Shown here: positions 1 through 64,000 of the stretch, piece after piece | Numbering within the stretch: the stretch's first letter is position 1 | Layout: each line of letters begins with the position of its first letter | Assembly: GCF_023558375.1 (NCBI RefSeq) | Contig: NZ_CP083761.1 | Span: 3,460,501-3,524,500 of the forward strand | Direction: 5' to 3' | Length of the DNA: 64,000 nt | Source: Chroococcidiopsis sp. CCMEE 29 | GTDB taxonomy: Bacteria; Cyanobacteriota; Cyanobacteriia; Cyanobacteriales; Chroococcidiopsidaceae | Made by a program: the position numbers and the translations under genes | Notes under the pieces: model-generated | The model's database searches: none | What the model was told of the DNA's origin: nothing | The model's input: the letters and a program-made list of their open reading frames with translations, nothing else

Positions 1-933
1 ATCAACCAAGCGCTGAAAATCATCCACCCTGTAGAAGACCCCTTATATAATCAAAACCCAACTGGGCAAGTTTACGAACCGTTGAGTGAAGATGCCTGCG
101 CTGGGTTAGCCGCTGGATCAGCACTGATGGGTAGTCGGACTCTCTGGTGTTCCTATGAATCTTTTGCCATTAACGGGTTACCGATTTGGCAAACGGTGAC
201 GCAAGCGATGGCAGAACTGCGCCGTCCGACTCCCTCTACTGTTACCTTGTTTACCGCTGGGGCATTAGAACAAGGGCGTAACGGTTGGACTCACCAGCGT
301 CCAGAAATTGAGGCTTATTTTGCGGCGATGATGCGGAATGGAAATGTTTTCCCCCTGTTTCCGCCAGATGCTAATAGTATTCAAGTTTGTTACGAGTGGG
401 CGCTGACGACTAAGAATAAGGGAATTGTAATTACTGCCAGTAAGTCACCGCTACCAATTCGAACTACTTTTGAACAAGGTCGTAAGGCAATTCAAGATGG
501 GGCGATCGCGCTGCAGGAAATAGAAGGTAGCAAAACGGTTGTGTTTGCAGTGGTGGGTGATATGGTACTGCTGCCAGTATTTGAAGCCGCTGCCTACTTA
601 GAGGCCCAAGAAGTGGGTGTACGGATTGTTTCAGTTGTTAACCCGCGCCGCTTATATCGCCCTAGTGATGTGGCATGGGAAAGCTGTGCTGAATCCGATG
701 GTGAGTTCTTAGATGATGCTGGGTTTGAGACGCTGTTTGGTGGCGATGCCTTAATTGGGGTGACAGCGGGTGCGAGTGGGGTGCTGGAACCAGTGATGTT
801 GCGCAGTACCGCTAAACGGGATACCTTAGCTTGGAAGCGGGGAGAAACCACGGCTAGTCCTGCGCAGTTAATGGCGTTGAATGGATTAACGGCTGAAAAT
901 CTAGTGAAACGCGCCCTAGAGTTGGTTAGTTAG
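1..933 (+). CDS. Phosphoketolase, C-terminal part (5' end outside window)
   Basis: The frame is open from base 1, so this is the 3' part (about 310 codons) of a longer gene. It matches the C-terminal region of thiamine-diphosphate-dependent xylulose-5-phosphate/fructose-6-phosphate phosphoketolases, which are usually about 800 residues. They cleave the sugar phosphate with inorganic phosphate to acetyl phosphate and a shorter aldose phosphate in the cytosol. Visible family segments are CYESFAI (near codon 52), GWTHQRPEIEAYF and FPPDANS, followed by the C-terminal domain with a GVRIVSVVNPRRLY stretch. The protein ends at a TAG at 931. A TTG at 82 could be miscalled as the start, but homology continues upstream of it. 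In cyanobacteria such enzymes bypass lower glycolysis to make acetyl-CoA precursors. Substrate preference cannot be read from this portion. Confidence 0.85.
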   Translation: MNQALKIIHPVEDPLYNQNPTGQVYEPLSEDACAGLAAGSALMGSRTLWCSYESFAINGLPIWQTVTQAMAELRRPTPSTVTLFTAGALEQGRNGWTHQRPEIEAYFAAMMRNGNVFPLFPPDANSIQVCYEWALTTKNKGIVITASKSPLPIRTTFEQGRKAIQDGAIALQEIEGSKTVVFAVVGDMVLLPVFEAAAYLEAQEVGVRIVSVVNPRRLYRPSDVAWESCAESDGEFLDDAGFETLFGGDALIGVTAGASGVLEPVMLRSTAKRDTLAWKRGETTASPAQLMALNGLTAENLVKRALELVS

Positions 934-968
934 GCTGGATGTGATGCCCCTGCCTAGTTTATAACTAG

Positions 969-1867
969 ATGGGGGCTAGCAATCCTCTACTAACTTCGGA
1001 GTATAAACTACACCCATTTGTGACTAATATTCTGACAGCAATAAACACAATTGTTGCTCATCCTATCTCGGATCTAGTTAGTTATTACAAAGGTAGTAAC
1101 AGAATCAATCAGGTTGGTGATGCTTTGGAATGCTTCATCAAAGATGTATTCGCTGATACTGTAACTGAAAGCGATCAACAAAGAAAGTTGGTGAGGTATG
1201 CTGAGGTTTTTTCATATAGTGGCAATGCAAATAATCCCCCTGATTTAATGTTGAGGAATGGCGATGCTATAGAAGTTAAAAAAATAGAATCTTTAGGTGC
1301 TGGAATTGCGTTAAACAGTTCTTATCCAAAATCAAAGCTGTTTTATGACAGCCCTTTAATTACGAATCACTGCCGTCAATGTGAAGATTGGCAAGAAAAA
1401 GATATAATTTATGCGATTGGGGTCGCACAGGATAAAAAATTAAAACTACTTTGGCTTATCTACGGCGACTGCTATGCTGCAGATAGGGAAATTTATGAAA
1501 GAGTTACAGATACAATAGCGAGTGGGATTAATCAAATACCAGGAGTTGAATTCTCTGAAACAAGAGAACTAGGAAGAGTTAATAAAGTAGATCCTTTAAA
1601 CATAACTTACTTGAGAATTAGGGGATGTGGGGCATCCAAAATCCCCTATCAGTTTTCAATTATGTAAACTTGGGTTATGATAAGAGCGCAGATTTTCAGG
1701 TAATTACTATTATGAAAAGTAGTAAATATTTATCCTTTCCTATTCAAGACAGAACCAAAATTGAAGATGGATCAAATAATAATTTACAAATGCTTGACGC
1801 ACAGATTAAATCTCCTAACAACCCTATACAGCTTATTCCGGCTAAAATTGTAATTTATAAACGATAG
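969..1867 (+). pseudogene. NgoPII/HaeIII-type restriction endonuclease, frameshifted
   Basis: Two overlapping frames together make one protein of about 299 residues. The first (969-1667) carries the N-terminal and central parts, including YYKGSNRINQVGDALE and a PDLMLRNGDAIEVKK segment that fits a PD-(D/E)xK nuclease core (D, then ExK). At about 1620-1625 the expected continuation RIRG-MWGIQNPL is found only in another frame, which runs on from 1625 to 1867. One base appears to be missing; adding a base before the ATG at 1625 would join the frames. Family members are near 280 residues, so neither fragment alone is complete. The gene lies 26 bp before a matching GGCC-type methyltransferase, as in a type II restriction-modification pair. 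The region is visibly richer in A+T than its neighbours, which suggests transfer. A sequencing error is the main alternative to a true mutation. Confidence 0.75.
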
Positions 1868-1893
1868 TTCAATAATTGTAGTTAAGAGTCTAA

Positions 1894-2970
1894 ATGGATG
1901 TAGTATCTCTATTCTCTGGTTGTGGTGGCTTAGACTTGGGATTTCACCAAGCTGGCTTTAACATTATTTGGGCGAATGAATATGATAAATCAATCTGGGA
2001 CACTTACGAGTTTAACCATCCAGATACAAAGTTAGATAAAAGAGATATAAGAGCTGTTCAATCCTCTGAAATTCCTAATTGCATCGGTGTAATTGGCGGG
2101 CCTCCGTGCCAAAGTTGGAGTGAAGCTGGTGCTGGTAGAGGAATTAATGACAGTAGAGGTCAGTTATTTTACGATTACATCAGAATTCTAAAAGACAAAA
2201 AACCTCTTTTCTTTCTAGCTGAAAATGTTAGTGGTATTTTAGCAGACAGGCATACTCAAGCCTTCACAAATATTTTAAATCAATTTAAAGATGCGGGCTA
2301 TGAAGTAACTTATAAATTATTGAATGCTCATGATTTTGACGTACCTCAAGATAGAAAAAGAGTGATTATTGTTGGCTATCGAGAGGATATGGGAGGTTGC
2401 TTTGATTTTCCAAAAGGTGGTAATAAAAATTTTACCCTTAGAGATGCTGTATATAATTTAAATCACATAGAACCTGTAAGAGTACAGGGGTATTCAGATA
2501 TTAAAAATAACAAAATACCTAATCATGAATATCTAGATAGTAGTTTTTCAAGTATTTATATGTCAAGAAATAGAGTAAGAAGTTGGGATGAACCATCTTT
2601 TACAATCCAAGCTGGTGGTAGACATGCTCCCATACATCCTCAAGCTAGAAAAATGATTTGGCTTGAGAAAGACAAATGGATGTTCGATCCTAAATCACCT
2701 AAACCATATCGCCGACTATCTGTCAGGGAATGTGCAAGAATTCAAACTTTTCCAGATAATTTTATTTTTAAATACAGGCATATAGCTGATGGCTATAAAA
2801 TGGTTGGCAATGCTGTTCCTGTCAACTTTGCCAGGATTTTGGCAAATAAGATACTTGAGGACGTACAGCAGTATCAAAAGTTGGGCATTTGTAGTAGTTT
2901 GCGTAAGATTCAGTGTTATACGCAATTAACTTTAATAAATCAGAACTTTGATACTCTAGTACAGCAATAG
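1894..2970 (+). CDS. C5-cytosine DNA methyltransferase, HaeIII/NgoPII type
   Basis: This is a 358-residue S-adenosylmethionine-dependent DNA (cytosine-5) methyltransferase. Motif I FSGCGGLDLGF is at residues 7-17. Motif IV GGPPCQSWSEAG carries the catalytic cysteine near residue 72. The motif VI ENV is in LAENVSGI, motif VIII is QDRKRV, and motifs IX-X are RRLSVRECARIQTFPDNF and GNAVPVNFA. The overall sequence, including NEYDKSIW, FLAENV and SRNRVR-W-EP, follows M.HaeIII closely, so the predicted target is GGCC, with the internal cytosine methylated. After motif X there is an extra tail of about 35 residues that M.HaeIII lacks. The gene appears intact while its nuclease partner is frameshifted, so it may now act as an orphan methylase. 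The start ATG is set by motif I lying directly behind it. Confidence 0.92.
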   Translation: MDVVSLFSGCGGLDLGFHQAGFNIIWANEYDKSIWDTYEFNHPDTKLDKRDIRAVQSSEIPNCIGVIGGPPCQSWSEAGAGRGINDSRGQLFYDYIRILKDKKPLFFLAENVSGILADRHTQAFTNILNQFKDAGYEVTYKLLNAHDFDVPQDRKRVIIVGYREDMGGCFDFPKGGNKNFTLRDAVYNLNHIEPVRVQGYSDIKNNKIPNHEYLDSSFSSIYMSRNRVRSWDEPSFTIQAGGRHAPIHPQARKMIWLEKDKWMFDPKSPKPYRRLSVRECARIQTFPDNFIFKYRHIADGYKMVGNAVPVNFARILANKILEDVQQYQKLGICSSLRKIQCYTQLTLINQNFDTLVQQ

Positions 2971-3237
2971 CTTAATAAATTAGATTAATTCATTACTCGC
3001 GCATGAGCAATCTCTCTGCTACCAATTGAACTGACTTGTTCACCGATGACTCAGTATATTTTGAGTGCATCGCCATTTTTACAAGGAAAATAGATAAGTG
3101 AATATCAAAATATAAAATATAGAGCTTGAGAGGTTTTTTATATAAAACTTCTAATTAGAGTTAAACCAGCCTATAAATGTTCTCACAGTAGCTGACTTGG
3201 AAGCCCTGATTATCAAAATAGTTCAGCTTCAGACTGA

Positions 3238-4167
3238 TTAACTCTGCCGAGCCCTTCCTAATGCGATCGCGATTGAGCCAGACACTACTAAAACTGCCCC
3301 TAATATTCCCAATACCGTCAGGCGTTCTGGTGCAATCAAGTTTGGCATTATAGATGATACGCCCCATACTGAGAGCACAGTAAAAATGGGAGTTGCGGCT
3401 AGCACTGCACTGACTCGTGAGGCTTCCCAGTGATCCAGTGCCTCAGCAAAAGCACCATAAGCTACTAGGGTATTCAAGCCACAGAAAAGTAGCATTCCCA
3501 GATGTAAAGGACTCAGTGACAGTATTGTTTGAGGTGTGGCAACAGGTGTGAATACAAGCGCACAGCCGCCGTAGATCATCAGCATGATGCTTGAGGACGG
3601 TAATCTTTGCAGTAACTGCTTTTGAGCCAAAGCATAGACAGCCCACATCGCTGCTGCCAGCACCAGTAGGCTACTGCCCAACAGATATTTGCTAGGTGCT
3701 GTAATCAAAGTGCGTAATTGCTCATGGAAAAACAGAGCGAACCCTAAAGTTAGCACACTCATACCTGTCCATTGACGCAGGGTATAACGTTCCTTGAACA
3801 CAGCGATCGCTCCCAAACCAAACATTACCGGAGCTAGCTGAATCAACACTTGGGCATTAGACGGTGAAGTTTGGGCTAAGCCTTGCAGGAATAATAGGTA
3901 ATTCAGCCCCAAAAATATAGTGGCGATCGCTAGCAGCCCCAGAGAAGGCAATCGCAGTTGTTGCAGTTTAGGTAATTGCTGCCGTACAGCTAAATAAACA
4001 GCTAGCAGCCCAAAGGCCACCAAAAAGCGAAACCAAGTCAGGGTATAGACATCAAGGTCTTGAAGGACTACCATCAGGGCGATCGGCAAAATGCCCCATA
4101 GGAATACAGTCAATAGTGATAACGCTAACCCTAAACGCCAGCGACCTGAACTAGAGTGAAGTGGCAT
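3238..4167 (-). CDS. EamA/DMT-family membrane transporter
   Basis: This is a 309-residue integral membrane protein with about ten hydrophobic segments arranged as two similar halves, the layout of the drug/metabolite transporter (EamA/RhaT) superfamily. The segment PSNAQVLIQLAPVMFGLGAIAVFKERYTLRQW, at the end of the first half, carries the typical helix followed by E-R and a tryptophan. The second half has the matching SAVLAATPIFTVLSVWG stretch near residue 255. Members export or import metabolites and amino acids; no substrate can be assigned here. It is transcribed towards the restriction-modification cassette, with about 270 bp of A+T-rich sequence without a recognisable gene between them. 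The gene ends in a short region containing one HIP1 octamer. Confidence 0.85.
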   Translation of the reverse strand: MPLHSSSGRWRLGLALSLLTVFLWGILPIALMVVLQDLDVYTLTWFRFLVAFGLLAVYLAVRQQLPKLQQLRLPSLGLLAIATIFLGLNYLLFLQGLAQTSPSNAQVLIQLAPVMFGLGAIAVFKERYTLRQWTGMSVLTLGFALFFHEQLRTLITAPSKYLLGSSLLVLAAAMWAVYALAQKQLLQRLPSSSIMLMIYGGCALVFTPVATPQTILSLSPLHLGMLLFCGLNTLVAYGAFAEALDHWEASRVSAVLAATPIFTVLSVWGVSSIMPNLIAPERLTVLGILGAVLVVSGSIAIALGRARQS

Positions 4168-4251
4168 TGCAAAGTTTTAGATTTTGGATTTTGGCAATAG
4201 AATCAATCTTTAGTCCCTAGCTCGTTAAAGTTTCTAATCTCAAGCGCCAGC

Positions 4252-5424
4252 TTAAAAGAAATCAGGCATCCAAGGGGATAAACCTGCAAATATTTCAGTA
4301 GCAGTGGAAATCGCTGTTTCTGTAGCATCTAGTTGTCCCGCTAGCTGCAATTGGTGGGGTGTAAACAAGCCTGTATAAAGTGGTGCTAGCCCTCGCACGT
4401 CTAACTTCAACTCGCCTTTTCCGCCTCTAGCAACCTCACCACGTCCATTGGCGACCGAAAGCATGAATTTGCCGTTATTTTCAGCTATTAAGTCATCTCG
4501 AACTTCTAAATGCAGTTCAGCCTCAATTTCTGGCGGATAACCCCGCTTAGAGAGTGCCTTGCCGACATCAATCACTCGCAGCAGCCACCGATCAGCGAAC
4601 CTGGGCTTGGCAGTTTGCTCTGGCAGCAACAACATTAGAGAATCGCTCGCCGCCCCCCGCCATCGCACCTTTTTGATTGAGGAGCGATGATTGGCAAGAA
4701 AACACCAGAAAGTTTTTGCGGCAGCAGCTGTGAGAACTACCCTATCCTTGACCAGCAGTAAAGAGCCATCCTCTGCTGGCTGTTGGCTGAAGATAATGTA
4801 ACCTTCAGGCTGGTCTGTTGAACCGAGAAGATAAGCGTAGTATATTTCCTTCTCATCTGGTTGGGTTGTTTGCTGCCAGATGGCTGGATTGCGGTCTAAA
4901 TGTCCATTAATTAATCTTGCCTGTTGCTGATATAGGTCGTGAAAAACTTGACAATCAGATGGAACAGGTAAAACAGATAACGGCTGCTCCCGAACCTGGA
5001 TACTCTCAGTCGGAATTTCCCAACCGCACAAGGCACCACCCTGCTCATACCCTGCTTTTCGATATAAGCGCTGAGTAGCTGGATAGAGAACAGAGATCGG
5101 TACTCCCTTAGTATGCAGTTCCTTTACAGTGTGCTGCATCAAGGCGATCGCCGCTCCCGAACCACGATACTCTGGAGCAATCCCAACTGCGGCAATTCCT
5201 GTCATCGGCACGCACTGACCGCCAAACCACTGACCCATTGAGAGCATTGCCAATCCACCGACAACTTGCTCAGAGCGATGGATGAGACGGAGGTTTTCTA
5301 CCCCAATGCGGTTGATGTAGGTTTCAATATTACCGGGTGGACTGATAAAACACTGCTCTGCGATCTTCCCAAACTGCCGAACATCGTCTTGATTAGCAAT
5401 GCTGTATTCAAATTGAGGCGTCAT
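4252..5424 (-). CDS. Eis-like GNAT N-acetyltransferase
   Basis: This 390-residue protein has an N-terminal GNAT domain with the acetyl-CoA binding loop VGIAPEYRGSGAA at about residues 80-92, a middle GNAT-like domain, and a C-terminal sterol-carrier-protein-2-like domain (about residues 285-390, with DVRGLAPLYTGLFTP). That order is typical of the Eis family, whose mycobacterial members acetylate amines such as aminoglycosides and protein lysines. The fragment ISVLYPATQRLYRKAGYE before the first domain boundary is characteristic. The physiological substrate in cyanobacteria is unknown. It is on the same strand as ligA, about 105 bp away, and as the DMT transporter, about 85 bp away, but the gaps give no proof of an operon. 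The start is the ATG at 5424. Confidence 0.85.
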   Translation of the reverse strand: MTPQFEYSIANQDDVRQFGKIAEQCFISPPGNIETYINRIGVENLRLIHRSEQVVGGLAMLSMGQWFGGQCVPMTGIAAVGIAPEYRGSGAAIALMQHTVKELHTKGVPISVLYPATQRLYRKAGYEQGGALCGWEIPTESIQVREQPLSVLPVPSDCQVFHDLYQQQARLINGHLDRNPAIWQQTTQPDEKEIYYAYLLGSTDQPEGYIIFSQQPAEDGSLLLVKDRVVLTAAAAKTFWCFLANHRSSIKKVRWRGAASDSLMLLLPEQTAKPRFADRWLLRVIDVGKALSKRGYPPEIEAELHLEVRDDLIAENNGKFMLSVANGRGEVARGGKGELKLDVRGLAPLYTGLFTPHQLQLAGQLDATETAISTATEIFAGLSPWMPDFF

Positions 5425-5529
5425 ATAATCTACCGCCTAGCAACGTAGACTACAAGTATACTACAAACAGCGGTACGATACTTCTCCTTGCCTCTTCTTC
5501 CTCTGCGTTCTCTGCGCCTTTGCGGTTCG

Positions 5530-7875
<2,346 letters not shown>

Positions 7876-8133
7876 ATGAGAATTTGGCTTGCCTGCTTTC
7901 TATTGCTATTTGCGATCGCCGAACTATTGGAATGGGTACAACACCTATCTCTACCATTGCCAATTTATATTTTGGGTGGGACGTTTTTGGCGATCGCCTC
8001 TAACTCTAACAAGCGATTGGGTCTATTTTTCGGGAATTCACCGATTGAACCACCATCAGCCATCGAGGATTCTGATTACCCCACCAATTGTACCAAACTT
8101 AGCCAATCCCAATCTAAAGCCGTATCTCCCTAA
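7876..8133 (+). CDS. Small membrane protein of unknown function
   Basis: An 85-residue reading frame begins with ATG about 6 bp after the purine-rich tggggtgaa. Residues 1-45 form two hydrophobic segments (roughly 3-18 and 27-42) broken by EWVQHLSLPLP, suggesting a small membrane hairpin. The C-terminal 35 residues are polar and rich in Ser and Pro. I do not recognise a characterised family. It lies about 240 bp before gyrA on the same strand. A competing frame at 7889-8164 is less convincing because its composition is not membrane- or protein-like and it has no good ribosome binding site. The frame is plausible but not proven. Confidence 0.5.
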   Translation: MRIWLACFLLLFAIAELLEWVQHLSLPLPIYILGGTFLAIASNSNKRLGLFFGNSPIEPPSAIEDSDYPTNCTKLSQSQSKAVSP

Positions 8134-8277
8134 TCTCCTGCATCTATACTGTCTGAATCATTGAGGATGAACGCTCTGATAGCGAGCGTTTGATGTTTCC
8201 CAAGCTCCGCGTCAGAGCGCCTTTGAAAGCTCCTCTGCTATCCCACCAATCACGGGCAAATTGTGATAAAATCTTAA

Positions 8278-8342
8278 TATAATTTAGCTTTATTTGGAAG
8301 CTAGGCAGAAGGCTTGGCAAGCTTTTGCGTATTATCTGCCTA
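8278..8342 (+). promoter_or_regulatory. Candidate gyrA promoter and leader hairpin
   Basis: A perfect TATAAT lies at 8278-8283 with no good -35 box at the usual distance. Downstream, taggcaga (8302-8309) pairs with tctgccta (8335-8342), with further pairing inside (aagct repeats), giving a hairpin in the predicted leader that ends about 34 bp before the gyrA ATG. gyrA is often controlled by supercoiling in bacteria; whether this structure takes part is inference. Confidence 0.4.
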
Positions 8343-8375
8343 AAACTATCCATTTTTCGGAGTTTTTTTACAATT

Positions 8376-10970
8376 ATGACCACTTCCCAGGAACGGATTA
8401 TCCCGATAGAGCTGCGGAATGAGATGTCTCGGTCGTACCTGGAATACGCCATGAGCGTGATTGTAGGACGGGCGTTGCCAGATGCTAGAGACGGGTTGAA
8501 ACCGGTACATCGGCGCATTCTCTACGCCATGCATGAATTGGGCTTGACCGCAGATCGCCCGTTTCGGAAGTGCGCCCGTGTCGTGGGGGAAGTGTTGGGT
8601 AAATATCACCCCCACGGTGATACGGCTGTGTACGATGCCCTGGTGCGGATGGCGCAGGATTTTTCTATGCGATCGCCCCTCATTAACGGGCATGGCAACT
8701 TCGGCTCAGTGGACAATGACCCACCAGCCGCCATGCGTTACACAGAATGCCGCTTGCAAGCATTAACTGGCGATGCTCTGCTACGTGATATTGAATCGGA
8801 AACTGTAGACTTTACCGATAACTTCGACGGCTCCCAGCAAGAACCATTAGTCTTACCTGCACGTATCCCCCAATTGCTGCTGAATGGCTCTTCGGGCATT
8901 GCTGTAGGCATGGCAACAAACATTCCGCCCCACAACCTGGGAGAGTTAATTGATAGCTTAGTAGCGCTGATCCAAAACCCAGAACTTACGGATATCCAGC
9001 TGATGCAGTATGTCCCAGGTCCCGACTTTCCCACGGGGGGGCAAATTTTGGGAACAACTGGGATACGGGAAGCTTATACTACTGGTCGCGGTTCAATCAC
9101 CATGCGTGGGGTAGCTGTGATTGAAACCGTTGAACAGCGGGGTCGTCCAGACCGAGAAGCGATTATAATCACTGAGCTGCCTTACCAAACAAATAAGGCG
9201 GCGCTGATTGAAAAAATCGCTGAAATGGTCAACGAAAAGCGGTTGGAAGGGATCGCAGATATACGAGATGAAAGCGATCGCGATGGGATGCGAATCGTGA
9301 TTGAACTCAAGCGCGATGCCTATCCTCGAGTGGTTCTGAATAATCTTTACAAGCAAACACCCTTACAGGCAAACTTTGGGGCAAATATGCTGGCTTTGGT
9401 TAATGGAGAACCCCAGCTGCTAACCCTAAAGCAATTCCTCAATGTCTTCCTAGACTTCCGGATTGAAGCGATTACTCGGCGAACACGCTATGAATTGCGT
9501 AAAGCAGAGGAACGCGACCATCTACTGCAAGGGCTATTAATTGCGCTGTTAAACCTAGATGGGATCATTCATCTGATCCGCAGTGCAGCGGATACGCCGA
9601 CAGCACGTCAAGAACTGATGGATTCTTATAGACTATCTGAGGCACAAGCTGATGCAATTTTGCAGATGCAGCTGCGGCGTCTAACTGCCTTGGAAGCCGA
9701 GAAAATTCGGCAGGAACACGACGATTTACAAGCGCAAATTGCCGACTTACAAGACATCTTGGCGCGGCGCGATCGCATCCTGTCAATTATTGAAACCGAA
9801 GTCACTCAACTGAAAACAACCTATGCTACGCCGCGACGGACGCTAATAGAACCAGTTGAAGGCGAGTTTGATGATATTGACCTGATCGCCAATGAAAAAG
9901 CAGTCATTCTGGTGACTGAGCAAGGTTATATCAAACGGATGCCGGTTAACACCTTTGATGCTCAAAGTCGTGCTACTCGCGGCAAGTCAGGAACCCGAAT
10001 GAAAGAGGATGACGGGGTTGAGCATTTCTTCACTTGCTGCGACCATGATAGCGTTCTCTTTTTCAGCGAGCGCGGCGTAGTCTACTGTCTCAAGGCGTAT
10101 CAAATTCCAGCCGGTTCACGCACGAGTCGAGGCGTGCCGATTGTGCAAATGCTCCCGATTCCGCGAGAAGAGAAAATTACCTCAGTTGTCCCAGTCAGCG
10201 AGTTTACCAGCGATGAATATTTGGTAATGCTGACTAAGGGCGGTTACATCAAGAAGACTGAATTAGCAGCTTTCAGTAGTATCCGAGCGAATGGATTGAT
10301 TGCTATTTCCCTAGAAGAAGGGGATCAACTACGATGGGTACGACGGGCGCGAGTTGAAGATAGTATCATCATTGGCTCTCGTTATGGCATGGCAATTCAC
10401 TTTAGAACCAACCATGAGCAATTGCGTCCCCTTGGTAGAGCCACACGCGGCGTGAGAGCAATGAAACTTCGCCCTGGAGATGAACTAGTCGGTATGGATA
10501 TCCTATCGGGTGCAATTCTTGCCGATTTAAACACAGTTGAAGCAGATATTACAGAAGCCGACATTGAAGAGATTGAAACCGAGGAGATTGAAACCGAAGA
10601 ATCAACAGAAGTGCTGATAAACGGCAATCAAGGTCCTTGGGTACTGGTGATCACAATGGGCGGCTACGGCAAGCGGGTGCCAGTTTCTCAGTTTAAGCTG
10701 TACAATCGGGCGACGAAGGGGAAGATTGCAACTAAGTTCAAAAACCGCAAATTTCAAGACAAGCTAGCGTCCCTCATGATTGTGAATGAGGATGATGAAT
10801 TGATGATGGTCACAAGTCGCGGCATTATCATTCGTCAAGCCGTCAAGGCAATTTCTCCTCAATCTAGGTCAGCAACCGGAGTAAGAGTACAGCGTCTGGA
10901 TGAGGATGATGCGATCGCAGCCGTGGCTTTGGTTCCCCCTGATGTCAGTGATGAGGAAGCGTCTGAGTAG
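8376..10970 (+). CDS. gyrA: DNA gyrase subunit A
   Basis: This 864-residue type II topoisomerase subunit cuts and rejoins DNA in the A2B2 gyrase that introduces negative supercoils. The winged-helix region has [14 protein letters not shown], and the catalytic tyrosine is Tyr122 in AMRYTE, the same number as in E. coli. The quinolone-determining region reads [17 protein letters not shown]. The C-terminal beta-pinwheel has repeated blades such as [16 protein letters not shown] and GYGKRVP. The sequence agrees with the cyanobacterial GyrA type, including the [18 protein letters not shown] start. The ATG at 8376 is chosen because this conserved N-terminus follows it and cggagt lies upstream. Between the last blades an acidic insert (about residues 725-745) has a tandem [12 protein letters not shown]. 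The classical QRRGGRG box is replaced by ATRGKSG. Confidence 0.96.
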
Positions 10971-12675
10971 AGAGCAGGGGAAGCAGGGGAAGGAAGGGGA
11001 GAAATTCACCGCGTCACCGCGTCACCGCGTCACCGTGTCCTCTTCCTCGCTTCTCGCCCCTCTTTTCAGTGGCATTTTAATGGGGCTAACTACTGCACCT
11101 GTAGGAGCATGGTTTCTTGCCTGGATTGCCATAGCTCCCTTGTGGGTATTAGTAGTCAAATCTGCAAAACACTCCTCGCCCCTCACCCCACTCTTCGAGA
11201 AGCCGCTTGCGCGTCTACGCCCCTCGCCCCTACTTTGGGGTATCGGTTATCACGGTGTAGCCCTGTTCTGGATTACAGGTATTCATCCCATGACTTGGAT
11301 GGGCGTTCCCTGGGTAGCTAGCCTAGCGATCGCCCTTTTCTGTTGGACATTCATCACGCTGTGGGGAGCCGCATTAGTTGCAGTCTGGGCAGCTTGTATG
11401 GCTTTTATCGGTCGTGGTGTAGGCAGCCTCACGCGCATCCTGATTGGCACAGCCCTCTGGTGTGGGTTAGAGAGTATTTGGGGGATGGGATCGCTTTACT
11501 GGACTTCTATTTCTTACACCCAGAGTCCCCATAACCTGGCAATTTTGCACCTCGGTCAACTCTCCGGTTCGATGACAGTGACCGCAGCGATTGTAGCGAT
11601 CAACGGTTTAATTGCAGAAGCTTGGATAACCTTTCAGGGGTCAGGGGTCAGAGAGAGCCAGTTGCGTGCGGGAGTTCCCCCCGTTGAGCAAACTGGCGTT
11701 CAGGGGTCAGGGGCTAAGATTAATCCTTCTAGCTTCTGGCTTCTAGCTTCTGGCTTCTGGCTTCTGGTGGGTTTGCACCTCATTGGGTTTGGGTTGTATA
11801 ACCTTCCCTTAAGTCAGCCATCAGAGACAGCGCTGAAAGTAGGGATTATTCAAGGCAATATCCCCAATCAAATCAAGCTTTATCCAGAAGGCTTGCGCCG
11901 GGCGATTGATGGTTATACCACTGGTTATAAAACCTTAGCAGACCAAGGAGTTGATGCAGTTTTAACACCAGAAGGGGCTTTGCCCTTTATGTGGTCTGAC
12001 GTAATGCGTAGCTCTTTTTACTCAGCGGTGAAAGAAAAGGGAGTTGTTGCCTGGGTGGGAGCGTTTGGAGAACAAGGGCGTAGCTATACAAATAGTCTGT
12101 TTACGCTCACTGGTAGGGGTGAGGTTTTCAGCCGCTATAACAAAGTAAAGCTGGTGCCGATTGGGGAGTATGTGCCGTTTGAGCAATTTTTAGGTGGTCT
12201 GATTCAGCGGCTATCGCCTTTAGATGAACACCAAGTTGCAGGTTCGCCAAACCAGCTATTTGATACGCCTTTTGGTCGTGCTATTGCAGCGATCTGCTAC
12301 GGATCTGCTTTTCCTGAACAGTTTCGATATCAGGCAGCGGCTGGGGGACAATTTATCCTTAGCGCTGCTAATAATGCCCACTACAGCCCGTCTATGCCTG
12401 CTCAGCATCATGCTCAAGATGTGATGCGGGCAATTGAAACAGATCGGTGGGCAGTTCGCGCTACCAACACCGGATATTCAGCGATTGTTAACCCCCACGG
12501 CAGAACTGTATGGATATCTGGACATAATACCTATGAATTACACGCGGCAACGATTTATCGGCGGCAGACGCAGACTTTATATGTGCGCTGGGGGGATTGG
12601 TTAACGCCGTTGTTGTTGGTGTTAAGTACGTTAGCCTGGTTGCTCAATGGCTGCCTAAATCGTACCGCAGAGTAA
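10951..12675 (+). CDS. lnt: Apolipoprotein N-acyltransferase with repeat-derived inserts
   Basis: This is an integral membrane enzyme that adds the third acyl chain to lipoproteins. Five or more membrane segments are followed by a periplasmic nitrilase-like domain. The expected triad is visible: Glu in TPEGALPF, Lys in [13 protein letters not shown] and Cys in [12 protein letters not shown]. The residue two after the catalytic Cys, normally Glu (E389 in E. coli), reads Gly here. Three stretches look like non-coding repeats read in frame: the N-terminus (about the first 30 residues, with EQGKQGKEG), a cytoplasmic loop reading [18 protein letters not shown], and a loop of about 45 residues before the last N-terminal membrane helix with [12 protein letters not shown]-like repeats. 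The start is uncertain: ATG 10951 overlaps the gyrA stop by 20 bp. Activity is likely but not assured. Confidence 0.85.
10972..11040 (+). repeat. G-rich run and tandem CCGCGTCA repeats at the lnt 5' end
   Basis: A gagcaggggaagcagggga run is followed by CCGCGTCA three times from 11009 and a fourth, changed unit (ccgtgtcc) ending at 11040. These form the beginning of the lnt reading frame, before the first conserved membrane segment (LLAPLFSG). Confidence 0.75.
11186..11231 (+). repeat. 46-bp dispersed repeat, coding copy in lnt
   Basis: These 46 bases, beginning ccccactcttcgagaag and ending cgcccctcgcccct, are identical to 25275-25320. Here they are read in frame as part of lnt. The centre, gaagccgcttgcgcgtctac, resembles short palindromic repeats widespread in cyanobacteria. 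Confidence 0.85.
11637..11770 (+). repeat. Composite repeat with 41-bp imperfect palindrome inside lnt
   Basis: The palindrome at 11657-11697 pairs gccagttgcgtgcggg with cccgttgagcaaactggc. It is flanked on both sides by caggggtcagggg-type sequence, and the block ends in tandem cttctgg/cttctag units (about 11729-11767). The whole block is in frame with lnt. Confidence 0.7.
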
Positions 12676-12704
12676 ACATGCTAATCGCGATCGCCTTCAC
12701 TATC

Positions 12705-13529
12705 ATGACAGCAGTTTCAGTTAAACAATTATTCATTCATCCAGTTAAAGGGTTAACGCCTCAAGCTAAGAACTGTGTTGACCTCAAAGCTGGACATGGC
12801 ATCCCAGGCGATCGCGCTTTTGCCTTGATGTATGAGTCACAAGCAATTGACCATGCCAGCTCAATCGTACCCTGGATGAAGAAACAAAACTTCGCCATGC
12901 AATGTGACTGGCCAGCGTTAGCGGCGTTGGATTGTCGTTACGATCCACAAACAGCGGTTTTAACAGTAAAACGCCAGGGTGTTGAGTTGTTGGCTGCCGA
13001 GACTAATACCCCAACTGGACGCGATCGCATTGGGGCATTTTTCACAGGTTATCTAGCAGCGATCTACCCCAGTCAGGCGGCGAGACACCCTGATCGCGCC
13101 CCCTTACGGTTAGTAGGTGATTGTACTGGTACGACTCGCTATCCCGATCGCGAACCAGTGCATTTGTCGTTGGTAAGTCAAGCAACCTTAGATCAACTAA
13201 GTGTTACTACTGGGAAGATAATCGATGTTCGCCGCTTTCGTCCCAATGTGTTGTTAGAGGGTGTGCCAGCTTGGGCAGAATTGGCCTGGGTGGGGCAAGA
13301 AATTTATTTGGGTACAGCGCGGCTGCAAATTACAGCGCCGATTAATCGTTGCTTAAATATTGATGTGAATCCAGAGACAGGAGAACGAGATATCCAGCTT
13401 TTTTCTCTACTACAACAGCATTTTAAACATAAGCAAACTGGGGTACTGGCAAAGGTGATTACTGATGGTAAAGTTACCGTTGATGATGGTTTAATTCCTC
13501 ACGTCTCGCACCAACCGCCAACCAGTTAA
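12705..13529 (+). CDS. MOSC-domain protein
   Basis: A protein of about 274 residues opens with the MOSC N-terminal beta-barrel signature VKQLFIHPVKG and continues with GIPGDRAFALM. A C-terminal MOSC domain contains RRFRPNVLLEG, WVGQEIYLG and PINRCLNIDVNPETGERD, where the Cys-containing segment is typical. MOSC proteins are related to the molybdenum cofactor sulfurase C-terminus and to YiiM/mARC proteins, and are expected to use the molybdenum cofactor or a sulfur relay. The exact substrate is not known. The ATG at 12705 puts the conserved domain immediately behind the start; an in-frame ATG at 12678 is also possible. It follows lnt by about 30 bp on the same strand and could be cotranscribed. 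Confidence 0.8.
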   Translation: MTAVSVKQLFIHPVKGLTPQAKNCVDLKAGHGIPGDRAFALMYESQAIDHASSIVPWMKKQNFAMQCDWPALAALDCRYDPQTAVLTVKRQGVELLAAETNTPTGRDRIGAFFTGYLAAIYPSQAARHPDRAPLRLVGDCTGTTRYPDREPVHLSLVSQATLDQLSVTTGKIIDVRRFRPNVLLEGVPAWAELAWVGQEIYLGTARLQITAPINRCLNIDVNPETGERDIQLFSLLQQHFKHKQTGVLAKVITDGKVTVDDGLIPHVSHQPPTS

Positions 13530-13545
13530 AACCTGCGGCTATACA

Positions 13546-13638
13546 TATAGCAATCTGATTTGATTTGTGGGGTAGGCTTCCAGCCTGCACAGGCAAGATG
13601 CCCATCCCACATCTCTCAACTTATTTAGGATTGCTATA
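13546..13638. repeat. Miniature inverted-repeat element, copy 1
   Basis: This element of about 93 bp begins tatagcaatc and ends gattgctata, forming terminal inverted repeats. The interior has the small hairpin aggcttccagcct and the words aggcaagatgcccatcc. Near-identical copies lie at 42680-42773 (opposite orientation), 56856-56948 and 57326-57418. It encodes nothing and is probably a MITE moved in trans by a transposase. Confidence 0.85.
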
Positions 13639-13887
13639 CATAGGTATACCACCGTAGTTTTACGGGTATTTAAACAGAAAAATAAAATCATATTTTAATT
13701 AAGTTGAAGAAAATCGATATCAATCTTTAACCTTTTTTGCTTGTGCATAAAGCTAGAATTTATTCAATAAAACCAAGTAAACAAAGGTATAAAAAGAAAC
13801 CCTGCAACGATGAGTGCAAAATCTGTATTCATAACAAGTCTGCTTAAGGTTACACATTATTTGATCCCCCTACTCCCTTAAAAAAGG

Positions 13888-14791
13888 GGGTAGTGTTAAC
13901 AATCTGTTGATAAGCTTTAGATTACCATTCCAAATTCATATCGATTAATAAATAGTCCAATTACTATATCGTGCATTTCTTCTGTCTTGGAAAAGCAGAT
14001 GGTTTTTCTTTGTAGTCTCTTGATTCTTGTCCTCAACCTCAGATGCTTTCTCTCGATTCTTTGAGTGTTTCGTTTACTAATTTCATGTTTAATTTGTGGT
14101 AAATTTCGCTTGTAACTGCCATAACCATCCGTGCAGTATTTCTGGATTCCAAACGGTTCTAGCAATTTCTTTAAATGGCAAAAAACTTCGTCTTGTCTTC
14201 TGCCAAAAACATAAGCTAAAACTTTTCCTGTCTTGCGATCTATTCCATGCCATAGCCAACGAGGAGTTTTCTTACTTCCCACAAAGCTCCACATCTCGTC
14301 TAATTCTGATTCTTCAACGCCTGACTCGGAGTTCTCTCCCTCTTTCTCCTCATCCTCTCCAACTTTCTGAATTTCTACTTCCACTTGCTCTGGTTTCAGA
14401 TTTTCTAATACTTTTTGATTAACTGATTTGAGTTGAGATTTCTTTTTCTTTAATTCTCGAATGACGGTGGGAGCACCGACTTGAAGCACTCGCGATATAT
14501 CTCGCACTCCACTACCATTGAGACTCATTTCAATAATTTGTTGCTTGACTTGTCGAGTTCTTCCAGCATAGCTATGGTCGAGAATAAACGTGCGGTAGGG
14601 ACATTCAGGATTTTTGCACAGGTAGCGCTGTTTCCCTTGGGCAGATTTCCCATTTTTTGATACGTCACTAGAGTCACACTTAGGGCATTCAACGGCAATC
14701 CAAACGGTCATAAGCTCTCAAGTAACGACTTGACCTACTCTAACATTGGATTTTCTGCTGATAGTACTTCAACAGATTGTTAACACTACCC
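13888..14791 (-). mobile_element. IS1-family insertion sequence
   Basis: The element is about 904 bp and is bounded by a 23-bp perfect terminal inverted repeat that begins gggtagtgttaac (13888-13910, with its complement at 14769-14791). It contains a single transposase gene on the minus strand. No convincing target-site duplication of 8-9 bp is seen on the two sides, which suggests a deletion or rearrangement next to the element after insertion. Its right end truncates a PIN-domain gene. Confidence 0.88.
13917..14711 (-). CDS. IS1-family transposase (single open frame)
   Basis: This 264-residue transposase carries out DDE-type transposition. The N-terminal zinc finger reads CPKCDSSDVSKNG and then CKNPEC (residues about 9-37), followed by a helix-turn-helix segment (GVRDISRVLQVGAPTVIREL). 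The catalytic residues fit D in ELDEMWSFVG, D in CTDGYGSYK and E in RIERKHLRLRTRIKRLQRK. Classical IS1 makes InsA and InsB by frameshifting; here both parts lie in one frame. Between them, residues about 105-138 form a very acidic Glu-rich linker not found in the E. coli element. The gene lies wholly between the element's inverted repeats and is apparently intact. Confidence 0.92.
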   Translation of the reverse strand: MTVWIAVECPKCDSSDVSKNGKSAQGKQRYLCKNPECPYRTFILDHSYAGRTRQVKQQIIEMSLNGSGVRDISRVLQVGAPTVIRELKKKKSQLKSVNQKVLENLKPEQVEVEIQKVGEDEEKEGENSESGVEESELDEMWSFVGSKKTPRWLWHGIDRKTGKVLAYVFGRRQDEVFCHLKKLLEPFGIQKYCTDGYGSYKRNLPQIKHEISKRNTQRIERKHLRLRTRIKRLQRKTICFSKTEEMHDIVIGLFINRYEFGMVI

Positions 14792-15220
14792 AAACGTTAT
14801 ATCAGCGAAACAGGGTCAGCATGGGTTTTAAGTTTGTTTGACCCTGCATTGAACAACGACATAGTAATTGCAGCAATCACATCTGTGGAGATGGTTGCTG
14901 CAATTACACGACGGGCACGTAGTAGCAGTATAAGCGCCGCGGATGCGATCGCAGTGTGTAATCAGCTCAGGCGCGATCTACAGTCTGAGTACCAAGTTCT
15001 CGAAATCACTGAGCGCATCATCAACTCTGCAATGGCATTAGCTGAAACACGCGGATTACGAGGCTACGATGCTGTTCAATTAGCAGCAGGTTGTGAACTA
15101 AATGCTCTCTGCGTTGCTAACAGCTTACCCCCTGTGACATTTGTATCTGCTGATGACGAGTTAAATGCTGCAGCAGCGAGTGAGGGACTGATCGTTGAAA
15201 ATCCCAACAACTACCCGTAA
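14777..15220 (+). pseudogene. PIN-domain toxin gene, 5' end removed by IS1
   Basis: A reading frame of 147 codons matches a VapC-like PIN domain (Mg2+-dependent RNase of toxin-antitoxin systems) from KRYISETGSAW onwards. The family normally starts with a short strand such as YLDSSALVKRY, carrying the first catalytic Asp; here everything before KRY is replaced by the end of the IS (the apparent TTG start lies in the inverted repeat). The other acidic residues are seen in TSVEMVAA, GYDAVQLA and SADDEL. Without the first Asp the product should be inactive, and no promoter or start of its own is evident. No antitoxin gene or missing 5' fragment is found on the other side of the IS. Confidence 0.75.
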
Positions 15221-15523
15221 CGTTTTAGGCAACCAGCCGATCGCCTCCAGCACGCTACGCGATCGCAAGCAAGGATGAAAAGAGCGATCGCTCATACTAG
15301 ACTTCAGACACCAGCATTTGGTTGGAGTAGCCCTGTGTCTCTCCAGGAACTCAAGGAGCAAGCTTGCAAGTTGTATGTGAGCGATCGCCGTAGAGTAGCA
15401 GCATATGACACCAATCAACAGGACGATATTGGTGCTGAAACGTCAAGTTACCAACAGTACCCTAAATTCTAAAACGATATCATAAAGGTGAAGGATAAGC
15501 GGCTGTGATGTGCGGAGGGCTGT
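15221..15523. other. Intergenic region with HIP1 octamers
   Basis: About 300 bp lie between the broken PIN gene and the DUF4126 gene. Several GCGATCGC octamers lie in it. A 65-codon frame at 15275-15472 is interrupted by these octamers in non-protein-like composition, so I do not call it. The ribosome binding site of the next gene is in gcggaggg near 15512. Confidence 0.45.
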
Positions 15524-16135
15524 GTGGATCAACTATTCAACCTACACACTTTAATTGAAATCATACTGGGGATTAGTTTAAGTGCAGCCTCAGGTTTTCG
15601 AGTATTTGTGCCGCTCCTTGCCCTGAGCACTGCCGCCGTAGTTGGTCATATTGACCTGCCAACTAGCTTTGACTGGATTGAAAGCCCTCAAGCATTCGCT
15701 GTATTTGCCGTAGCCTGCGCTCTTGAAATAGCTGGTTATTACATCCCCTGGTTTGACCATCTGCTAGACGTTGCTGCAACACCCGCAGCTATCCTTGCTG
15801 GCACCGTTGTCACAGCTTCACTAGCCCCTGATATGAATCCCTTAGTGCAGTGGACGTTAGCAGTGGTGGCAGGTGGAGGAACTGCTGGCATCACCAAAGG
15901 GTTGATGAATCTGGTGAGGGCAACATCTACGGCAACTTCAGGCGGATTAGCGAATCCAGTCGTAGCGACGGTCGAGTTAGGTGCTGCCATTGTTCTATCG
16001 GTATTAGCGTTGACTTTGCCCGTTATTGCTGGCATTGTGGTAATTGCTCTTTTGGTGTTCGCAATCTCGAAACTCTTGCAATTCTTCTCTCGCCTCAAGC
16101 TGCGACAGGATTCAGTGGACGATTTGCCTCAATAG
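15524..16135 (+). CDS. DUF4126-family membrane protein
   Basis: This 203-residue membrane protein has about five hydrophobic segments. The N-terminus has GISLSAASGFRVFVPLLALS, and the centre WIESPQAFAVFAVACALEIAGYYIPWFDHLLD, both typical of the DUF4126 family; the interior has a glycine-rich stretch around GGTAGITKGLMN. Function is unknown; the family is common in bacteria. The start is a GTG at 15524 preceded by a good ribosome binding site, gcggaggg, at about 15512-15519. It is followed by a kinase-like gene on the same strand, with about 140 bp between them. Confidence 0.8.
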   Translation: MDQLFNLHTLIEIILGISLSAASGFRVFVPLLALSTAAVVGHIDLPTSFDWIESPQAFAVFAVACALEIAGYYIPWFDHLLDVAATPAAILAGTVVTASLAPDMNPLVQWTLAVVAGGGTAGITKGLMNLVRATSTATSGGLANPVVATVELGAAIVLSVLALTLPVIAGIVVIALLVFAISKLLQFFSRLKLRQDSVDDLPQ

Positions 16136-16278
16136 CCGCAGCGATTCGTCAACTGCCTGTGAAGGGGAGAGATTCAGGCGTGATGAAGCGATCGCTCCTG
16201 GCACACTACGCGAACGCCAACCTGAACAAACAGAGCGATCGTCTGTTTGTGTCCCAATCCTATATGGAGGGAACGCAC

Positions 16279-16947
16279 ATGAAGCGGTTGATTGAGAGCA
16301 TCTATCAACAACTGCTGCCGGGACTTCGGTTTGAGAGTCTCAATCCTTACAATCCGGTGGTAGTCCACCAGGTTCCTCCCCCGTGGCAGCTACTCGGAAC
16401 GGGAAACTACGCTGCCGTACTCTACCACCCTAGCTATCCGGACCAAGTGGTGAAGATCTACGCGCCGGGACGACCGGGCTTCGCGGAAGAATTGGAGGTT
16501 TACCGCCGCCTGGGTTCCCACCCAGCCTTCTCTGAGTGTCTATACGCTGGGGAGAGCTTCTTGATCCTCAAGCGGCTTACTGGCGTGACACTCTACGACT
16601 GCATGCATCGTGGACTACGCATCCAAGAGCAGGTGATTAAGGATATTGACTCTGCGCTAGACTATGCCCGCTCGCGCGGACTACGTCCTCACGATGTTCA
16701 CGGACGCAACGTGATGATGTGTGCAGGTAGGGGACTCGTTGTAGATGTTTCTGACTTCTTACATGAGGATGACTGCTCGGCATGGGACGACTTGAAGAAG
16801 GCTTACTACTGGCTGTACCTCCCCTTCTTCTCTCCGTTGCGGCTGCGGATGCCTTACTTTGTTCTAGATATTGTCCGTAAGATCTACCGCCGCTTCCGCC
16901 GCTTAGTTACCCGCCGAAGTAAGCCCCGTGAAAGGAAGAGACAATGA
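16279..16947 (+). CDS. Small protein-kinase-like protein
   Basis: This protein of about 222 residues resembles a compact protein kinase or aminoglycoside-phosphotransferase fold. [26 protein letters not shown] contains the probable ATP-binding lysine (VVKIY), [12 protein letters not shown] the alpha-C Glu, and [10 protein letters not shown] is like the catalytic loop (Asp and Asn conserved). VDVSDF occupies the position of the metal-binding DFG. The C-terminus is strongly basic ([19 protein letters not shown]). The ATG at 16279 has tggagg upstream at 16265-16270; a longer frame that begins inside the DUF4126 gene is not used. The last 45 bp overlap the trmFO gene on the other strand. Substrate unknown. 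Confidence 0.65.
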
Positions 16948-18279
16948 GTGCACTTCAGCAAATTCTAAAGATAGCCCAGCTTTCCAGCTAGCCAAATCAG
17001 CCAAAGCGCGATCGCGATACATTCCATATCGTTGCTGCTTGTTTTTGATTCGCTCTCCCAGTTCAGGCAAAATGCCAAAGTTGGGTGGCATTGGTTGAAA
17101 ATGTTTAGGAGAGGCAGAACTGATAAATTCAAACAGCGCTCCCATCATTGTGGTTGGCAGTAAAGTCAACGGTTCTTTACCTAAAACTAGCCGCGCTGCA
17201 TTGGTTCCAGCTAGCCAGCCTCCAGCCGCTGCTGCTGTATAACCTTCAGTTCCAATTAGCTGACCTGCTGCCAACACAGTTGGGTGTTGCTTAAATTGCA
17301 GCGTGGGTTTTAACAACTGAGGTGCATTAATAAAAGTGTTGCGGTGCATCACGCCCAACCGCACAAACTCAGCATTTTCCAAACCAGGAATTAGCTGGAA
17401 TATTCGCTTTTGCTCACCCCAGCGCAAATTCGTCTGGAATCCTACCATATTCCACAGCTGCCCTGCCTTATCCTCTTGCCGCAGCTGTGCCACTGCATAG
17501 GGACGCTCGCCAGTACGAATATCTGACAACCCGACAGGCTTGAGCGGACCATAGCGCATGGTATCTTCTCCGCGTCGCGCTAGTTCTTCAATCGGTAAAC
17601 AAGCTTCAAAGAACTTGGCAGTCTCTCGCTCAAAATCTTTGAGTTCTACCTGTTCAGCAGCACAGAGTTCTTGCCAGAATCGCAGGTACTGCTCCCGATT
17701 CATTGGGCAGTTGAGATAAGCAGCTTCACCCTTGTTGTAGCGTGAGGCGAGAAAGGCAATGTCGCGGTTAATTGATTCCCCCACGACAATTGGGCTAGCA
17801 GCATCGAAAAAGCTGAGATATTCCATGCCAGTGAACCGACGCAAATCTTCTGCCAGTTCAGGACTAGTCAGGGGACCCGTTGCCAAGACAACAATGCCTT
17901 CTGGAATTGCACGCACATCCTCTCGCCTCAGTTCAATTAACGGATGGTGAGAGAGAGTTTCAGTCAAGTCGTGGCTGAATTGACCTCTGTCTACCGCTAG
18001 TGCACCACCTGCTGGGACGGCATGTTCATCAGCTTTGCTGATGATGATAGAACCCAGTTGACGCAGTTCCTCATGCAATAGACCAGCAGCGCGATCGCTT
18101 GCTTGCGCCCCAAACGAATTACTGCACACTAATTCTGCTAGCTGTTCCGAGTGATGGGCGGGGCTAAACCGCTGTGGTCGCATTTCATGCAGAATTACTG
18201 GCACCCCAGCAGAGGCTATTTGCCACGCTGCTTCTGTCCCAGCTAGTCCACCACCGATAACTTGAATGGGTTTGTCCAT
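16903..18279 (-). CDS. trmFO: tRNA uracil-5-methyltransferase, folate/FAD-dependent
   Basis: This 458-residue flavoprotein (TrmFO, formerly Gid) makes 5-methyluridine at position 54 of tRNA using methylenetetrahydrofolate and FAD. The N-terminal Rossmann motif [15 protein letters not shown] (residues 8-22) binds FAD. The segments [45 protein letters not shown] and the C-terminal [16 protein letters not shown] are all typical. Length is normal. It is transcribed towards a kinase-like gene, overlapping its 3' end by 45 bp. Upstream are two copies of a short hairpin repeat (18311-18420) and the M50 protease gene on the same strand. Confidence 0.95.
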
Positions 18280-18310
18280 ACTCTGTTCGCCTAATTTCTA
18301 ACTGCTGTAA

Positions 18311-18420
18311 GGGTGGGTTCATCAGCATACCTGGTATCTTGCTGATATGCTGGTTAAACCTGACCCTTAAGGGCGGGTTCATGTATACCTGGATCTTGCT
18401 GATATGCTGGTTAAACCCGC
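18311..18420. repeat. Two tandem copies of a hairpin repeat
   Basis: Two units, 18311-18360 and 18371-18420, share gggcgggttcat, then cttgctgatatgctgg and ttaaacc. The first unit also has an internal inverted repeat, atcagcat and atatgctg, which can form a hairpin. The units lie between trmFO and the M50 protease gene and may act on the transcript of one of them. Confidence 0.65.
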
Positions 18421-18437
18421 CTCTACTGACTTCCTTC

Positions 18438-19916
18438 TCAAATTTGCAATAACTGAGTGATAGCTGTGGGAACTGGTAGAATAATCAGCACCAATAGTCC
18501 TAGAGCCATTAACCCGCAGAGGTCGCGCCAATTATCTAGTTCAGTAACATCATTTAAGGCAGGTTGATCGGCAATGGGCATAAAGAATAGGATAATTGCC
18601 CATAGCAAAAATCCCGGCTGAATTAAAGAAAGTCCCAACAGCAAAAATCGAGCGATTTGTCCGATCGCAGCACCTGTTCTTTGACCAAACATGGCATGTA
18701 CAATGTGACCGCCATCAAGTTGCCCCACTGGCATCAAGTTCAAAGCGGTTACTACCAACCCCAAGAAACCGGCGATCGCCACTGGATGTAGGTCAATTGC
18801 TCTGTTAGCTACCAACTGATCGCCCAACGCCAATTTACTTAGCAGCGCCACTAAGAGGGAATAATTAGGATTGAGGGCATTCGGGTCTAACATTCTCGGC
18901 TCGGCAGGCAAGGGAACGACGGTAGAATGCGCTAGACCCCATATCAGTAAAGGCAAGGTCGCCACAAAACCTGCCAAAGGACCGGCAAGGCTAACGTCAA
19001 ATAAGGCTTTGCGGTTTGGTACGGGCGATCGCATTTGAATAAATGCCCCAAAGGTGCCCAGAAAAAATGGGATTGGGATAAAGTATGGCAGCGTCGCGCG
19101 AATTTTGTAAAACCGAGCTGCGATGTAGTGACCAGATTCGTGGATACCCAAGATAGTCATTAGGGCTAGGGCATAGGGAAGTCCTTGAAATAATACAGCT
19201 GGGTTAGATGTGATGGTTTGGAGATCACCGCCTGCAAACTCTACCCCAACTAAAGTGGTAGTAAATAAAGTGGCTAGCACCAGTCCCAGTGCCAGGATCG
19301 GTCGCGTTAATTTCTGCTGGGATTGTCCAGCTGCACGGGCTTGAGGATTGGGAACGAGAGCAAAGAAAGGTTTTCCATCCAAACCTTCTTGAAGTATAAC
19401 TAGGAAGCGATCGCCAAACTGTGCCTCAATATTTTCTCGAATGCGTTGATAGGCAACTGCCGGTTTAGTTCTCAATTGACCTCTACAAAGCACGGCTTGA
19501 GGTCGATACTCGATATTGTGGATGTAGTAAACAGACCAGGGAAAACAATTCCGCAGCTGAGCTTCTTCTGTTGGCTCAATCGGACGCAGATTTGAAGGTT
19601 CTGGTTTCGTCTCCGTCGCTGGTTTTGATTCTAAGGCTTGGTTTTGTGTTTGCTCTGCTGACGGGCTTGAATCCCTACGACCCCACTGGATTAGCAGCCA
19701 GTATAACAAGGGGCAAATGATAAACGGACCGATCGCTAGCGCAATTGGCAGAGGGTGGTCAGGACCATGAATTGCAGCCCACACACTCCAAATCAATGCT
19801 GGTGTCATCAGCACCAACCATAGAATCCAGACCGGTGTTCGCGTGATTCCAGCAACACTACGTTGCACAATGAAGTAGGTAAACAGTCCCAGTAGAAGGA
19901 GAAACCAAAATGTCAT
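18438..19916 (-). CDS. Site-2-protease-type membrane metallopeptidase (M50)
   Basis: This 492-residue membrane protein has two N-terminal membrane segments, a cytosolic or lumenal domain (about residues 85-215) and a C-terminal intramembrane protease core. The zinc motif HESGH is present in ILGIHESGHYIAARF, and the third ligand lies in VGQLDGGHIVHAMFG. Cyanobacterial and chloroplast EGY1-type proteins have this layout. Such proteases cut membrane-bound substrates such as anti-sigma factors or regulators, but the target here cannot be told. The gene is monocistronic by position, being divergent from the MBL protein and separated from trmFO by the hairpin repeats. The ATG at 19916 gives a good first membrane helix. 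Confidence 0.88.
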   Translation of the reverse strand: MTFWFLLLLGLFTYFIVQRSVAGITRTPVWILWLVLMTPALIWSVWAAIHGPDHPLPIALAIGPFIICPLLYWLLIQWGRRDSSPSAEQTQNQALESKPATETKPEPSNLRPIEPTEEAQLRNCFPWSVYYIHNIEYRPQAVLCRGQLRTKPAVAYQRIRENIEAQFGDRFLVILQEGLDGKPFFALVPNPQARAAGQSQQKLTRPILALGLVLATLFTTTLVGVEFAGGDLQTITSNPAVLFQGLPYALALMTILGIHESGHYIAARFYKIRATLPYFIPIPFFLGTFGAFIQMRSPVPNRKALFDVSLAGPLAGFVATLPLLIWGLAHSTVVPLPAEPRMLDPNALNPNYSLLVALLSKLALGDQLVANRAIDLHPVAIAGFLGLVVTALNLMPVGQLDGGHIVHAMFGQRTGAAIGQIARFLLLGLSLIQPGFLLWAIILFFMPIADQPALNDVTELDNWRDLCGLMALGLLVLIILPVPTAITQLLQI

Positions 19917-20095
19917 GCTAGTTTCAGTTAGTTTGAAAAGTCTGTCTCACTTGTCGCATTAGTACCAGCTGGTAAAGACAAGTCAGACCGCAAAACTTAT
20001 CTTTCACCTAACGCTTTCATTGCTCAAAAGTTATCAAGTTATCACCTTTAAAAGTTCGATACTTTACTTAGATTCCTCAGCTCTCCTCACTGCCA

Positions 20096-20788
20096 ATGTT
20101 TTCTCATCCCTTACCTAATCAGTCGAATCGTTCTCCCAAATTACCTCAGGCTATTTGGGACAACATTTTTGCATTTCCACCCAATAGAGATACTTTAGGA
20201 GGAACCGCTTATTTCATTGTAGAAAACGAAGCGAACATCCTGATCGATTGTCCGGCTTGGGACGATACCAACCAGAAATTTCTGCATCATTTAGGGGGAA
20301 TCAGGTGGCTATTTCTCACCCACCGGGGTGCAATTGGGAAAACGCGAGAAATTCAGGAAGCCTTTGGTTGTGAAGTTTTGGTGCAAGAACAGGAAGCTTA
20401 TTTATTGCCAGGATTAAGAGTAATTAAGTTTCAGCAGGAGTTTACTCTTAGTAATCTAGCTCAAGCGATTTGGACCCCCGGACATTCTCCTGGTTCCTCC
20501 TGCCTTTATTACGCTGATGAGGGTGGCGTGTTGTTCTCTGGGCGTCATCTGCTGCCGAATCAGCAAGGAGAACCAGTGCCCTTGCGGACAGCCAAAACCT
20601 TTCACTGGTCCCGACAGCTTAAGAGCATTCAATTACTGATTGACCGTTTTACACCAGAAACTCTTCATTATCTCTGCCCTGGTGCCAATACTGGCTTTCT
20701 CCGAGGCAAACGGGTAGTTGATCGTGCCTACGATCAATTAACTAGCCTAGATTTAGCAGCTTTGCTTCAGGCTAAAGTCTTGTTTTAG
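20096..20788 (+). CDS. Metallo-beta-lactamase-fold protein with degenerate metal motif
   Basis: A 230-residue MBL-fold protein. The segments NILIDCPAWDD, RWLFLTHRGAIG, IWTPGHSPGSSCLYY and GVLFSGRHLLP line up with the usual metal-ligand regions, but the HxHxDH motif reads THRGAIG, keeping one His and lacking the Asp and the others. The His in TPGHSPG is retained. The Asp of the typical GDHLLP is Arg. The protein may bind one metal or none, so its activity is uncertain. It ends only 8 bp before the 3' end of the opposing ABC permease gene. An upstream region of about 180 bp with an A+T-rich segment should hold its promoter. Confidence 0.75.
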   Translation: MFSHPLPNQSNRSPKLPQAIWDNIFAFPPNRDTLGGTAYFIVENEANILIDCPAWDDTNQKFLHHLGGIRWLFLTHRGAIGKTREIQEAFGCEVLVQEQEAYLLPGLRVIKFQQEFTLSNLAQAIWTPGHSPGSSCLYYADEGGVLFSGRHLLPNQQGEPVPLRTAKTFHWSRQLKSIQLLIDRFTPETLHYLCPGANTGFLRGKRVVDRAYDQLTSLDLAALLQAKVLF

Positions 20789-20796
20789 CAACCGCT

Positions 20797-21960
20797 TTAA
20801 CTTAGTTGACGCCGGAACTGGCGGATACTTAGGGTCATTAACACTGTGGCGAAACTTAGTAGCACTAGCACCTGAGGCCAAAGCGTCTCCAGACCAACTC
20901 CCTTGAGCAGCACCCCACGACAAACTTCGATAAAGTAGCGCAAGGGGTCTAGATAAGTGAGCCATTGCACGAAGGTGGGCATCGCAGATATTGGGGTGAT
21001 AGCTCCACAAAGGAGAACTAGAGGTGGATTAATAAAGAAAGCTGTCAACTGTGTCTGCTGTTCACTTTTAGCGTAGGAAGCAATCAGGATGCCAATGCTG
21101 ATTCCCACCCAGAAGTAAAGCACGGTAATTATTAGGAACACCAGTAAATTACCTCGCAGCGGCACACTAAACACCAACCTTGCCACAACAAGAGCAATTA
21201 AAACATCGACAGTCAGCAGAATCAGTAATGGACACACCTTGGCTAGGATCACCTCTGTGTTAGAGGCTGGAGTCATGATCAACTGCTCGATCGTCCCTGC
21301 TTCTTTTTCCCGCACCACCAAAGATGCAGCGGCTTGGGAACCGATGACTGTAAGCACAATCCCGAACATCCCGGACACGATAAACCAGGAGGTTTCCAGC
21401 CCCGGATTGTAAAACACCGAAGCCTGAACCTGCACTTGATTGCCCCTAGAAACCGTGCTAGCAGCACTACCACGGTGGTTTAGTTGCCGCAAGTTGTAGT
21501 CACTGACCAATTGAGTGATATAGCTGGAAGCAATGCTTGCCGTGTTAGCATCTACAGCATCGTACAGCGCTTGCACTTGGACTGTGCGCCTGCGGGCAAT
21601 GTCATCAGCAAATTCTGGCGGAATCGTGATACCGACTGTCAGCTGACCAGTTGCCAGATCTGTAGCCATTGCCTGTTGATTGGCGTAGTATCGGCTAATA
21701 ACAAACGCATCGGTCTGGTCGAAGATCTCAATAAACTCACGGGAGGCACTGCTGTGGCTGTAGTCCGTAACACCAACCTTGAGGTTTTGAAAGTCAGGAT
21801 TAAGAGCAAAGCCAAATAATATCAAAAAGACTGTGGGCGGCACCAGCAATTGAATTACGAGCTGACGGTTACGAAAGATCTGAGCGAATTCTTTTTGGAA
21901 TAACGCCCAGAAGCGGCTGCCCAGAATATTGTCCAATAATTGCGCCAACATTTCTACCAA
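20797..21960 (-). CDS. ABC-2 type permease (YbhR-like)
   Basis: This 387-residue permease is the last gene of the exporter cluster. An N-terminal membrane helix (RNRQLVIQLLVPPTVFLILFG) is followed by a large extracytoplasmic domain (about residues 50-170) and five C-terminal membrane helices with the ABC-2 signature LVVREKEAGTIEQLIMTPASNTEVILAKV. It pairs with the next permease (about 83 bp away) and the twin-ATPase protein as in E. coli ybhFSR. The system exports drugs or other small molecules across the inner membrane together with the HlyD-type protein; the natural substrate is unknown. Confidence 0.88.
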   Translation of the reverse strand: MVEMLAQLLDNILGSRFWALFQKEFAQIFRNRQLVIQLLVPPTVFLILFGFALNPDFQNLKVGVTDYSHSSASREFIEIFDQTDAFVISRYYANQQAMATDLATGQLTVGITIPPEFADDIARRRTVQVQALYDAVDANTASIASSYITQLVSDYNLRQLNHRGSAASTVSRGNQVQVQASVFYNPGLETSWFIVSGMFGIVLTVIGSQAAASLVVREKEAGTIEQLIMTPASNTEVILAKVCPLLILLTVDVLIALVVARLVFSVPLRGNLLVFLIITVLYFWVGISIGILIASYAKSEQQTQLTAFFINPPLVLLCGAITPISAMPTFVQWLTYLDPLRYFIEVCRGVLLKGVGLETLWPQVLVLLSFATVLMTLSIRQFRRQLS

Positions 21961-22043
21961 TTTTGGATTTTAGATTTTGGATTGAATTTTCTCCCCCTGC
22001 TCCCTCTGCTTCCCCTGCTCCCTCTGCCTCCCCTGCTTGCTCA
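21961..22043. repeat. Intergenic simple-repeat block
   Basis: This gap between the two permease genes begins with ttttggattttagattttgg (a word also found near 4170 and 52583) and continues with ctccccctgctccctctgc-type units. The same CT-rich units, as their complement, are found in ligA (7225-7269) and lnt (from 10972). Confidence 0.75.
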
Positions 22044-23156
22044 TTAAGACCCCACTTGCATCTTCTGCAATTTCCGCCAAGCTAAGAAGAAAAAGAAGCT
22101 TGCCAGCAGTGCTAAAGCTAAGACTGGAAACCAAACCCCTAACCAACCTACACCGCGAGCATAAGCATCGCGAGTGATGAGAATGTAGTGCCGGGCTGGA
22201 ATCAGATCTGAAATCCAACGGATGCCGATTGGAATATTAGATACTGGGTAAATGAAGCCGGAAAGTTGCAGTGACAACAAGAATGCGGTGAATGCCACTG
22301 CCTGGATCGCAGCACTCTGGGTTCCGGTATTACTGCCCAGAAAGATGCCCCAAAATACACCGCAGGCAATGTAAAGCATTGAACCCAGAATCATGGGTGT
22401 GGGGTCGCCAGCAAACCACAGCCCGAAGAACAGCCATGCTTCCAGGTTAACTAACAACACCTCTGCCATACCCACCAGCCAGAATGCCGCCGCCTTACCC
22501 ACTAGGTACTCTGCGCCGGTAAGGCTAGATGCGTAAACTTGGAGAATAGTGCCTTGTTCCTTCTCTTTTGATGTTGCTAAGCCAGCCAGTAGCGCGGGAA
22601 ACAGCGTGACAGTAATTGCAACAGCCCCTGGACCAATGTATCTCAAGGTTTCTAAGCCAGGGTTGTACCACAGCCGAGACTGGAGACTTACGGGAGGAGC
22701 ATTACTACCCTGCCGATCTACAAAAGCATTGGTAGTCGCCTTAGCATAGCCCCTGACAATCGTGGCAGTGTTGGCATCAGTACCATCTATCAAAATTTGT
22801 ACTTCTACAGCGCGCCCCGATCGCTGCAAATCTCGCGTAAACTCTGGAGGGATAATCAACCCGGCTGAGACTCTGCCTTGATCTAGCAGTCGCGGCACAT
22901 TTACTGCTGGTCCTTGTGCCACTATGTTGAACTTGTTTGTCCGCTCAAACGTGGCAATATACTCGCGGCTCGCGGGTGTACGGTCTAGATCTTGGATAGC
23001 AAGGTTTATTTTGTTGACATCCAAGGACACAGCAAAGCCAAACAGCAGCAGCAGCAATAAGGGTAACGCCAGCGCCAGCGCCAAGGTCAGGCGATCGCGC
23101 CCGAGTTGCGTTAGTTCTTTGAGGGTTTGGGCAATGATGCGTTTGGGTCGTACCAT
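22044..23156 (-). CDS. ABC-2 type permease (YbhS-like)
   Basis: This 370-residue permease has the same design as its neighbour: an N-terminal helix (LALALALPLLLLLLFGFAV), an extracytoplasmic domain and five C-terminal helices with TSKEKEQGTILQVYASSLTGAEYLVGKA. Together with the other permease it should form the heterodimeric membrane part of the YbhFSR-type exporter. The gene starts 14 bp after the end of the twin-ATPase gene, so the two are very probably cotranscribed and perhaps translationally coupled. Confidence 0.88.
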   Translation of the reverse strand: MVRPKRIIAQTLKELTQLGRDRLTLALALALPLLLLLLFGFAVSLDVNKINLAIQDLDRTPASREYIATFERTNKFNIVAQGPAVNVPRLLDQGRVSAGLIIPPEFTRDLQRSGRAVEVQILIDGTDANTATIVRGYAKATTNAFVDRQGSNAPPVSLQSRLWYNPGLETLRYIGPGAVAITVTLFPALLAGLATSKEKEQGTILQVYASSLTGAEYLVGKAAAFWLVGMAEVLLVNLEAWLFFGLWFAGDPTPMILGSMLYIACGVFWGIFLGSNTGTQSAAIQAVAFTAFLLSLQLSGFIYPVSNIPIGIRWISDLIPARHYILITRDAYARGVGWLGVWFPVLALALLASFFFFLAWRKLQKMQVGS

Positions 23157-23170
23157 GACAAGCTTTACTC

Positions 23171-25150
23171 CTAATCCACTGGTACATTCAGACCGCGCTG
23201 CCGCGCCTGCTCCACTACACTAATGAACACGTCTTCTAGGGAAAACTCAATTTCACGGTGGCTGTGAACAGCGACTCCAGCCTGCAAAAGCCAGGATTGG
23301 ATTTCTCCAATCTCAGCGCTAGGAGTATCTAAAACTGTGTGTAAGCGGGAACCGAAAATAGAGACTCGCCAGCGATTAAACTTTTCCTTCAGCAAATCCG
23401 AAGCCTTTTGCAGGGGATCACACTCCCATTCCACTAACTGCCCAGGCTGCTCTGATTTCACCTGACGTGAGCTTCCTTGAATCACCAGTTCCCCAGCTAC
23501 CATGAAGCCCAAACGGTGACACTGTTCAGCTTCTTCCAGGTAGTGCGTGGTTACCAGCACTGCCATGCCTTCACGCGCAAAAGAATTAATCCAGCGCCAA
23601 AATTGCCGTCGTGCCAGCGGATCGACACCAGAAGTCGGCTCGTCGAGAAACAAAACTTTGGGTTCGTGCATCACCGCTGCGCCAAAAGCGACCCGCTGCT
23701 TCCAACCACCTGGCAAGTCAGCAGTAAGCATATCCTCTTTACCTACGAGGTCACTCATTTGCAGTACCCAGTTTTTCTTCGCCCGCCGATGACGGCGTGG
23801 CACCCCATAGACACCGCAGTAAAACTCCAGATTTTGTTCAATCGTCAGGTCGTCGTAGAGGGTAAACTTCTGCGACATATAGCCGATTTGCTGACGCACT
23901 TGGGCGCTCCGTAATGCACCCGTTTCACCCGCCAGTGTGACTCTACCAGAACTAGCTGGAAGCAAGCCACACAGTATTTTGATCGTGGTCGTCTTACCAG
24001 CACCATTCGCACCCAGCAGACCGAAGACTTCACCATATTTGATATCTAAGTTGATTTGCTTCACAGCATGAAAGTCACCGAAAACTTTATTCAGATTTTG
24101 CGCGCCGATCGCTGTTCCAGAAGATTTTGCTTGGCGATAAATCCGGGGGTAATTCGCACCTGAACTGTCACCTTTAAGTTCCCGCAGGCGAGCAACAAAG
24201 GTGTTCTCTAAAGTTGGGGTATCAATCGCCAAATTTTGGATTTGCAGCTGTTGCTGCTTCAAGATCTGCCAAATTTCATCGCTGGTTTGCTGCGGCTGCG
24301 CTGTGAGGATATCTAGACGTTCCCCAAACCGTTGCACGTCTGAAACCAAATCCTGTAAATTGGCGTTTTGCTTCAGAATGTCTTCGGCTTGATCTAGCTG
24401 CGCTGCGGGCAGGTAAACTTCCAATCGTTGCACCTTTAGGCTCGCCTTTACCTTGGCAACGGTGTCGCACTGCTGAATTTTGCCCTCATACATCAGCGCA
24501 ATCCGCGAACAGCGCTCAGCCTCATCCAGGTAGGGTGTGGCAACCACTGTGGTTATACCTTCAGTGGCAGCAAGCTGCGCCAGAATGTCCCAGAACTCAC
24601 GGCGCGAAACTGGATCTACACCCGTAGTCGGCTCATCCAACAGCAAGATCTGTGGTTGATGAATCAGTACAGAGCAAAGGCTAAGCTTCTGCTTCATTCC
24701 CCCTGAGAGGCGACCTGCTAAGCGGTCTTTGAACTGTGCTAAGTCCAATAAACCCAGATAATACTCACTACGGGATTTGAAGGCTGCGTCAGTCACCTCG
24801 CGCAAACCTGCTGCGTAACGCAAGTTTTCCAAAATGCTCAGGTCTGGGTATAAACTGAAGCGCTGGGTAAGGTAGCCCATGTGCAGGCGCATATCTCGCG
24901 GACGGGAACCAAGCACTTCGACAATGTCGCCCTTGTGAGGCATCACTCCTGAGAGAATCTGAAACGTTGTGGTCTTGCCTGCCCCATCAGGACCGATCAG
25001 CCCAAAAATCTCACCTGGATAGATGTCCAAGTTGATGCCCGCTACAGCTTCATGAGTTTGTTTGCCATAGCGGTGCCGCAGATCGCGGATCGAGATTACA
25101 GGGGCGTGAGTGCGCTCTACTGAAGCGGTTACTGGGATAGTTTGGGTCAT
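23171..25150 (-). CDS. Twin-ATPase ABC exporter protein (YbhF-like)
   Basis: A 659-residue cytosolic protein with two fused ABC ATPase domains. Domain 1 (about residues 18-245) has Walker A GPDGAGKTTT, signature LSGGMKQKL and Walker B LLLDEP. Domain 2 (about residues 335-560) has GANGAGKTTT, a changed signature LPGGWKQRV in place of LSGG, and LFLDEP. Twin ATPases with a weak second signature are typical of YbhF. It energises the two ABC-2 permeases downstream. The gene lies between the HlyD-type gene and the permeases in the order regulator, adaptor, ATPase, permease, permease. Confidence 0.92.
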   Translation of the reverse strand: MTQTIPVTASVERTHAPVISIRDLRHRYGKQTHEAVAGINLDIYPGEIFGLIGPDGAGKTTTFQILSGVMPHKGDIVEVLGSRPRDMRLHMGYLTQRFSLYPDLSILENLRYAAGLREVTDAAFKSRSEYYLGLLDLAQFKDRLAGRLSGGMKQKLSLCSVLIHQPQILLLDEPTTGVDPVSRREFWDILAQLAATEGITTVVATPYLDEAERCSRIALMYEGKIQQCDTVAKVKASLKVQRLEVYLPAAQLDQAEDILKQNANLQDLVSDVQRFGERLDILTAQPQQTSDEIWQILKQQQLQIQNLAIDTPTLENTFVARLRELKGDSSGANYPRIYRQAKSSGTAIGAQNLNKVFGDFHAVKQINLDIKYGEVFGLLGANGAGKTTTIKILCGLLPASSGRVTLAGETGALRSAQVRQQIGYMSQKFTLYDDLTIEQNLEFYCGVYGVPRRHRRAKKNWVLQMSDLVGKEDMLTADLPGGWKQRVAFGAAVMHEPKVLFLDEPTSGVDPLARRQFWRWINSFAREGMAVLVTTHYLEEAEQCHRLGFMVAGELVIQGSSRQVKSEQPGQLVEWECDPLQKASDLLKEKFNRWRVSIFGSRLHTVLDTPSAEIGEIQSWLLQAGVAVHSHREIEFSLEDVFISVVEQARQRGLNVPVD

Positions 25151-25274
25151 AAGCTGTTATGCAATTGAAACACTGTTTAGCTTGCAGGGGAAGCAGGAAT
25201 AGTTTTGAGTTTTGAGTTACAGAGGCTGGTTTAATTCAAAACTTAAAACTTAGAGCTTAAAACTACTTGCCTCG

Positions 25275-25320
25275 CCCCACTCTTCGAGAAGCCGCTTGCG
25301 CGTCTACGCCCCTCGCCCCT
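25275..25320. repeat. 46-bp dispersed repeat, copy at the hlyD 3' end
   Basis: Identical over 46 bp to 11186-11231 in lnt. It overlaps the last 17 bp of the HlyD-type gene and supplies its stop codon. The preceding 70 bp (25195-25265) are an A+T-rich repeat of ttttgagtt and aaaactta words. Confidence 0.88.
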
Positions 25321-26584
25321 CTACTGCCTCCGGTACAAGAATCCTTCCATCGGCGGGCATTCCGGGTTTTGCCAGACCCTGGGGATTTTTGAGGCTGAGT
25401 TCAACTCCAAACACTTGAGTCACCCGGTCTTTTTTGAAATAAATGTTTTCTGGCGTGAAGCTCGCTTTGGGATCTACCCGTGTAACAGTTGCTTCTAGCG
25501 GTTGATTCGGAAATGTATCTAGATAAACCCGCGCCTGCTGACCCAATTGGACTAGACCGATTTGCCCTGCCGGGATGAAGCCGCGCAAATAAAGCTGATC
25601 GAGGTTCACTATCGTCAGCAACGGTGCACCCGCTGCCACTACCTCGCCTGGTTCTACAGAACGGGTGATGACGTTACCAGCCATTGGGCTATTGATCGTC
25701 AAGTAGTTCAAATTTGCCTGAATCTCCGCCCTTGCTGCCTGAGCATCGCGAACTTCCTGCTGAGCCACCGAAACATCCGTGCGGGCTTGGGCAATCTGTT
25801 TTTGGATTTGTAACGCAGCAGCAGCGCGAATGGGTGGATTGCTTAGGGTCGCTTGGGCTTGAGTCAGCGTTCCCTCAGCGGACTGAACCTGCTGGCGGGC
25901 AGCAACAACACGGGCACTGGCAGCCTCAGCCTGGGCATCATCCTGATCTCGCTGTTGAGCTGACACAACCCCTTGGGCAAATAATTCTCTAGTCCTTCTT
26001 TGTTCGGCTTGAGCCAGCTTTAGATTAGCCTGGGCTTCAACTAGCTGGGCACGAGCTGCAGCTAGAGCATTCTTTGCTTCCAAAACTCGACCTCGACTCT
26101 CTTGAGCCGCTTGCTGTGTGGTTAAATTGGCTTGCTCTAGCTGGGCTTGTAGGATCGGTAACTGCTGACGAGCCCGCTCCAACCGTTCTTGGGCAGCACG
26201 GATTCGGGCTTCGCCGCCCTGGAGTTGGGCGCGCAGGTTCGCATCGTCGATCCGCACTAACAGCTGACCCGGCTTAACTAAATCTCCTTCTCTGACCGCT
26301 ACTTCAGCAATCTGTCCCCCAGTCTTAGCTGACACATCCGTTTCATAACCCTCAATTCGACCGCTTAAAAACAGCCCCTCCGGTTCCGGTTGATAAAAGA
26401 ACAGACGGTAAACGCCGTAGCCCACTCCAGCCAGAAGGGCGATCGCCGCCAAAAGCCGCACTGGTTTAGGAATCCCTCGCGGCTTCTTCGGAGGGGGCTG
26501 GGGTTCTGAGGGGTTGTCCTCAACGCGAACCGGACTGCTGGTAGCTTGTTTAGAGTTATGAGATTCTATCTGCGTTTCTGTCAT
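25304..26584 (-). CDS. HlyD-family membrane fusion protein (YbhG-like)
   Basis: This 426-residue periplasmic adaptor has an N-terminal cytoplasmic tail rich in Pro, one membrane helix (about residues 44-62), the lipoyl half-motif GGQIAEVAVREGDLVKPGQLLVRID, and a long alpha-helical hairpin full of Ala, Gln and Arg (about residues 120-285, with AARAQLVEAQANLKLAQAEQRR). The barrel and C-terminal part include SPMAGNVITRSVEPGEVVAAGAPLL. It links the inner-membrane exporter to an outer-membrane channel. The C-terminus is unusual: the last residues, including the stop, lie in a dispersed repeat that is also found in lnt, so the original 3' end was probably altered. The start is the ATG at 26584, after the operator-bearing gap. 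Confidence 0.9.
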   Translation of the reverse strand: MTETQIESHNSKQATSSPVRVEDNPSEPQPPPKKPRGIPKPVRLLAAIALLAGVGYGVYRLFFYQPEPEGLFLSGRIEGYETDVSAKTGGQIAEVAVREGDLVKPGQLLVRIDDANLRAQLQGGEARIRAAQERLERARQQLPILQAQLEQANLTTQQAAQESRGRVLEAKNALAAARAQLVEAQANLKLAQAEQRRTRELFAQGVVSAQQRDQDDAQAEAASARVVAARQQVQSAEGTLTQAQATLSNPPIRAAAALQIQKQIAQARTDVSVAQQEVRDAQAARAEIQANLNYLTINSPMAGNVITRSVEPGEVVAAGAPLLTIVNLDQLYLRGFIPAGQIGLVQLGQQARVYLDTFPNQPLEATVTRVDPKASFTPENIYFKKDRVTQVFGVELSLKNPQGLAKPGMPADGRILVPEAVEGRGA

Positions 26585-26700
26585 GACCGCTCCTAAATAG
26601 TGCTACCGTTTTCGGTTAAACAGGCTAGAAATGGAGACTCTGAAACTGCGGCAGCACCAGTTTCTCAATCCAAAATTAGTAGCAATCCCAGAACTTAAAT

Positions 26701-26720
26701 TTGATTGACTGATTAATCAA
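26701..26720. promoter_or_regulatory. Probable TetR operator before the exporter genes
   Basis: The 20 bp read ttgattga-ctga-ttaatcaa, an imperfect palindrome. The same halves in the same spacing, ttgattga-ttag-ttaatcaa, occur at 27401-27420 before the regulator gene. This copy lies between the tetR and hlyD-type genes, about 115 bp before the hlyD-type start. Repression by the neighbouring TetR protein is inferred. Confidence 0.6.
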
Positions 26721-26746
26721 TTTCAGTGCAAAAAAAAAGATTGTCT

Positions 26747-27388
26747 TCAAGCTTGGTCACTGCCATCTGATAGAGAGATCTGCATGCCTCGCAGAAAAAC
26801 CTCGACGGCAGTTTTTACCATCACCTCAGAGCTGAGTTGCTGTGTGTCAGGCTGTGGAAAAATTTCGCGCGTGATCAGATACGCAACTAGGGGACCAACG
26901 AAACAGCGTGCTGCTGCGCCTGGGTCCATCGGTTTCAATACCCCAGCTGCCATCTGCTGCTCCAGATAGCGAGTTAAAAAATTGAATGAACGACTCGGTC
27001 CAATAGTATTGAAGATCTCGGCAACTTGGGGTTGTCGGCAGGCTTCACCTAACACGAGCTTGAATAGCGCACTTGATGTTGAATTCTCCGCGACTTTGAG
27101 AAATGCATTACCAAAGAGGGTAAGTACATCTTGCGGTGCTTTAGTAACAATCTCCTCACTGTGGGTAAGCAGTTGCAGTAGTGGCAGCCGTTGCTCCATC
27201 ACCTGCCGAAACAAGTCGTTTTTATCTTTGAAGTAGTGGTAGATCAGACCAGGCGATCCAATTCCCGCCGCGGCGGCAATATCCTTATTAGTCGCTTTCT
27301 CAAAGCCCTTGCTGGCAAATACCTGCAACGCACCGTCAATAATTTGCTGTCGCCGACCCTCAAAGTCCTGCTCGTCGCGTAGAGGCAT
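26747..27388 (-). CDS. TetR-family repressor (CecR-like)
   Basis: This 213-residue regulator has an N-terminal TetR DNA-binding helix-turn-helix (about residues 10-56: RRQQIIDGALQVFASKGFEKATNKDIAAAAGI, then GLIYHYFKDKNDLF) and a C-terminal ligand-binding domain related to the CecR/YbiH type. It is the first gene of the exporter cluster, ahead of the HlyD-type gene, as in E. coli. Identical operator halves flank it (26701-26720 and 27401-27420), which implies autoregulation and control of the exporter. The inducer is unknown. Confidence 0.9.
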   Translation of the reverse strand: MPLRDEQDFEGRRQQIIDGALQVFASKGFEKATNKDIAAAAGIGSPGLIYHYFKDKNDLFRQVMEQRLPLLQLLTHSEEIVTKAPQDVLTLFGNAFLKVAENSTSSALFKLVLGEACRQPQVAEIFNTIGPSRSFNFLTRYLEQQMAAGVLKPMDPGAAARCFVGPLVAYLITREIFPQPDTQQLSSEVMVKTAVEVFLRGMQISLSDGSDQA

Positions 27389-27400
27389 AACGGCACTTCA

Positions 27401-27420
27401 TTGATTGATTAGTTAATCAA
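27401..27420. promoter_or_regulatory. Probable TetR operator before the regulator gene
   Basis: The 20 bp ttgattga-ttag-ttaatcaa lie 12 bp before the tetR start and match the site at 26701-26720 in 16 of 16 outer positions. A TATA-like box (tatatg on the minus strand) lies just beyond, so binding could block initiation. Confidence 0.6.
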
Positions 27421-27478
27421 ACATATAGCACAACCGATGGATTTTAGCAATAGCTTTGACTAAAGAGGGGAAAAGACT

Positions 27479-28723
27479 TCAACCCGCTCCTGCTAATACT
27501 GACTTGTTGGTCACCAATTCTAGTGCCGCTTGATATTGTTTATCTACTTCTGTCCCAATCTGTTCGCGGGTAATTGGTTCTAAGGAAACCAGAAGATCGG
27601 GCGTAATGCCTAGCTTGTGAATATCTCGATGCTTGGGTGTTTCGTACTTGGCAACAGTGACAGCCAATCCAGAACCATTCGACAAGTCAAATAAGGACTG
27701 AATTAAGCCTTTACCAAAGGTAGTTTCTCCTACCAGCTTTGCCCGACCGTTATCTTGCAGCGCCCCAGCCAGAATTTCACTGGCACTAGCAGTTCCTTGA
27801 TTCACCAAAACCACAAGTGGATCGTGAGTCAAGGCGGGTCCAAACGCATCAAAGCTACCCTGAATGCCTTGTCGATTCGCGGTATATACAATCGTGCCTG
27901 TATCTAACCACAAGCGGGCAATTTCGATTCCCGCTTGCAGTAAACCACCCGGATTGTTCCGCAAATCAAGAATATAGGCATCGGCTCCTTGTTTCTCCAG
28001 CTGGGCGATCGCATCGGCAAGTTCAGCTGGGGCGTAAGCGTTGAATTGAGTCAGGCGAATGTAGCCAATCGGTAGCCCGTCTGGGTCAGAATGTAATTCG
28101 GCAATTACCGGATTGAGAGCAATGCGATCGCGCTGTAGTTGAATTTCTTTACTATCCTCGCCCTCGTGTTCCACAATCAGGGAGACATGACTCCCAATCG
28201 GACCGCGCATTCGGGCAGCAGCTTCGTCCAGGGTAAGTTCGGCTGTGGAGATGCCATCGATTTTCAGGATGCGATCGCGCGGTCGAATCCCAGCTTTATC
28301 TGCCGGAGAACCAGCGATCGGAGCAACTACTTCCAGCGTCCCAGTCTTAGGATCGAGGGCAATTTGCAATCCCACTCCCGTCAGTTCCCCGGAAGTATTG
28401 ACCTGCAAACTGCGGTACTGCTCTGGTCTTAATAACCGGGTGAAAGGATCGTCAAGACCAGCAAGCATTTGCTGGATTGCCTTATATGCTGCCTCTTGGT
28501 CTTTGAGCGGCTGCTGGAGCACCTGTTGCCGGATCAATGACCAGTTCTGGTGATTAAACGTGTCATCCAGGTAAGTGCGATTTACAATTCGCCAAGCTTC
28601 CACTACCACCTTCTGTTCTTCGCTCAAAGCTGCTGCTGGTTGTATCCAACAGCTCAATGCAAGCAGCATGGGCAGTATCAGTAAAAATCCGACCCGGAAA
28701 ACTCGTTTTTGCAAGCAACTCAT
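27479..28723 (-). CDS. ctpA: Carboxyl-terminal processing protease
   Basis: This S41 serine protease has about 414 residues. It begins with a signal peptide (hydrophobic LLILPMLLALSCWIQPAAALS), then a helical region, a PDZ domain (about residues 95-185, with GELTGVGLQIALDP) and the catalytic core with GTASASEILAGALQDNGRA (Ser) and GETTFGKGLIQ (Lys). Cyanobacterial CtpA trims the C-terminal extension of the photosystem II D1 protein in the thylakoid lumen or periplasm. Several paralogues exist in most genomes, so this could be CtpA or CtpB. It lies back to back with petB, a common cyanobacterial arrangement. An alternative GTG start lies at 28735; the ATG at 28723 has gaaagg upstream. Confidence 0.85.
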   Translation of the reverse strand: MSCLQKRVFRVGFLLILPMLLALSCWIQPAAALSEEQKVVVEAWRIVNRTYLDDTFNHQNWSLIRQQVLQQPLKDQEAAYKAIQQMLAGLDDPFTRLLRPEQYRSLQVNTSGELTGVGLQIALDPKTGTLEVVAPIAGSPADKAGIRPRDRILKIDGISTAELTLDEAAARMRGPIGSHVSLIVEHEGEDSKEIQLQRDRIALNPVIAELHSDPDGLPIGYIRLTQFNAYAPAELADAIAQLEKQGADAYILDLRNNPGGLLQAGIEIARLWLDTGTIVYTANRQGIQGSFDAFGPALTHDPLVVLVNQGTASASEILAGALQDNGRAKLVGETTFGKGLIQSLFDLSNGSGLAVTVAKYETPKHRDIHKLGITPDLLVSLEPITREQIGTEVDKQYQAALELVTNKSVLAGAG

Positions 28724-28968
28724 CCTACCTTTCACCTTCAGCCCTAAGGCGCTTCCCTTTCAATTTATGAAATCACCCTCTCGATTATGTTACTTTTTTT
28801 ATAGAAGATGCAGAAAGACTCAGCTACTTTCGATTGCTGACCGGACTGCACCCGAATCACAACTGACTGGATTTCCAGCATTTGGCAAACCTTTGAAAAG
28901 CATCCCCTCCCTTCAAGTCGATTGGGAGTTTGAGCAACCGTAATCCATTTTTAGGAACTTCTGATTGT

Positions 28969-29616
28969 ATGGCAAACGTTTACGACTGGTTTCAGGAACG
29001 CTTGGAAATTCAAGCGCTTGCCGAAGACGTAACCAGTAAGTACGTCCCTCCCCACGTTAATATCTTTTACTGTTTGGGTGGAATCACCTTAACTTGCTTT
29101 TTAATCCAGTTTGCCACTGGATTTGCGATGACTTTCTACTATAAGCCGACTGTTACAGAAGCCTACGCTTCTATACAGTATCTGATGACCGAAGTAAACT
29201 TCGGCTGGCTGATCCGCTCGATCCATCGTTGGTCCGCCAGCATGATGGTGCTGATGATGATCTTGCATACCTTCCGGGTTTACCTAACTGGTGGATTCAA
29301 AAAGCCCCGCGAACTCACCTGGGTAACAGGTGTGATTCTAGCCGTCATTACCGTTTCCTTTGGTGTAACTGGTTATTCCTTGCCTTGGGATCAGGTAGGT
29401 TACTGGGCAGTTAAAATCGTTAGTGGTGTGCCAGAAGCAATTCCAGTAGTGGGCGTCTTAATTTCCGACCTGCTGCGCGGCGGTTCGAGCGTCGGTCAAG
29501 CAACTCTGACTCGTTACTACAGCGCGCATACCTTTGTGTTGCCCTGGCTGATTGCAGTATTCATGCTGCTGCACTTCTTGATGATTCGCAAGCAAGGTAT
29601 TTCCGGTCCTTTGTAA
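28969..29616 (+). CDS. petB: Cytochrome b6
   Basis: A 215-residue four-helix subunit of the cytochrome b6f complex in the thylakoid membrane, between photosystems II and I. It starts at [15 protein letters not shown]. The Cys of NIFYCLGG covalently binds the extra haem, and two His pairs (RSIHRWSA and [16 protein letters not shown] and [11 protein letters not shown]) ligate the b haems. Length and sequence are typical. A longer frame begins at a TTG upstream (28930), but conservation begins at the ATG at 28969. petD follows after 150 bp, and ctpA lies on the opposite strand upstream. Confidence 0.97.
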
Positions 29617-29766
29617 TCTAAAGCGATTAGTGAGGGTGGTGTTGATCAATTAATTTTTGGGGATTCAACTCTCTATTCAACCCACCCCTACCACTTCCGT
29701 CAAAACTCGTGTAGAAGTTAGATTAAGAGTTTTGACTCACTCTAGTTAAGGAGAGCACTTTTAACA

Positions 29767-30249
29767 ATGGCAACACTGAAAAAACCAGACCTAAGCGATC
29801 CAAAATTACGTGCCAAACTAGCAATGGGCATGGGGCATAACTACTATGGTGAACCCGCTTGGCCCAACGACCTGCTATACATCTTTCCCGTCGTGATCTT
29901 GGGAACCGGCGCCTGTATTGTCGCCTTATCGGTATTAGATCCTGCTATGAGTGGGGAACCGGCAAATCCATTTGCTACGCCGCTGGAAATTCTGCCAGAG
30001 TGGTACTTATACCCAGTGTTCCAGATTCTGCGGACAGTTCCTAATAAACTGTTAGGTGTCTTATTAATGGCTTCTGTCCCCCTGGGACTAATCCTTGTGC
30101 CATTTATCGAGAACGTCAACAAGTTCCAGAACCCGTTCCGCCGCCCCGTGGCAACTACGCTGTTTTTGATTGGCACATTGGTTACCCTGTGGCTAGGGAT
30201 TGGTGCTACGTTCCCAATTGACAAGTCCTTTACTCTAGGACTTTTCTAA
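29767..30249 (+). CDS. petD: Cytochrome b6f subunit IV
   Basis: A 160-residue, three-helix subunit that completes the quinol-binding part of cytochrome b6f. The N-terminus [18 protein letters not shown], then [19 protein letters not shown] and the conserved [13 protein letters not shown] with PEW near the Qo site, are typical. The ATG is preceded by taaggaga, a good ribosome binding site. It follows petB, with which it is cotranscribed in cyanobacteria. A structured element follows the stop codon. Confidence 0.97.
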
Positions 30250-30269
30250 ACTAGGTACAAAACAACGCT

Positions 30270-30333
30270 TTGACGCCTGTGGGTTTCTCATTAAGTGTGG
30301 ACTATGCTGCTGAGAAACATTAACGGGCGTCAA
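30270..30333 (+). terminator. Two-part hairpin downstream of petD
   Basis: ttgacgcc (30270-30277) can pair with ggcgtcaa (30326-30333), and gtttctca (30283-30290) with tgagaaac (30311-30318), giving a long hairpin with an internal loop. A run of four T follows at once. It is placed about 20 bp after the petD stop and could end or stabilise the petBD transcript. Confidence 0.6.
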
Positions 30334-30524
30334 TTTTAGTAACAATTACTTAATTTTTTGTAAAAAGCGTGAGAAGTGAGGAGCAATGTAGTTCGATGAT
30401 AGGAACTGTTTGTTAATTGTTAAGCGGGGTCGAAACTGAACATCCGTAAGCTTTGCTTCAATGACCCCTTATATTATTGACGGAACTAGCTATCCTAGAG
30501 GCAGAGCAGGATAATTTTGAGAAA

Positions 30525-30896
30525 ATGAGCCTCAAATCCTTTCAATTCAATTTGTCTAACCTAGCCGGTTGGCTCACCTTCTTCCTAGTGATTTGGTTAC
30601 TGGGGTCAGTGGGTCTAGGCTGGTTGGTGAACTCGTTTTTTATTTTACTTGGGCTGCTGCTCCTAGCACCAGTTTTAGTGTTTATTGGGTTTCGTTGGTG
30701 GCTGCAGCGCAACTTAATTCAAGCCCAATGTCCAGTTTGCCAGTATGAGTTTACAGGATTAAATCGTACCCAACTCCAGTGCCCTAGTTGCGGCGAACTG
30801 CTCAAGGTGGAGCAAGGCAAGTTTAGCCGCTTGACACCTGCTGGCACAATTGATGTACAAGCGGTCGAAGTCCCAGCCAAGTCATTGGAAGATTAA
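30525..30896 (+). CDS. Small membrane protein with a C-terminal zinc ribbon
   Basis: A protein of about 123 residues has two hydrophobic segments (GWLTFFLVIWLLGSVGLGWL and a second at about residues 39-58) followed by a cytoplasmic zinc ribbon with two CxxC pairs, CPVC and CPSC, about 20 residues apart. The ATG at 30525 is the first ATG of the frame; a TTG at 30477 would add 16 residues, and neither has a strong ribosome binding site. I do not recognise a characterised family. It lies downstream of petD on the same strand after a gap of about 275 bp that contains the petD hairpin. Confidence 0.6.
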   Translation: MSLKSFQFNLSNLAGWLTFFLVIWLLGSVGLGWLVNSFFILLGLLLLAPVLVFIGFRWWLQRNLIQAQCPVCQYEFTGLNRTQLQCPSCGELLKVEQGKFSRLTPAGTIDVQAVEVPAKSLED

Positions 30897-30999
30897 ACTC
30901 CACTTGCAAATAGCAGGACAGGTGTTGCACGGGGATATAGTTGACACAGCCTATCTGGATGGGCAATATTACCCTAACCCCTGACCCCTGACGCATACT

Positions 31000-31437
31000 C
31001 TATTGGGAGGAATCTTTCTTTTGCGAGATTGAGAGAGTATAAGGATGCTGACCTTGGGCGCGATCGCCTACATAAAGTGAATACTTACCCGCCTCCCAAT
31101 AACCAGCAATTTCCGGATTTTCTCCAGATTTAGAATCCGCTAGCACGCAGAAGCGTCCCCCCGGTCCATCAATCAGCAGAGTTGGCTCTCCAGCGCTTTC
31201 AACCCTTAAGCGTAAGTATGGTAGGGATTCGTTGACCTGAATAGTTTGACTGGGTGTGGCGGGAATATCGCCGCAGTCACTGTTTTTTGTTCCTCCAGAG
31301 GTACCGCGAACAACTAGTGGATCTGGCTCAAACTTGGGAGTTATCACCACTGCTTCCTGAGCTAAAGTTGCTGCTGTAAAAGCAAAACTTATTGCCAAAG
31401 CTGAGGGAAAAACCAGCCAGTCTATACGCACCTTCAT
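31000..31437 (-). CDS. Secreted protein of unknown function
   Basis: This 145-residue protein has a clear signal peptide (residues about 1-26, ending AATLA) and a small soluble domain rich in beta-strand residues (PYLRLRVESAGEPTLLIDGPGGRFCVL), with two cysteines about 40 residues apart that may form a disulfide. It should be periplasmic. Similar small secreted proteins are known in cyanobacteria without a function. The segment just 3' of it (about 30970-30995) holds the repeat cccctgacccctga, the complement of a word inside lnt. Confidence 0.6.
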   Translation of the reverse strand: MKVRIDWLVFPSALAISFAFTAATLAQEAVVITPKFEPDPLVVRGTSGGTKNSDCGDIPATPSQTIQVNESLPYLRLRVESAGEPTLLIDGPGGRFCVLADSKSGENPEIAGYWEAGKYSLYVGDRAQGQHPYTLSISQKKDSSQ

Positions 31438-32317
31438 ATTGTTTTTGCTCCGACATTAAGATTCGCTGCAAAACTTGAAAGTTAAGCAACTTAAGGTTTA
31501 GTTTCAGCTTCTCGCTGGCTTGAAGGCTCTTGCCTGCCTGTGTTTAAGCTTATGACCCTAAGAAGATATCTTTGCTGTCACTGCCAGCCTTAACAACACA
31601 CTTATGAAAACTACAGCAAATTTTTACCCTGAATTAAAAGGCAATTTCAAAGTTCACAGTCAACCTTTAGCTGGGTAGTTCAGGTCGTGACGGTTTTTGA
31701 TTTTGCCTGTAAGTTGTACTTGTAATTGAGAGTTTATTGTTTTTAATTATAACAATTTATTGAAAGAACGGCTCTGTTGATGTAGCAATATTTGCTGGGT
31801 CTACGAGAAGATTTATGTAACTCCAGCTAACCTTGTGCAGACAGTGCTTCTGTTATTCACCTCTGACTACTCTAACTGGAGAATAGACGCTGCTGATAGG
31901 TATAAGTTCCTGAACCTAATGTGCAGTTTTGTAGCAATAATGAAAATTTTTGACAAGTTTGATTAATTGACAAAAAAGAGAGAAGAGAATAGAAAGTAGG
32001 GAGTAAGAAAGGGTGAGCAGCGTAATCAAATGCCTACTACCTGATTCATTCCTCGCCTTGCTTGTTCATTAGCTGTATTTTTTCCACTCCCTAACTCCCT
32101 GATTCATCTCAGGTAAAGTTAAAGACCAGCCTATGCCGTAGAGTTGGCAATTTTAGCATCAAGTCCAGATGCTGAATTGAACAACTTAATGGGTAGATTT
32201 TTTCTCTACCACCAGTCGGATCAAAGAGCCTGACATTCGCTAAAATCGCGCTAACAACCGTAAGGTTTGCCGCAGAGTAGGTCATTTAATTATCATTCCA
32301 AAGCAAGGTAAACAAGG
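31438..32317. other. Long intergenic region, no gene recognised
   Basis: About 880 bp without a convincing reading frame. It contains a region of A+T-rich sequence (about 31700-31770), gagaagagaatag-type purine runs near 31980-32010, and ctccctaactccctg repeats near 32090. No tRNA, riboswitch or terminator was recognised. It could hold a small RNA or divergent promoters, but nothing in it can be supported. Confidence 0.4.
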
Positions 32318-32671
32318 ATGAATCCTCAACCAGATCGAGATTTAGATCTGCGCCTCCAGCAGCTAGAGGCAGAACTCAGTCAAACTCCTCCCTCGCCACC
32401 TACCATTGCCCAGCCAGAAAAACCCCTACAGCCGCAGACGGATAGTTCTCAAACTTTGCAGTCGCAGCTTAACCGCTTCATTAACTGGTTCAATGGCATG
32501 CCTAGGTTAGGGAAACTGCTTATCATTGGCTTTGTAGCTATAGTAGGCTTTGCCATCCTCCGAGTAGTATTACAGCTCGTTGCCGCTGTAATTGGTTTGG
32601 CGGTTTTGGCAGTATTACTGTACTTTGTGTATCAGTTTTTCTTGGCTCGTAGCGCTGAAACTAAAGACTAA
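32318..32671 (+). CDS. Small membrane protein with a Pro/Gln-rich N-terminus
   Basis: This 117-residue protein starts at an ATG preceded by aaggtaaacaagg. Residues 1-50 are polar with a predicted helix (DLDLRLQQLEAELSQT), followed by a Pro/Gln-rich stretch, and residues 65-108 form two hydrophobic segments. I do not recognise a described family. It ends 6 bp before the start of the extended frame of the next gene (54 bp before the ATG used), so the two are likely cotranscribed. Confidence 0.6.
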   Translation: MNPQPDRDLDLRLQQLEAELSQTPPSPPTIAQPEKPLQPQTDSSQTLQSQLNRFINWFNGMPRLGKLLIIGFVAIVGFAILRVVLQLVAAVIGLAVLAVLLYFVYQFFLARSAETKD

Positions 32672-32725
32672 TTTATTTTGCGCCCGCGCTTGGGGAGTGG
32701 AAAAAACTTAAAAGGGGATGGTGTG

Positions 32726-34924
32726 ATGGCGAACCCAACTGTGAGAAGTGTTAATCGCGATCGCCGCTCAGGGCAGACAACAACTCAACCACTGCCACTG
32801 GTAACTAGGCGGTTTGCGGCTTGGACGGTTGAAGTATCACTGATTGTGATTAGCGGATTGGTGCCATTCGGCATTGGCATGTATGCCAACAAGGCTGAGC
32901 CAACTGGGGAGCAGGTAGACCTCAACCCCGTGGTGGTAGTTACAGAGGAAGCGATCGCGAGAACTTTAGCGCAGCCTGTTAGTGACAGCAACCGCAAAGT
33001 TGAACCGTTTGCTAATTTATCTTGGTCTATAGCCCTGTTAGCACCGATTTTGCTAAGTGCTTGGCAATTGTACTTACTGGCTAAAACTGGCAGTACCTTG
33101 CCTAAGCGGTGGTTTGGCGTACGAGTTGTGACCGCCACTGGTACAGTTCCCGGTATATCTAGAGTTTTGCTACGAGAAGGAGTAGGTACTTGGGGCTTGC
33201 CACTCTCGGTTGCCTATCTACTATGGCGTTACGGTAGTGCCTTCCCTAACGTGGGAGTTTTGGCAGGATTATCTTGCTTGATGGTGTTGGGTGAAGGAAT
33301 GACCGCCCGGTTCAATCGCCAGCGCCGCTGCTTGCATGACCGCCTTGCAGGTACTTATGTAGTAGATGCAAATCGCACTTTTACCCCGTTTCCAGCACAT
33401 TTAAACGCAGTGGATGTTCAGCTTAACAGACAGGATACTCCCTACGGCTGGTCAAAAGCAAATGCGACTACAGCGATGATCCCCAGCGGACGTTACGCCA
33501 GCACTACGATTGCCATGCAACCAGAATTTAAGTGGCAGCGAGGTTGGTGGAAGTGGATGCGCCAACATCCTAGCCTCACGCTACTACTGGTGTCGCTCGC
33601 CAGTCTAGCAGCGGTTTTGGGAACTTTAGTAGGCACTCAAGTTTATATTCAAACTCAGAAAAACCAACGTGAGTTCGAGCAGCTCAAAAGCGAGCAGTTT
33701 CTCGCCTTGCTGAGGCAGCTAAGCGCCGATTCTCCCGCTACTGTAGAAGAGCGCCAAAGAGCAATTCTGGCAATGGGGACGCTGGACGACCCACAGGCAC
33801 TGCAATTTCTCGTGGATCTTCTCAGTCAGGAAGCAACAAGCGGATTAAATGGCACGATTCAACAAGCCTTAGTCAGTGCTGGAACCAATGCTTTTCCCTA
33901 TTTGCAGCGCTTGAATCAGTTATTATCGAATCAGCTAGAATCTCGGCGTTACACAGGCACGGCCGAAGAAGCAGTGCGGCAGCAGCAGCTACAAGCCACT
34001 CAGCAGGCGATTGCAAGGATTTTGATGGTTTATAGCGGTAAACTTCATACTGTCGATCTTAGTCGCACTAATCTAGGTCAAACTTTTTCAAATTCTGCCG
34101 AGTTTCGACTAGTTCTTGACAATATCAATTTATCAGGAATTCAGCTTAAAGCAGCAAATCTGAACCAAGCCAGTTTTCAGGGTAGTCGCTGGCGAGGACA
34201 AGGTGAAGATGGTCACTGGAATACCTTTGACGATTGGATTGCAGACCTGAGCGATGCTCAGATGAAAGCAGCTAATTTTACTGGCGCTAATCTCAGCCAC
34301 GTCTTGATGGATCGGGCAAACTTGATCCACGCCACTCTCAACCGGGCAAACTTGTCTAGAACGAGTTTAACTAGTGCTAACCTTAGCAGCACCCAGATGG
34401 TGGGAGCAGATTTACGTGACGCAGTCCTGGCAAATGCTAGCCTGACTGGCGCAGATTTAGCAGAAGCCAATTTATCCCGTGCCAATTTGTCCGCCGCTCG
34501 TTTAGGCAGGGTTAGTGCTTTGGGAACAAAGTTACAACTTGCTAACCTAACTGCATCTGATTGGCAAGGAGCAGATTTATCTGGAGCCGATTTGAGTCGC
34601 GCTAATCTTAGTAATGCCGACTTGAGTGTAACTCGACTGACGAATGCTGATTTCCGCAACGCCCAGATGCAAAACGCCAACTTACGCAGCGCTGACCTAA
34701 GACAAGCTGATTTACGGGGGGCGCATCTAACAGGAGCCAATTTTCAGGGGGCAATTTTTGTAAGTTCAAAGCCAGCTCAACCCGATCAATTTATTGCCAC
34801 ACCTCCAGAGGAATCGCGGTCTGCTTTAGTGGAAGGTGTTGATTTTTCCCAAGCCAAAAACCTAGATGTCAAGCAGATGGCATACATTTGTACTCAAGGC
34901 GGTCGTCATCCGCGCTGTCCATAA
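32726..34924 (+). CDS. RDD-domain membrane protein fused to pentapeptide repeats
   Basis: This protein of about 732 residues has three parts. An N-terminal RDD-family membrane domain (about residues 25-215) has several helices and RRFAAWTVE near its start. A middle region has one membrane helix (about 285-310) and a HEAT-like stretch (ERQRAILAMGTLDDPQALQFL). A long C-terminal right-handed beta-helix of A(D/N)LxxA pentapeptide repeats (about 450-690) follows, with units such as ANLSRTSLTS and ADLRQADLRG. The tail ends CTQGGRHPRCP. The function is unknown. Pentapeptide repeats bind proteins or mimic DNA, so the gene may encode a membrane-bound scaffold. The ATG at 32726 follows aaaagggga; 16 more codons lie upstream in frame. 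Confidence 0.8.
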   Translation: MANPTVRSVNRDRRSGQTTTQPLPLVTRRFAAWTVEVSLIVISGLVPFGIGMYANKAEPTGEQVDLNPVVVVTEEAIARTLAQPVSDSNRKVEPFANLSWSIALLAPILLSAWQLYLLAKTGSTLPKRWFGVRVVTATGTVPGISRVLLREGVGTWGLPLSVAYLLWRYGSAFPNVGVLAGLSCLMVLGEGMTARFNRQRRCLHDRLAGTYVVDANRTFTPFPAHLNAVDVQLNRQDTPYGWSKANATTAMIPSGRYASTTIAMQPEFKWQRGWWKWMRQHPSLTLLLVSLASLAAVLGTLVGTQVYIQTQKNQREFEQLKSEQFLALLRQLSADSPATVEERQRAILAMGTLDDPQALQFLVDLLSQEATSGLNGTIQQALVSAGTNAFPYLQRLNQLLSNQLESRRYTGTAEEAVRQQQLQATQQAIARILMVYSGKLHTVDLSRTNLGQTFSNSAEFRLVLDNINLSGIQLKAANLNQASFQGSRWRGQGEDGHWNTFDDWIADLSDAQMKAANFTGANLSHVLMDRANLIHATLNRANLSRTSLTSANLSSTQMVGADLRDAVLANASLTGADLAEANLSRANLSAARLGRVSALGTKLQLANLTASDWQGADLSGADLSRANLSNADLSVTRLTNADFRNAQMQNANLRSADLRQADLRGAHLTGANFQGAIFVSSKPAQPDQFIATPPEESRSALVEGVDFSQAKNLDVKQMAYICTQGGRHPRCP

Positions 34925-35030
34925 AGAAAAAAAACAAAGAATGAATTAGAAATCGGGCATCATAAGATCTCAGAATAAAAGCGTTAGCGTTTGCTAAACG
35001 CTGCGATCGCGCATAGTGAGGAGTTCGGAA

Positions 35031-35540
35031 ATGTGGTGTCTAAAATATTGGGTTTTAGGTGTGGGCGCAGCCACTCTTTTGTGTCAAACCTTTACCACTC
35101 AACCTGCATCAGCTCAAGCTGCTTATGGCAGCTATGTCGGTGTTGGTTCTTCCTTGGGTTTTACCGAAAATTCAGCATCAGAAAGTCGTCAATTAGGTGG
35201 CACTGTTACTGTGCGTTACAAACTTTTGGAGTTGCCGTTTTCTCTTCGCGGTCAGGCTTTAATTGGTGACAACACAGCGGTTGTGCCAGCTGTTTCCTAT
35301 GACCTTCCCCTTAACTGGCAAACAGATGTTTATTTGGGAGCTGGGCTAGTTTTTGCTGGTGGCAATACCTCCTCCCCAGTGGGAAATCAAACTAGTTTTG
35401 CTCTGCAGCCAGGAATTGATTACGTTATTCCCAACAGTAACGCTGTAATTTTTGGCAACGCGACTATCGCCTTTGATGCTTACGGTAATCGGGGAGGCAA
35501 TGCTATTGCAGTACAAGGCGGTGTTGGTTTGAGATTTTAG
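35031..35540 (+). CDS. Small secreted beta-barrel-like protein
   Basis: A protein of about 169 residues with a signal peptide (LGVGAATLLCQTFTTQPASAQA, cleavage near residue 26). The rest alternates polar and hydrophobic residues with many Gly and aromatic residues (AYGSYVGVGSSLGF, DVYLGAGLVFAGG) and ends in GVGLRF with a C-terminal Phe, as in outer-membrane beta-barrel proteins. It is small for a barrel of eight strands but fits. Function unknown. The ATG at 35031 is preceded by gaggag; an upstream GTG at 35016 is weaker. Confidence 0.7.
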   Translation: MWCLKYWVLGVGAATLLCQTFTTQPASAQAAYGSYVGVGSSLGFTENSASESRQLGGTVTVRYKLLELPFSLRGQALIGDNTAVVPAVSYDLPLNWQTDVYLGAGLVFAGGNTSSPVGNQTSFALQPGIDYVIPNSNAVIFGNATIAFDAYGNRGGNAIAVQGGVGLRF

Positions 35541-35682
35541 GGGTAGCGAACTAGCAAAGACTATAAAACCGGCTTAAGCCTGTAATGCTATTATCCTGTG
35601 GCAATTCATGGTCAGATATTCTACAGTTACCTTTCAGGGAATCACGCTGATCTGGTAATTCAATAATGATTTTGGAGTATGG

Positions 35683-36975
35683 GTGGAATCGGCTATGGGG
35701 TCTTGGATAGCGACGATGGCTTGGGGAGTAGGGTCTATCTTATGGGCAGAATTGGTGCGAGATTCTTATCATGTATTGGCTCATCGCTGGCCATTGCTAT
35801 ATCGGCAGCACGTGTGGCACCATCGCGTCTTTCGCCGGGATTTGACCGTTGCGAATGCCACAAGCTATCGTCAGGCACAGTGGCGTAATGATCTGCCTGA
35901 ATCCCTGGTAATGTTGCTGTTTACGCTAGCCGCATGGTGGGGATGCTCCCAGTGGATGCCTAGCTACCAGTGGGCAGCCTTGGCAGGAACGCTTTATACT
36001 TTGGCGTTTTTAGTTAGCTGTATAGCGCGTGGCAGCGGCAGCGAATGGGCACGGCAGGCAACTGATGCCACTCACCTGCCTGGTTCTTTCACCGCTCCCC
36101 CAGCAAACTGGTTAGTGAATCGACCTTATCATTGGCGGCATCACTTTGATAATGACCATGCCTACTATTGCAGTACTTTTACTCTGATGGACAAGCTGAT
36201 GGGCACAGCACTGGCATTGAAGGGAAAGACAGTTGCGGTGACGGGGGCATCCGGCGCGCTGGGGCGATCGCTCCTTCTGCACCTACATCAAGCAGGCGCA
36301 AAGGTGGTAGCGCTTAGTTCCAAATCGGAGCCTATTACTCTAACGGTGAATTGGCAACCGTTGACGGTGAAAACAATTAACTGGCAGGTGGGAGACGAGG
36401 CAGAACTAGCTGAGCTATTAGAGAAGGTGGATATTCTTGTCCTTAACCATGGCATTAATGTCAGGGGCACAAGAACGCTAGCAGCGATCGCCCAGTCCTA
36501 CGAGGTCAATACCTTTTCCACCTGGCGACTGCTAGAACTCTTTCTTACCACCGTCCGGACTAATGAAGATGTAGCGCTCAAAGAAGTATGGGTCAACACT
36601 TCTGAAGCAGAAGTCAGTCCTGCTTTTAGCCCGCTCTACGAACTCTCTAAACGTACTTTAGGGAATTTAGTTACACTACGTCGTTTGGATGCTCCTTGTG
36701 TAGTGCGTAAATTAATTCTGGGACCGTTCAAAAGTACTCTCAATCCGATTGGAGTGATGTCTAGTGATTGGGTAGCACGGCAAATTGTGGCGTTAGCCAA
36801 ACGCGATGTTCGCAATATTATCGTGACGGTCAATCCTCTCACCTATCTACTATTTCCGGTGAAAGAGTTCTTTGTCTCAATGTATTTCAGGTTTTTCAGC
36901 CATCCAGAGGTTTTACCTCAATCAGCCACTGAGTCTGTGTTGCCTGAACCTGAAGTTGGGGTACAGCCAAAATAG
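35683..36975 (+). CDS. Fused di-iron hydroxylase-like and short-chain dehydrogenase
   Basis: This 430-residue protein has an N-terminal membrane hydroxylase (sterol desaturase family) with His clusters HVLAH, HVWHH and YHWRHHFDNDH, which bind two irons. From about residue 182 a short-chain dehydrogenase follows, with the NAD(P) motif TGASGALGR and the catalytic YELSK. Database entries for such proteins use the name bifunctional sterol desaturase/short-chain dehydrogenase. The substrate is unknown; oxidation followed by alcohol dehydrogenation of a lipid or carotenoid would fit. The start is a GTG at 35683 with tggag at 35673-35677. Confidence 0.8.
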   Translation: MESAMGSWIATMAWGVGSILWAELVRDSYHVLAHRWPLLYRQHVWHHRVFRRDLTVANATSYRQAQWRNDLPESLVMLLFTLAAWWGCSQWMPSYQWAALAGTLYTLAFLVSCIARGSGSEWARQATDATHLPGSFTAPPANWLVNRPYHWRHHFDNDHAYYCSTFTLMDKLMGTALALKGKTVAVTGASGALGRSLLLHLHQAGAKVVALSSKSEPITLTVNWQPLTVKTINWQVGDEAELAELLEKVDILVLNHGINVRGTRTLAAIAQSYEVNTFSTWRLLELFLTTVRTNEDVALKEVWVNTSEAEVSPAFSPLYELSKRTLGNLVTLRRLDAPCVVRKLILGPFKSTLNPIGVMSSDWVARQIVALAKRDVRNIIVTVNPLTYLLFPVKEFFVSMYFRFFSHPEVLPQSATESVLPEPEVGVQPK

Positions 36976-37021
36976 GGGGTGCAAGTAGCAATAAAGCAAA
37001 ATCAAACATCGGTTGTTTCAT

Positions 37022-38050
37022 TTATGTAGGTAGTCCCTCCACGCGACCCGAACCAGTAACTACTTCACCGATCGCGTAGGCAGCAATATCTTGTGATTGG
37101 AACCATTGGAGCGTCTGTTCTGCCTGGTTCGGTGGTACGAGCAGTACAAAGCCAATGCCCATGTTGAAGGTGTTAAACATGGATGAGGAACCGACTGAGC
37201 CAGCTTCAGCCAGCCACTGAAAGATAGGTAGAATATGCCAAGTGCTGGGATCGACTTGGATAGATTGACCTGCACCAAGGCAACGAGGCAAATTTTCTGG
37301 CAACCCACCCCCCGTGATATGAGCCATGCCGTGAATTTCTAACCCTGCTTGACGTGCGGCAAGTACAGGTTTGACATAAATTCGCGTCGGGGTAAGAATT
37401 GTTTCACCTAAGTTCTGACCTTGAAACAGTGCTGGGCGATCACTCCAATCAAAACCGCCTTCGGTGACAATTTTCCGCACTAAACTAAAGCCATTGCTGT
37501 GGACACCCTGACTTGCCAAAGCGATCGCTACGTCGCCCAGCTTTACCTGAGAGCCATTGAGCATCTGGCTCTTTTCCACCATCCCCACACAAAACCCAGC
37601 CAAGTCATACTCACCGACCTGGTAGAAACCAGGCATTTCTGCTGTCTCTCCTCCTAACAAGGCACAACCCGCTTGCTTACACCCTTGGCTAATCCCGGCA
37701 ACCACCTGAGTTAGCTGCTCTGGATTCAACTTACCAGTCGCCAAATAATCTAAAAAAAACAGCGGTTCTGCTCCAGCCGTCAGTACATCGTTCACGCACA
37801 TTGCCACTAAATCGATCCCAACCGTGTGATGGCGGTTGAGAATTTGGGCGAGTTTTAACTTCGTCCCCACTCCATCTGTACCAGAAACCAAAACTGGTTC
37901 CCGATACCCACTTGGGAGCTGGAAGCAGCCACTAAAGCCACCCAGTCCACCCATTACTTCAGGTCGATGGGTGCTATGAACCAAATTACGGATTTGCTCT
38001 ACAAAAGCTCTGCCAGCTTCGACATCGACGCCTGCTTCTCGATAATCCAT
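37022..38050 (-). CDS. purM: Phosphoribosylformylglycinamidine cyclo-ligase
   Basis: A 342-residue AIR synthetase, the fifth step of purine synthesis, which uses ATP to close the imidazole ring. It starts at [17 protein letters not shown]. Conserved motifs are [47 protein letters not shown] and [11 protein letters not shown]. The frame extends 32 codons further to 38146, but the conserved N-terminus starts at the ATG at 38050. Near the C-terminus the typical [11 protein letters not shown] is present. It is a single gene, divergent from the rlpA-like gene. Confidence 0.95.
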
Positions 38051-38543
38051 CAGTAAAATTACGTGCCTAAATGCGATCGTTGCTGGATGTATTTTACTTT
38101 TCAATTCCCCAGACAATTTCATTTGCCAGAGCAAGCAGCAGCACAATAACTGTTATTTCGCAGCGCTATAGATATCATGACCGCTCAGGGTGAAGTTTGT
38201 AGGCTTTTCACACCAAATCGAGCATTATTACTATTAAAAACACAATTTGTAGTAATATTAAGTTTTATTAAGTTTTTTCAACATTAGCGGCAGTACCCAA
38301 AACTCTGAAACCTTGAGCTAGAGTACATTTGCCTACGAGGTTTTACTGAAAGTCCTGATGAAATTACTGAGATTTTTGCTCTACCACTGATCCCGAATCC
38401 AAAAACTTCATGGTAGTCTGTTGCAGTTGTGAATCAAACGTGAACACGTAACGAGTACGAGTTCGCGAGGGAATTTTATTGCTGTTTTGCAATACCCGTG
38501 CAAGCTCAACCTCAAGTCGAAAAGTGTAATTTACAACGGACGC
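38051..38543. other. Divergent intergenic region between purM and rlpA-like gene
   Basis: About 490 bp that should hold promoters for both divergent genes. A+T-rich segments lie at about 38225-38290. The upstream in-frame extension of purM lies in it but lacks conservation. No operator or riboswitch was recognised. Confidence 0.4.
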
Positions 38544-39623
38544 ATGAAAAAAAGAATTTTGTGGACTACTGCCGCTCTACTAACCGCCGTGGGAATACCT
38601 TTATCTAGTTATGCTGAACCAAACCATGCGGTTAACCCTTCAAGGGACAACAAACAGGCAATATCTCCCCAAACCTTACCAGTAGATCAACAGCAGAACG
38701 TCGTCAAGGTAGGAGAGTACCAGCCTCCAGCCGGAAATCAGGCAGCTCCGGTAGTAGCTAGAATCAAGCCTCATGAAATGGCAGGACGTCAGGCAGCAAC
38801 ACTCTACGTCCGCAACATACCCGTTCTCACGTTTCTTGCTGCCAGTCCAGTGGCAACCAGCAGTCAGAAAGATGGGTCAACCAATGATGGCAAAGTCGCT
38901 ACTAGTAGCTCCCAGATCAAAGTTGCGACAAAAGAGAACTTACCAGTAAGTACACAAGCTAGTTCTGGCACTAATGACTTACAAGCCAAGAATGCTCCAG
39001 TATGGCGGGCAACGGCAGTGGCGGCTAAAATCAACCAGATAAGTTTGGACAATGTGGATGCCGCTAAAGTGACGGTCCGCTGGAAGGGGGGAGATAATTC
39101 TGCTGCTAAGGCAGAAGAGCGCTACTCGATCAAAGTGAACGATGAAGAACTGGTCGAGATTAATGCCGAAACTCGGCTGCCAGATCAGACCAAAAGTCTT
39201 GCTGAAGACGCACTGCAAGTGACTAATCGCCTACGGAGACAATTAGGCAGCGCCTCTCCCTTACGTGAGATTGCTGGAATGCCAAAGCCCCAGCTGCCAA
39301 AACCTCCACAAAAGATTGCCTCGTCAGTGCGAGCTCGGCTCAGTGGGATGGCTTCATGGTATGGTCCTGGCTTCCATGGCAATCGCACTGCCAGCGGTGA
39401 GGTTTATAACCAACATGCCCTAACGGCGGCACATCGCAGCCTACCATTTGGGACGAGGGTACGAGTAACCAACACGCGTACTGGTCGGTCTGTAGTAGTA
39501 CGAATTACTGACCGCGGTCCTTTCATCCGGGGTCGAGTTCTTGACCTTTCTGCTGCTGCCGCGCGGATGCTAGGAGTGGTGCAAGCTGGCGTAGCACCAG
39601 TGCAGCTTGAGGTGCTCAACTAG
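38544..39623 (+). CDS. RlpA-like septal-ring lytic transglycosylase
   Basis: This protein of about 359 residues has a signal peptide ([23 protein letters not shown]), a long low-complexity Ser/Ala/Lys-rich middle region and a C-terminal double-psi beta-barrel domain (residues about 265-358) with [40 protein letters not shown] and [14 protein letters not shown]. The Asp in ITDRGP and the His in TAAHRSL are the residues conserved in RlpA enzymes. These cleave denuded glycan strands in septal peptidoglycan in other bacteria. No SPOR domain is present. The ATG at 38544 gives the signal peptide; the longer frame starting at 38487 does not. Confidence 0.85.
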
Positions 39624-39639
39624 AGGTCTGCAACGGCAA

Positions 39640-39732
39640 ATGGTAGGGGCGAGAAAAGTATGAAGGATGAAGTATAAAGCATGAAATTTGCTACTTCAGC
39701 CTTCAGGCTTTAGCCTTCATCCTTTACCCTGC
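39640..39732. repeat. Simple-repeat block before panC/cmk
   Basis: This gap has words such as gtatgaaggatgaagtata, gaaatttgctacttcagcc and tttagccttcatcc. The word ttcatcc, or its complement, is the unit of the tandem repeat found in frame in the panC gene. Confidence 0.65.
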
Positions 39733-39833
39733 TGTCTCAATTGGGATTATTTGTATGAAAATCGAGTAATTGCCATCCAGCCCATAACGATAAAATTAAG
39801 GGGTGGGTGAAAGGAAGACTTGAGGGGATTTTA

Positions 39834-41462
39834 GTGCACCTGTTTACGACAGTTGCAGCTTTACGCTGTTACTTACGTCTACGCCGGTCAGAAAACCATT
39901 GTTTAGGGCAAGCGGCGCTGAGCAGTGACAAGGCTTCCTTGTCTAAGACAACAGTAGCTTTAGTTCCCACGATGGGAGCATTGCATGCAGGTCATTTAAG
40001 TTTGCTACAGCGGGCGCGGCAAGAAAATGGCACAGTAATTGTCAGTATATTTGTTAATCCCCTGCAATTTGGACCAAGCGAAGATTATCAACGCTACCCC
40101 CGTAAATTAGACCAAGATCGGCAACTTTGTGAACAGGCAGGAGTAGACGCGATTTTTGCTCCTACTGCTGAAGAGATGGGATTGGCTTCTGAAGGCAGAA
40201 GTGAAATTTCTGCTTCATCCTTCATCCTTCATCCTTCATCCTTCACTCAAGTTGTCCCTCCAGCAAGCATGACCTCAGTTCTGTGTGGTCGCTCTCGTCC
40301 GGGTCACTTTCAGGGCGTTGCTACGATTGTGACTAAGTTATTTAATTTAGTTCATCCTGACCGAGCATATTTTGGTCAGAAGGATGCTCAGCAGCTGGCA
40401 ATTATTCAGCGGCTAGTGAAAGATTTGAATTTGTCGCTAGAAATTGTTGCTTGTCCAACAGTGCGTGCAGCATCGGGACTGGCTTTAAGTTCCCGCAATC
40501 AATACTTAACAATTGAACAGATGAAGCAGGCAACTGCGTTATATCGCGGCTTGCAGCGGGCTGAGCAAGCATTCCAAGCTGGAGAACGTCTAGGTATAGC
40601 GCTGATTGAAGCCGTTAAGACAGAATTGGTAGTGAGCGCTGTAAAAATAGAATATGTTGAATTAGTGCATCCCACTACATTGATGCCTTTAGAAAAAGTG
40701 GAAGAAGTTGGTTTGTTAGCGATCGCAGCTCGGGTCGGTAATACGCGTCTGATTGACAATATCATCCTGCGCGATCGCCAGCCGATTGTCGCTATTGATG
40801 GTCCGGCTGGAGTTGGAAAATCAACAGTAACTCGCCAGGTCGCTCATATCCTCGGGTTAGTTTATCTGGATACGGGAGCAATGTACCGAGCATTGACGTG
40901 GCTGGTGCTGCAATTAGGGATTTCCGTGGAGGATCGGTGTGCGATCGCGGAATTAGCGAGTAACTGTCAGATCCAACTTGCTCCTAGCACTGACCTTGAA
41001 CAGCCAGGCCGCATCTGGATCAATGGTCAAGAAGTTACCCAAGCCATTCGCAGTGTAGAAGTTACGTCTCAGGTATCTGCGATCGCAGCCCAGCCTGCTG
41101 TTCGCCAAGCAATGGTGCAACAACAACAGCGCTGGGGACAAAAGGGCGGTCTAGTTGCTGAAGGTCGGGACATTGGTACCACCGTTTTTCCGGATGCTGA
41201 CCTAAAAATCTTCTTGACGGCTTCTGTCCAAGAGCGAGCGCGACGACGGCAACAGGACTTTCAAGAGCAAGGTTTGGCAGACGTGAGTTTGGAGCAGCTA
41301 GAACGGGATATTGCTGAGCGCGATTGGAAAGATAGCACCCGTGAAGTTGCCCCCTTACAAAAAGCAGCGGATGCGATTGAGATTCAAACCGACAGTCTTG
41401 GCGTTGCTGAAGTCGCGGCTAAAATTGTTGACTGCTATTACAAGCGCTTGTCTCATCGTTAA
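39834..41462 (+). CDS. panC/cmk: Bifunctional pantothenate synthetase / cytidylate kinase
   Basis: A 542-residue fusion typical of cyanobacteria. The N-terminal half (about residues 1-300) is pantoate-beta-alanine ligase with VPTMGALHAGHLSLL (HIGH-like motif), VSIFVNPLQFGP and VLCGRSRPGHFQGVATIV. The C-terminal half is CMP kinase with P-loop DGPAGVGKSTVTR, DTGAMYRALT and EGRDIGTTVFPDADL. It makes pantothenate and phosphorylates CMP. Just before MTSVLCGRSR about 15 residues (EISASSFILHPSSFT) come from a tandem repeat of ttcatcc that is not usual in the family. The start is probably GTG at 39834, preceded by ttgagggg, giving the family N-terminus VHLFTTVAALR. Confidence 0.93.
   Translation: MHLFTTVAALRCYLRLRRSENHCLGQAALSSDKASLSKTTVALVPTMGALHAGHLSLLQRARQENGTVIVSIFVNPLQFGPSEDYQRYPRKLDQDRQLCEQAGVDAIFAPTAEEMGLASEGRSEISASSFILHPSSFTQVVPPASMTSVLCGRSRPGHFQGVATIVTKLFNLVHPDRAYFGQKDAQQLAIIQRLVKDLNLSLEIVACPTVRAASGLALSSRNQYLTIEQMKQATALYRGLQRAEQAFQAGERLGIALIEAVKTELVVSAVKIEYVELVHPTTLMPLEKVEEVGLLAIAARVGNTRLIDNIILRDRQPIVAIDGPAGVGKSTVTRQVAHILGLVYLDTGAMYRALTWLVLQLGISVEDRCAIAELASNCQIQLAPSTDLEQPGRIWINGQEVTQAIRSVEVTSQVSAIAAQPAVRQAMVQQQQRWGQKGGLVAEGRDIGTTVFPDADLKIFLTASVQERARRRQQDFQEQGLADVSLEQLERDIAERDWKDSTREVAPLQKAADAIEIQTDSLGVAEVAAKIVDCYYKRLSHR
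40214..40241 (+). repeat. Four tandem TTCATCC heptamers inside panC
   Basis: The heptamer ttcatcc is repeated four times without change, and imperfect relatives extend on either side. It is translated in frame as part of the PanC domain of the fusion. Similar heptamers occur in the intergenic region upstream. Confidence 0.85.
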
Positions 41463-41499
41463 GCTAAATACTGAGTTCAGATTTTTTATGTAACTTAGG

Positions 41500-41519
41500 G
41501 AGTGAGCGATCGCTCACTC
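41500..41519. repeat. Perfect 20-bp palindrome centred on HIP1
   Basis: gagtga-gcgatcgc-tcactc is a perfect palindrome with the HIP1 octamer at its centre, 38 bp after the panC/cmk stop. No T-run follows, so a terminator role is uncertain. Confidence 0.6.
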
Positions 41520-41727
41520 ATGTCCTTCTTTATTAGCAAATTTCTCTATTAGGCATTAAAAGCTGGAATTTGGCTGTTTTTATGGATATTTTTGGATAAA
41601 TAAACCATTAATTTTTATTTCACTTCGTTTTTCAACAGAAATCTGATGAATACTAACCCTATAGATAGGTGATCCAACTGATGAAATAGCTCTAAGTTGG
41701 AAAGCGCTTACGTAAGGAACTCACACA

Positions 41728-42339
41728 ATGGCATTTGAACTTCCACCTTTACCTTATAACTACGACGCTCTAGAGCCGTACATCGACTCTCAGACAATGC
41801 AGTTGCATCATGATATGCACCATCAGGCTTACGTCAACAATCTCAACTCAGCGGTAGAAAAATACTCTGATTTGCAATCAAAAAGTCCAGACGAATTGAT
41901 CCGCGAGTTGAACAGCGTACCCGAGGATGTACGTACAACCGTACGTAACAATGGTGGTGGACACCTAAACCACACGATGTTCTGGCAAATCATGGCACCT
42001 AATGCTGGTGGTGAGCCAACGGGTGCGATTGCCGAATTGATTACGAACAACTTTGGCGACTTTGAAACTTTCAAGCAAAAATTCAATGATGCTGGGACGA
42101 AACAATTCGGCAGTGGCTGGGTTTGGTTAGTTCGTAGCAGCGACGGCAAATTTGAGGTCATGAGTACGCCAAACCAGGACAGCCCAACAACACAAGGCCA
42201 CTTCCCGATTATGGGAAATGATGTTTGGGAACATGCCTACTATCTCAAGTATCAGAATAAACGTGCAGAGTACCTGAAGCAGTGGTGGAACGTTGTCAAT
42301 TGGAACGAGATTAACAAGCGGTTGGAGATGGCACGTTAA
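41728..42339 (+). CDS. sodA: Superoxide dismutase, Mn/Fe family (Mn type likely)
   Basis: A 203-residue superoxide dismutase. The metal ligands fit His26 in [13 protein letters not shown], His in NHTMFWQ, Asp in [12 protein letters not shown] and the following His. The motif [14 protein letters not shown] and QDSP favour the manganese enzyme over the iron form (which has Ala-Ala-Gln in this place). No N-terminal membrane anchor or signal peptide is present, so it is cytosolic, unlike the anchored Mn enzymes of some cyanobacteria. The ATG at 41728 is preceded by taaggaactcacaca. A good terminator follows. Confidence 0.92.
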
Positions 42340-42367
42340 ACCATCGGTTACTCGGCTAGCATTAGAG

Positions 42368-42399
42368 AACAGTCGCGTTTAGCATCGTGGCTGTTTTTA
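42368..42399 (+). terminator. Rho-independent terminator after sod gene
   Basis: aacagtcgcg (42368-42377) pairs with cgtggctgtt (42386-42395), allowing two G-U pairs, with an 8-nt loop, followed by four T's, an A and further T's. It lies about 29 bp after the stop codon. Confidence 0.75.
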
Positions 42400-42447
42400 T
42401 TATGGTTGTGCCATGCTCGCAGCTTGTTGCTGCACGCTGATCAAATT

Positions 42448-42660
42448 ATGGATAGTAAAGAACTAGCGCAGTATATTGAAGCAATAGATGGGATTTCCAA
42501 GCCTTGGTTGTTAGTACAACTGCGCCTAAAGAAGCTCCAAGAGCGCTCCCACATCCTTTCGTCAGAAGAATATGCAACGGAGTTGGCAGACATTACTCAA
42601 GACTTAATGAATTTGGGTGAGTGGTGGCTGGGGATCGAGGAAGAAGTATTTGGCCGGTAA
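42448..42660 (+). CDS. Small hypothetical protein
   Basis: A 70-residue soluble protein starting at MDSKELAQYIEAID. It is mostly alpha-helical and polar, with a regular acidic pattern (KLQERSHILSSEEYATELADITQDLMNLGEWWLGIEEE). I do not recognise a family, but its composition is protein-like and the frame is intact. A longer frame begins at 42406, within the terminator downstream of the sod gene, so the start at 42448 is preferred. It may be monocistronic or cotranscribed with ppk 150 bp downstream. Confidence 0.55.
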   Translation: MDSKELAQYIEAIDGISKPWLLVQLRLKKLQERSHILSSEEYATELADITQDLMNLGEWWLGIEEEVFGR

Positions 42661-42679
42661 TTATTCTTATATATATAGA

Positions 42680-42773
42680 TATAGCAATCCTAAATAACTT
42701 GTGAGATGTGGGATGGGCATCTTAACCTGTGCAGGCTGGAAGCCTGCCCCACAAATCAAATTAGATTGCTATA
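42680..42773. repeat. Miniature inverted-repeat element, copy 2 (inverted)
   Basis: About 94 bp between tatagcaatc and gattgctata, in opposite orientation to the other three copies. It lies 36 bp before the ppk start, so it must lie within or very near the ppk promoter and could influence transcription. Confidence 0.85.
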
Positions 42774-42809
42774 TATAGCAACCCGGTAGGTTTTTCAGCC
42801 TAGCTTTAT

Positions 42810-44975
42810 ATGCCTAAAACAAAGAAGACTGCCACAGAAATTGATTTGAGTGATTCGCAATATTACTTCAACCGCGAGTTGAGCTGGTTAGAGTTTAACA
42901 ACCGGGTTTTGTATGAAGCCTGCGATCCGCGATCGCCTCTATTGGAACGCCTCAAGTTTTTGGCAATCTTCAGCTCCAACTTAGATGAATTTTTTATGGT
43001 GCGCGTTGCTGCTTTGAAGCAACAAGTAGAAGCCAAGGTGAGCAAATTAACCCCAGATGGTCGCACACCTCAAGAACAACTAGAGGAAATTAGCCAACGC
43101 TTGCGTCCGCTTGTAGTGCAACAGCATCGGCACTTTGAGCAAGTGCTAAGACCGGCGCTAGCGCGAGAAGGTATTCACCTACTTGACTACATCGACCTGA
43201 ATCAGGAACAGCGAACCTACCTGCAAGGCTACTTTGAGGAGCAAATCTTTCCAGTGCTGACACCGCTGGCAGTTGATCCGAGCCATCCGTTCCCCCACAT
43301 CTCCAATCTCAGCCTGAATCTGGCAGTGGCGATCAAGAATCCAGAAACCGAAGAAGAATTATTCGCGCGGGTTAAAGTCCCCAAAGTCCTGCCCCGATTT
43401 TTGCCGTTGCCGGAGGAACTGCGTCTCCAGCATAAAGGCAAAGCAGCTAACTGGACTGGCGTACCCTTAGAACAGGTGATTGCTCATAATCTAGAAACGC
43501 TGTTTCCAGGAATGGATATTCAGGAATATCATTCTTTCCGAATTACTCGTGACGCTGACCTAGAACTGGAAGAGGATGAAGCAGATGACCTAATGCTGGC
43601 GATCGAGCAGGAACTCCGCAAGCGGCGCGTTGGTGGTTCTACAGTCAGGTTAGAAATTCAATCCCAAATGCCTGAGTCGGTGCGTGGTAGGTTGGTGCGG
43701 GAATTGGATTTGTCAGAGAGAGACGTTTACGAAGTAGATGGACTGCTAGGACTGGGGGATCTAATGTCATTTATGGCATTGCCACTCCCTGAACTAAAAG
43801 ATCCACCCTGGAAGTCTGTAGTACCTCCACGCCTGCAAAAAATCACCACTCCCCTTGCCAACCCAGATGCGCTGGAAACGGAGGAAGGGAAAGATTTTTT
43901 CGCTGTGATTCGCGAGCAGGATTTACTGGTACACCATCCTTATCATTCTTTTTCCTCCACAGTGCTGCGCTTCATTACTCATGCTGCCTATGACCCAGAT
44001 GTGCTGGCAATCAAAATGACGCTTTACCGCACCTCTGGAGACTCACCAATTCTCAATGCACTGATTACAGCGGCAGAAAATGGCAAGCAAGTGGCAGTTC
44101 TAATGGAACTGAAGGCTCGGTTTGATGAAGAGAATAATATTTACTGGGCGCGGCGGTTAGAAGGAGTGGGGGTGCATGTCGTTTATGGGGTTGCCGGTCT
44201 GAAGACCCACTGTAAAACGGTAATGGTAGTGCGTCGGGAGGCAGACCGCATCCGCCGCTACGTTCACATTGGCACTGGCAACTATAACCCGAAGACAGCT
44301 CGGATTTACACCGATTTGGGATTATTTAGCTGCCGAGAAGATTTGGGAGCTGATCTAACCGATTTGTTTAATTATTTGACCGGCTATTCACGGCAACAGG
44401 CTTATCGCAAATTATTGGTAGCACCCGTGAATTTACGCGATCGCATGCTTGACCTGATCTGCCGCGAGATCGAACATTGCCAGAACGGTTCCTCGGGACG
44501 CATTGTTGCCAAGATGAATGCGTTGGTAGATCCGCAAATGATTGCTACTTTATACAAAGCCTCACGCGCTGGGGTGCAAATTGACTTAATCGTGCGTGGG
44601 ATGTGCTGTTTATGTCCTGGTGTTAAAGAATTAAGTGAAAATATTCGCGTCATCAGTATCGTAGGTCGCTTTCTAGAACACTCCCGCATTTACTACTTTC
44701 ATAACCAAGGACAAGAAGAGATTTACATTGGTAGTGCTGATTGGATGCCTCGCAATCTCGATCGACGAGTTGAGGCAATTACGCCGATTGACGACCCAGA
44801 CATTGCCAAGGATCTACAAGAAATTCTTGGTACTATGTTGGCAGATAACCGCCAAGCATGGGATTTACAGCCAGATGGACGTTATATCCAGCGGCGACCT
44901 GCTGCCGACTGTCCGCAATCTAGCTCTCAAAAAATTTTGATGGAACTGGCGCTACAATCGGCTGGCGTCACCTAA
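42810..44975 (+). CDS. ppk1: Polyphosphate kinase 1
   Basis: This 721-residue enzyme transfers the gamma phosphate of ATP to the end of polyphosphate chains. It has an N-terminal helical domain (YFNRELSWLEFNNRVLYEA), a head domain and two phospholipase-D-like domains. The phosphorylated His is in the motif RRYVHIGTGNYNPKTARIYTDLG. The second conserved His is in FLEHSRIYYFHNQG, and a third conserved region is YIGSADWMPRNLDRRVE. Length is normal for the family (about 690-740). Its promoter region contains a miniature element. A truncated peptidase gene follows 41 bp after the stop, in a different frame. Confidence 0.96.
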   Translation: MPKTKKTATEIDLSDSQYYFNRELSWLEFNNRVLYEACDPRSPLLERLKFLAIFSSNLDEFFMVRVAALKQQVEAKVSKLTPDGRTPQEQLEEISQRLRPLVVQQHRHFEQVLRPALAREGIHLLDYIDLNQEQRTYLQGYFEEQIFPVLTPLAVDPSHPFPHISNLSLNLAVAIKNPETEEELFARVKVPKVLPRFLPLPEELRLQHKGKAANWTGVPLEQVIAHNLETLFPGMDIQEYHSFRITRDADLELEEDEADDLMLAIEQELRKRRVGGSTVRLEIQSQMPESVRGRLVRELDLSERDVYEVDGLLGLGDLMSFMALPLPELKDPPWKSVVPPRLQKITTPLANPDALETEEGKDFFAVIREQDLLVHHPYHSFSSTVLRFITHAAYDPDVLAIKMTLYRTSGDSPILNALITAAENGKQVAVLMELKARFDEENNIYWARRLEGVGVHVVYGVAGLKTHCKTVMVVRREADRIRRYVHIGTGNYNPKTARIYTDLGLFSCREDLGADLTDLFNYLTGYSRQQAYRKLLVAPVNLRDRMLDLICREIEHCQNGSSGRIVAKMNALVDPQMIATLYKASRAGVQIDLIVRGMCCLCPGVKELSENIRVISIVGRFLEHSRIYYFHNQGQEEIYIGSADWMPRNLDRRVEAITPIDDPDIAKDLQEILGTMLADNRQAWDLQPDGRYIQRRPAADCPQSSSQKILMELALQSAGVT

Positions 44976-45016
44976 GCCCTGAGGAAAACTGGTTATATCA
45001 AACAAGCCGGGTAACT

Positions 45017-45964
45017 TTGTTGCGATCGCCCACGTTTCCCGAAGTTGAGGTAGAACTGGAGCGACGGCTGATGCTACAACACATTCGCTCTCAACAAGAG
45101 CAGCCTTTTAGTATCGCCTTCGAGCAGCTGCGGCAAGCAATCTACCAAAATCACCCCTATGCCTCCTCAGGTTTAGGTTGGGAACCAACGGTGTCGCAAC
45201 TGACTCGCGCTGACCTCCAGCAGTATCATCAAACATATTTCCGCCCGGATAATGTAGTGATTAGTCTCGCTGGTCGAGTAACACTGGCAGATGCTGTTAC
45301 CTGGGTAGAAAAATTTTTTGGTGACTGGCAGGCACCGCCAACACCGTTACCTACTCTAATACTGCCGGCCCTAAAGCCTCAGCCTTACCAGACGATGACG
45401 GCCCAACAGACGCAGCAATCTGTTGTCATGCTAGGCTATCTGGCTCCAGCGGTACAAAAGGCTGATTATACAGCTTTGAAGTTACTAGCCACCTATTTAG
45501 GGAATGGGCTTTCCAGTCGTTTGTTTGTGGAATTGCGGGAGAAGCGGGGCTTAGCTTATGACGTTTCAGCATTTTACCCCACACGCCTAGAACCAGCGAT
45601 GTTTGTAGTCTATATCGGTACAGCGCCAGAAAATACGGCGATCGCGATGGAAGGACTTTTGACAGAAGTTAACCGATTGTGTAGTACTCAACTAAGCGAA
45701 GATAACCTCCAGACAGCCAAAAACAAGTTACTGGGTCAGTACGCCTTGGGCAAACAGACTAATGGACAAATCGCGCAGGGGTTTGGTTGGTATGAAACTC
45801 TGGGGTTGGGCATTGAGTTTGATACCCGATTTCAGCAAGAGGTTAGCGATGTCAATGTAACTGATGCTCAGCAAGCAGCGTGCCGATATTTGCTCGAACC
45901 TTATATATCTATAGTTGGTCCAGAGGAAGCTCTTAAGAGCTTAGCCGCACCAGCCACTATCTAG
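45017..45964 (+). pseudogene. M16 peptidase-family protein, N-terminus missing
   Basis: A 315-residue frame matches the M16 (pitrilysin/processing peptidase) family from LLRSPTFPEVEVELERR onwards, but the first about 100 residues with the zinc-binding HxxEH are absent. The Glu third ligand expected in the next helix (ERRLMLQ-E-IRS in relatives) appears as His. The second domain is complete (GLSSRLFVELREKRGLAYDV). Upstream, the same frame stays open through the end of ppk without a sensible start codon or Shine-Dalgarno sequence; the TTG at 45017 is only formal. The junction so close to the ppk stop suggests a deletion fused this remnant there. It is unlikely to be an active peptidase, though a non-catalytic partner role is possible. 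Confidence 0.7.
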
Positions 45965-46150
45965 TTCTCAGTATTTGTTGATGATCGATCAAATTCGAGG
46001 CTAAACACTGCAAAGTAACTCTTAGCCTCTCAAATATTAAGCTTAGCAACAAAATCCTTCTAATTTTTGTATCTTATGCCGATTTCCCCCTTAGGCGTGT
46101 TGTATGCTACAGAACACCTAATCTGAGAAAAGTTTTTCTAGGGGGCATAT

Positions 46151-48193
46151 ATGCGTTGGCGGCAGAAGGTTTCGCTGTTTGTCCTGATGCTTGTCGCTAG
46201 TTTAGCTGCTGTCCTGCTATCAACTAGCTTGATGCAACCGCAGGCTACTCTAGCCACTGAAGCCCTGCTTCAGCCCGCCCCAACCCAGCCATTAGGCTAC
46301 TACGACTACTTTGGGAAATTACTCAGTCCACAAGAGGCAGAACAGCTTGCTCGCCAACAAGGACTTGATCCAAGCGCTCCAGGGTCTTTTCAGCGGCTCG
46401 GAGCAGTCCAGATCACCCAGCAATTGCTGGATAGCGGCGAGAATATATTCTTCAACCGTAAGATTGGCGATACATTCGGTCTTCAGAGGGTATTTGGATT
46501 TGCTCCAGGCGTTGTTCGAATTACCCCAGAGCTACTTAAAGCAATTGTTGATTTGCATGGTAAACCAACTACCAATTTGCGTATTACTCTACAGAAAGAT
46601 TTAAAGTTAGGTAGCCAGGTTTATCCCAAGGGAAGTGTGATCGATACTGGACTCGACATAGAGAGGAAAGCCCTTTTTCCCCTAGGACTAAAGCTCGATG
46701 GCAACATCACTTGTGCAGTATGTCATGTTGTTGTATCTCCGAATGGTAAACGCCTCAAGGGAGTGCCCAACGGCGATCTCAATATTCGTTTTTTGATTGC
46801 TCTAGCACCGAATTCAGCGGCAGGCTTTGCTCGCTTGAACCTCAACCCCCTTGACCCCCAATACCAAGGCAACGGTAAGACAATCATCGATAGTCGTAAC
46901 CAATTAGTTACTCTGCCCGATCCCAAAAAGTTTGAGGCTGCCTTCGACGATGCCGTACTTGATGTGCCTGTGGGTAATTTCGAGAGTTCACCGGATCGCA
47001 TCAACAACACCACTCAAATCCCTAGTATCTTCACTTTTAAAAATAATCCCTACTTAGTTGATGGTCAGTTCGCAGTAGGTCCTTTCGCTGGACTAAGCGC
47101 GATTAACAATGCAGTTCACTCCTCTGAGGTCAATTTGCTGGCAGCAGCCCAACTGAGTGCTGAAACTATCGGCATCGATCCTGAAGTTTATCTGGGTGTT
47201 GTCCTCCAGAATGCTACAGATCCGCGCCTGCGTTTACCGGAGGGAATACGGGTCAAACCTTCAGAGTGGCTACGCCGGGTTGCTCCAGATCCCAATCAGG
47301 CAGAACTTGAAGATCAGATTCCTGCTCCTGGTACGAGTTCTTATCCGAATCTACAACTAAGCCTTTTCACCTACAACGGTCTCATCTTCAGCCCCAACAC
47401 TTCTGCTCAAGACGATCCTGCTAGTGGACCTTTCTTATTTGCAAATAACGCGATGGCTGCTTGGCAAAATAGCCTGGTGCCGCCGCCCAACCGTACTCCT
47501 GAGAATGAGCAGGCGCTGAAACGTGGTTCTGTGCAGCGCGGTGCCCAAGTCTTTCAGCAAGCCAATTGTGCGACTTGTCACATTGCACCTTTTTTCACTG
47601 ACAACTTAATTCACCCGATCAGTGAATTGGGGACGAATCCAGCCCGCGCCCGATCTCGCCTTAATCTAAATAATTTGCTGGTGCCACCTCAACTTTACAC
47701 CTTCAACACGCCCGTTCCTGTTCCTGCTGATGCCGAGGTGCTGACTGTACCGACGGATGGTATCAGTGCCAGCCCAACCACCCTACCGAATGGCTTATTG
47801 CCTGCTGGTGGTTACAAGACAACTTCCTTACTCGGACTCCATCTAAGTGCGCCCTATTTACACGATGGTGGGGTAGCCGTGCGGGCAGGAACGCTCAAGG
47901 TTGAGTCTGATGGTAGTTTTACTGTAGTTGACCCTAGCGGTTTAGGGCTGGCAGGCACTCTTAGCATCGGCAAACCCGCGGATAGCGTCAGCAGCTTACA
48001 CGCCCTATTGGATCGTCAACTTCGTGCTCAAGTTATTGCAGCTAACCAGGCAAACCCAGCTCTAGTGCGTAGTAACCTTGATGGTACAGGTCATAAGTTC
48101 TATGTGGATCAGGCTGCTGGGTTCACTCTGGCACAGCAAACTGACCTGATTAACTTCTTGCTCTCACTGGACAACGATCCGGGTCGCTTTTAG
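46151..48193 (+). CDS. Di-heme cytochrome c, peroxidase-like
   Basis: A 680-residue secreted protein with a signal peptide (residues about 1-37, LFVLMLVASLAAVLLSTSL) and two haem c motifs, CAVCH at residues 188-192 and CATCH at 473-477. The C-terminal half, with GAQVFQQANCATCHIAPFFTDN and SLLGLHLSAPYLHDGGVAVRAG, resembles the di-heme cytochrome c peroxidase/MauG family. The first half carries its own haem far from the second, and the protein is larger than normal peroxidases (about 330-360), nearer to rubber-oxygenase RoxA-like proteins in size. Substrate unknown. The ATG at 46151 is preceded by aggggg. The last 4 bp overlap the CHAD gene on the other strand. Confidence 0.75.
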   Translation: MRWRQKVSLFVLMLVASLAAVLLSTSLMQPQATLATEALLQPAPTQPLGYYDYFGKLLSPQEAEQLARQQGLDPSAPGSFQRLGAVQITQQLLDSGENIFFNRKIGDTFGLQRVFGFAPGVVRITPELLKAIVDLHGKPTTNLRITLQKDLKLGSQVYPKGSVIDTGLDIERKALFPLGLKLDGNITCAVCHVVVSPNGKRLKGVPNGDLNIRFLIALAPNSAAGFARLNLNPLDPQYQGNGKTIIDSRNQLVTLPDPKKFEAAFDDAVLDVPVGNFESSPDRINNTTQIPSIFTFKNNPYLVDGQFAVGPFAGLSAINNAVHSSEVNLLAAAQLSAETIGIDPEVYLGVVLQNATDPRLRLPEGIRVKPSEWLRRVAPDPNQAELEDQIPAPGTSSYPNLQLSLFTYNGLIFSPNTSAQDDPASGPFLFANNAMAAWQNSLVPPPNRTPENEQALKRGSVQRGAQVFQQANCATCHIAPFFTDNLIHPISELGTNPARARSRLNLNNLLVPPQLYTFNTPVPVPADAEVLTVPTDGISASPTTLPNGLLPAGGYKTTSLLGLHLSAPYLHDGGVAVRAGTLKVESDGSFTVVDPSGLGLAGTLSIGKPADSVSSLHALLDRQLRAQVIAANQANPALVRSNLDGTGHKFYVDQAAGFTLAQQTDLINFLLSLDNDPGRF

Positions 48194-49215
48194 GTTTGAG
48201 GGCTGAGTGTTAAGTCATTCTCAGGGCTTTTACCGTCACTAATTTGCTCGAAAGTAGGGTGAAGGATGGCTGAGTGAAAGCCTTTCCTAATTTCAAGATT
48301 CAAGTACCGCTGCTGTAGAGTTTGCCACTTCTGCCAAGCCGGGTACCTTGTTTGTGCCAGTTGATGCGCTAGAGTGGGAAGCGAATTTTTAATCTTAGAC
48401 TGCAAGGCAGCTGTTAGAAACTCGGCTAAAACGAAACTATCTTGGATTTGCCCTAAAATTTCTTGGATTGTCTTCATGTCATTGAGATATGCCTGATATG
48501 AAGAACCGTAGAAATCGCTAAATACCTCCATCTGGTAGCGTATGCGCTTAGTTGCTTTACGTAGGCTGTGAAGAACTTCCCCTTGATCTGCCAGTAGTTG
48601 CTCTACCTTCTCAGGTGATTCCTCTAGAACTTCTATTTCTCCTTGCTTAATATCGGTTCCCACTAGCCAGCCTGGATGGAGTAACAGTTTACTGACTTCA
48701 GGTAAAAGCAAATCTGGTAGCACTTGCTCAATTGGCATTTGAGCAACTTCCTGATAAATTGGTTGCTTTAGCCACTGCTTCAAAGACTGCTTAAAAGATT
48801 GATAACGCTTATGTTCTAGCGTATCCTTAACTTGTGCTGAAGCCTGACGGCGCTGCTTATTCAGGTAATCTAGAGCATTTTCTAGATATTCTTGTTCTTC
48901 TGCAGGTAAAGCAGGTTTATATTGGTTCTGGAGTGCTGCACCGAGAACATCTAAATCTCGCAGCGTTCCCAAGGTATGAGCAATTTTGCCAATTCTTTTT
49001 TCTTGGGCTAGCTTCGGCAGGTCTAAAGCTGGAGTAAAACCAGTTATAGCACTGCGGAGGCGACGCATCCCGACGCGCATTTGGTGTAAAGCTTCTGGAT
49101 CTTTGTCTTTTAGTACATCGTCTTCATGCTTGAGAACTTTATGAAAATGTTTGTCAAGGGCTAGGGCAGCCCAGTCACCCAAGGTACTAGTTTTGTTTTG
49201 CGTGTGTACTTTCAT
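48190..49215 (-). CDS. CHAD-domain protein
   Basis: This 341-residue soluble all-helical protein has the CHAD repeat signature in EALHQMRVGMRRLRSAITGF and LHSLRKATKRIRYQMEVF, where conserved His and basic residues bind polyanions. CHAD domains bind polyphosphate in several bacteria. A polyphosphate kinase gene lies 3 kb away on the other strand, which would suit a role on polyphosphate granules. No CYTH (triphosphatase) domain is present. It overlaps the end of the cytochrome gene by 4 bp, tail to tail. Confidence 0.85.
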   Translation of the reverse strand: MKVHTQNKTSTLGDWAALALDKHFHKVLKHEDDVLKDKDPEALHQMRVGMRRLRSAITGFTPALDLPKLAQEKRIGKIAHTLGTLRDLDVLGAALQNQYKPALPAEEQEYLENALDYLNKQRRQASAQVKDTLEHKRYQSFKQSLKQWLKQPIYQEVAQMPIEQVLPDLLLPEVSKLLLHPGWLVGTDIKQGEIEVLEESPEKVEQLLADQGEVLHSLRKATKRIRYQMEVFSDFYGSSYQAYLNDMKTIQEILGQIQDSFVLAEFLTAALQSKIKNSLPTLAHQLAQTRYPAWQKWQTLQQRYLNLEIRKGFHSAILHPTFEQISDGKSPENDLTLSPQT

Positions 49216-49309
49216 GGCGGTGGCGCTTAATCACAGGATTGAATATTGCCTTAGGTAAAGTTAATTATCATCCTGCTTTATACCTAAGCTAAGAGAATAA
49301 AACGAAAAA

Positions 49310-50008
49310 TTATGGTTGCTTAGAAACCAGGGGCGATCGCCAAGGTGGATTCGTTAAATCGAGGGGTTGGGAAACCCACAAGTCATAACGAGTTTTTACT
49401 TCCCCTGTTTCTAGATGCTTGATGAAAGGTTTACTCGTCCAAATTTGGCAGCTACAAATAGTTTTAGGTTCTTGCAACTCACAACCACCTTCTGTCGGTT
49501 GCATCTGAAAAAACTCAATGTGCCAGTGGGGAGGTTCAACAGCAACGTGACTTGGTGCAGATGAGTCTAGCATCGAGTTAGAATGCCGACGATCTAGCCT
49601 AACCGCCATTGGCAAATAATCAATGTCTAGCAAATCAGGTTTGAATCCTTGTTGATGGACAAATGCGAGCACCTGTTGCCAATCGTAGACTGGTGCACAG
49701 TCTTGAGGGCGAATCGTTTCTTTTCCAAAGCAGATTCCACCCCAAAGCCAAACTAGTTTGGATACAATCGCTTCGACACGGGGGCGATCACTTTCCAACA
49801 ATTGGATATCTTCAGGCAACAACAAACGCCCCGGAACACACCACCAATATTCCCACAAAGCATTCGCTTCCAGTGGAATCATGCGTTTGACAACACCTGG
49901 AATATGATCGCGCCGCTGTATCGCCCGGATTTCTTCTAAAGATGCTTGTTGAGAATTTGGCAAAGGCAACTCCATCTTATCCGCCAGAGGATGTTCTGGC
50001 GCAGTCAT
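49310..50008 (-). CDS. Hypothetical protein
   Basis: A protein of about 232 residues, soluble, with no membrane segments. It contains two conserved-looking patches, IPLEANALWEYWWCVPGRLLLPEDI and PPHWHIEFFQMQPTEGG, and several Trp residues. I do not recognise a described family. The start at 50008 is set by cggagg at 50014-50019, 5 bp upstream of the second of two adjacent ATGs; a GTG at 50044 would add 12 residues but lacks a site. It lies about 90 bp upstream of the CHAD gene on the same strand. Confidence 0.6.
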   Translation of the reverse strand: MTAPEHPLADKMELPLPNSQQASLEEIRAIQRRDHIPGVVKRMIPLEANALWEYWWCVPGRLLLPEDIQLLESDRPRVEAIVSKLVWLWGGICFGKETIRPQDCAPVYDWQQVLAFVHQQGFKPDLLDIDYLPMAVRLDRRHSNSMLDSSAPSHVAVEPPHWHIEFFQMQPTEGGCELQEPKTICSCQIWTSKPFIKHLETGEVKTRYDLWVSQPLDLTNPPWRSPLVSKQP

Positions 50009-50170
50009 CATTTCCTCCGACAGGAATGAGTCAAGCTCGACCACAGATAATCTCCCTATTTTGTTATTGAAGATACATTTTCCCCTTTGACTAGAGTAAA
50101 CTACTTCCCTCTACAGGGTAAATCACTCCAGATGGGTTAGCGGAAACACAGAAGTAAAGGGGAGGATAGA

Positions 50171-51265
50171 ATGAGAATTCCTCGAAGGGCAAAAGTCATG
50201 GATAATCCGTCTTTGCTGCATCAAGTGCTCCTTAGATTTGAGGATAAGTTTAAGGATCACCGTAAAGATGTTTCTGCAGTGAGGCTTACACCTGAGAAAG
50301 ATTTATGGCTAGGCTCAGATGAAACCTCAACGATTGAACGCTTAGCTTTTGTTGACAAGCAACAATTTGCCAAACACCAACAATTTCAGGTAGCAGATTT
50401 TATTCAGTTACCATCGGAAGACGAAGAAATTGACATTGAAGGACTTGCATATACTGAGAATTACCTTTGGTTTGTTGGCTCCCACAGCTGGAAGCGCAAA
50501 AAACCAAAACCAAATAAAACTGATTTAGAAAATATTGAAAGACTGACAAAAATTAAATCGGAAGCAAACCGCTATTTGTTAGGGCGCATTCCCTGTGTCA
50601 ATGGCAAGTTATTCAAATCCTGCCCCCACCCAGAAAATCCTGCTCAGGAATTGAGTGCAGCCAAACTGGAAGTAACTCAGCGGGGAAACTTACTGATGGA
50701 TGCTCTAGCAAACGATCCCCATCTTGGCTACTTTGTTGGTGCAACGATTCCAGGTAAAGATAATGGCTTTGATGTTGAGGGGATCGCTATTGCTCAAAAT
50801 CGAATTTTTCTTGGTTTGCGCGGTCCTGTATTACGCGGTTGGGCTGTGATGCTGGAAATCGAGCTAGAAACAAGTAGCCCAGAGGTGTTGAAATTAAAGC
50901 AACTGAGAGAACAGGGGAAGCTTTATAAAAAGCATTTTATTTACTTAAATGGTTTGGGAATCCGGGACTTGTGTTTGGATGGTGCAGACTTGTTAGTTTT
51001 GGCGGGACCGACGATGGATTTAGATGGTCCAGTTAGAGTTTATCGGTTGAAAAATGGAGTGAATCTGCAAGAGAATGTGCTGACCAAACCAGATGTGGTG
51101 CTGGAGATTCCTTATGGCAATGGCGAGGATCATGCTGAGGGAATGACTCTGTTTACTGACTTGAGCAACACACCTTCGCTGCTGGTAGTTTATGACGCTC
51201 CAGCAAAGCAGAGACTGCAGGGAGATACTGATGTCATAGCAGATGTATTCAAGCTGGGTTACTAA
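50171..51265 (+). CDS. DUF3616-family protein
   Basis: A 364-residue protein of the DUF3616 family with segments typical of beta-propeller or esterase-like lipoprotein folds: VSAVRLTPEKDLWLGSDETS, EIDIEGLAYTENYLWFVGSHSWKR and FDVEGIAIAQNRIFLGLRGPV. The repeated DxEGxA motif occurs in three places (the third in NGEDHAEGMTLF). Function unknown. The start is ATG at 50171 with gggaggat immediately upstream. It has no signal peptide, so it is probably cytosolic. A terminator lies about 220 bp downstream. Confidence 0.8.
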   Translation: MRIPRRAKVMDNPSLLHQVLLRFEDKFKDHRKDVSAVRLTPEKDLWLGSDETSTIERLAFVDKQQFAKHQQFQVADFIQLPSEDEEIDIEGLAYTENYLWFVGSHSWKRKKPKPNKTDLENIERLTKIKSEANRYLLGRIPCVNGKLFKSCPHPENPAQELSAAKLEVTQRGNLLMDALANDPHLGYFVGATIPGKDNGFDVEGIAIAQNRIFLGLRGPVLRGWAVMLEIELETSSPEVLKLKQLREQGKLYKKHFIYLNGLGIRDLCLDGADLLVLAGPTMDLDGPVRVYRLKNGVNLQENVLTKPDVVLEIPYGNGEDHAEGMTLFTDLSNTPSLLVVYDAPAKQRLQGDTDVIADVFKLGY

Positions 51266-51485
51266 CCAGAGCACAAAATAGTGGGAGATGCTATCAACAT
51301 GCAGGAAGAAGACAAACACAGCAGGGCAAGATCTAGAGATTTTCAGCAAGAGGATGGCTGAATTGGGTAGAAAACTGTGGCGATCGCTCAACGAAACGAA
51401 TGGGCACAGGGTCTCGCCAATGTAATCTCAACGACATACAGGTATGAGAAAGTATGAGAAATTAGGTGCAGTACTACTTTAGGCA

Positions 51486-51515
51486 AAGCCGCAGTCATGA
51501 GGCTGCGGCTTTTTC
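51486..51515 (+). terminator. Rho-independent terminator
   Basis: aagccgcag (51486-51494) pairs with ctgcggctt (51503-51511), with an 8-nt loop and a T-run ttttt. It lies between the DUF3616 gene and the ribokinase gene. Confidence 0.9.
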
Positions 51516-51559
51516 TTGTCCGCGATTATATATTATGGCAAGACTAATACAAATTGACA

Positions 51560-52507
51560 GTGTTTGAAAACTCAACTGTTAAACCCAGTATCGTAGTCTT
51601 TGGCAGCATCAATATGGATCTGGTTGCCAGGACTCCTCGATTGCCTATCCCTGGTGAAACGCTGGTAGGACATAACTTTTTGACTGTACCGGGTGGAAAA
51701 GGGGCAAATCAGGCAGTGGCGATCGCCCAACTTGGAGTTCCTACCAAAATAGTGGGACGTGTGGGTGGAGACAGTTTTGGCAGCCAACTAATCAATAGTC
51801 TGCAAACGGCTAGGGTACAGACTGAGCATGTGTTAGTCGATGAAGCTGTTAGTTCTGGCGTGGCAGCGATCGCGGTAGATGATGCTGGGGAAAACCAGAT
51901 TATTATCATCCCCGGAGCAAATGGGCGTGTTGATGAAACAGATGTAGCGCGGCTGAAGCGTCTTTTAAAGGGAGCGATCGCGCTTCTGCTGCAATTCGAA
52001 ATCCCTATGAGCGCTGTTTTGTCAGCTGCCAGAGCGGCTAAAAAAGCTGGAGTTACAGTAATTCTCGATCCAGCACCAGCTCAGATGGATTTGCCAGTTG
52101 AACTCTATTCCTTGGTTGACATCATTACTCCAAATGAAATTGAAGCGGGGCAGTTAGTTGGCTTTACAGTGGATGGATTAGAGACAGCAGCTAAGGCAGC
52201 AGAGGTTTTACGCCAAAGAGGTGTAGGAACTGCGATCGTCAAACTAGGTGCTAAGGGTGCTTTCTGTGCAACAAAAGCGGAAACATTTTTTGTGCCTGCA
52301 TTTCCAGTTTCAGCTGTTGACACGGTGGCAGCTGGAGATGCCTTTAATGGGGGTTTAGCAGCTGCGATCGCTGAAGGGCTGTCGTTACGGCAAGCGGTGG
52401 TATGGGGTGCTGCTGCGGGGGCGTTGGCTGCAACCAAAACAGGGGCACAATCCTCAATGCCTGAGCGTAAAACATTTAATGCTTTTCTTCAAGAAAGACG
52501 AATTTAG
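51560..52507 (+). CDS. rbsK: Ribokinase (PfkB family)
   Basis: A sugar kinase of about 315 residues. It has the N-terminal VFGSINMDLVARTPRLPIPGETL and GGKGANQAVAIAQLG motifs and the C-terminal PfkB signature DTVAAGDAFNGGLAAA with the catalytic Asp. It phosphorylates ribose to ribose-5-phosphate. The conserved NMD and GGKGAN agree with ribokinase rather than adenosine kinase or fructokinase. Start choices are GTG 51560 and TTG 51554, neither with a good ribosome binding site. It is probably monocistronic behind the terminator. Confidence 0.88.
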   Translation: MFENSTVKPSIVVFGSINMDLVARTPRLPIPGETLVGHNFLTVPGGKGANQAVAIAQLGVPTKIVGRVGGDSFGSQLINSLQTARVQTEHVLVDEAVSSGVAAIAVDDAGENQIIIIPGANGRVDETDVARLKRLLKGAIALLLQFEIPMSAVLSAARAAKKAGVTVILDPAPAQMDLPVELYSLVDIITPNEIEAGQLVGFTVDGLETAAKAAEVLRQRGVGTAIVKLGAKGAFCATKAETFFVPAFPVSAVDTVAAGDAFNGGLAAAIAEGLSLRQAVVWGAAAGALAATKTGAQSSMPERKTFNAFLQERRI

Positions 52508-52772
52508 CAGCTTCAACCCCGTAATTGAAAAAACTGACATAGCACAATGGAAGTAGGCAATGTCTAAGGGGTGATACTAATTTGGGATTTTAGATTTTAT
52601 ATTTTGGATTGAGAAACCTTGAAGGTACTTACAACAAATTGATTTGTAGCCTACCTAACCGAAGGTTGAATTTATTTCAATCAGAAAAAATAATCAGTCT
52701 AGTAGAACGATTCCTCTTGCAGTCCTACTCCTCCAAGCTGATTTCAATGATATTCATAAGGAGCTTTAACCA

Positions 52773-53150
52773 ATGTCTAAGATTTCATTGATCGTGAAAT
52801 CGCTAACAAAAGCTGCCTTCGCAACTCCCCTGGTGCTAGCGGCAACTATTTCCTATCAGTTAACTACACTGGCACAAACGCCAAGTGCCCCTAACGATGC
52901 CAAGCCTCAATCAGGTTGCATCTCTGGGTATCCTGACGGTACGTTCAGAGGCGATCGCCCTGTAACTCGCTATGAATTCGCCGCTGGGTTGAATGCCTGC
53001 CTAGAAGGAGTGAATCAACTCCTGCCTGCCAACAGAGCTGACTTGGCTACAAGATCAGATTTTGAAGCCTTAATCAAACGGCAACGAGAATTGAATGAAC
53101 AACTGAGAGAACTCAATCAACGAGTTAGTAGCCCACCTGCCAACCAGTAG
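52773..53150 (+). CDS. SLH-domain mini-protein (porin N-terminus-like)
   Basis: A 125-residue protein with a signal peptide (hydrophobic AAFATPLVLAATISYQLTTLAQ), one S-layer homology motif (ISGYPDGTFRGDRPVTRYEFAAGLNACL) and a predicted coiled coil at the C-terminus (RQRELNEQLRELNQRV). Cyanobacterial OprB-like porins have this N-terminal order, but the beta-barrel of about 350 residues is missing. The ATG at 52773 has aaggagc at 52758-52763. It lies 10 bp before the first P450 gene and is thus likely cotranscribed. It may be a periplasmic peptidoglycan-binding protein or a porin remnant. Confidence 0.75.
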   Translation: MSKISLIVKSLTKAAFATPLVLAATISYQLTTLAQTPSAPNDAKPQSGCISGYPDGTFRGDRPVTRYEFAAGLNACLEGVNQLLPANRADLATRSDFEALIKRQRELNEQLRELNQRVSSPPANQ

Positions 53151-53160
53151 ACTTGAACCT

Positions 53161-54525
53161 ATGAAACTGCCTCACGGTCCGCGAACTCCACAATTGCTCC
53201 GGACAATCAAGCTAGTTGCCCGTCCCTTAGACTACCTGGAAACTTATGCTCAGCGCTACGGGGATAGTTTCACGGTAGGAACCCAAAAAGCTCCCTTTGT
53301 GTATTTCAGCAACCCAAAAGCTATTCAGGAGATATTTACGGCAGATCCAGAACTGTTTGATTCTGGTAGAGGGAACAGGATTTTACGATTTTTGCTGGGG
53401 GACCACTCGCTGGTATTGCTCGATGGCGATCGCCATCAGCGCCAGAGACGGCTAATAATGCCCCCCTTTCATGGCGATCGCATGCGTACCTACAGCCAGC
53501 TAATCTGTGATATTACCCAGCAGGTAACGAGTCAGTGGAAAGCGGGTGAGTCCTTCAAGGTCCGTTCATTCATACAAGAGATTACTCTGCGGGTAATTTT
53601 ACAAGCGGTATTTGGTCTGCATGAGGGACCGCGTTTCCAGCAACTGCGGCAACTGATGAGTTCATTACTAGATTCTATTGGCTCTCCTGTAGGTTCAAGC
53701 TTGCTCTTTTTTGGCTCACTCCGACAAGACTGGGGACCGCTAAGTCCGTGGGGGCGCTTTCTGCGTCAAAAGCAGCAAATTGACCAACTGATTTATGAAG
53801 AGATTCGGGAACGCCGGCAGGCGACTTGTTTCTCGGGTAACGACATCTTGACTTTGCTGATGTCGGCACGCGATGACGCCGGTGAGCCGATGATAGATGA
53901 AGAGTTACGCGACGAGTTAATGACACTCCTGGTCGCTGGGCATGAAACCACTGCTTCAGCTTTAACATGGGCATTGTACTGGATTTGTAGTTTACCAGAA
54001 GTCCACGACAAGCTACTTCATGAGCTAAATAGCCTTGGTGAAGATGCCGACCCCAATGCGATTGCTCGGTTGCCTTACCTTACAGCAGTCTGCCAAGAAA
54101 CGCTGCGGATTTACCCAGTTACTTTAACTACCTTCGTCCGGGTACTAAAGTCACCGATGCAAGTGATGGATTACCAGTTTGAAGCGGGTACAGCGCTTGT
54201 CCCTTGTGTTTACTTGGTACATCAGCGAGAGGATATCTATCCAGAACCCAAGCGATTTAAACCAGAACGCTTTTTAGAACGGCAATTTTCACCCTACGAG
54301 TATTTCCCTTTTGGTGGTGGCAACCGTCGCTGTATTGGAATGGCATTCGCGCAGCTGGAAATGAAGCTGGTACTTGCTAGCATTCTGTCGCGCTTTGAAC
54401 TGGCACTGGTTGATCGTCGTCCCGTCAAGCCTGTACGCCGTGGCCTGACTGTAGCTGCTCCTGCCGGTATGCGGATGGTTGCGATTAGTCAGCGTCAGTC
54501 TCAGAAAACCCCCGTTATGGTTTGA
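53161..54525 (+). CDS. Cytochrome P450, CYP110-like (first copy)
   Basis: A 454-residue P450 monooxygenase. The I-helix motif AGHETTAS is at about residue 258, ExxR in ETLRIYP at about 313, and the haem-binding loop FPFGGGNRRCIGMAFA has the ligand Cys near 392. The overall sequence (PHGPRTPQLLRTIKL, DPELFDSGRGN, PPFHGDRMRTYSQLI) matches the CYP110 family found in filamentous and some unicellular cyanobacteria. Known members oxidise fatty acids, alkanes or sesquiterpenes. Soluble, with no membrane anchor. It has a close paralogue 50 bp downstream and probably shares its transcript. Confidence 0.92.
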   Translation: MKLPHGPRTPQLLRTIKLVARPLDYLETYAQRYGDSFTVGTQKAPFVYFSNPKAIQEIFTADPELFDSGRGNRILRFLLGDHSLVLLDGDRHQRQRRLIMPPFHGDRMRTYSQLICDITQQVTSQWKAGESFKVRSFIQEITLRVILQAVFGLHEGPRFQQLRQLMSSLLDSIGSPVGSSLLFFGSLRQDWGPLSPWGRFLRQKQQIDQLIYEEIRERRQATCFSGNDILTLLMSARDDAGEPMIDEELRDELMTLLVAGHETTASALTWALYWICSLPEVHDKLLHELNSLGEDADPNAIARLPYLTAVCQETLRIYPVTLTTFVRVLKSPMQVMDYQFEAGTALVPCVYLVHQREDIYPEPKRFKPERFLERQFSPYEYFPFGGGNRRCIGMAFAQLEMKLVLASILSRFELALVDRRPVKPVRRGLTVAAPAGMRMVAISQRQSQKTPVMV

Positions 54526-54577
54526 ATCCCTTACTAGTTAAAACTTGGTATTAAAAAAGTTTAGGAGATCGGCTGCA

Positions 54578-55951
54578 ATGAAACTCCCTGATGGTCCAAG
54601 CGATCCATTACTAATCCGCAGGATAAGGACATTCCATTGGATTCTTCGTCCCTTGGAAGTGCTAGAGGATCTGACAAAACGCTATGGTGAAACCTTTGTC
54701 GTGTCGAAAAATACATCGCCTCTGGTTGTTTACTTTAGCAATCCCAAGGCGATTCAGCAGATTTTTACTGCCGACCCAGAGCTATTTGAGATTGGTAGTG
54801 GGAATGATATTTTACTCCCCCTGCTGGGCAAACACTCAATGATCTTACTCGACGGCGATCACCATCAACGTCAAAGACGGCTGTTAATGCCTCCCTTTCA
54901 TGGCGATCGCATGCGTACCTATGGGCAGTTGATTTGTAGCATCACTAAACAAGTAATCAGTCAGTGGAGAGTTGGCGAATCCTTCCTTGTCCGTGCGTCC
55001 ATGCAAGAGATCTCCCTGCGAGTCATCCTCAGCGCCATTTTTGGTCTACATGAGGGAGAGCGGTTTGACCAACTTAGGCAACTGCTCACATCGATGTTAG
55101 ACTCGCTTAGCTCCCCCTTGAGTTCTACCTTGCTGTTCTTTCCCTCACTGCAAAAGGATTGGGGACCACTGAGTCCGTGGGGACGCTTCCTGCAGATCAA
55201 ACAGCAAGTCGATCGACTGATATATGCTGAAATTCAGGCAAGGAGAGAGCAAGCTGATCCCAACCGTGACGATATCCTCACCTTGCTACTAGGAGCGCGC
55301 GATCAGACAGGTCAGCCAATGACCGATGAGGAGTTACGCGATGAACTGCTGACACTGCTGTTTGCCGGTCATGAAACTACAGCTTCTGCCTTAGCATGGG
55401 CATTATACTGGATCGACCATCTGCCTGAAGTTCAAGACAAATTGTTGTACGAACTCACTACTCTCCCTCCGGACACAGACCCCAGCGCCATTGCCCGACT
55501 GCCCTATTTGAGTGCAGTTTGTTCCGAGACACTGCGGATCTACCCAATTGCCCTAACTCCCTTCCCGCGAATTTTGAAGTCACCGATGGAGATTATGGGC
55601 TATCAGCTTGAGCCAGGTACGATCCTACTCCTTTCTACCTACTTAACCCACCAACGAGAGGATATCTACCCAGAACCTAAGCAGTTTAACCCAGAGCGGT
55701 TCTTACAGAGACAATTTTCACCCTATGAGTATTTGCCGTTTGGTGGCAGCAACCGTCGCTGTATTGGGCTTGCCTTTGCTCAGTTTGAAATGAAATTAGT
55801 ACTAGCGACCATTCTGTCACACTACAAACTCAATCTGGTTAGTAACCGTCCCATCAAGCCAACCCGGCGTGGATTAACTCTCGCTCCTCCGGGAAATATG
55901 CGGATGGTTGTCACGCAGCATCGGCAGCAGAAGACCCCCATCCTGGTTTAG
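54578..55951 (+). CDS. Cytochrome P450, CYP110-like (second copy)
   Basis: This 457-residue paralogue of the preceding gene matches it over the full length, including PDGPSDPLLIRRIR, PPFHGDRMRTYGQLI, AGHETTAS, SETLRIYPIAL and LPFGGSNRRCIGLAFA. It is clearly a tandem duplicate, with differences in the substrate-recognition regions (for example EIGSGNDILLPLLGKHS). The ATG at 54578 is preceded by ttaggagatc; 11 in-frame codons upstream are not needed. An IS5-family element begins 6 bp after the stop, so the downstream neighbour may have been lost or moved. Confidence 0.92.
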   Translation: MKLPDGPSDPLLIRRIRTFHWILRPLEVLEDLTKRYGETFVVSKNTSPLVVYFSNPKAIQQIFTADPELFEIGSGNDILLPLLGKHSMILLDGDHHQRQRRLLMPPFHGDRMRTYGQLICSITKQVISQWRVGESFLVRASMQEISLRVILSAIFGLHEGERFDQLRQLLTSMLDSLSSPLSSTLLFFPSLQKDWGPLSPWGRFLQIKQQVDRLIYAEIQARREQADPNRDDILTLLLGARDQTGQPMTDEELRDELLTLLFAGHETTASALAWALYWIDHLPEVQDKLLYELTTLPPDTDPSAIARLPYLSAVCSETLRIYPIALTPFPRILKSPMEIMGYQLEPGTILLLSTYLTHQREDIYPEPKQFNPERFLQRQFSPYEYLPFGGSNRRCIGLAFAQFEMKLVLATILSHYKLNLVSNRPIKPTRRGLTLAPPGNMRMVVTQHRQQKTPILV

Positions 55952-55957
55952 TTTATA

Positions 55958-56855
55958 GAAGCCATTTGACATCTATCCATTTGATAGCCGTTTGAGCATC
56001 AGTCTGAGCAAACAAAGGTTGAGTTTAGCTGTGGCATTGACCAACGTTTTCTCAAAGTTTTTGACCAAACTCTTACATCGTTCCATCCAAGAATTAGACC
56101 GCTCAATCACCCATCGGGTTGCTACTCGAACAAATCCAGAGTGACCTTGGGCTGCCTTTTCGGCTTTCGTGGGCTTGGGTGCCAGTTCAAACCTGAGCTT
56201 GGTCATCATCTGAGGATAAAGTTTTTGTAGGGCAGCGGTGATGGTGTTTGGGTGATAGCCATGGTCGAGCAAAATGGTGATTTTGGGGACGTTGACGGGC
56301 TTGGCTCGAAAGTAATCCAGGTGATTGCTTAGCAGTTCAATCAAGCCTTGGTCATCGGACACATTAGCAGGAGTGCAGTGGGTAAAAAACGGCAACCCTA
56401 GAGGATCGACGGCGAGATGGCGTTTGATGCCATTAGTGCATTTGTAATGGCAGAACCCTTTGGACTCGATACTAGCACTACAGGTGTTTTTCACCGCTTG
56501 TGAGTCAACGATTAGTAACCGCGTCCATTTTTGTTTTTTTTGACATGTTGCCGCACCTGCGAATGCAATCTCGTCATTATCTGTTCGAGAACGCCATCCG
56601 CACGCCACTGCTTGTAATGCCAGAATACCGTCGAGTAGGGTGGCAAGTCTTTGGGCAGGTCACCCCAATTACAACCATTCTTAAGTTGATAAAAGACGCC
56701 ATCCAAGATTTGCCGCTTTGTCCAGCAAGGTGGCCTGGTTTTCTTCTTTTGGGGCACTAATGGCTCGATGAGCTCCCACTCTTTGTCAGTTAAGCTGCTG
56801 GAGTACGGCATTTATTTCTGATCTTAGCTTTTCATTAGAGATCTCAAATAGGTTC
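55958..56855 (-). mobile_element. IS5-family insertion sequence
   Basis: About 898 bp. Imperfect terminal inverted repeats run from gaagccatttgacatct at the left end to its partner gaacctatttgagatct at the right (complement). TATA flanks the element on both sides (55954-55957 and 56856-56859), consistent with a 4-bp target duplication. The right TATA is also the first four bases of a miniature element. The element codes for a transposase in two overlapping frames. Confidence 0.85.
55973..56811 (-). CDS. IS5-family transposase made by frameshift (orfA + orfB)
   Basis: Two frames join into one transposase. OrfA (56512-56811, 99 residues) has the N-terminal domain with LTDKEWELIEPLVPQ and GCNWGDLPKDLPPYSTVFWHYKQW. 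OrfB (55973-56608) contains the DDE core: LLIVDSQAVKN (first Asp), ILLDHGYHP (second Asp) and RWVIERSNSWMERCK (Glu). The frames overlap at an A-run (A AAA AAC in the orfA frame), at about 56525-56540, and a -1 shift there gives the fusion. This is a standard arrangement in the IS5/IS427 groups. The gene appears able to make an active enzyme. Confidence 0.88.
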
Positions 56856-56948
56856 TATAGCAATCTAATTTGATTTGTGGGGCAGGCTTCCAGCCTGCAC
56901 AGGCAAGATGCCCATCCTACATCTCACAATTTATTTAGGATTGCTATA
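56856..56948. repeat. Miniature inverted-repeat element, copy 3
   Basis: About 93 bp with terminal inverted repeats tatagcaatc and gattgctata, in the same orientation as copies 1 and 4. It adjoins the right end of the IS5-family element, whose target TATA is its first four bases. Confidence 0.85.
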
Positions 56949-56979
56949 GCAATGTCTCATATGAAATCCGCTTAAATGA

Positions 56980-57300
56980 CTGTAAGATCTCGCCCTCGCC
57001 CCCTACCCCTCTCCCAAACTTGGGAGAGGAGTGCCGGAGGCGGGGTGAGGGCTGCCAAATCATGGGCAATCAACCGGATTTGATATCAAACCTAAACTAA
57101 ACTTAGTCATCTTACCTAAAACTTTTCTTTTTCCACAAATTTGTTAAACATTTTTGCTTAGCTTGTTGCACGAATACTTAGCAATAAATTTGCGACTAGA
57201 GCAGGCAGGATGCCTACCCCACTGACTAAATTAGTGCATTGTGGGGTCGGCTTCTAGTCCGCCTTGTTTTCACTTTTTTTATGTCTACCTACTTAGTAGC
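56980..57300. repeat. Intergenic repeat region
   Basis: The region contains a hairpin repeat cctctcccaaacttgggagagg (near 57006-57030) in a CT/AG-rich context, and another repeat, related in words to the miniature elements, near 57195-57270 (gagcaggcaggatgcc, ccccactgactaaattag, gtggggtcggcttc). No gene is present. Confidence 0.6.
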
Positions 57301-57325
57301 CAAATAAAGTATTGCTATAGAGATG

Positions 57326-57418
57326 TATAGCAATCTGATTTGATTTGTGAGGCAGGCTTCCAGCCTGTACAGGCAAGATGCCCATCCTACATCTCACAAC
57401 TTATTTAGGATTGCTATA
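57326..57418. repeat. Miniature inverted-repeat element, copy 4
   Basis: About 93 bp between tatagcaatc and gattgctata, with the same interior as the other copies. It lies in the upstream region of cydA, 248 bp before the start codon. Two copies in the same 560-bp gap suggest that this gap is a permissive site. Confidence 0.85.
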
Positions 57419-57665
57419 TCTGAACTTTACAGTCAAATTCAACAAATTACTCCATATATACCCCTGGCAATCATCTTGTCAAAAGACAGGTTGTAAAACT
57501 TATCTTTAGTGCCCAATTTTACTTTAATTAGGAGAATTATTTATCTACTCAGAGCTATTTAAATAGCTTAAAAATTCCTTAGAAAATCAGAGAAAGTCGG
57601 TATTTCATCTAAGAATTGTATACCAGTTATTGCACCAAGCTTTTCATAAATAAGGGAGTGCATTC

Positions 57666-59108
57666 ATGGAATTTTTATCTGACACTGTAGCACTGTCGCG
57701 CATGCAGTTTGCGCTAACTGCTATATTCCATATGCTCTGGCCCGTGCTGAGTACAGGCATGGCAATCTATTTGGTTATCGTTGAGGGACTGTGGCTGAGA
57801 ACTCGCAATTCTGATTACTACTACCATGCCCGCTTTTGGTCGAAGCTTTATGTCCTCAACTTCGGCATCGGTGTGGCTACGGGTATACCAATGGAATTTC
57901 AGTTCGGGACAAACTGGGCACCGTTCTCCGAGGCTGTGGGTAACTTTTTTGGCAGCATTATGGGGTTTGAAGCTACTTGGGCATTCATGCTGGAGGCTGC
58001 TTCTCTAGGTATTATGGTGTTCGGCTGGGAGCGCGTTAATCCCATCATTCACTATATCTCCACAATTCTGGTTGCTTTCGGCGCAAACGCATCAACATTC
58101 TGGATTTTAACGGCAAGCTCCTGGATGCAAACGCCTGCAGGTGGGGAACTGGTTAATGGCAAGTTTGTGATTAACGATTATTTTCAGGCGATCTTCAATC
58201 CTTTCATGCGGAACAGCGTTCTCCACATGTTCTTTGGCACATTAGAGACTTCACTGTTTGTGATTGGTGGGATTAGCGCCTGGTACATTCTCAATAATCG
58301 CCATCATGCTTTCTTTTCTAAGGCTTTGAAGATTGTCTTAGCGGCGGCGATCGCCGTTGCCCCGTTGCAGATCTACATTGGACACTTGAGTGCCGAACAA
58401 GTGTACAAACTTCAGCCTTCAAAACTAGCAGCAATGGAAGCTCAGTGGAACACTATACCAGCTGGACAATCTGCTGATTGGAGCATTCTGGCTTGGCCTA
58501 ATGACAAAGCAGAAAAAAATGACTGGGAAATCGCAATTCCTAATGGATTGGGATACATTCTGGAACTCAAAAAAAATCTCTCTGAACCTGTACAAGGGCT
58601 GAAGGAATGGAAACCTGAAGATCGACCTCACCTCCTGCCTTTGATCTACTATTCTTTCCGCATCATGGTTGGCATCGGGTTCTTTCTGGCGGGACTCATG
58701 CTATGGAGCTTACTGCAGTGGTTACGTGGTAAGCTCTCTCCAGAAGACATTACCCAGCAACGGTGGCTGATGCGTGCCTGGATCTTCGCAGCTCCCTTGG
58801 GCTACATTGCAGTAGATTCAGGTTGGATTGTGCGCTGTGTCGGACGACAGCCGTGGACTGTCTATAAACAAATTCGTACAGTTGACTCTGCCTCCAATCT
58901 GCCTCCTAGCAACGTCTTAACGACTTTAATTATCTTTACAGGAACCTACATTCTTTTGTTGTTTGCTGCCTTATACTTTGGCAGCCGCATTATCCGTAGA
59001 GGTCCAAATTTAGACTTACCAATACCAGGGATTGAAACAAAACCTGCAATAAATACCACTCCTGGAGAGTTTGTTCGAGATGAACGTCCCGTAGAAGCAA
59101 AACAGTAG
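57666..59108 (+). CDS. cydA: Cytochrome bd-type quinol oxidase subunit I
   Basis: A 480-residue membrane subunit of bd-type oxidase with nine or so helices. It reduces O2 to water using quinol. It holds the haem-ligand His of AIFHMLWPVLS (near residue 19) and the paired Glu in GFEATWAFMLEAASLG (E-x7-E). The short Q loop is of the cyanide-insensitive type. In the conserved GRQPW motif the preceding residue normally found as Glu (E445 in E. coli) is Cys here: IVRCVGRQPWTVY. The start is ATG at 57666 preceded by aaataaggg. cydB follows 8 bp later. Confidence 0.93.
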   Translation: MEFLSDTVALSRMQFALTAIFHMLWPVLSTGMAIYLVIVEGLWLRTRNSDYYYHARFWSKLYVLNFGIGVATGIPMEFQFGTNWAPFSEAVGNFFGSIMGFEATWAFMLEAASLGIMVFGWERVNPIIHYISTILVAFGANASTFWILTASSWMQTPAGGELVNGKFVINDYFQAIFNPFMRNSVLHMFFGTLETSLFVIGGISAWYILNNRHHAFFSKALKIVLAAAIAVAPLQIYIGHLSAEQVYKLQPSKLAAMEAQWNTIPAGQSADWSILAWPNDKAEKNDWEIAIPNGLGYILELKKNLSEPVQGLKEWKPEDRPHLLPLIYYSFRIMVGIGFFLAGLMLWSLLQWLRGKLSPEDITQQRWLMRAWIFAAPLGYIAVDSGWIVRCVGRQPWTVYKQIRTVDSASNLPPSNVLTTLIIFTGTYILLLFAALYFGSRIIRRGPNLDLPIPGIETKPAINTTPGEFVRDERPVEAKQ

Positions 59109-59116
59109 GAGATTGT

Positions 59117-60133
59117 ATGGAGACGCTAAAGTATTTTCTACCCCAAGTCTGGTTTGGGATTTTGGCTCTGTTCCTCTTTCTCTACGTCATGCTGGATGGG
59201 TTTGACTTAGGGGTAGGTATTTTGTCTCTGACTTCCTCCAATGAGGAACGGCGGAGTATCTTGATGACCAGCTTGAGCAACATTTGGGATGCTAACGAAA
59301 CTTGGCTAGTGCTGATGGGAGGCAGCCTGTTTGGGGCATTTCCCCTAGCCTATGCCACGATCCTGAATGCCCTCTACATTCCGGTTTGTGTAATGTTGTT
59401 TGGGTTGATCTTTCGTGCCGTGGCATTTGAGTTTCGCGAGCAAGCAAACCGCAAATTCTTTTGGAATGTAGCCTTTGGTGCTGGGAGTTTCCTAGCAGCA
59501 CTCGGTCAAGGATTCGCCCTTGGTGCTGTACTAGCAGGTATTAAAGTGGATGAGGTAGGTCACTTTGTCGGCACAACCTGGGACTGGCTGAGTTGGCAGT
59601 CAGTGGTGACAGCTTTGACGCTGATCCAAGGCTACGTCCTGATTGGCTCAACCTATCTGATCTGGAAAACAGAGGGAGAAGTGCAGACAACCCATTATAA
59701 AACTGCCAAAATTGCAGCTTGGACAACACTGCTGGGAGCAATTTTCATCACAATCACAACTCCCATCTTTTACGAAAGTGCCAGGACTCGCTTGTTTCAG
59801 CAGCCGCTCGTTTATATCTTTGGCATTATTCCCGTCCTCGGAATCTTGCTGATCTCGCAACTTCTCACCAGCCTCGGTCGCCGACAAGAACGAGCACCTT
59901 TCGTCTGGACAATTCTCATTTTTGTGCTGACGTTTATTGGGCTGGCGTTAGTTGTCTTCCCCTACATCATTCCCCCCCAAATTACCATCTATGAGGCAGC
60001 TGCCGATCCAAGTGCGCTGGTCTTCATGCTGATCTTTGTTGGCTTCCTCATCCCCGTTATGTTGTTCTACAACATCTACCAATATGTCGTTTTTCGGGGT
60101 AAAGTCACTGCTGACGGACACTACGGGGATTAG
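59117..60133 (+). CDS. cydB: Cytochrome bd-type quinol oxidase subunit II
   Basis: A 338-residue membrane protein with about eight helices, the partner of CydA. It begins METLKYFLPQVWFGILALFLFLYVMLDGFDLGVG, the typical CydB start (LDGFDLG). Other conserved parts are NIWDANETWLVLMGGSLFGAFP and FRAVAFEFR. It lies 8 bp after cydA with aggaga in the gap and is surely cotranscribed. Together they give an oxygen-tolerant respiratory branch in the cytoplasmic or thylakoid membrane. No small CydX-like gene was recognised downstream. Confidence 0.94.
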   Translation: METLKYFLPQVWFGILALFLFLYVMLDGFDLGVGILSLTSSNEERRSILMTSLSNIWDANETWLVLMGGSLFGAFPLAYATILNALYIPVCVMLFGLIFRAVAFEFREQANRKFFWNVAFGAGSFLAALGQGFALGAVLAGIKVDEVGHFVGTTWDWLSWQSVVTALTLIQGYVLIGSTYLIWKTEGEVQTTHYKTAKIAAWTTLLGAIFITITTPIFYESARTRLFQQPLVYIFGIIPVLGILLISQLLTSLGRRQERAPFVWTILIFVLTFIGLALVVFPYIIPPQITIYEAAADPSALVFMLIFVGFLIPVMLFYNIYQYVVFRGKVTADGHYGD

Positions 60134-60160
60134 AGACAGGACTAGGCAGAGGCGATCGCT

Positions 60161-60592
60161 TTATTTCCCAATATCTTCATCCCATAGTTGAGGATTTTTT
60201 TGAATAAACTCTCTCATCAACTGCTTACACTCATCCAAATCTAAATTAATGACTTCAACGCCGTGGGATTCCATAAATTCCTTGGCACCAGAGAAGGTTT
60301 CTGACTCACCCGCAATCACTTTTTTAATCCCAAACTGAACAACTGCTCCAGCACAGAGATAGCAAGGCATCAAGGTAGAATACAGCGTCGTATCCTGGTA
60401 ATTGCCGATTCTGCCAGCATTACGAAGACAATCAATTTCAGCGTGAGTAACAGGGTCATTGTCTTGGACGCGCTTGTTGTGTCCTCTACCGACAATCTGC
60501 CTGTTTTTGACAATGACTGAACCGATGGGAATGCCGCCTTCTTGTAATCCTTGTTTTGCTTCGGCGATCGCAGCTTCCATAAAATCATCCAT
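60161..60592 (-). CDS. Cytosine deaminase, yeast FCY1 type
   Basis: A 143-residue zinc hydrolase of the cytidine-deaminase fold. The zinc and catalytic motifs are HAEIDCLRNAGR (His and Glu) and MPCYLCAGAVVQFGI (two Cys). The sequence resembles yeast cytosine deaminase (FCY1), including DTTLYSTLMPC, EVINLDLDECKQLMREFI and the closing WDEDIG, rather than bacterial CodA. It probably converts cytosine to uracil. It is divergent from a nucleoside hydrolase gene with only 17 bp between the start codons, suggesting a linked salvage pathway. The start ATG has aggaga upstream. Confidence 0.85.
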   Translation of the reverse strand: MDDFMEAAIAEAKQGLQEGGIPIGSVIVKNRQIVGRGHNKRVQDNDPVTHAEIDCLRNAGRIGNYQDTTLYSTLMPCYLCAGAVVQFGIKKVIAGESETFSGAKEFMESHGVEVINLDLDECKQLMREFIQKNPQLWDEDIGK

Positions 60593-60609
60593 AAATTGAT
60601 TCTCCTGCT

Positions 60610-61533
60610 ATGTCCAAACAACTCGTATTAATGGATCACGATGGCGGTGTTGATGATTATCTAGCAACGATGCTGCTGATGACGATGGATTGTATCGAAT
60701 GCCTAGGCATCATCATTACTCCAGCGGATTGCTATGTCCAACCAGCAGTGAGTGCAACGCGCAAAATTCTCGATTTGATCGGCTGCTTTGATATCCCAGT
60801 TGCAGAAAGCACTGTGCGCGGTATTAACCCCTTCCCAAGTCTCTACCGCCGAGATTCTTTTATTGTCGATCACCTCCCCATCCTGAATGAGAGCGAAACA
60901 ATTCGCACTCCTCTAGTGGCGGAAACCGGTCAAGAATTTATGGTGCGGGTGTTGGCTCAAGCTTCTGAACCAGTAACGCTGATGGTAACAGGTCCGTTGA
61001 CCACAGTAGCAGCTGCCTTGGATAAAGCACCAGAGATTGAAGCAAAGATTAAACAGATTGTCTGGATGGGGGGTGCACTGAATGTCTCCGGTAATGTGGA
61101 AAAGAGCCTTGAGGCGGGACAGGATGGTTCGGCAGAATGGAATGCGTATTGGGACCCACTTGCAGCTGAGCGAGTGTGGCAGACACAGATTGGAATTTTA
61201 ATGTGTCCTTTAGATCTGACTAACCAGGTCCCAGTTACATCCGAGTTAGTGCAACAGTTAGGTAAACAACGCCGATATCCATTGTCCGATTTGGCTGGAC
61301 AATGTTACGCACTAGTCATTCCACAGGATTACTATTTCTGGGATGTGCTGGCAACAGCTTATCTAGCACACCCGGAGTTCTATCAACTGCGCGAGTGGGA
61401 GACGATGATTGTAACGACTGGTCTTAGTCAAGGACGTACCAAGATTGTATCTGGAGGTCGTAAAATTCAGGCAATGGATCGAGTAGATGTATCTAGCTTT
61501 TCCACTTATATTTTGCAACAATGGGCGCGTTAG
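60610..61533 (+). CDS. Inosine-uridine nucleoside hydrolase family protein
   Basis: A 307-residue nucleoside N-ribohydrolase. The Ca2+-binding N-terminus reads MDHDGGVDDYLAT, matching the family motif DxDxGxDDxxA. Further family segments are LMVTGPLTTVAAAL, IKQIVWMGGALNVSGN and EWNAYWDPLAAERVW (normally EFN-DP). It cleaves ribonucleosides to base and ribose. Ribokinase in this window (51560) and the divergent cytosine deaminase fit a nucleoside salvage route. Starts 17 bp from the deaminase start. Confidence 0.88.
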   Translation: MSKQLVLMDHDGGVDDYLATMLLMTMDCIECLGIIITPADCYVQPAVSATRKILDLIGCFDIPVAESTVRGINPFPSLYRRDSFIVDHLPILNESETIRTPLVAETGQEFMVRVLAQASEPVTLMVTGPLTTVAAALDKAPEIEAKIKQIVWMGGALNVSGNVEKSLEAGQDGSAEWNAYWDPLAAERVWQTQIGILMCPLDLTNQVPVTSELVQQLGKQRRYPLSDLAGQCYALVIPQDYYFWDVLATAYLAHPEFYQLREWETMIVTTGLSQGRTKIVSGGRKIQAMDRVDVSSFSTYILQQWAR

Positions 61534-61980
61534 CTCTGGCTAGGGAGACAAGCTGGCGATCGCTTTGTTGGTCAAACCACTAAGATCCTCAGCGGCTGAA
61601 GGATTTATGAAATAATTGTAACCTTTTATAAAGAGTCTCTACCGCTGTCTGCCTTAATACTCTAAGTATTAGTACTTGCTGATTCAGAAGAGTAAAGTCT
61701 TGTTAAAAAATATATAAAAATCTTGCTTTTGACTACCAAAGAATTTGATAATTAATTCTGACTGAGCATTCAGGTTGTAATAAACTGAAAGATTTTCAGA
61801 GCATCTAGCTCGTTAAGATACCTTAGCTAATTGCTGGAAAGCAAAGTAACGCTGTTAGTTAAAAGTGTTGCGATGTAGAAATTGCGTAGATCAAACAGAC
61901 CTTACTTAAAAGCTAATAATTCTCAGTACTTTTCAAATTTTGCAGTTAAATTTGTTGCATAAACGCCAGGAGCAGTTGTA
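61534..61980. other. Intergenic region, promoter of the following gene likely
   Basis: About 450 bp. It is A+T-rich from about 61670 on (for example ttaaaaaatatataaaaatc near 61700) and contains no reading frame or repeat of note. It probably holds the promoter of the Ala/Lys-rich protein gene. Confidence 0.4.
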
Positions 61981-62661
61981 ATGAGCGGTTTTATCAAAAC
62001 TATCAAAAACTTATTGAGTGGCATTCTATCTTTCTTTATTGGGCTTCTTGGTGGTAAGAAGTCTGAGCAAAACAAGCCCAACACACCTTCATCGGTAGAA
62101 AAGCTGGCAGAAGCCACTAGTTCATCAGCAGAACAACTGGCAGACGCCACTGCCAAAACTAGCAGCGGGATTGTATCTTCCTTCACTGAGCTTGTCGGTA
62201 GGGAGAAGTCTGAGAAAAACAAGCCCAGCCAAGCTTCATCTAAAAATCGGAAACGCAGCGGTTACTTTATGGAACTGGATGAAGCTGAGGAGATGAAGTC
62301 TGGTAATGGCAATCAACCAGCCAAGGCAGATGCAAAAACTCCAAAATCAGTTGCAAAGGCTCAACCTGCCAAAGCAGAATCAGCCCAAGCAAACAAAGCT
62401 GATGCCAAGGCTCAACCTGCTAAAGAACCTGCTAAAGAAGTTGAGCTAGTTCAAACTGCCCAAGGGGTTAAGGCTGAACCCGCCAAGAAAGAAAAAGCAG
62501 CGGCAGCAAGTGCTAATGGTCAAACTCAAACTGAAACGACATTTGCACCTAAATATCTCGCCCCGTCGGTCACTTCCTCAAATGGTCGTCGTCGTCCAGG
62601 ACCCAGTATGAACAACTTCTTAGACATGGCGCGTCAAGTCAAAACTCCCGGCAAAGCCTAA
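61981..62661 (+). CDS. Ala/Lys/Pro-rich protein with conserved C-terminal motif
   Basis: This 226-residue protein has an N-terminal hydrophobic helix (residues about 3-25: FIKTIKNLLSGILSFFIGLLGG) that may bind a membrane, then a long disordered Ala/Lys/Pro/Gln-rich middle (many AQPAKA-like units) and a short conserved-looking end, RRRPGPSMNNFLDMAR. I do not recognise a characterised family, though the RRRPGPS ending suggests a cyanobacterial protein group. The ATG is preceded by cgccaggagcag, giving a strong ribosome binding site. Its 3' end overlaps the TPR gene by 4 bp on the other strand. Confidence 0.7.
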   Translation: MSGFIKTIKNLLSGILSFFIGLLGGKKSEQNKPNTPSSVEKLAEATSSSAEQLADATAKTSSGIVSSFTELVGREKSEKNKPSQASSKNRKRSGYFMELDEAEEMKSGNGNQPAKADAKTPKSVAKAQPAKAESAQANKADAKAQPAKEPAKEVELVQTAQGVKAEPAKKEKAAAASANGQTQTETTFAPKYLAPSVTSSNGRRRPGPSMNNFLDMARQVKTPGKA

Positions 62662-63773
62662 CAACACCCAGCCTGATTCTTAACAAAGACTAGCCCACTA
62701 TATAAATGAAAAGCTGGGTCCCAATTCGTCTCCGTCCTGCGAAACAGGTGAATGTGAGACTGAAGGCGACCTAGCATTTCTGTTTGCTCTAGCACCGTCT
62801 CAGCAAAAGGTGTGAAATCAGACCAACTTTTGGCATGAGTCAGTTGTTGATCAAGGCAACCAGTTAAGTTGTTCCAGTTAATTCTGGTAGTCATCTGGCT
62901 GTTGATTTGACTCTGCTGCTTTGAGATCGCAACGTCATGCTGAAATTGGTAACTTTTATCGTGGAGCCTCAGAATACAAAGCTTGCTTGGGAGGTGTAAA
63001 TCGCAAAATTGAGCATAGTCTTGGGTCTGGGTTTTGCGTTTTAACTTGCCTCGGGCATCGAGATCCACTACTTGTTCAAAAATTGGTAACAGTCCTGTTA
63101 CGCGCTGGGTTACTTCTGACCAGTTGAAACTAAGAGAACCTAGCTGTCCCTGTTCATTTTGACAAACAACTGTGGCTGGCGGAACAGCTGATTGAAAATA
63201 GTTGACTTGAAAAACTTGAATTCTCTGAATTTCTGCGAGTGTTGCCCAGAAACAAGGGACACCAGATTTACGCAGATTTTGACCTAAAAAGCGCAGTTCT
63301 CCAATCTGACCAGTCCGGCAAAGCCGCCAGCCTCGACTAGGTAATTGTAGCCGTGCCGTATAGGGGTCTAGCTGCATAATCTGGGCAAACTTTTGGGCAG
63401 CTGTAGTTTTGATTTCAGTCGGGACAGGTTCTAAGACCAATACCCCCATCTGAGTATTGCTGGGGTCAGCGGTAGCCTGAGCAATGGCTTGTTGTCGTTG
63501 TTCTGTGGCGATGCCTTCGGCAAGCTTCGCTAACGCTTCTAGTCGTTGCAAACCTTGACGTGCTTGAGCCACAATCTTACTATTGATTGCACTACGCAGC
63601 AGTTGCCGATAAATATCTTCTGCTGCTTCCAACTTGCCAGATACTTCATGCAAACGTCCGAGATAAAATTGCACCCAAGGGTCTTGGGGCGACTTATGCA
63701 GCATTTCTTTGAGTAATTCAGCTGCAGTGCGATAGTCTTGGCGTTCAAAGGCAGCGGCAACTTGCTCAAGCAT
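62658..63773 (-). CDS. TPR-repeat protein
   Basis: A 371-residue protein with N-terminal tetratricopeptide repeats (residues about 3-70: AAFERQDYRTAAELLKEMLHKSPQDPWVQFYLGRLHEVSGKLEAAEDIYRQLLR) and a C-terminal soluble domain with several Trp and Gln-rich segments (GLLPIFEQVVDLDARGKLKRKTQ). The C-terminal part has no family I recognise. It may be a scaffold or regulatory protein. It ends in a tail-to-tail overlap with the preceding plus-strand gene and starts about 50 bp from the rsmE fragment on the same strand, so the two could be cotranscribed. Confidence 0.75.
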   Translation of the reverse strand: MLEQVAAAFERQDYRTAAELLKEMLHKSPQDPWVQFYLGRLHEVSGKLEAAEDIYRQLLRSAINSKIVAQARQGLQRLEALAKLAEGIATEQRQQAIAQATADPSNTQMGVLVLEPVPTEIKTTAAQKFAQIMQLDPYTARLQLPSRGWRLCRTGQIGELRFLGQNLRKSGVPCFWATLAEIQRIQVFQVNYFQSAVPPATVVCQNEQGQLGSLSFNWSEVTQRVTGLLPIFEQVVDLDARGKLKRKTQTQDYAQFCDLHLPSKLCILRLHDKSYQFQHDVAISKQQSQINSQMTTRINWNNLTGCLDQQLTHAKSWSDFTPFAETVLEQTEMLGRLQSHIHLFRRTETNWDPAFHLYSGLVFVKNQAGCC

Positions 63774-63823
63774 GAATTGATTTTAGCTCAATCGCCTTTA
63801 GCCGCCCTCAATTCATCTCATAC

Positions 63824-64000
63824 TTATGTAGATCCAGATTCTAATACTGCCGCTGTTAGGGATAAAGCAACCACGGGTGCTGTAACAGCTCTAAGGATGC
63901 GACGACCTAGCGAAACAGGTTGAAATCCAGCTGCGATCGCACACTCAACCTCAGCAGCAGTCCATCCCCCTTCTGGACCAGTGGCGATCAACATCTTAGA
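63824..64000 (-). CDS. rsmE: 16S rRNA m3U1498 methyltransferase, C-terminal part
   Basis: This is the C-terminal 58 residues of a gene that continues beyond the window. The frame reads IATGPEGGWTAAEVECAIAAGF and VSLGRRILRAVTAPVVALSL, which match the SPOUT-fold SAM-binding knot of RsmE (usual forms IGPEGGFS and LGPRILRAETA). The enzyme methylates U1498 of 16S rRNA at N3. The stop codon is at 63824-63826. The frame is open to the window end. Confidence 0.85.
   Translation of the reverse strand, partial: SKMLIATGPEGGWTAAEVECAIAAGFQPVSLGRRILRAVTAPVVALSLTAAVLESGST

What the first reader, a model, noticed from the sequence alone, without database searches (positions are those of the whole stretch)
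26701..27420. Matched operators on both sides of the TetR gene
The 20-bp sites ttgattga-N4-ttaatcaa occur at 26701-26720 and 27401-27420 only. All 16 outer bases agree and the spacing is identical. This predicts that the CecR-like regulator controls itself and the HlyD/ABC exporter from two promoters, giving a clear testable binding motif for a cyanobacterial drug-export locus.
Basis: partly seen in the sequence, partly recalled or inferred. Interest (0 to 1): 0.55.

Follow-up and report, generated by a model that had tools for sequence, protein, structure and literature searches.

The report
Paired switches flanking a cyanobacterial repressor
Two matching DNA switches sit before a repressor gene and before the exporter genes it most likely controls; the same pair recurs around this repressor in other cyanobacteria, where it sometimes guards a different pump or an oxidizing enzyme, so this is an ordinary detoxification switch with an unusually clear, testable target sequence.

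Summary
The two 20-bp sites are the only ones in the 6.39-Mb genome with 0 or 1 mismatch to TTGATTRA-N4-TYAATCAA. Comparison makes them very probably operators of the TetR protein encoded between them. Of 21 distinct orthologous regulators (window included), 20 have a site with at most 1 mismatch on both sides of the gene, while the flanks are poorly conserved. The 21st (G206) has a 2-mismatch site at tetR and its exporter on another contig, behind a perfect site. The regulator is AefR-like (PF14246), not CecR. A promoter-like signal lies directly before site 1, none before site 2, so 'two promoters' is unproven; a roadblock is about as likely. The less usual feature: the same regulator and operator pair precede three non-homologous outputs, a YbhGFSR-type exporter, a DevBCA-type exporter or a FAD monooxygenase. 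This fits a local detoxification switch with exchangeable output. Binding and ligand are untested. New member of a known kind.

The parts
27401..27420 (-). Operator O1, before tetR; gene orientation TTGATTAACTAATCAATCAA
   Evidence: perfect match, 12 bp before the tetR ATG; a site with at most 1 mismatch at this place in 20 of 21 orthologs (2 mismatches in the other)
26701..26720 (-). Operator O2, between tetR and hlyD; gene orientation TTGATTAATCAGTCAATCAA
   Evidence: perfect match, 26 bp after the tetR stop; a site with at most 1 mismatch after tetR in 20 of 21 orthologs (absent in the other, G206)
26747..27388 (-). tetR, AefR-like TetR-family repressor, 213 aa
   Evidence: PF00440 and PF14246; GSPGLIYHYFK invariant in 21 of 21 orthologs
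27422..27450 (-). Probable tetR promoter, TTGCTA-17-TATATG with TG before the -10, ending 1 bp before O1
   Evidence: Best placement (9 of 13 possible points); the set of 21 exceeds all of 200 shuffle means, but the generic scan does not flag this promoter
25304..26584 (-). hlyD-type membrane fusion protein, 426 aa, first gene behind O2
   Evidence: PF13437 and PF16576
23171..25150 (-). ABC ATPase with two nucleotide-binding domains, 659 aa
   Evidence: PF00005 twice; TIGR01188 drrA 437.3 bits, cut-off 312.45
22044..23156 (-). ABC-2 type permease 1, 370 aa
   Evidence: PF12698
20797..21960 (-). ABC-2 type permease 2, 387 aa (TTG start as listed)
   Evidence: PF12698 and PF01061

Best explanation
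The two sites are operators of the AefR-like TetR repressor encoded between them. Without ligand, one repressor dimer sits on O1, which begins just after the -10 of the tetR promoter and so covers the start of transcription, and another sits on O2 in the gap before hlyD, stopping either a promoter there or read-through from the tetR promoter. A small, probably toxic compound binds the repressor, both sites are released, and regulator and YbhGFSR-type exporter are made together. In relatives the same regulator and operator pair stand before a different output, so the switch is a local detoxification module with exchangeable output. Shown by sequence: sites, positions, rarity, conservation, co-occurrence with the regulator. 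Inferred: binding, repression, release by a ligand, nature of the ligand.
For: Only two sites with 0-1 mismatch in the genome, one on each side of tetR. A site with at most 1 mismatch on both sides in 20 of 21 distinct orthologs; identity 0.87 inside the sites against 0.27-0.46 in neighbouring 20-bp windows. G206: exporter on another contig than tetR, with a perfect site 34 bp before its HlyD start and a promoter-like TGATATAGT directly before that site. Perfect site in 11 of 12 genomes with the regulator and 13 of 279 without (Fisher p about 1e-12, too strong because genomes are related). Helix-turn-helix stretch GSPGLIYHYFK invariant in 21 of 21. 16 of 16 fetched monooxygenase loci without an adjacent regulator lack a site at up to 2 mismatches, 4 of 4 with it have two. 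Promoter-like hexamers just before O1 in the ortholog set.
Against: No binding, expression or ligand data. No promoter signal before O2 across 20 loci and none at either site in the window's generic scan. In the position scan the O1 promoter place is only the best of several close ones (z 2.49, next 2.23). G206 keeps only a 2-mismatch site before tetR and none after it. Perfect matches also occur in 13 of 279 genomes without the regulator.
Confidence: 0.85

Rival explanations
1. Roadblock variant (compatible with the main reading, it differs in the role of O2): there is one promoter, before tetR, and a dimer on O2 stops polymerase that has come through tetR, so the output is shut more tightly than the regulator.
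For: Promoter signal at O1 but not at O2; genes on the same strand with a short gap after tetR.
Against: The relocated exporter of G206 has a promoter-like TGATATAGT directly before its operator, and L018 and L019 have TATAGT at the start of O2, so a promoter at O2 exists at least in some.
Confidence: 0.45
2. Looping variant: dimers on O1 and O2, 700 bp apart, contact each other and close a DNA loop.
For: Two sites kept in 20 of 21 loci.
Against: Spacing varies from 680 to 885 bp with no convincing helical phase (R 0.31-0.35, p about 0.08-0.15).
Confidence: 0.07
3. The sites are bound by another regulator of the genome, not by the protein encoded between them.
For: The genome has eight other TetR-family matches to this protein; no binding test exists.
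Against: Across genomes the sites follow this regulator and not the downstream genes: three outputs share them and monooxygenase loci without the regulator lack them. Eighteen loci of regulators about 30% identical have none at up to 2 mismatches.
Confidence: 0.04
4. Chance, or plain shared descent of a recent DNA segment.
For: A/T-rich palindromes are not rare: the reversed control has 24 perfect matches in 15 of 291 genomes.
Against: Two perfect sites around one gene, repeated in 20 of 21 loci with diverged flanks.
Confidence: 0.01

Closest known systems
E. coli CecR (YbiH) with ybhGFSR
   Same: TetR-family gene first, then membrane fusion protein, ATPase with two nucleotide-binding domains and two permeases (order as given in passages of PMC7190983); CecR is listed as a single-target regulator of its own operon and rhlE (passages of PMC8249747).
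   Different: The regulator is not of the CecR group (18.9 bits, cut-off 365) and has a different C-terminal domain family. The CecR binding sequence was not seen in any paper here, so the motifs were not compared.
AefR-like TetR repressors (TetR_C_7, PF14246)
   Same: C-terminal domain above the curated cut-off; the AefR structure 3cdl is among the sequence matches (E 8.8e-9, residues 11-175).
   Different: Distant; operators and ligands cannot be transferred.
PmeR of Pseudomonas syringae
   Same: TetR-family repressor of its own gene and of an efflux operon, with palindromic sites, released by a small aromatic compound, phloretin (passages of PMC12421961).
   Different: Divergent genes, two overlapping sites in one gap and an RND pump, against two separate sites and genes on one strand here.

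Membership tests
TetR family, AefR-like (TetR_C_7) | N-terminal TetR helix-turn-helix domain PF00440 | tested here: met
   53.1 bits, cut-off 24
TetR family, AefR-like (TetR_C_7) | C-terminal domain PF14246 | tested here: met
   69.5 bits, cut-off 22
TetR family, AefR-like (TetR_C_7) | Binds a palindromic operator as a dimer and is released by a ligand | not testable with these tools
   Only the conserved palindromic sites are seen
CecR (YbiH) | Score above the curated cut-off of NF008587 | tested here: not met
   18.9 bits, cut-off 365
YbhGFSR-type exporter | Gene order fusion protein, double-domain ATPase, two ABC-2 permeases | tested here: met
   Window genes
YbhGFSR-type exporter | Fusion protein above the cut-off of NF002939 (HlyD/YbhG equivalog; that this model stands for YbhG is recalled) | tested here: not met
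   110.8 bits, cut-off 393: same type of exporter, not shown to be an ortholog
DrrA-type ATPases (TIGR01188) | Score above the curated cut-off | tested here: met
   437.3 bits, cut-off 312.45, two stretches
Single-target, self-regulating regulator | Sites only at its own locus | tested here: met
   Two sites with 0-1 mismatch in the genome; weaker sites were not excluded, and G206 shows a second locus

The most novel reading that the evidence does not exclude
One regulator with its two operators is an exchangeable control cassette in cyanobacteria: the genes behind O2 have been replaced at least twice (YbhGFSR-type exporter, DevBCA-type exporter, FAD monooxygenase) while operators and DNA-binding stretch stayed nearly unchanged. 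The three outputs would act on one class of compound, perhaps a flat aromatic or polyketide-like one, and the cassette could be used to find it.
Probability: 0.5. Interest if true: 0.55.

Novelty: new member of a known kind. Interest (0 to 1): 0.4.

Why it matters
It gives a precise, nearly unique 20-bp target for a cyanobacterial repressor whose ligand is unknown. Because the same switch stands before pumps in some genomes and before an oxidizing enzyme in others, a reporter built on this operator could identify the compound sensed and tie two exporters and an uncharacterized monooxygenase to it.

Tried and rejected
CecR membership was tested and rejected. A promoter at O2 was tested over 20 loci and not supported; in a position scan the best places at O2 lie at offset 11 inside the site and at 22-24 behind it. 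The latter recur at O1 and come from TTGATT in the operator resembling a -35 (my reading). Looping by helical phase is inconclusive. Sites with 2 mismatches in the genome were not followed one by one, being near control level. In other genomes with the regulator, (up to 1 mismatch, list cut) shows single extra sites, most with an unfitting centre by eye; no shared further target was established. Among the 14 perfect sites in genomes without the regulator, by eye only the one in G229 fits the refined centre. Fourteen loci of such extra perfect sites, 13 of them from genomes without the regulator, gave no tblastn hit to the regulator, the exporters or the monooxygenase (about 1.5 kb on each side). 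The second site of G245 was not fetched. Plasmids: 322 records match, all below 60% identity, the ten listed at 35-37%. Regulator tree against output: 10 of 20 inner branches are open; three outputs need at least two changes; the best tree needs 5 changes over five labels (outgroup and the G206 case counted as labels, least possible 4), so number and direction of replacements are unsettled. Papers, listings only: TTGATTGA with TetR (20 of 250 listed, none relevant by title), TTGATTAA with TetR family and cyanobacteria (no paper); no listed title is about this system. The library lacks most subscription papers, so this is no proof of absence; the 2016 CecR paper was not seen. No structure was predicted.

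Full report
OBSERVATION. In gene orientation (minus strand) they read TTGATTAACTAATCAATCAA (O1, 27420-27401) and TTGATTAATCAGTCAATCAA (O2, 26720-26701). O1 lies 12 bp before the tetR ATG; O2 lies 26 bp after the tetR stop and 116 bp before the HlyD ATG. The genome of 6,389,772 bases holds these two at 0 mismatches and none at 1; at up to 2 mismatches there are 30 against 21 for the reversed control.

WHAT IT IS. The gene between the sites encodes a TetR-family protein with an AefR-like C-terminal domain. Behind O2 follow an HlyD-type fusion protein, an ATPase with two nucleotide-binding domains and two ABC-2 permeases, all on the minus strand. The order equals that given for E. coli ybiH-ybhGFSR in passages of PMC7190983. 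The regulator is not of the CecR group (18.9 bits, cut-off 365).

RELATIVES. The scan of genome contigs gave 60 loci, of which nine are close relatives (68-78% identity in the best segment) and 51 distant (52% or less). The order search found the regulator in 12 of 291 genomes at E 1e-30 or better (own genome included). The class search found 22 of 388 at 1e-20, of which four are close (own included) and 18 are 28-32% identical. I dropped three copies of the same loci (L078, L079, L083), leaving 21 distinct regulators with the window. In 20 of 21 a site with at most 1 mismatch lies before and another behind tetR; 15 of 21 first and 15 of 21 second sites are perfect. Mean pairwise identity is 0.87 in each site; the 20-bp windows around give 0.27-0.34 at O1 and 0.28-0.34 at O2, except 0.46 just before O2. 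Over 42 sites (21 first, 20 second, the G206 exporter site) the consensus in gene orientation is TTGATT-R-A-Y-Y-A-R-TCAATCAA, with position 7 A in 28 and G in 14. GSPGLIYHYFK in the helix-turn-helix region is invariant in all 21 proteins; that it holds the recognition helix is recalled knowledge of the family.

REGULATOR AND SITE GO TOGETHER. In the 291 genomes of the order a perfect site occurs in 11 of 12 with the regulator and in 13 of 279 without (Fisher p about 1e-12, too strong because genomes are related). The twelfth, G205, has two 1-mismatch sites. The reversed pattern has 24 perfect matches in 15 of the 291 genomes, so single perfect matches in genomes without the regulator are background. 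In the family the same 4 of 19 genomes have regulator and perfect site. Eighteen of 18 loci of regulators about 30% identical have no site at up to 2 mismatches.

THE SEPARATED CASE. In G206 the regulator is on contig C233 with a 2-mismatch site before it and none behind it. Its exporter is on contig C247, well inside the contig, with a perfect site 34 bp before the HlyD start and TGATATAGT directly before that site. The centre of this site (TTCA or TGAA) departs from Y-Y-A-R. It is the best argument that the site governs the exporter and not only tetR.

THREE OUTPUTS. Behind tetR and O2 stand a YbhGFSR-type exporter in 11 of 21 (window included), a DevBCA-type exporter in 3 of 21 (L016, L017, L132), a FAD monooxygenase in 6 of 21 (L125-L129, L131), and no recognized output in G206. 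Of the 11, eight show all four exporter genes (in L136 the second permease matches in two pieces), two contigs end inside the ATPase (L012, L130), and in L013 ATPase and permeases are reduced to pieces. Family models for the L132 proteins: DevB 346.8 bits (cut-off 129), DevC 588.2 (290.35), DevA 380.6 (295.8); L016 and L017 were assigned by matching gene starts and sizes. The monooxygenase matches PF01494 in two of six tested and NCBIfam PRK06185.1-3 in one tested (539.7, cut-off 500); all six are recovered at the regulator by the search.

OUTPUT GENES WITHOUT THE REGULATOR. The monooxygenase occurs in 49 of 291 genomes at E 1e-110, only 8 of them with the regulator, and in two of these 8 (G091, G178) it is not at the regulator. 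Of 20 fetched loci (20 of 51 matches) the four beside the regulator have both sites, the 16 others none at up to 2 mismatches. The enzyme therefore also lives without this switch, which weakens the idea that it is dedicated to the regulator's ligand. The HlyD ortholog was found at E 1e-110 in 3 of 291 genomes, all three with the regulator (six candidates per genome were scored, so misses are possible).

MECHANISM. With the -10 placed from 1 bp inside to 4 bp before the site, the best promoter hexamers before O1 average 8.48 against 6.86 (sd 0.24, maximum 7.38 of 200 shuffle means), with TG before the -10 in 13 of 21. A dimer on O1 would cover the start of transcription. The signal is modest: a generic scan of the window does not list this promoter, and in the position scan it leads narrowly (z 2.49, next 2.23). 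Before O2 the score is 7.05 against 6.71 (sd 0.25): no signal. The 20 bp before O2 are nevertheless partly conserved, with a T run of 5 or more in the 35 bp before the site in 17 of 20 loci, including loci of each output; its role is open. So the regulator most likely represses itself at O1, and the output at O2 either at a weak promoter or as a roadblock. Spacing of 680-885 bp gives no convincing helical phase.

LIGAND. Unknown. That pumps and a flavin monooxygenase take the same place suggests removal of a harmful organic compound. E. coli YbhFSR was reported to export tetracyclines (abstract passage of PMC7190983), the ATPase passes the cut-off of the daunorubicin-exporter model, and below-cut-off or distant relatives of the monooxygenase include rifampin, aklavinone and polyketide oxygenases, but also many others. 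This is only a lead.

VERDICT. A real, conserved operator pair of a local TetR repressor: ordinary in kind, useful for its clarity, with one less usual feature, the exchange of outputs under an unchanged switch.

Noticed in passing
window 26721-26755 (minus strand) and the same place in orthologs: A run of T shortly before O2, 5 or more in 17 of 20 loci and 9 in the window, in loci of all three outputs; role unknown.
   Followed up: partly
window 55973-56811, minus strand: Two overlapping frames that look like a split transposase gene (my reading, no family search). A 20-mer inside it (56325-56344) occurs five times in the genome.
   Followed up: no
L013 10168-10943: Iningainema tapete: the ATPase gene breaks off and runs into the end of the second permease, so the exporter looks deleted, yet both operators are perfect.
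   Followed up: no
L125, L128, L129, L131, upstream of tetR: In four of six monooxygenase loci a divergent ATPase gene (27-29% identical to the window's ATPase) starts 180-320 bp before tetR; whether O1 also affects it is open.
   Followed up: no
window 27479-28735, minus strand: A carboxyl-terminal processing protease gene (NF045588) ends 58 bp before O1 on the same strand, so read-through into tetR is possible; tblastn with this protease gave no listed hit (over 70 bits) in the 21 related stretches searched.
   Followed up: partly
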